From NCBI GenBank assembly GCA_934675045.1, contig CAKUPI010000034.1:1-11976 (forward strand): 11,976 nucleotides of DNA. Reading direction: 5' to 3'. A program made the translations under genes and the position numbers. The DNA comes from an uncultured Eubacteriales bacterium (GTDB lineage: Bacteria; Bacillota; Clostridia; Oscillospirales; Butyricicoccaceae). Every line of letters begins with the position of its first letter. The first letter of the stretch is position 1. Positions 1-11,976 of the stretch are shown in pieces. The notes beneath the pieces were generated by a model. It worked only from the letters and a program-made list of their open reading frames with translations, had not been told where the DNA came from and made no database searches.

Positions 1-135
1 TACTCCCGCAGCTCCCACCAGAGCATCCGCATCGTCTACCGCGACATCGGCACGGTGGACAGCGCGATGGAGCAGGGCGAGGCGCAGCCGCGCATTGCGC
101 CGCCCTTGAGCGAGGTATTCGAGCTTCCCGCATAA
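1..135 (+). CDS. C-terminal fragment of an unidentified protein
   Basis: The first frame is open from the window edge to a tandem TAA TAA at 133-138 and gives 44 residues ending in EVFELPA. Third codon positions are strongly G/C, as in the recognised genes here, so I take it as the real 3' end of a gene starting upstream. The visible part has a basic start (RSSHQSIRIVYRD) and a proline-rich tail (QPRIAPPLSEVFELPA). I do not recognise a family and assign no function. It lies 187 nt upstream of dpaL with a hairpin in between, so joint transcription with dpaL is possible but not shown. Confidence 0.6.
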   Translation, partial: YSRSSHQSIRIVYRDIGTVDSAMEQGEAQPRIAPPLSEVFELPA

Positions 136-162
136 TAAAAAAGCAGAGAAAAAACGCAAGAA

Positions 163-184
163 GCGGACAGCAAACGCTGTCCGC
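163..184 (+). terminator. 9-bp hairpin after the first gene; weak terminator or leader element
   Basis: GCGGACAGC (163-171) and GCTGTCCGC (176-184) form a perfect 9-bp stem with a 4-nt AAAC loop. The following sequence is CCCTTGC, so the U-tract is poor for an intrinsic terminator on the plus strand. The right arm can also pair with a second GCGGACAG copy at 293-300, so the hairpin may belong to a dpaL leader instead. Confidence 0.35.
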
Positions 185-322
185 CCCTTGCAAGATATGG
201 TGTCAACTTGTGTCCCTATGAACATTACCCGAACGGTTACAGGGTTTCTTCATATTCCCGGGCAGACATTCCCGCAAAACGCCGCTGTTTTTGCGGACAG
301 GCCAAATGGTGAGGTGAACGGC

Positions 323-1522
323 ATGAATGAAGCAATTTTATGGACACGGCATACCCCGGCGGGGCCGGAAAGCTGCGAAAGGCGGTTTACCGTCCAAAAC
401 GCGCAAATCGCGCACGGCTTCCACCGGAGCTTTCCGGAGTACGCGCCCACTCCGCTGGTCGATTTGAAGGGGCTGGCGGCCGCGCTGGGCGTGGCCGGCA
501 TCCGCGTCAAGGACGAGAGCTTCCGCTTTGGGCTCAACGCCTTCAAAGTGCTGGGCGGCAGCTTTTGCCTGGGCCGGTACATCGCCGGCCGGCTGGGGCA
601 GGACATCTGCGAGCTGCCCTATGACAGGCTGACCGGCAGGGCGGTCAGGGACAGGCTGGGCGAGCTGACCTTTGTGACGACGACGGACGGCAACCACGGC
701 CGCGGCATTGCGTGGACGGCCGGCCGTCTGGGGCAGAGGAGCGTGGTGTACATGCCCCGCGGCAGCTCGAGGGAGCGGCTGGAAAACATCCGCGCGCTGG
801 GCGCCGAAGCGTCCATTCTGGACCTGAACTACGACGACGCCGTTCGCTACGCCGGCCGGCAGGCGGAGGAAAAGGGCTGGATTCTCGTGCAGGACACCTC
901 GTGGGATGGGTATGAGGAAATCCCGGCCTGGATCATGCAGGGCTACACCACCATGGCGTGGGAAATGGTGCAGCAGCTGAAGGGCGAGCGTCCCACGCAC
1001 ATCTTTTTGCAGGCGGGCGTGGGGGCGATGGCGGGCGCTTTGACCGGGTTCTTTGCCGACTATTACGGCGCCGATCTGCCCGTGCTGACCGTTGTCGAGC
1101 CCAATAAGGCCGACTGCCTGTTCCGCACCGCCAAAGCGGCCGACGGCCGAGTGCACACGGTGGGCGGCGCGATGGACACCATCATGGCGGGGCTGTCCTG
1201 CGGCGAGCCCTGCGGCGTGGGCTGGCGGCAGCTCAACGCCCATGCCTCGCACTTCCTTTCGGTCCCCGACTGGGTGGCGGCCAAGGGAATGCGCGTGCTG
1301 GGCAGCCCCGCAAACGGCGACCCGCGGATCATCTCCGGCGAGAGCGGAGCCGTTACAACGGGGCTGGTGGCCGAGGTCATGCAGAACGAAAAGCTGTCGG
1401 CGCTGCGCGATCAGTTGGGTCTCAACGCCGGCTCCCGCATTCTCTGCGTCTCCACCGAGGGCGATACGGACAGGGAAAATTACCGCCGCATCGTCTGGGA
1501 CGGCGCCTGGCCCAGCTTTTAA
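323..1522 (+). CDS. dpaL: Diaminopropionate ammonia-lyase (PLP-dependent)
   Basis: A 399-residue fold-type II PLP enzyme of the DpaL/YgeX family. The family converts 2,3-diaminopropionate (D and L forms) to pyruvate and two ammonia in the cytosol. Visible landmarks are NAFKVLGG at 72-79 with the Schiff-base lysine K75, TTTDGNHGRG at 119-128 with D122 (equivalent to the acid/base Asp near 120 in the E. coli enzyme), LVQDTSWDGY from 188 with D191 (equivalent to Asp189), and the glycine-rich phosphate loop AGVGAMAG at 231-238. I chose ATG 323 because it gives the family's usual length (about 398) and has GAGGTGAA just upstream. The frame stays open to a TTG at 188, which would add 45 residues with no family counterpart. 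It stands alone, without the ygeW/ygeY/hydA partners of E. coli in view, and ends at a shared terminator. Confidence 0.93.
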   Translation: MNEAILWTRHTPAGPESCERRFTVQNAQIAHGFHRSFPEYAPTPLVDLKGLAAALGVAGIRVKDESFRFGLNAFKVLGGSFCLGRYIAGRLGQDICELPYDRLTGRAVRDRLGELTFVTTTDGNHGRGIAWTAGRLGQRSVVYMPRGSSRERLENIRALGAEASILDLNYDDAVRYAGRQAEEKGWILVQDTSWDGYEEIPAWIMQGYTTMAWEMVQQLKGERPTHIFLQAGVGAMAGALTGFFADYYGADLPVLTVVEPNKADCLFRTAKAADGRVHTVGGAMDTIMAGLSCGEPCGVGWRQLNAHASHFLSVPDWVAAKGMRVLGSPANGDPRIISGESGAVTTGLVAEVMQNEKLSALRDQLGLNAGSRILCVSTEGDTDRENYRRIVWDGAWPSF

Positions 1523-1554
1523 AGGCGGAGAGCGGGCCAAAAGCGGCAAAAAGA

Positions 1555-1599
1555 CCCCGCACAGAGGATGATGAACATCTGTGCGGGGCCTTCTTTTTT
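1555..1599. terminator. Bidirectional intrinsic terminator shared by dpaL and tmcAL
   Basis: CCCCGCACAGA (1555-1565) pairs with TCTGTGCGGGG (1578-1588), an 11-bp stem with a 12-nt loop. On the plus strand it is followed by CCTTCTTTTTT, ending dpaL. On the minus strand it is followed by TCTTTTTG (the complement of 1547-1554), ending tmcAL, whose stop lies only 14 nt away. Confidence 0.9.
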
Positions 1600-1601
1600 G
1601 G

Positions 1602-2804
1602 CTAAAGGACGACGGCCTGCCGCCGCCAGCTGTCGCCGGAGCGCTCGGCGCGCCAGCCGGGCAGGGCAAAACGGTACAGGTCGTCGGCCAGCGCCTCTTT
1701 TTCAAACAGGGCCTGCGCCTCGCCGGGCAGGCCCTTGACCTGCGCCGGGCGGGTGAGGACGGGCAGGGTGCTTTTTTCCGCCATCCGGCGCAGCAGCGTG
1801 CGGCCGGTCTGCGACAGGCCCAGAACGAGGATGTAGGGAAGGGGGCGGGCCTGATCGGCCGCCGTTACGCCGAGATAGGCGCACAGCAGCATCCGGCGCA
1901 GCCGCGCCGCCGGGTAGCGCTTGGTCTTGGCCGCCTGCCATACCGACTCGAAGTCACGGCCCCGGCGAATGGCCTCGTACAGCCGGTGCTCCAGCCCCTC
2001 GGACGCGCCCGGCAGGGCCGACAGCTCCTCAATGCGCATACGCAGCAGATGGGGCATCAGAGCGCAGTCCAGACGCTCAGGGGACAGCATCAGCCCGCCG
2101 GCGTCCGCCGCCTTTTGCAGCAGGGCAAGCGAGCCGGCGGGCAGGAAGGGGCGCGCTGCCTCCCAGTCACCTTGGCGCAGGCGGGTGCGCAGCCAGGTGG
2201 CCGAGGCAAAGCCGCCGCCGGGCTCGCCATCGTGACCGGCGCCCTCGCGCGGCAGGGCGAGCGGCGTGATGGGGCTTTGCAGGAGCCGCAGCGCCTTGAG
2301 GTATTCGACGGCGAGAATGTTGTTGGGCTTTTGCAAAAGCTCCGCCTCGCCGCGCAGAAGGGCGTGCAGGGCGCGCTCGCGCGCGCGGGCGTAGGGAATG
2401 CCGCTTTCAAGGTGATACAGCGTCGCTTCGATGGTGCTTTTTTCAAGCGCGGCGTCGGCCAGCGGGCCGAGGCGGGCAAGCGAGGCGTCCTCGGCGCCGA
2501 AGGCCAGATGGGAGACAACGCCCGTCGCGGCCAGCAGCGAGACGGCGGCCCGGGCAAAGCCCTCGGCCGAGCTGAGTGCCCACGGCAGCGGAAGCTGAAG
2601 AACCAGATCGGCGCCGGCGCGCAGGGCGCTTTCGGCCCGGAGGTGCTTGGGGGCGATGGCGGCCTCGCCGCGCTGTACAAAATTGCCCGACATGCAGCAG
2701 ACGATGGCAGTATCCGCGCCGAGCCGGGCGCGAACGGCGTCCAGTTGCGCGCGGTGGCCGGTGTGAAACGGGTTGTATTCGCAAACAATGCCGCAAATCT
2801 TCAT
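1602..2804 (-). CDS. tmcAL: tRNA(Met) cytidine acetate ligase (YlbM family)
   Basis: A 400-residue member of the YlbM/TmcAL nucleotidyltransferase family. In Bacillus the enzyme uses ATP and acetate to form acetyl-AMP and acetylates the wobble cytidine (C34) of elongator tRNA-Met. Signature stretches are the adenylyltransferase motif CEYNPFHTGH at 8-17 (HxGH at 14-17), SGNFVQRGE at 39-47, KHLRAESALRAGADLVLQLP at 53-72 and FGAED at 102-106; the C-terminal half is the helical tRNA-binding part. ATG 2804 is chosen because the protein opens with MKICGIVCEYNPFHTGH as in homologues, and AGGGGG sits 5 nt upstream. A longer frame reaches 2945 but would overlap ackA. It is divergent from ackA, and both proteins act on acetate, so shared regulation is plausible but inferred. 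Confidence 0.93.
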   Translation of the reverse strand: MKICGIVCEYNPFHTGHRAQLDAVRARLGADTAIVCCMSGNFVQRGEAAIAPKHLRAESALRAGADLVLQLPLPWALSSAEGFARAAVSLLAATGVVSHLAFGAEDASLARLGPLADAALEKSTIEATLYHLESGIPYARARERALHALLRGEAELLQKPNNILAVEYLKALRLLQSPITPLALPREGAGHDGEPGGGFASATWLRTRLRQGDWEAARPFLPAGSLALLQKAADAGGLMLSPERLDCALMPHLLRMRIEELSALPGASEGLEHRLYEAIRRGRDFESVWQAAKTKRYPAARLRRMLLCAYLGVTAADQARPLPYILVLGLSQTGRTLLRRMAEKSTLPVLTRPAQVKGLPGEAQALFEKEALADDLYRFALPGWRAERSGDSWRRQAVVL

Positions 2805-2831
2805 GTTGACCCCCTGAAGGCGAAAATAAGG

Positions 2832-2860
2832 TTGTTTTTTGAAGCGGAGTGGTGTAGAAT
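2832..2860 (+). promoter_or_regulatory. Promoter of ackA
   Basis: TTGTTT (2832-2837), a 17-nt spacer and TAGAAT (2855-2860). The predicted start is near 2867, giving a leader of about 59 nt before the ackA ATG. Confidence 0.65.
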
Positions 2861-2873
2861 AATCAATGGTTTC

Positions 2874-2902
2874 ATTATACGCTAAAAAACCACGAGTTAC
2901 AA
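2874..2902 (-). promoter_or_regulatory. Promoter of tmcAL
   Basis: On the minus strand TTGTAA (2902-2897), a 17-nt spacer and a perfect TATAAT (2879-2874). The predicted start near 2867 falls at about the same base pair as that of ackA on the other strand, so each transcript runs through the other promoter. Confidence 0.75.
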
Positions 2903-2925
2903 ATAGTTTAAGGAGTGCAGGCAGA

Positions 2926-4119
2926 ATGAACGTTTTGGTTATCAACGCGGGCAGCTCGTCGCTGAAATATCAGCTCATCGAGATGACCACCGAAAAGGTG
3001 CTGGCCAAGGGCCTTTGCGAGCGCATCGGCATCGACGGCAAATACACCTATGAGGCGCACGGCGAGAAGATCAAGGGCGAAACCCCGATGAAAAATCACT
3101 CGGACGCCATCCGCTTTTTGACCTCGATGCTGGTCGACGAGAAGAACGGCGTTATCAAGAGCATGAAGGAAATCGACGCCGTCGGCCACCGCGTCGTCTC
3201 GGCCGGCGAGAAGTTCTCGGAGTCGGTGCTGCTGACCGCCGAGAGCAAGGCCGCCATCGAAGAGTGCATCCCCCTGGCCCCGCTGCACAACCCCGCCAAC
3301 CTGACCGGCGTTGCCGCCTGTGAAGAGGTCATGCCCGGCGTGCCGCAGGTCGCCGTGTTTGACACCGCCTTCCACGCCAAAATGCCGCAGAATGCCTTTA
3401 TCTATGCCGTTCCCTACGAGTATTACGAGAAGTACGGCGTGCGCCGCTACGGCTTCCACGGCACCTCGCACCGCTTTGTGTCGGAAAAGGCCGCGCAGAT
3501 GCTCGGCAAGCCCGTCTCTGAGCTGAAGATCATCACCTGCCACCTGGGCAACGGCTCGTCGGTCGCCGCCGTCAACGGCGGTATCAGCGTGGACACCAGC
3601 ATGGGCCTGACCCCGCTGGACGGTCTGCCGATGGGCACCCGCTGCGGCTCCATCGACCCCGCCATCGTCGAGTTTGTCGCCGAAAAAGAGGGCCTGAGCC
3701 TCAAGGAAATGATCAACATCCTCAACAAGAAGTCGGGCGTTCTGGGCGTTTCCGGCGTCTCCTCCGACTTCCGCGACCTTGAGGCCGCCGTCGGCGAGGG
3801 CAACAAGCGCGCCGAGCTGGCCATCGAGCTGTTTGTTTACAGCGTCAAGAAGTACATCGGCGCTTACGCCGCCGCCATGGGCGGGGTCGACGCCGTCGTC
3901 TTTACCGCCGGCGTCGGCGAGAACTCCCCCGAGCTGCGCGCGCGCATGGTCGAGGGCCTCGAGTTCATGGGCATTGCCATCGACAAGGAAAAGAACAACT
4001 TCCGCGGCGAGATGCGCGATGTTTCCGCCCCCAACGCCACCGTCAAGACCCTGGTCATCCCCACCAACGAAGAGCTGGTCATCGCCATGGACACCATGGC
4101 CATTGTCAGCGGCAAATAA
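2926..4119 (+). CDS. ackA: Acetate kinase
   Basis: A 397-residue acetate kinase (ASKHA fold) that interconverts acetyl-phosphate + ADP and acetate + ATP in the cytosol, the ATP-yielding last step of acetate fermentation. All diagnostic sites are present: [10 protein letters not shown] with N7, [10 protein letters not shown] with R89, VFDTAFH with D146, [11 protein letters not shown] with H178, HLGNGSS at 206-212, MGTRCGSID with R239, FTAGVGENS at 326-334 and NEEL with E382. Each active-site residue sits two positions before its counterpart in the Methanosarcina enzyme. ATG 2926 is supported by AGGAG at 2911-2915 (a slightly long 10-nt spacing) and by the conserved N-terminus; upstream in-frame codons are not conserved. 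No phosphotransacetylase gene is adjacent, and an intrinsic terminator makes the gene monocistronic. Confidence 0.98.
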
Positions 4120-4130
4120 GAGTGAACGGG

Positions 4131-4164
4131 AGAGCCGGAGCAGCGTGCTGCTCCGGCTCTTTTT
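4131..4164 (+). terminator. Intrinsic terminator of ackA
   Basis: AGAGCCGGAGCAGC (4131-4144) and GCTGCTCCGGCTCT (4147-4160) are a perfect 14-nt inverted repeat ending in TTTTT at 4160-4164, starting 11 nt after the ackA stop codon. Confidence 0.93.
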
Positions 4165-4310
4165 GCACCCCGAAGCGGGTGACTTTACTGCCCGGCGCGG
4201 CGCGCGGGCCTGAGCGGCAGTTTGTGCCCGCGGAGCAGGGGCCGTGTACCCTGCGGCCCGGGCTTTGGCTTCCCGGCGCGCGGGCGGGCAGACTACTGCT
4301 CTGACAGGAG
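4165..4310. other. GC-rich gap between two terminators, no convincing gene
   Basis: This 146-nt stretch lies between the ackA terminator and a bidirectional terminator. A short open frame on the plus strand has no ribosome site and no recognisable product. The gap holds several short inverted repeats, for example GCAGGG (4235-4240)/CCCTGC (4248-4253) and CCGGG/CCCGG around 4258-4276, and a 12-bp direct repeat CGGCGCGCGGGC at 4198-4209 and 4274-4285. I see no promoter. Confidence 0.4.
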
Positions 4311-4350
4311 AAAAGCCCTGAACCCGCTGTTTGCGGTTCAGGGCTTTTTT
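4311..4350. terminator. Bidirectional terminator downstream of the SLH gene
   Basis: GCCCTGAACC (4315-4324) pairs with GGTTCAGGGC (4335-4344), flanked by AAAA (4311-4314) and TTTTTT (4345-4350), so it can stop transcription in both directions. Its main client is the minus-strand gene whose stop is at 4361. Confidence 0.9.
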
Positions 4351-4360
4351 GCGGGGGGCT

Positions 4361-6247
4361 TTACTTCAGAAGATTGCTGTTGTTGACCATGGCGGCGCTG
4401 TAAGCAAAGAGGACGTCGGCCCCGTCAAAACGGACGTACTGGGGCAGCAGCTTGCTCGGCATGTAGCGCAGATCGACAAGGGTGATTTTGGAATACTGCT
4501 CGAGCAGCAGGGGGGCCAGGCTGCTGCCGTAGGAGTCGGAAAAGAGGACCAGATGCCGATCGCGCTTGGCCGCAGGGCTTTCGATAACGGTCAGCGGGCT
4601 CAGGCCGGACAGAAAGACATTATAGGCCGAGTCGCTTTGCAGCAAGGCGGTGTTGTACACCGTGACGGCCGAAGGGGTCTGCGTGTTGGCCACGACGGCG
4701 GCGTCGGTGCAGGGGCTGGTCAGCCAGGTGAGGGTCTCGGGCCGGATGTCCTTGACGGTCCGGCCGTAGGAGCCGGTGAAGCTGTCATAGGTGTGGGCGG
4801 TAAAGGCCTTCTTGTCAACGGAAAAGCCCATTTTTTCGCCCAGCGCATCGACAACGCCAAAAAGCCGCTCCTGCTTCCAGTGCGGGTCGGTCTGATAAAA
4901 GTCCTCGAGGGTGAGCGCGGAGGAAATGTCGATGAGGTTCCAGTCGTAAAGCTCGCCGCGCACCAGCCCGGCCATGGAATCGTGGCTCATGTACTGCGCG
5001 ATCTGCTCGCGGGCGTAGTAGCTTTTGTCGGGGATGATGGAGACAAAAACGTCGTTTTGGGGGAAATAGGTGTCGCGCAGCGCGGCCAGCTTGACGGTGA
5101 AGCGATGGACGGAGTCGGTATTCAGCGGGGCGGGGGCGGCGATATAGCTCTGCCCGACCTTCATCATGCCGCTGTCGTCCGGGGTTATCAGGCGGGGGTC
5201 CAGCGCGCGGAAGGCGCCGGCCAGCGCGCTGCCGCAGTCGTCGTCCATCGCCAGCAGCACGACATTGCCGATGCTTTCGACAAAAACATTGCTTTCGTCG
5301 ACGCCGACACAAATCCACTTGCGGGGGTCGACACTCTTGCGGATGAGCTTTTTGGCGGCGTCGACGTCGGCGCCTTCGGGCAGCCGAATCAGGCAGACGG
5401 AGTGGGCAACGGCCAGCATCATGGGCTCGACGGCAATGCCTTCGGTGATGGCAAGGGCGTTCGTGCCCAGATAGTACTGGATGTTTTCGGCGGTAATGGG
5501 CTCCGCTGTCGGCATGGAGGGGATGTAAATGTCGCGCACGGAGGCGTAGAGATAGGCCATGATGGCGGAAAGGCTGCTGTCGGCCGTCACCTTTTCGCCG
5601 GTGATGACCCGGCCGATGCGCAGGGAAAGATCGCTCAGACGCATGTCGGCAATCAGCTTCTGCGCAAGGGTCATGCCGGTGCCCTGTACCTCGGCGTCGA
5701 GGGCGGCGTAGGACAGCGAAACCATGTCGCCGCGCAGGAAGTTTTGCAGGTTGACGTCGGCGGGCACCTTGACGGCGCTGCCGAGCAGCGGCTGCCAGCG
5801 GCTCCAGACGGTGCCCTGCCCGTCGTCGCGGTAGCCGAGGGCGCGCAGGACAAAGGTGGAGAACATCTGCGCGCTGGCGGGGGAGTCGGGGTCAAAATGG
5901 GCGGCGTCGACGCCGGTGGTCAGGCCGGTGGAATAGGCGTAGGCGAGGTACTGCGCCGCGCCCTCCCAGCCGGGGGCGTCGGCAAAGGGATGGGAATACC
6001 CCTCGCCGTACAGGGCGTCGGTTTCCGCGCCCAGCAGGCGGATCAGCATGATAAGGGCCTCGAGCCGGGTGGGAGCGCGGTTCAGCTCGTAGCCGAGGTC
6101 CGAGCCTCGCAGCAGGGACATGGCCTTGAGCGCGTCGGCCTTTAAAGCGGCGCCGTCGGCGTCATAGGCCGCGGCAGGGGGGAGCAATGCGGCGCACAGG
6201 CACAAAACGAGCGCGGCCGCGGTCAGCTTGCGGAAGATGCGGTTCAT
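4361..6247 (-). CDS. Secreted SLH - DUF4358 - DHHW/AlgX-like SGNH fusion protein
   Basis: A 628-residue exported protein. Residues 1-27 form a signal peptide (basic NRIFRK, hydrophobic core, cleavage near PPAAA/YD). Residues about 35-140 hold two SLH-like repeats, the second clearest (HPFADAPGWEGAAQYLAYAYSTGL, then GVDAAHFDPDSPASAQMF), suggesting attachment to cell-wall polymer. Residues about 225-345 resemble DUF4358 (YIPSMPTAEPITAENIQYYLG, EGIAVEPMML, AHSVCLIRLPEGADVDAAKK, DPRKWICVG). Residues about 375-628 resemble DHHW/AlgX-type SGNH proteins linked to cell-envelope O-acylation, with TDPHW at 453-457 and the Ser block FSDSYGSSL at 569-577. The start is chosen from AGGAG 8 nt before ATG 6247 and the immediate signal peptide. 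The partner usually found next to such genes, an MBOAT acyltransferase, is not in view. Domain names rest on remembered family patterns, and the substrate is unknown. I see no convincing promoter in 6248-6334. Confidence 0.75.
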   Translation of the reverse strand: MNRIFRKLTAAALVLCLCAALLPPAAAYDADGAALKADALKAMSLLRGSDLGYELNRAPTRLEALIMLIRLLGAETDALYGEGYSHPFADAPGWEGAAQYLAYAYSTGLTTGVDAAHFDPDSPASAQMFSTFVLRALGYRDDGQGTVWSRWQPLLGSAVKVPADVNLQNFLRGDMVSLSYAALDAEVQGTGMTLAQKLIADMRLSDLSLRIGRVITGEKVTADSSLSAIMAYLYASVRDIYIPSMPTAEPITAENIQYYLGTNALAITEGIAVEPMMLAVAHSVCLIRLPEGADVDAAKKLIRKSVDPRKWICVGVDESNVFVESIGNVVLLAMDDDCGSALAGAFRALDPRLITPDDSGMMKVGQSYIAAPAPLNTDSVHRFTVKLAALRDTYFPQNDVFVSIIPDKSYYAREQIAQYMSHDSMAGLVRGELYDWNLIDISSALTLEDFYQTDPHWKQERLFGVVDALGEKMGFSVDKKAFTAHTYDSFTGSYGRTVKDIRPETLTWLTSPCTDAAVVANTQTPSAVTVYNTALLQSDSAYNVFLSGLSPLTVIESPAAKRDRHLVLFSDSYGSSLAPLLLEQYSKITLVDLRYMPSKLLPQYVRFDGADVLFAYSAAMVNNSNLLK

Positions 6248-6334
6248 GTTTTTTCTCCTCTTCAGGTGGTTTTCAGGCATACAACGGTATAGACGGCAAA
6301 AAACCGAAAAGGTTCCCCGTTTTTGCGGCAAAGC

Positions 6335-6357
6335 AAAACCCCGCCTGCATGGCGGGG
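6335..6357 (-). terminator. Terminator of the lysC-dapA-dapB-dapH operon
   Basis: On the minus strand CCCCGCC (6357-6351), loop ATGCA, GGCGGGG (6345-6339), then TTTT (6338-6335). It starts 13 nt after the dapH stop. Confidence 0.8.
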
Positions 6358-6370
6358 CGGAGGGAAACCC

Positions 6371-7066
6371 TCAGAGGGCGCGCAGCGCCTCGACGATTTC
6401 GGTTTTTTTCAGGGTGCGCTCGTCCTTCTGCTTGATGATGCGGGCGGGCACGCCGGCAACGACCACGCCGGGCGGAACGTCGCTGACGACGACGGCCCCG
6501 GCGGCGACCACAGCCCCCTCGGCGACGCGGCAGCCCTCGAGCACGACGGCGTTGGCGCCGATGACGACATTGTCCTCGATGACGACGGGCACGGCGCTGG
6601 CCGGCTCGATGACGCCGGCGAGAACGGTCCCCGCGCCGATGTGGCAGTTTTTGCCGACGGTGGCGCGGCCGCCCAGCACGGCGCCCATGTCGATCATGGT
6701 CCCCGCGCCGATGACGGCGCCGATGTTGATGACGGCGCCCATCATGATGACGGCGTTGTCGCCGATTTCCACCTGCTCGCGGATGGTGCAGCCCGGCTCA
6801 ATGCGGGCGTTGACGTTTTTGATGTCCAGCATGGGAATGGCGCTGTTGCGGCGGTCGTTGTCGATGACCAGCTGCTCGATGTCGCCGGCCCGGGCCGTCA
6901 ACACCGGCTCGACGTCGCGCCATTCGCCGCAGACGATTTTCAGGCTGCCGCCGCCGAACACCGTGCAGCCGGGAAAGTCGATCGGCGCTTTTTCGCTCAG
7001 CGTGACGCGAACGGGGGTTTTTTTGTCGGCCGTGCGGATGTATTCGATGATTTCCTGTGCGTTCAT
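6371..7066 (-). CDS. dapH: Tetrahydrodipicolinate N-acetyltransferase
   Basis: A 231-residue enzyme that acetylates tetrahydrodipicolinate with acetyl-CoA, committing the cell to the acetylase branch of DAP/lysine synthesis. Residues 1-85 are the DapH N-terminal domain (opening [19 protein letters not shown], typical of the B. subtilis YkuQ group, about 236 aa). Residues about 88-212 are hexapeptide repeats of a left-handed beta-helix ([56 protein letters not shown]), followed by a short helical tail. Its ATG overlaps the dapB stop as ATGA (7066-7063), with GGAGGA 8 nt upstream inside dapB, so translation is probably coupled. It is the last gene of the riboswitch-controlled operon. DapD (succinylase) is less likely because of the N-terminal domain and the neighbouring M20D deacetylase. 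Confidence 0.95.
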
Positions 7067-7806
7067 GCTTCTTTTCCTCCAAACAAAGCGTCGTCCATGG
7101 TGTAAAGCCCGCGGGGGGCCGAGGCCGCAAAGAGGGCGGCGCGCAGCGCACCGGCGGCAAATAGGCGCTTGGACTGCGCCGTGTGGCGGATGCTCAGCAC
7201 CTCGTCCTCGCCGGCAAAGAGCACCTCGTGCTCGCCCACAATGGTGCCGCCGCGCACGGCGTGAATGCCGATTTCGCCCTTTTTGCGGGGCGCCACGCCG
7301 TCGCGGCCGTGTACCTCGACAAAGTCGCCGCAGCTTTCGACAGCCTGCGCCAGCGCCAGCGCCGTGCCCGAGGGGGCGTCGATTTTTTTGTTGTGGTGCT
7401 TTTCGATGATTTCAACGTCGTACCCGGCCAGCACGGGGGTTATCATGCGCAGCACCCGCTCCATCACGCAGACGCCGAGCGACATGTTGCGCGAGCGCAG
7501 GATGGGGGCGTACGCGGCCAGCGCCTTCAGCTGCTCTTCCTCGCGGGGGGAGTAGCCGGTGGTGCACAGCACGGCGGGAACGCCGCGGCGCTCGATGTAC
7601 CGCGCCAGCATGGGCAGGTTGGCGGGGTGGGAAAAGTCGATAATGACGTCGGGGGTCTCGGGCAGGGCTTCCAGCCCGGGCAGGCAGGGGGGGCCGGAAA
7701 GGGGGTCGATGATGCCCGCAAGCGCAAGATCGGGGTGGCCCTCAAGCAGCCGGGCGACATTCTGGCCCATGGCGCCGTAGCCCACCAGCGCAGCGCGTTT
7801 TTTCAT
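7063..7806 (-). CDS. dapB: 4-hydroxy-tetrahydrodipicolinate reductase
   Basis: A 247-residue NAD(P)H-dependent reductase that makes tetrahydrodipicolinate from the DapA product. The nucleotide-binding motif is [10 protein letters not shown] at 8-17. The substrate/catalytic signature [20 protein letters not shown] is at 133-152 with H137/H138 and K141, and the C-terminal oligomerisation stretch [15 protein letters not shown] follows. The loop between strand 2 and IIDFSH (57-60) is short, explaining a length slightly under the usual 250-270. ATG 7806 is chosen from AAGGAAG about 7 nt upstream and because residue 1 leads straight into the Rossmann strand; an upstream in-frame ATG at 7842 would add 12 unconserved residues. 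It overlaps dapH by 4 nt and follows dapA by 70 nt. Confidence 0.96.
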
Positions 7807-7831
7807 AAGGACACTTCCTTTTTGTTGTTGG

Positions 7832-7854
7832 GCGGCGGGCAAAAGAGCCGCCGC
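7832..7854 (-). other. Intercistronic hairpin between dapA and dapB
   Basis: A 7-bp GC stem, GCGGCGG (7832-7838) with CCGCCGC (7848-7854), and a 9-nt loop lie in the 70-nt dapA-dapB gap. No U-tract follows on the minus strand, so it is not an intrinsic terminator. It could affect mRNA stability or processing. Confidence 0.35.
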
Positions 7855-7876
7855 GTTTGGGGTGCGGGAGGGCGGC

Positions 7877-8764
7877 TCAGCCGAGAACCTTCAGGCACTC
7901 GCGGAGCTTTTCCGCGTTTTCCTCGGCCATCGGCCCGAGGGGAAGGCGGCATTCGCCGCAGGCAAAGCCGAGAAAATCCATGGCCTTTTTGACGGGCACG
8001 GGGTTGGTTTCGATGAACAGGGCGTTAATAAGGGGCAGCAGCGAGAGCTGAAGGGTGCGCGCGCGCGCCGTGTCGCCCGAAAGGAAGGACTGCACCATGT
8101 CGTGGGTCTGGCGGGGGGCGACGTTGGCCAGCACCGAGATGACGCCCGAGCCGCCCAGCGAGAGAAGGGGCACGATGCTGTCGTCGTTGCCCGACAGCAG
8201 GCAGAAGCCGTCGCCGACCAGCCGGGCGCACTGCGCGGCGTAGGCGATGTCGCCGCTGGCCTCTTTGATGCCGGCGATGTTGGGAACCTTGGCAAGCTCG
8301 GTCAGAACGTCGATGGAGATCGAGCAGCCGGTGCGGCCGGGGACGTTGTAGAGAAGAATGGGCAGGCGCGTCGCGGCCGCCACCGTTTCAAAGTGGGCGC
8401 GCATACCGCTTTTGTTGGCCTTGTTGTAGTAGGGGGTGACGACGAGCAGGCCGTCGGCGCCGAGGGACTCGTAGCGGCGGGCCAGCTCGGCGGCGTGCGC
8501 CGTGTTGTTGGAGCCGGCGCCGACGATGACGGGAATGCGGCCGTCTGCGCGGTCGATGACGCGGCGGGCGACGGCGGTTTTTTCCTCGTCGCTCAGCGTC
8601 GGGGTTTCGGCCGTCGTGCCGAGGGCGACGATGCCGTCGGTGCCGTTTTGCAGGTGAAAATCGATCAGGCGGTCCAGCATGTCAAAATCAACGCCGCCCT
8701 GCGGGGCAAAGGGGGTGACAAGGGCGACCAGAGAGCCGCTGAAGGTGCGGATGGGCTTTTGCAT
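7877..8764 (-). CDS. dapA: 4-hydroxy-tetrahydrodipicolinate synthase
   Basis: A 295-residue (beta/alpha)8 class I aldolase-type enzyme that condenses pyruvate with aspartate semialdehyde, the first committed step to DAP/lysine. The Schiff-base lysine is K167 in GIKEASGD. The catalytic triad is visible as GTTAE (T50/T51), the neighbouring-subunit tyrosine in VTPYYNK (110-115) and Y139 in YNVPGRTG. The usual GTTGE loop reads GTTAE, a conservative change. The start at 8764 is supported by an AGGAGG that overlaps the lysC stop codon, leaving a 14-nt gap to lysC and suggesting coupled translation. It is the second gene of the operon under the lysine riboswitch. Confidence 0.97.
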   Translation of the reverse strand: MQKPIRTFSGSLVALVTPFAPQGGVDFDMLDRLIDFHLQNGTDGIVALGTTAETPTLSDEEKTAVARRVIDRADGRIPVIVGAGSNNTAHAAELARRYESLGADGLLVVTPYYNKANKSGMRAHFETVAAATRLPILLYNVPGRTGCSISIDVLTELAKVPNIAGIKEASGDIAYAAQCARLVGDGFCLLSGNDDSIVPLLSLGGSGVISVLANVAPRQTHDMVQSFLSGDTARARTLQLSLLPLINALFIETNPVPVKKAMDFLGFACGECRLPLGPMAEENAEKLRECLKVLG

Positions 8765-8778
8765 GGTGATTTTCCTCC

Positions 8779-9981
8779 TTACAGTTCGAAAGCTTTGGCA
8801 AGAGCGGCGATTGCCTTGCTCTTGTTGTATGGGTCAATGGTGAAAGAAATCGAGATTTCCGACGTGGTTATCTGGTAGTAGGGTATGCCGGCCTCGGCCA
8901 AAACGCCAAAGACCTTGGCGGCAACGCCGGTGTGGGTCGCCATTCCGACGCCGACGACGCTGATCTGCGTGTAGCCGCTGCGGATGTCCGGGTTGAGCGT
9001 GCAGAGCATGCCGCTGTTTTGCAGGGCAACGCGCAGCTCGGCCACCTGCGCGTCCGGGCAGCTGAAGGAAAAGGCGATTTTGCCGCCGATGACGTTCTGG
9101 TTGATGATGTCGAGATTGATGTGGCTTTTGGCGATCAGGTCAAAGACGGCGGCGATGCTGCCGGGCGCGTATTCCATCGGGGGAAAGGAAACAATGGTGC
9201 AGCCGTCTTTGATGCTGATACCGGTGATGGGCATGTCTTCAAACATAATTTTTTCCTGTGACATAACGGTGGTTCCCTTTCTTTCCTTTTCCAGCGTGCG
9301 GCCCAGATACAGCTCGACGCCGTATTTTTTTGCCAGTTCGACGCAGCGCGTTTCCAAAACCCCGGCGCCGCAGACCGACATTTCCATCATTTCTTCGTAC
9401 GAAATGCGCTTTAAGGGCTTGGCGGCGGGGTACAGCCGCGGGTCGACGCTGTAAACGGCGTCGACGTCGGTATAAATGCTGCAGCCGCAGCCCAGCGCGG
9501 CCGCCAGCGCAACTGCCGTCGTGTCGGAGCCGCCGCGGCCGAGCGTGGTGATGTCTCCGTCCTCGGTAATGCCCTGAAATCCGGCGACGACCACCACCTT
9601 GCCCTCGCGCAGGCACCGCTCGATGCGGTCGGTCCTGACCTCTTTGATAAAAGCGCGCGAATGTGAGCTGTCGGTGATAAAGCCCGACTGAAAGCCGGTC
9701 ATGGAGATGGCGTCGCAGCCCAGCCCCTGAAGGGTCATGGCCATCAGCGTCACCGTCTGCAGCTCGCCGATCGACAAAAGGGCGTCAAGCTCGCGCTTGC
9801 AGGGCGAGGGGGAAACCTGCTCGGCCATGGAAATGAGGCTGTTGGTCGTTTTGCCCATGGCGCTGCAGACAACGATCAGCTCGTGCCCCTGCCTGTGCAG
9901 CGACGCGATGTGCTGCGCGATGGCCTTGATTTTTTCCAGGGTCGCCACCGAGCTGCCGCCGTATTTGTGTACCATTCTCAT
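8779..9981 (-). CDS. lysC: Aspartate kinase, ACT-domain (lysine-pathway) type
   Basis: A 400-residue aspartokinase that phosphorylates aspartate, the entry to the lysine/threonine/methionine family. The kinase domain spans about 1-245: KYGGSS at 6-11, GFQGIT at 134-139, GRGGSDTTA at 148-156, YTDVDAVYSVDPR at 170-182. Two ACT domains follow, about 262-330 and 336-400 (SVVGVGMATHTGVAAKVFGVL), the usual site of lysine feedback. The start at 9981 has AGGAGG about 10 nt upstream; a second Met at codon 3 is a possible alternative. As in B. subtilis LysC, an internal in-frame ATG at codon 246 (9246) has its own AGG site and could make a separate regulatory beta subunit. It is the first gene of the operon, behind a lysine riboswitch, and a small CGGGC/GCCCG hairpin (9998-10011) precedes the ribosome site. 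Confidence 0.97.
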   Translation of the reverse strand: MRMVHKYGGSSVATLEKIKAIAQHIASLHRQGHELIVVCSAMGKTTNSLISMAEQVSPSPCKRELDALLSIGELQTVTLMAMTLQGLGCDAISMTGFQSGFITDSSHSRAFIKEVRTDRIERCLREGKVVVVAGFQGITEDGDITTLGRGGSDTTAVALAAALGCGCSIYTDVDAVYSVDPRLYPAAKPLKRISYEEMMEMSVCGAGVLETRCVELAKKYGVELYLGRTLEKERKGTTVMSQEKIMFEDMPITGISIKDGCTIVSFPPMEYAPGSIAAVFDLIAKSHINLDIINQNVIGGKIAFSFSCPDAQVAELRVALQNSGMLCTLNPDIRSGYTQISVVGVGMATHTGVAAKVFGVLAEAGIPYYQITTSEISISFTIDPYNKSKAIAALAKAFEL

Positions 9982-10046
9982 GCTCTTTCTGCCTCCTCGG
10001 GCCTGCGCCCGTCAAGCTTCCTCCGACGATTGCAAAAGCCGAACCT

Positions 10047-10084
10047 AAAAAAGCCGGAAGAGCAGCAGGGATGCTCTTACCGGC
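10047..10084 (-). terminator. Riboswitch expression-platform terminator
   Basis: On the minus strand GCCGG, a bulged U and AAGAGCA pair with UGCUCUU CCGGC, followed by six U (10052-10047). It lies between the aptamer and lysC. Its left arm GUAAGAGC can instead pair with UCUUAC at the 3' edge of the aptamer (10106-10101), forming an antiterminator when lysine is absent. Confidence 0.88.
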
Positions 10085-10100
10085 CCAAATGCACAGCAAA

Positions 10101-10265
10101 GTAAGATAGCACAACTGCAAAAATCCTTGCAGACAGTCCTGCAACTGTTCACTGCAGACCCACCGCCCGTACACGCCTGTGCGGGCAGTTCGGCGGAGCT
10201 GCCTTTCCCCGCCTTCACAGCCCGCCGGCTTCAGTAGGTACTCATCGTCTCCGCGCCTCTATCAA
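10101..10265 (-). promoter_or_regulatory. Lysine riboswitch (L-box) of the lysC operon
   Basis: The minus-strand RNA carries L-box landmarks in order: GAUAGAGGCGCGG (P1 strand plus loop-E region) from 10263, GAUGAGUA, CUGUGAAGGCGGGGAAAGGC, the CUCCGCCGAA block, GCAGGACUGUCUGCAAGG, and the closing GCUAUC (10110-10105) that pairs with GAUAG to form P1. The order and spacing match the B. subtilis lysC leader. An intrinsic terminator follows, so bound lysine should stop transcription before lysC-dapA-dapB-dapH. Together with the two promoters this accounts for most of the 467-nt gene-free stretch 9982-10448. Confidence 0.93.
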
Positions 10266-10273
10266 CGCATTAA

Positions 10274-10302
10274 ATCATAGCACGAACCCGGGCAAATGTA
10301 AA
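10274..10302 (-). promoter_or_regulatory. Promoter of the lysC-dapA-dapB-dapH operon
   Basis: On the minus strand TTTACA (10302-10297), a 17-nt spacer and TATGAT (10279-10274). The predicted start near 10267 is just before P1 of the lysine riboswitch, as expected for a riboswitch leader. Confidence 0.8.
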
Positions 10303-10330
10303 CATCCTCTGCGGGAAAATGTACAGAATC

Positions 10331-10358
10331 TTGCAATATGCCGTCAAACGTGTATAAT
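10331..10358 (+). promoter_or_regulatory. Promoter of the M20D deacetylase gene
   Basis: TTGCAA (10331-10336), a 16-nt spacer and a perfect TATAAT (10353-10358), back to back with the lysC operon promoter 28 bp away. The leader is about 84 nt. Confidence 0.8.
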
Positions 10359-10394
10359 TTGAATGTGTTCTTTGGGCAACACAACAGAAAGCGC

Positions 10395-10421
10395 CGGCGG
10401 CGTGTCAGCGCCGCGCCGCCG
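10395..10421 (+). other. GC-rich hairpin in the dapL leader
   Basis: CGGCGGCG (10395-10402) can pair with CGCCGCCG (10414-10421) around an 11-nt loop, between the promoter and the GGGAGG ribosome site (10436-10441). A smaller stem TGTGTT/AACACA (10364-10369/10378-10383) precedes it. Neither has a U-tract, so they would act on stability or translation if at all. Confidence 0.4.
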
Positions 10422-10448
10422 CCGTGAAAATCAACGGGAGGGTCTCCT

Positions 10449-11558
10449 ATGAAAAAAACCATTCAGTACCGCCGCGAGCTGCACGCCATACCGGAAGTCG
10501 GCCGCGCGGAAGAAAAAACGGGCCGCTATATTGCGGACAGGCTGGCGCAGCTCGATTGCCTGACCGAGCGCGTGGTCGGCACGGGCAGCATCGCGTTTTT
10601 TGACAACGGGGCAGACGAAACGGTGGCCTTCCGCGCCGACATCGACGCGCTTCCCATCGCCGAGGAGACCGGGCTGCCCTTTGCCTCGAAAAACGGCTGT
10701 ATGCACGCCTGCGGGCACGATGCCCACATGGCCATGCTGCTGTCGCTGGCCGATTACCTGAGCCAAAACAAAAGCCGGTATCAAAAGAATGTGCTGCTGA
10801 TTTTCCAGCCGTCCGAGGAGACCATCGGCGGCGCAAAGCCCATCTGCGAGGCGGGGGTGCTCGAACGCTTCCGCGTCAGCAAGGTATTCGGCCTGCACGT
10901 CTGGCCCAAGGCCAAAGCGGGCACGCTCAGCTCGCGCCCCGGCCCCCTGATGGCGCAGGCGGCCGAGCTGACGCTGACGGTACACGGCAAAAGCGCCCAC
11001 TGCGCCCGCCCCGATCTCGGCATTGACGCGCTGGCCGCACTGGCCGACATCGTCTCTGAGCTGAACCGTTATAAACGGGAGGACATCGCTCCGGGAACCG
11101 AGTTTTTGCTGCACGTCGGGAAAATGCAGGGGGGAGACGCCGGCAACATCGTCTGCGAGACGGCGTGCGCAAAGGGCAGCGTCCGCGCCTTTGAACCGGG
11201 CGTTTTCGATATGCTGTGCGCCAAAATTCGCGAGACGGCGGCGGCCGTCGACGCGCGCTGCGGCACGACCACAGAGGTCGGCATCGGCGACGCCTATCCG
11301 CCCGTCAACAACGACCCCGCGCTGTATGAGGAGTACAAAAAGGCCATGGCGAAAGCCGGCGTCGAGTTGCTCGAGGCCGACAAGACGGTCATCGGCGAGG
11401 ACTTTTCCGAGTACCAAAAGCGGGTGCCCGGCGTTTTTGCCTTTTTGGGCCTCGGGGACGTGCCCTCGCTGCACAACAACCGCTTTGACTTTGACGAAGA
11501 GCTGATGGAGGTCGGAATCCGCGCCTTTATCGGCCTGCTGGACCATTTTGCGCGATAA
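10449..11558 (+). CDS. dapL: M20D amidohydrolase, probable N-acetyldiaminopimelate deacetylase
   Basis: A 369-residue M20D metallopeptidase-fold amidohydrolase. Likely metal ligands are C88 and H90 in MHACGHDAHM, E123/E124 in FQPSEETIGG, H150 in GLHVW and H342 in SLHNN; the lid/dimerisation domain runs about 172-285 (LTLTVHGKSAHCARP, GDAGNIVCETA). Length, the RADIDALPIAEETGLPFAS block and VLLIFQPSEETIGGAKPICEAGVL resemble B. subtilis YkuR, which deacetylates N-acetyl-LL-DAP. Lying back to back with an operon that ends in dapH, the acetylase whose product needs this deacetylase, makes that role likely. M20D also contains hippurate and indole-acetyl-amino-acid hydrolases, so the exact substrate is inferred. 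The start has GGAGG 6 nt upstream. No clear U-tract terminator follows. Confidence 0.85.
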   Translation: MKKTIQYRRELHAIPEVGRAEEKTGRYIADRLAQLDCLTERVVGTGSIAFFDNGADETVAFRADIDALPIAEETGLPFASKNGCMHACGHDAHMAMLLSLADYLSQNKSRYQKNVLLIFQPSEETIGGAKPICEAGVLERFRVSKVFGLHVWPKAKAGTLSSRPGPLMAQAAELTLTVHGKSAHCARPDLGIDALAALADIVSELNRYKREDIAPGTEFLLHVGKMQGGDAGNIVCETACAKGSVRAFEPGVFDMLCAKIRETAAAVDARCGTTTEVGIGDAYPPVNNDPALYEEYKKAMAKAGVELLEADKTVIGEDFSEYQKRVPGVFAFLGLGDVPSLHNNRFDFDEELMEVGIRAFIGLLDHFAR

Positions 11559-11585
11559 ATCGCAAAAATATTTGCCTCTGCCCGA

Positions 11586-11614
11586 TTGACACTCCTATCG
11601 GAATAAGCTATAAT
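11586..11614 (+). promoter_or_regulatory. Perfect consensus promoter of the selenoprotein gene
   Basis: TTGACA (11586-11591), exactly 17 nt, then TATAAT (11609-11614): a fully consensus sigma-A promoter and the strongest in the window. The predicted start is near 11621, giving a leader of about 37 nt. Confidence 0.93.
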
Positions 11615-11635
11615 TAATGTATGAATTATTCCGAT
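11597..11635. promoter_or_regulatory. Inverted-repeat operator overlapping the promoter
   Basis: ATCGGAATAA (11597-11606) and TTATTCCGAT (11626-11635) are a perfect 10-bp inverted repeat with a 19-bp spacer. The left half lies between -35 and -10, and the right half just after the start point. Since the left half is not transcribed, this is a DNA site, best explained as a repressor operator. I do not recognise the cognate regulator. Confidence 0.7.
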
Positions 11636-11657
11636 TGCCAATAAAAGGAGGGTCATC

Positions 11658-11948
11658 ATGCATAAGGTAGCATTGTACGGCAACCCGTATTGAGGGGGCT
11701 GCGCCCCGGTCAAAGAGGTTCTTTGCCAGAACAGCGTCAAGTACACCTACATCGACATCACCTCGGGCATTACGCCCCTGCGCGCCTTTCTCAAAATCCG
11801 CGACACGTCGGAGGCCCACGCGCCGGCGCGGGAAAAGCATACCATCGGCATCCCGACTCTCGTCATCGACGACGAGGTGTATATCGTCTCACCCGAGCAG
11901 GCGCAGCAGCTCATCGATCAATATGATTTGAAAAACACCGCCGAATAA
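11658..11948 (+). CDS. Selenocysteine-containing glutaredoxin-like protein (UGA recoded at codon 12)
   Basis: From ATG 11658 to TAA 11946-11948 one frame encodes 96 residues, interrupted only by TGA at 11691-11693. Read as selenocysteine (U) it gives a small thioredoxin-fold protein of glutaredoxin type: MHKVALYGNPY, then the redox motif U12-G-G-C15, then APVKEVL, a YTYIDITSG strand, LRAFLKIRDT, the cis-proline motif GIPTLVIDD (P66) and a C-terminal helix. Coding signal and family pattern continue unbroken after the TGA, and UGA sits where glutaredoxins carry the nucleophilic Cys of CxxC. A bacterial SECIS hairpin follows at the right distance. The ribosome site AGGAGG (11646-11651) is 6 nt from the ATG. 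Likely role: thiol/disulfide or peroxide-related redox chemistry in the cytosol; partner unknown. A nonsense-mutated pseudogene is the alternative, made unlikely by the SECIS. Sec machinery genes lie outside the window. Confidence 0.88.
11694..11727 (+). promoter_or_regulatory. Bacterial SECIS element for Sec insertion
   Basis: Directly after the UGA (11691-11693), GG (11708-11709), a bulged U (11710) and CAAAG (11711-11715) pair with CUUUG (11721-11725) and CC (11726-11727) around the apical loop AGGUU (11716-11720). The bulged U and the GGU in the loop match the SelB-binding features of the E. coli fdhF element, and 22 nt separate UGA from the loop, within the known bacterial range (about 16-37). 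An extra small stem GGGGC/GCCCC (11695-11699/11703-11707) fills the gap. Confidence 0.87.
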
Positions 11949-11976
11949 GCCTTTTCTGCAAAGAGCACCCCTGATG

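Follow-up and report, generated by a model that had tools for sequence, protein, structure and literature searches.

In the window, by which we mean the whole stretch of 11,976 nucleotides analysed here, a gene on the plus strand (11658-11948) very likely encodes a glutaredoxin-like selenoprotein of 96 amino acids with the motif U12-G-G-C15, as judged from its reading frame, a Pfam match, its orthologues and a structure model. The frame opens with an ATG at 11658, continues for 11 codons to a TGA at 11691-11693 and then stays open to a TAA at 11946-11948; this TGA, at codon 12, is the single in-frame UGA between 11658 and 11948. When the UGA is read as selenocysteine (Sec), a protein of 96 residues results that starts MHKVALYGNPYUGGCAPVKEVL, with U at residue 12 and C at residue 15. 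A preliminary description of this DNA had given the same coordinates and the same reading, a frame cut after 11 codons that yields 96 residues with Sec, and was correct by sequence. A contig scan of genomes located four orthologous loci (L001-L004), all in Clostridia and 74-82% identical.

The gene is preceded by a promoter of the sigma-70/A type, TTGACA-17-TATAAT, at 11586-11614 on the plus strand, in which TTGACA (11586-11591) and TATAAT (11609-11614) are separated by a 17-nt spacer, and by a Shine-Dalgarno sequence, AAGGAGGG, at 11645-11652 on the same strand. Both hexamers with their 17-nt spacing recur in all five orthologues, the window included, as does AGGNGG. All 12 of 12 promoter positions match the consensus and AAGGAGGG stands before the ATG, which bears out the earlier claim of a consensus promoter and a Shine-Dalgarno ahead of the frame.

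Over the -10 region, we found a candidate operator without strand, the dyad ATCGGAATAA-N19-TTATTCCGAT at 11597-11635, whose perfect 10-bp arms (ATCGGAATAA at 11597-11606 and TTATTCCGAT at 11626-11635) are centred on 11616. With the centre kept at the same distance from the -10 hexamer, 10, 8, 7, 5 and 7 of 10 arm positions pair in the window and in L001 to L004, respectively, and the pairs summed over the five orthologues amount to 37, compared with at most 24 at 69 other centres tested. The letters of the dyad differ between species, so that it is the symmetry, rather than the sequence, that is conserved. This partial conservation supports an operator, with L003 as a weak case, and repression could act through the dyad over the promoter. 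A search for the dyad pattern in the four genomes G001 to G004 returned an exact match only at the selenoprotein gene in G001, with further one-mismatch sites in G001 (1), G002 (2), G003 (2) and G004 (0); a reversed-pattern control gave 2 sites in G002 and 0 in each of G001, G003 and G004. The operator-controlled promoter that had been proposed for this gene is supported by a partly conserved dyad; no regulon could be named from the pattern search in these four genomes.

The upstream neighbour on the plus strand, outside the finding itself, is an M20-type amidohydrolase (10449-11558) assigned through NCBIfam (TIGR01891); by eye, L001 and L003 have a similar open reading frame ahead of their selenoprotein gene, and L002 does not. 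The amidohydrolase adjoins a DAP cluster on the minus strand, comprising lysC, dapA, dapB and an acetyl-type dapD, upstream of which we observed a lysine riboswitch (10099-10269, minus strand, 94.8 bits). Given the acetyl-type DapD, the amidohydrolase may be an N-acetyl-diaminopimelate deacetylase. Elsewhere, the window holds a diaminopropionate ammonia-lyase at 323-1522 (plus strand), over its NCBIfam cut-off, and at 4361-6247 (minus strand) a 628-aa protein that matches no NCBIfam model at 1e-10 and for which a similar open reading frame was seen by eye in L002.

Conservation of the UGA codon and its exchange with cysteine

The proposed Sec codon, UGA for residue 12 (11691-11693, plus strand), is invariant in all five sequences, that is, in the window and its four closest orthologues, all four of which combine TGA at codon 12 with U-G-G-C; the identical TGA is therefore carried by four other assemblies. 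Downstream of the TGA, conservation at the protein level extends to all four relatives, with 75-83% identity, and over codons 26-96 the ten pairs formed by the five sequences differ 132, 65 and 347 times at codon positions 1, 2 and 3, respectively. Based on the protein conservation beyond the TGA and on this codon-position pattern of differences, the frame is more than a chance opening.

Is the codon shared beyond these close orthologues? Profile searches matched 21 of 394 genomes in the order and 18 of 87 in the GTDB family; in the class, a wider profile with many weak hits matched 96 of 391 genomes, and loci were fetched for the best 30 of these 96 matches. After removal of duplicates, and leaving out L050, which lacks the N-terminus, and L041, in which a CKDC lies beyond the stretch searched, the fetched loci gave 59 distinct copies. 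Residue 12 is encoded by UGA in 30 of them and by a Cys codon in 29, and by nothing else, so the expectation from the preliminary description that homologues would carry either UGA or Cys at this position was confirmed in every copy extracted.

The two residues between Sec and Cys are far less constant. Among the 30 UGA copies the spacer is GG in 9, PD in 6, PG in 5 and KT in 2, while AP, PS, SG, GA, QD, PE, PQ and KD were each seen once. Thus, UGGC is no oddity, and the earlier view of it as a special motif does not hold, with GG in only 9 of 30 UGA copies and 11 other spacer pairs in use.

In a tree of the 59 rows, which is built on few columns and has many unresolved forks, 38 rows (30 Sec and 8 Cys) fall on one side with a support of 99/90. 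The Sec/Cys label requires at least five changes on this tree, three of which are forced by well-supported branches. Two genomes carry tandem copies: G174 (locus L024) has a UGGC copy next to a CGDC copy, and G277 (locus L025) has two UGA copies, UKTC beside UAPC. The Cys copy of G174 falls within a supported set of 9 Sec rows and 1 Cys row (100/97), and this position inside a Sec-rich set suggests that the copy arose by a change from Sec to Cys. With the tandem pair of G174, the contribution of Sec could also be tested directly.

A bSECIS-like hairpin and the selenocysteine machinery of relatives

A hairpin resembling a bSECIS element, GG(U)CAAAG-AGGUU-CUUUGCC, lies at 11708-11727 on the plus strand, as seen in unconstrained folding and from its conservation in UGA copies. 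It starts with the 15th nucleotide after the UGA, and its apical loop follows the UGA at a distance of 22 nt. The upper stem has 5 bp, or 6 bp if an A-U pair within the loop is counted; below it come a bulged U and two further G-C pairs, and the loop contains GG. All 30 UGA copies have, at the bSECIS distance, a stem of 5 bp or more and a G in the loop. Over the full published range, stems of at least 5 bp were found in 30/30 UGA copies versus 3/29 Cys copies and 1830/6000 random synonymous recodings of the UGA copies, and stems of at least 6 bp in 30/30, 1/29 and 783/6000, respectively. Within a narrow range, which was set after seeing the data (5 bp or more in the stem, 3-5 nt in the loop, 21-24 nt after the codon), the counts were 30/30, 0/29 and 817/6000, and a hairpin at the same place is absent from all 29 Cys copies. 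A 4-bp stem does not discriminate, some hairpin of this kind occurring in 13 of the 29 Cys copies.

In an alignment of the 30 UGA copies, 89% of cells pair. Two stem pairs have changed on both sides: pair 21-35 is GC in 25 copies and CG in 5, and pair 19-37 is GC in 15, UA in 6, CG in 2, UG in 1 and unpaired in 6. The five copies with CG at pair 21-35 come from the window and its close orthologues, probably through one event. Pair 20-36 is unpaired in 17 of the 30 copies. The covariation score, the number of paired cells and the number of cells with a two-sided change were reached by 0 of 500 shuffles and were lower at every slide; the count of pairs with a two-sided change (324/500) and that of further pair types (108/500) did not rise above shuffles. 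Furthermore, synonymous change is strongly reduced at the hairpin in the five orthologues: 11 of 12 degenerate codons with an invariant amino acid are themselves invariant within codons 13-25, compared with 11 of 47 elsewhere (p=2.4e-5).

The folding energy gives a different picture from position and conservation. Set against dinucleotide shuffles, it does not reach significance by itself (z -0.80; -1.39 and +0.10). The window hairpin has an energy of -10.1 kcal/mol with the lower-stem pairs and of -6.9 kcal/mol for the hairpin alone. A hairpin-only rule of -7.5 kcal/mol is passed by 10 of 30 UGA copies, among them the window and none of its four close orthologues, and by 2 of 29 Cys copies. 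Of 1000 synonymous recodings made from the window, 31 satisfy this rule and 2 are as stable as the native sequence. Unconstrained folds form the hairpin in 10 of 13 UGA copies tried, the failures being L004, L029 and one L025 copy, and gave no hairpin for the L024 Cys copy. An RNA fold downstream of the UGA, proposed as a check in the preliminary description, did form the hairpin without constraint, but not with an energy that is significant alone, and the case for the hairpin is one of position, conservation and covariation. At its gathering threshold, Rfam matched only the lysine riboswitch in the window. As a hairpin within a gene, kept by protein and RNA constraint at once and not seen at that place in Cys siblings, it would offer a clear example of a bSECIS.

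The Sec genes whose presence the preliminary description wanted checked, selA, selB, selC (tRNA-Sec) and selD, were looked for in relatives and found there. selB exceeds the cut-off in all four closest relatives and tRNA-Sec in three of the four; selA, selB and tRNA-Sec stand in one row in G002, G003 and G004, and in G001 only 134 nt of contig are left beyond the selB match. selA was detected in 6 of 7 genomes tested and selD in all 7 (G001-G004, G174, G277 and G421), where the best match contains an in-frame TGA in each case, so that SelD itself is probably a selenoprotein in these seven genomes. Within the GTDB family (87 genomes), selB exceeds its cut-off in 13 of 14 genomes with a UGA copy versus 6 of 73 others (Fisher p=3.4e-10, only a guide, as the genomes are related); here a partial selB below the cut-off in G428 was counted as lacking, and the profile used, A2, may miss distant UGA copies. 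G421 has a UGA copy and lacks selA and selB, yet has a selD with UGA, from which we suspect an assembly gap as the likely cause of the missing genes.

From computation, we thus have a conserved UGA, an exchange of Sec and Cys, a hairpin with two-sided pair changes, the Sec machinery of relatives and a fold model of the glutaredoxin type (see below). We are highly confident that the product of the gene is a small redoxin of the selenoprotein class, built on a glutaredoxin/thioredoxin fold, in which Sec is inserted at the UGA of codon 12 by means of the hairpin; read-through of the UGA itself is very probable from sequence. SelB carrying Sec-tRNA(Sec) would bind the hairpin at 11708-11727, and selenocysteine would then be inserted at codon 12.

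Fold, family and probable function of the protein

With U read as C, the window protein passes Pfam Glutaredoxin (PF00462; 28.5 bits against a cut-off of 22.9), a model that all 15 members of alignment A3 match at E<=0.01. Its best NCBIfam match, TIGR02196 (YruB), stays below the cut-off (33.8 against 88.55 bits) and is likewise matched at E<=0.01 by all 15 members; for the other 14 members NCBIfam comparisons comprise E-values only (best 1.6e-10, YruB), so some of them may pass cut-offs. For the window protein, the YruB, mycoredoxin, UXX-star and glutaredoxin 3 models of NCBIfam are all below cut-off, with 22.6 of 66 bits for NF041212 and 17.5 of 100 bits for NF041211. An AlphaFold model from a 64-sequence alignment, used in place of an unusable one from 5 sequences (pLDDT 40.5), reached a mean pLDDT of 85.1 with strands and helices in the expected order. 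Residue 12 is placed just ahead of helix 15-24, and a G-x-P at 64-66 ahead of strand 67-70; This agrees with the arrangement of glutaredoxins, in which a C/U-x-x-C motif (here U12-x-x-C15) precedes helix 1 and a Pro, here a putative cis-Pro, precedes the following strand. Among the 50 matches listed in a PDB fold search, most were glutaredoxins, together with the thioredoxin-like BC3987, at query TM-scores of 0.49-0.64. The earlier assignment to a glutaredoxin-type selenoprotein, in which Sec is the nucleophile and a Cys follows at +3, thus gains support from homologues, Pfam and the putative hairpin.

Selenocysteine-containing glutaredoxins are already known, and the gene belongs to that known kind. 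Table 1 of PMC13188914 gives a Sec-containing glutaredoxin (PF00462, UxxC) as experimentally verified, PMC1794560 names a glutaredoxin among the selenoproteins of Geobacter sulfurreducens, Alkaliphilus metalliredigenes and Moorella thermoacetica, and PMC9312934 lists a glutaredoxin with UxxC as well as a YruB-type 'distant Grx-like protein 1' (TIGR02196) with UxxT. The window protein shares with the verified Sec-glutaredoxin the Pfam Glutaredoxin match, a Sec nucleophile, Cys at +3, a glutaredoxin fold and a clostridial host. That verification reportedly goes back to a protein of Clostridium/Alkaliphilus oremlandii. The two are set apart by the family profile, which matches the PDB glutaredoxin 7c10 ('Dithiol cGrx1'), presumably the oremlandii glutaredoxin, only over residues 2-46. 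They also differ in their possible partner: for the Sec-glutaredoxin of C. oremlandii, MsrA is the reported partner (Kim 2011, by its title), and a role in the reduction of a selenoprotein MsrA was rejected for the window protein, with no MsrA match in any of its four relatives and 12 of 14 control genomes matched. Unlike the YruB family (TIGR02196), the protein has UxxC rather than UxxT and a longer middle with an LK.FL..RD signature. It resembles the UXX-star families NF041212, NF041211 and NF041114 in being a small glutaredoxin-like selenoprotein, but keeps a Cys at +3 and scores below cut-off against the first two. Among the papers listed in a literature search, which mostly did not extend to subscription papers, none was specific to the UGGC subfamily.

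Most likely, the selenol of Sec12 in U-G-G-C would attack a disulfide or another oxidised substrate, and Cys15 would resolve the resulting selenenylsulfide. What would the electron donor be? A selenoprotein that acts as a classical glutathione-dependent glutaredoxin would agree with the Pfam Glutaredoxin match and with the GSSG- and GSH-bound cGrx2 among the fold matches, but we regard it as unlikely, given the score of 15.5 of 90 bits against the classical glutaredoxin 3 model and the lack of a GshF match in all four relatives, the latter being tempered in that no control genome exceeded the cut-off, the assemblies may be incomplete and GshF is one glutathione route. Also counting against it, the C-terminal GG motif usual for glutathione binding appears to be absent from the protein. 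Independence from glutathione is only suggested by these observations.

A different role, in which Sec12 and Cys15 of the selenoprotein bind a metal, a metalloid or another ligand instead of carrying out disulfide redox chemistry, might be suggested by the weak similarity to the UXX-star models, whose Sec may be a metal ligand (as put forward in PMC13188914), and by ArsD metallochaperones among the 50 fold matches listed. We judge it rather improbable: the resolving Cys is present in 82 of the 83 listed database relatives that reach it, and most of the best fold and family matches are redox glutaredoxins. A selenoprotein redoxin thus remains our preferred reading.

Database records and the meaning of the UGA

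How is the family recorded in databases? All 7 relatives from a first protein search start downstream of the UGA, and a profile search gave 412. Of the 120 listed among these 412, 46 have W at residue 12, 37 have C and another 37 lack the residue, so that 83 of 120 have a Trp at the Sec position or start after it. Going by the protein records, W at residue 12 would stem from gene calling with a code in which UGA is Trp, and the short records would begin after the UGA.

The records bear on two further readings of the codon. If the TGA were a real stop, owing to a sequence error, a pseudogene or a later start, the locus would encode an 11-codon peptide or a downstream fragment, in line with the 7 of 7 matches of the first search that lack the stretch up to the TGA. 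This is very improbable, since the TGA is invariant in five sequences with protein conservation on both sides, sibling copies have Cys at that position, and the fragment would be left without the active site. A reading of UGA as tryptophan (genetic code 4 or 25), to which the 46 W records might be taken to point had they not probably arisen from the code chosen by the gene caller, is excluded in practice, because UGA terminates dapD, dapB and dapA in the window, only the selenoprotein gene among 10 window genes checked has an in-frame TGA (0 of the other 9), L001 and L003 end the same gene with TGA, copies read from DNA replace UGA by Cys and not by Trp, and Sec genes are present in relatives. 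Both the Trp and the pseudogene reading were thus rejected on the TGA stops of other window genes and on the conservation across the TGA.

Returning to the selenoprotein, we can picture, as a tentative and doubtful extension, a large and mostly unrecorded family of glutathione-independent 'seleno-redoxins' in Clostridia, in which Sec would be common in one large part of the tree, the spacers (GG, PD, PG, KT and others) would tune the redox potential, and tandem Sec/Sec and Sec/Cys copies would serve as selenium-dependent and -independent versions, with a dedicated repressor at the dyad over the perfect promoter and the gene switched on under oxidative or selenium-replete conditions. At its core, the finding suggests that Clostridia share a conserved selenoprotein subfamily that is often misrecorded in databases, and judging from the share of listed relatives with a Trp or a late start, counts of selenoproteins in these bacteria are probably too low.
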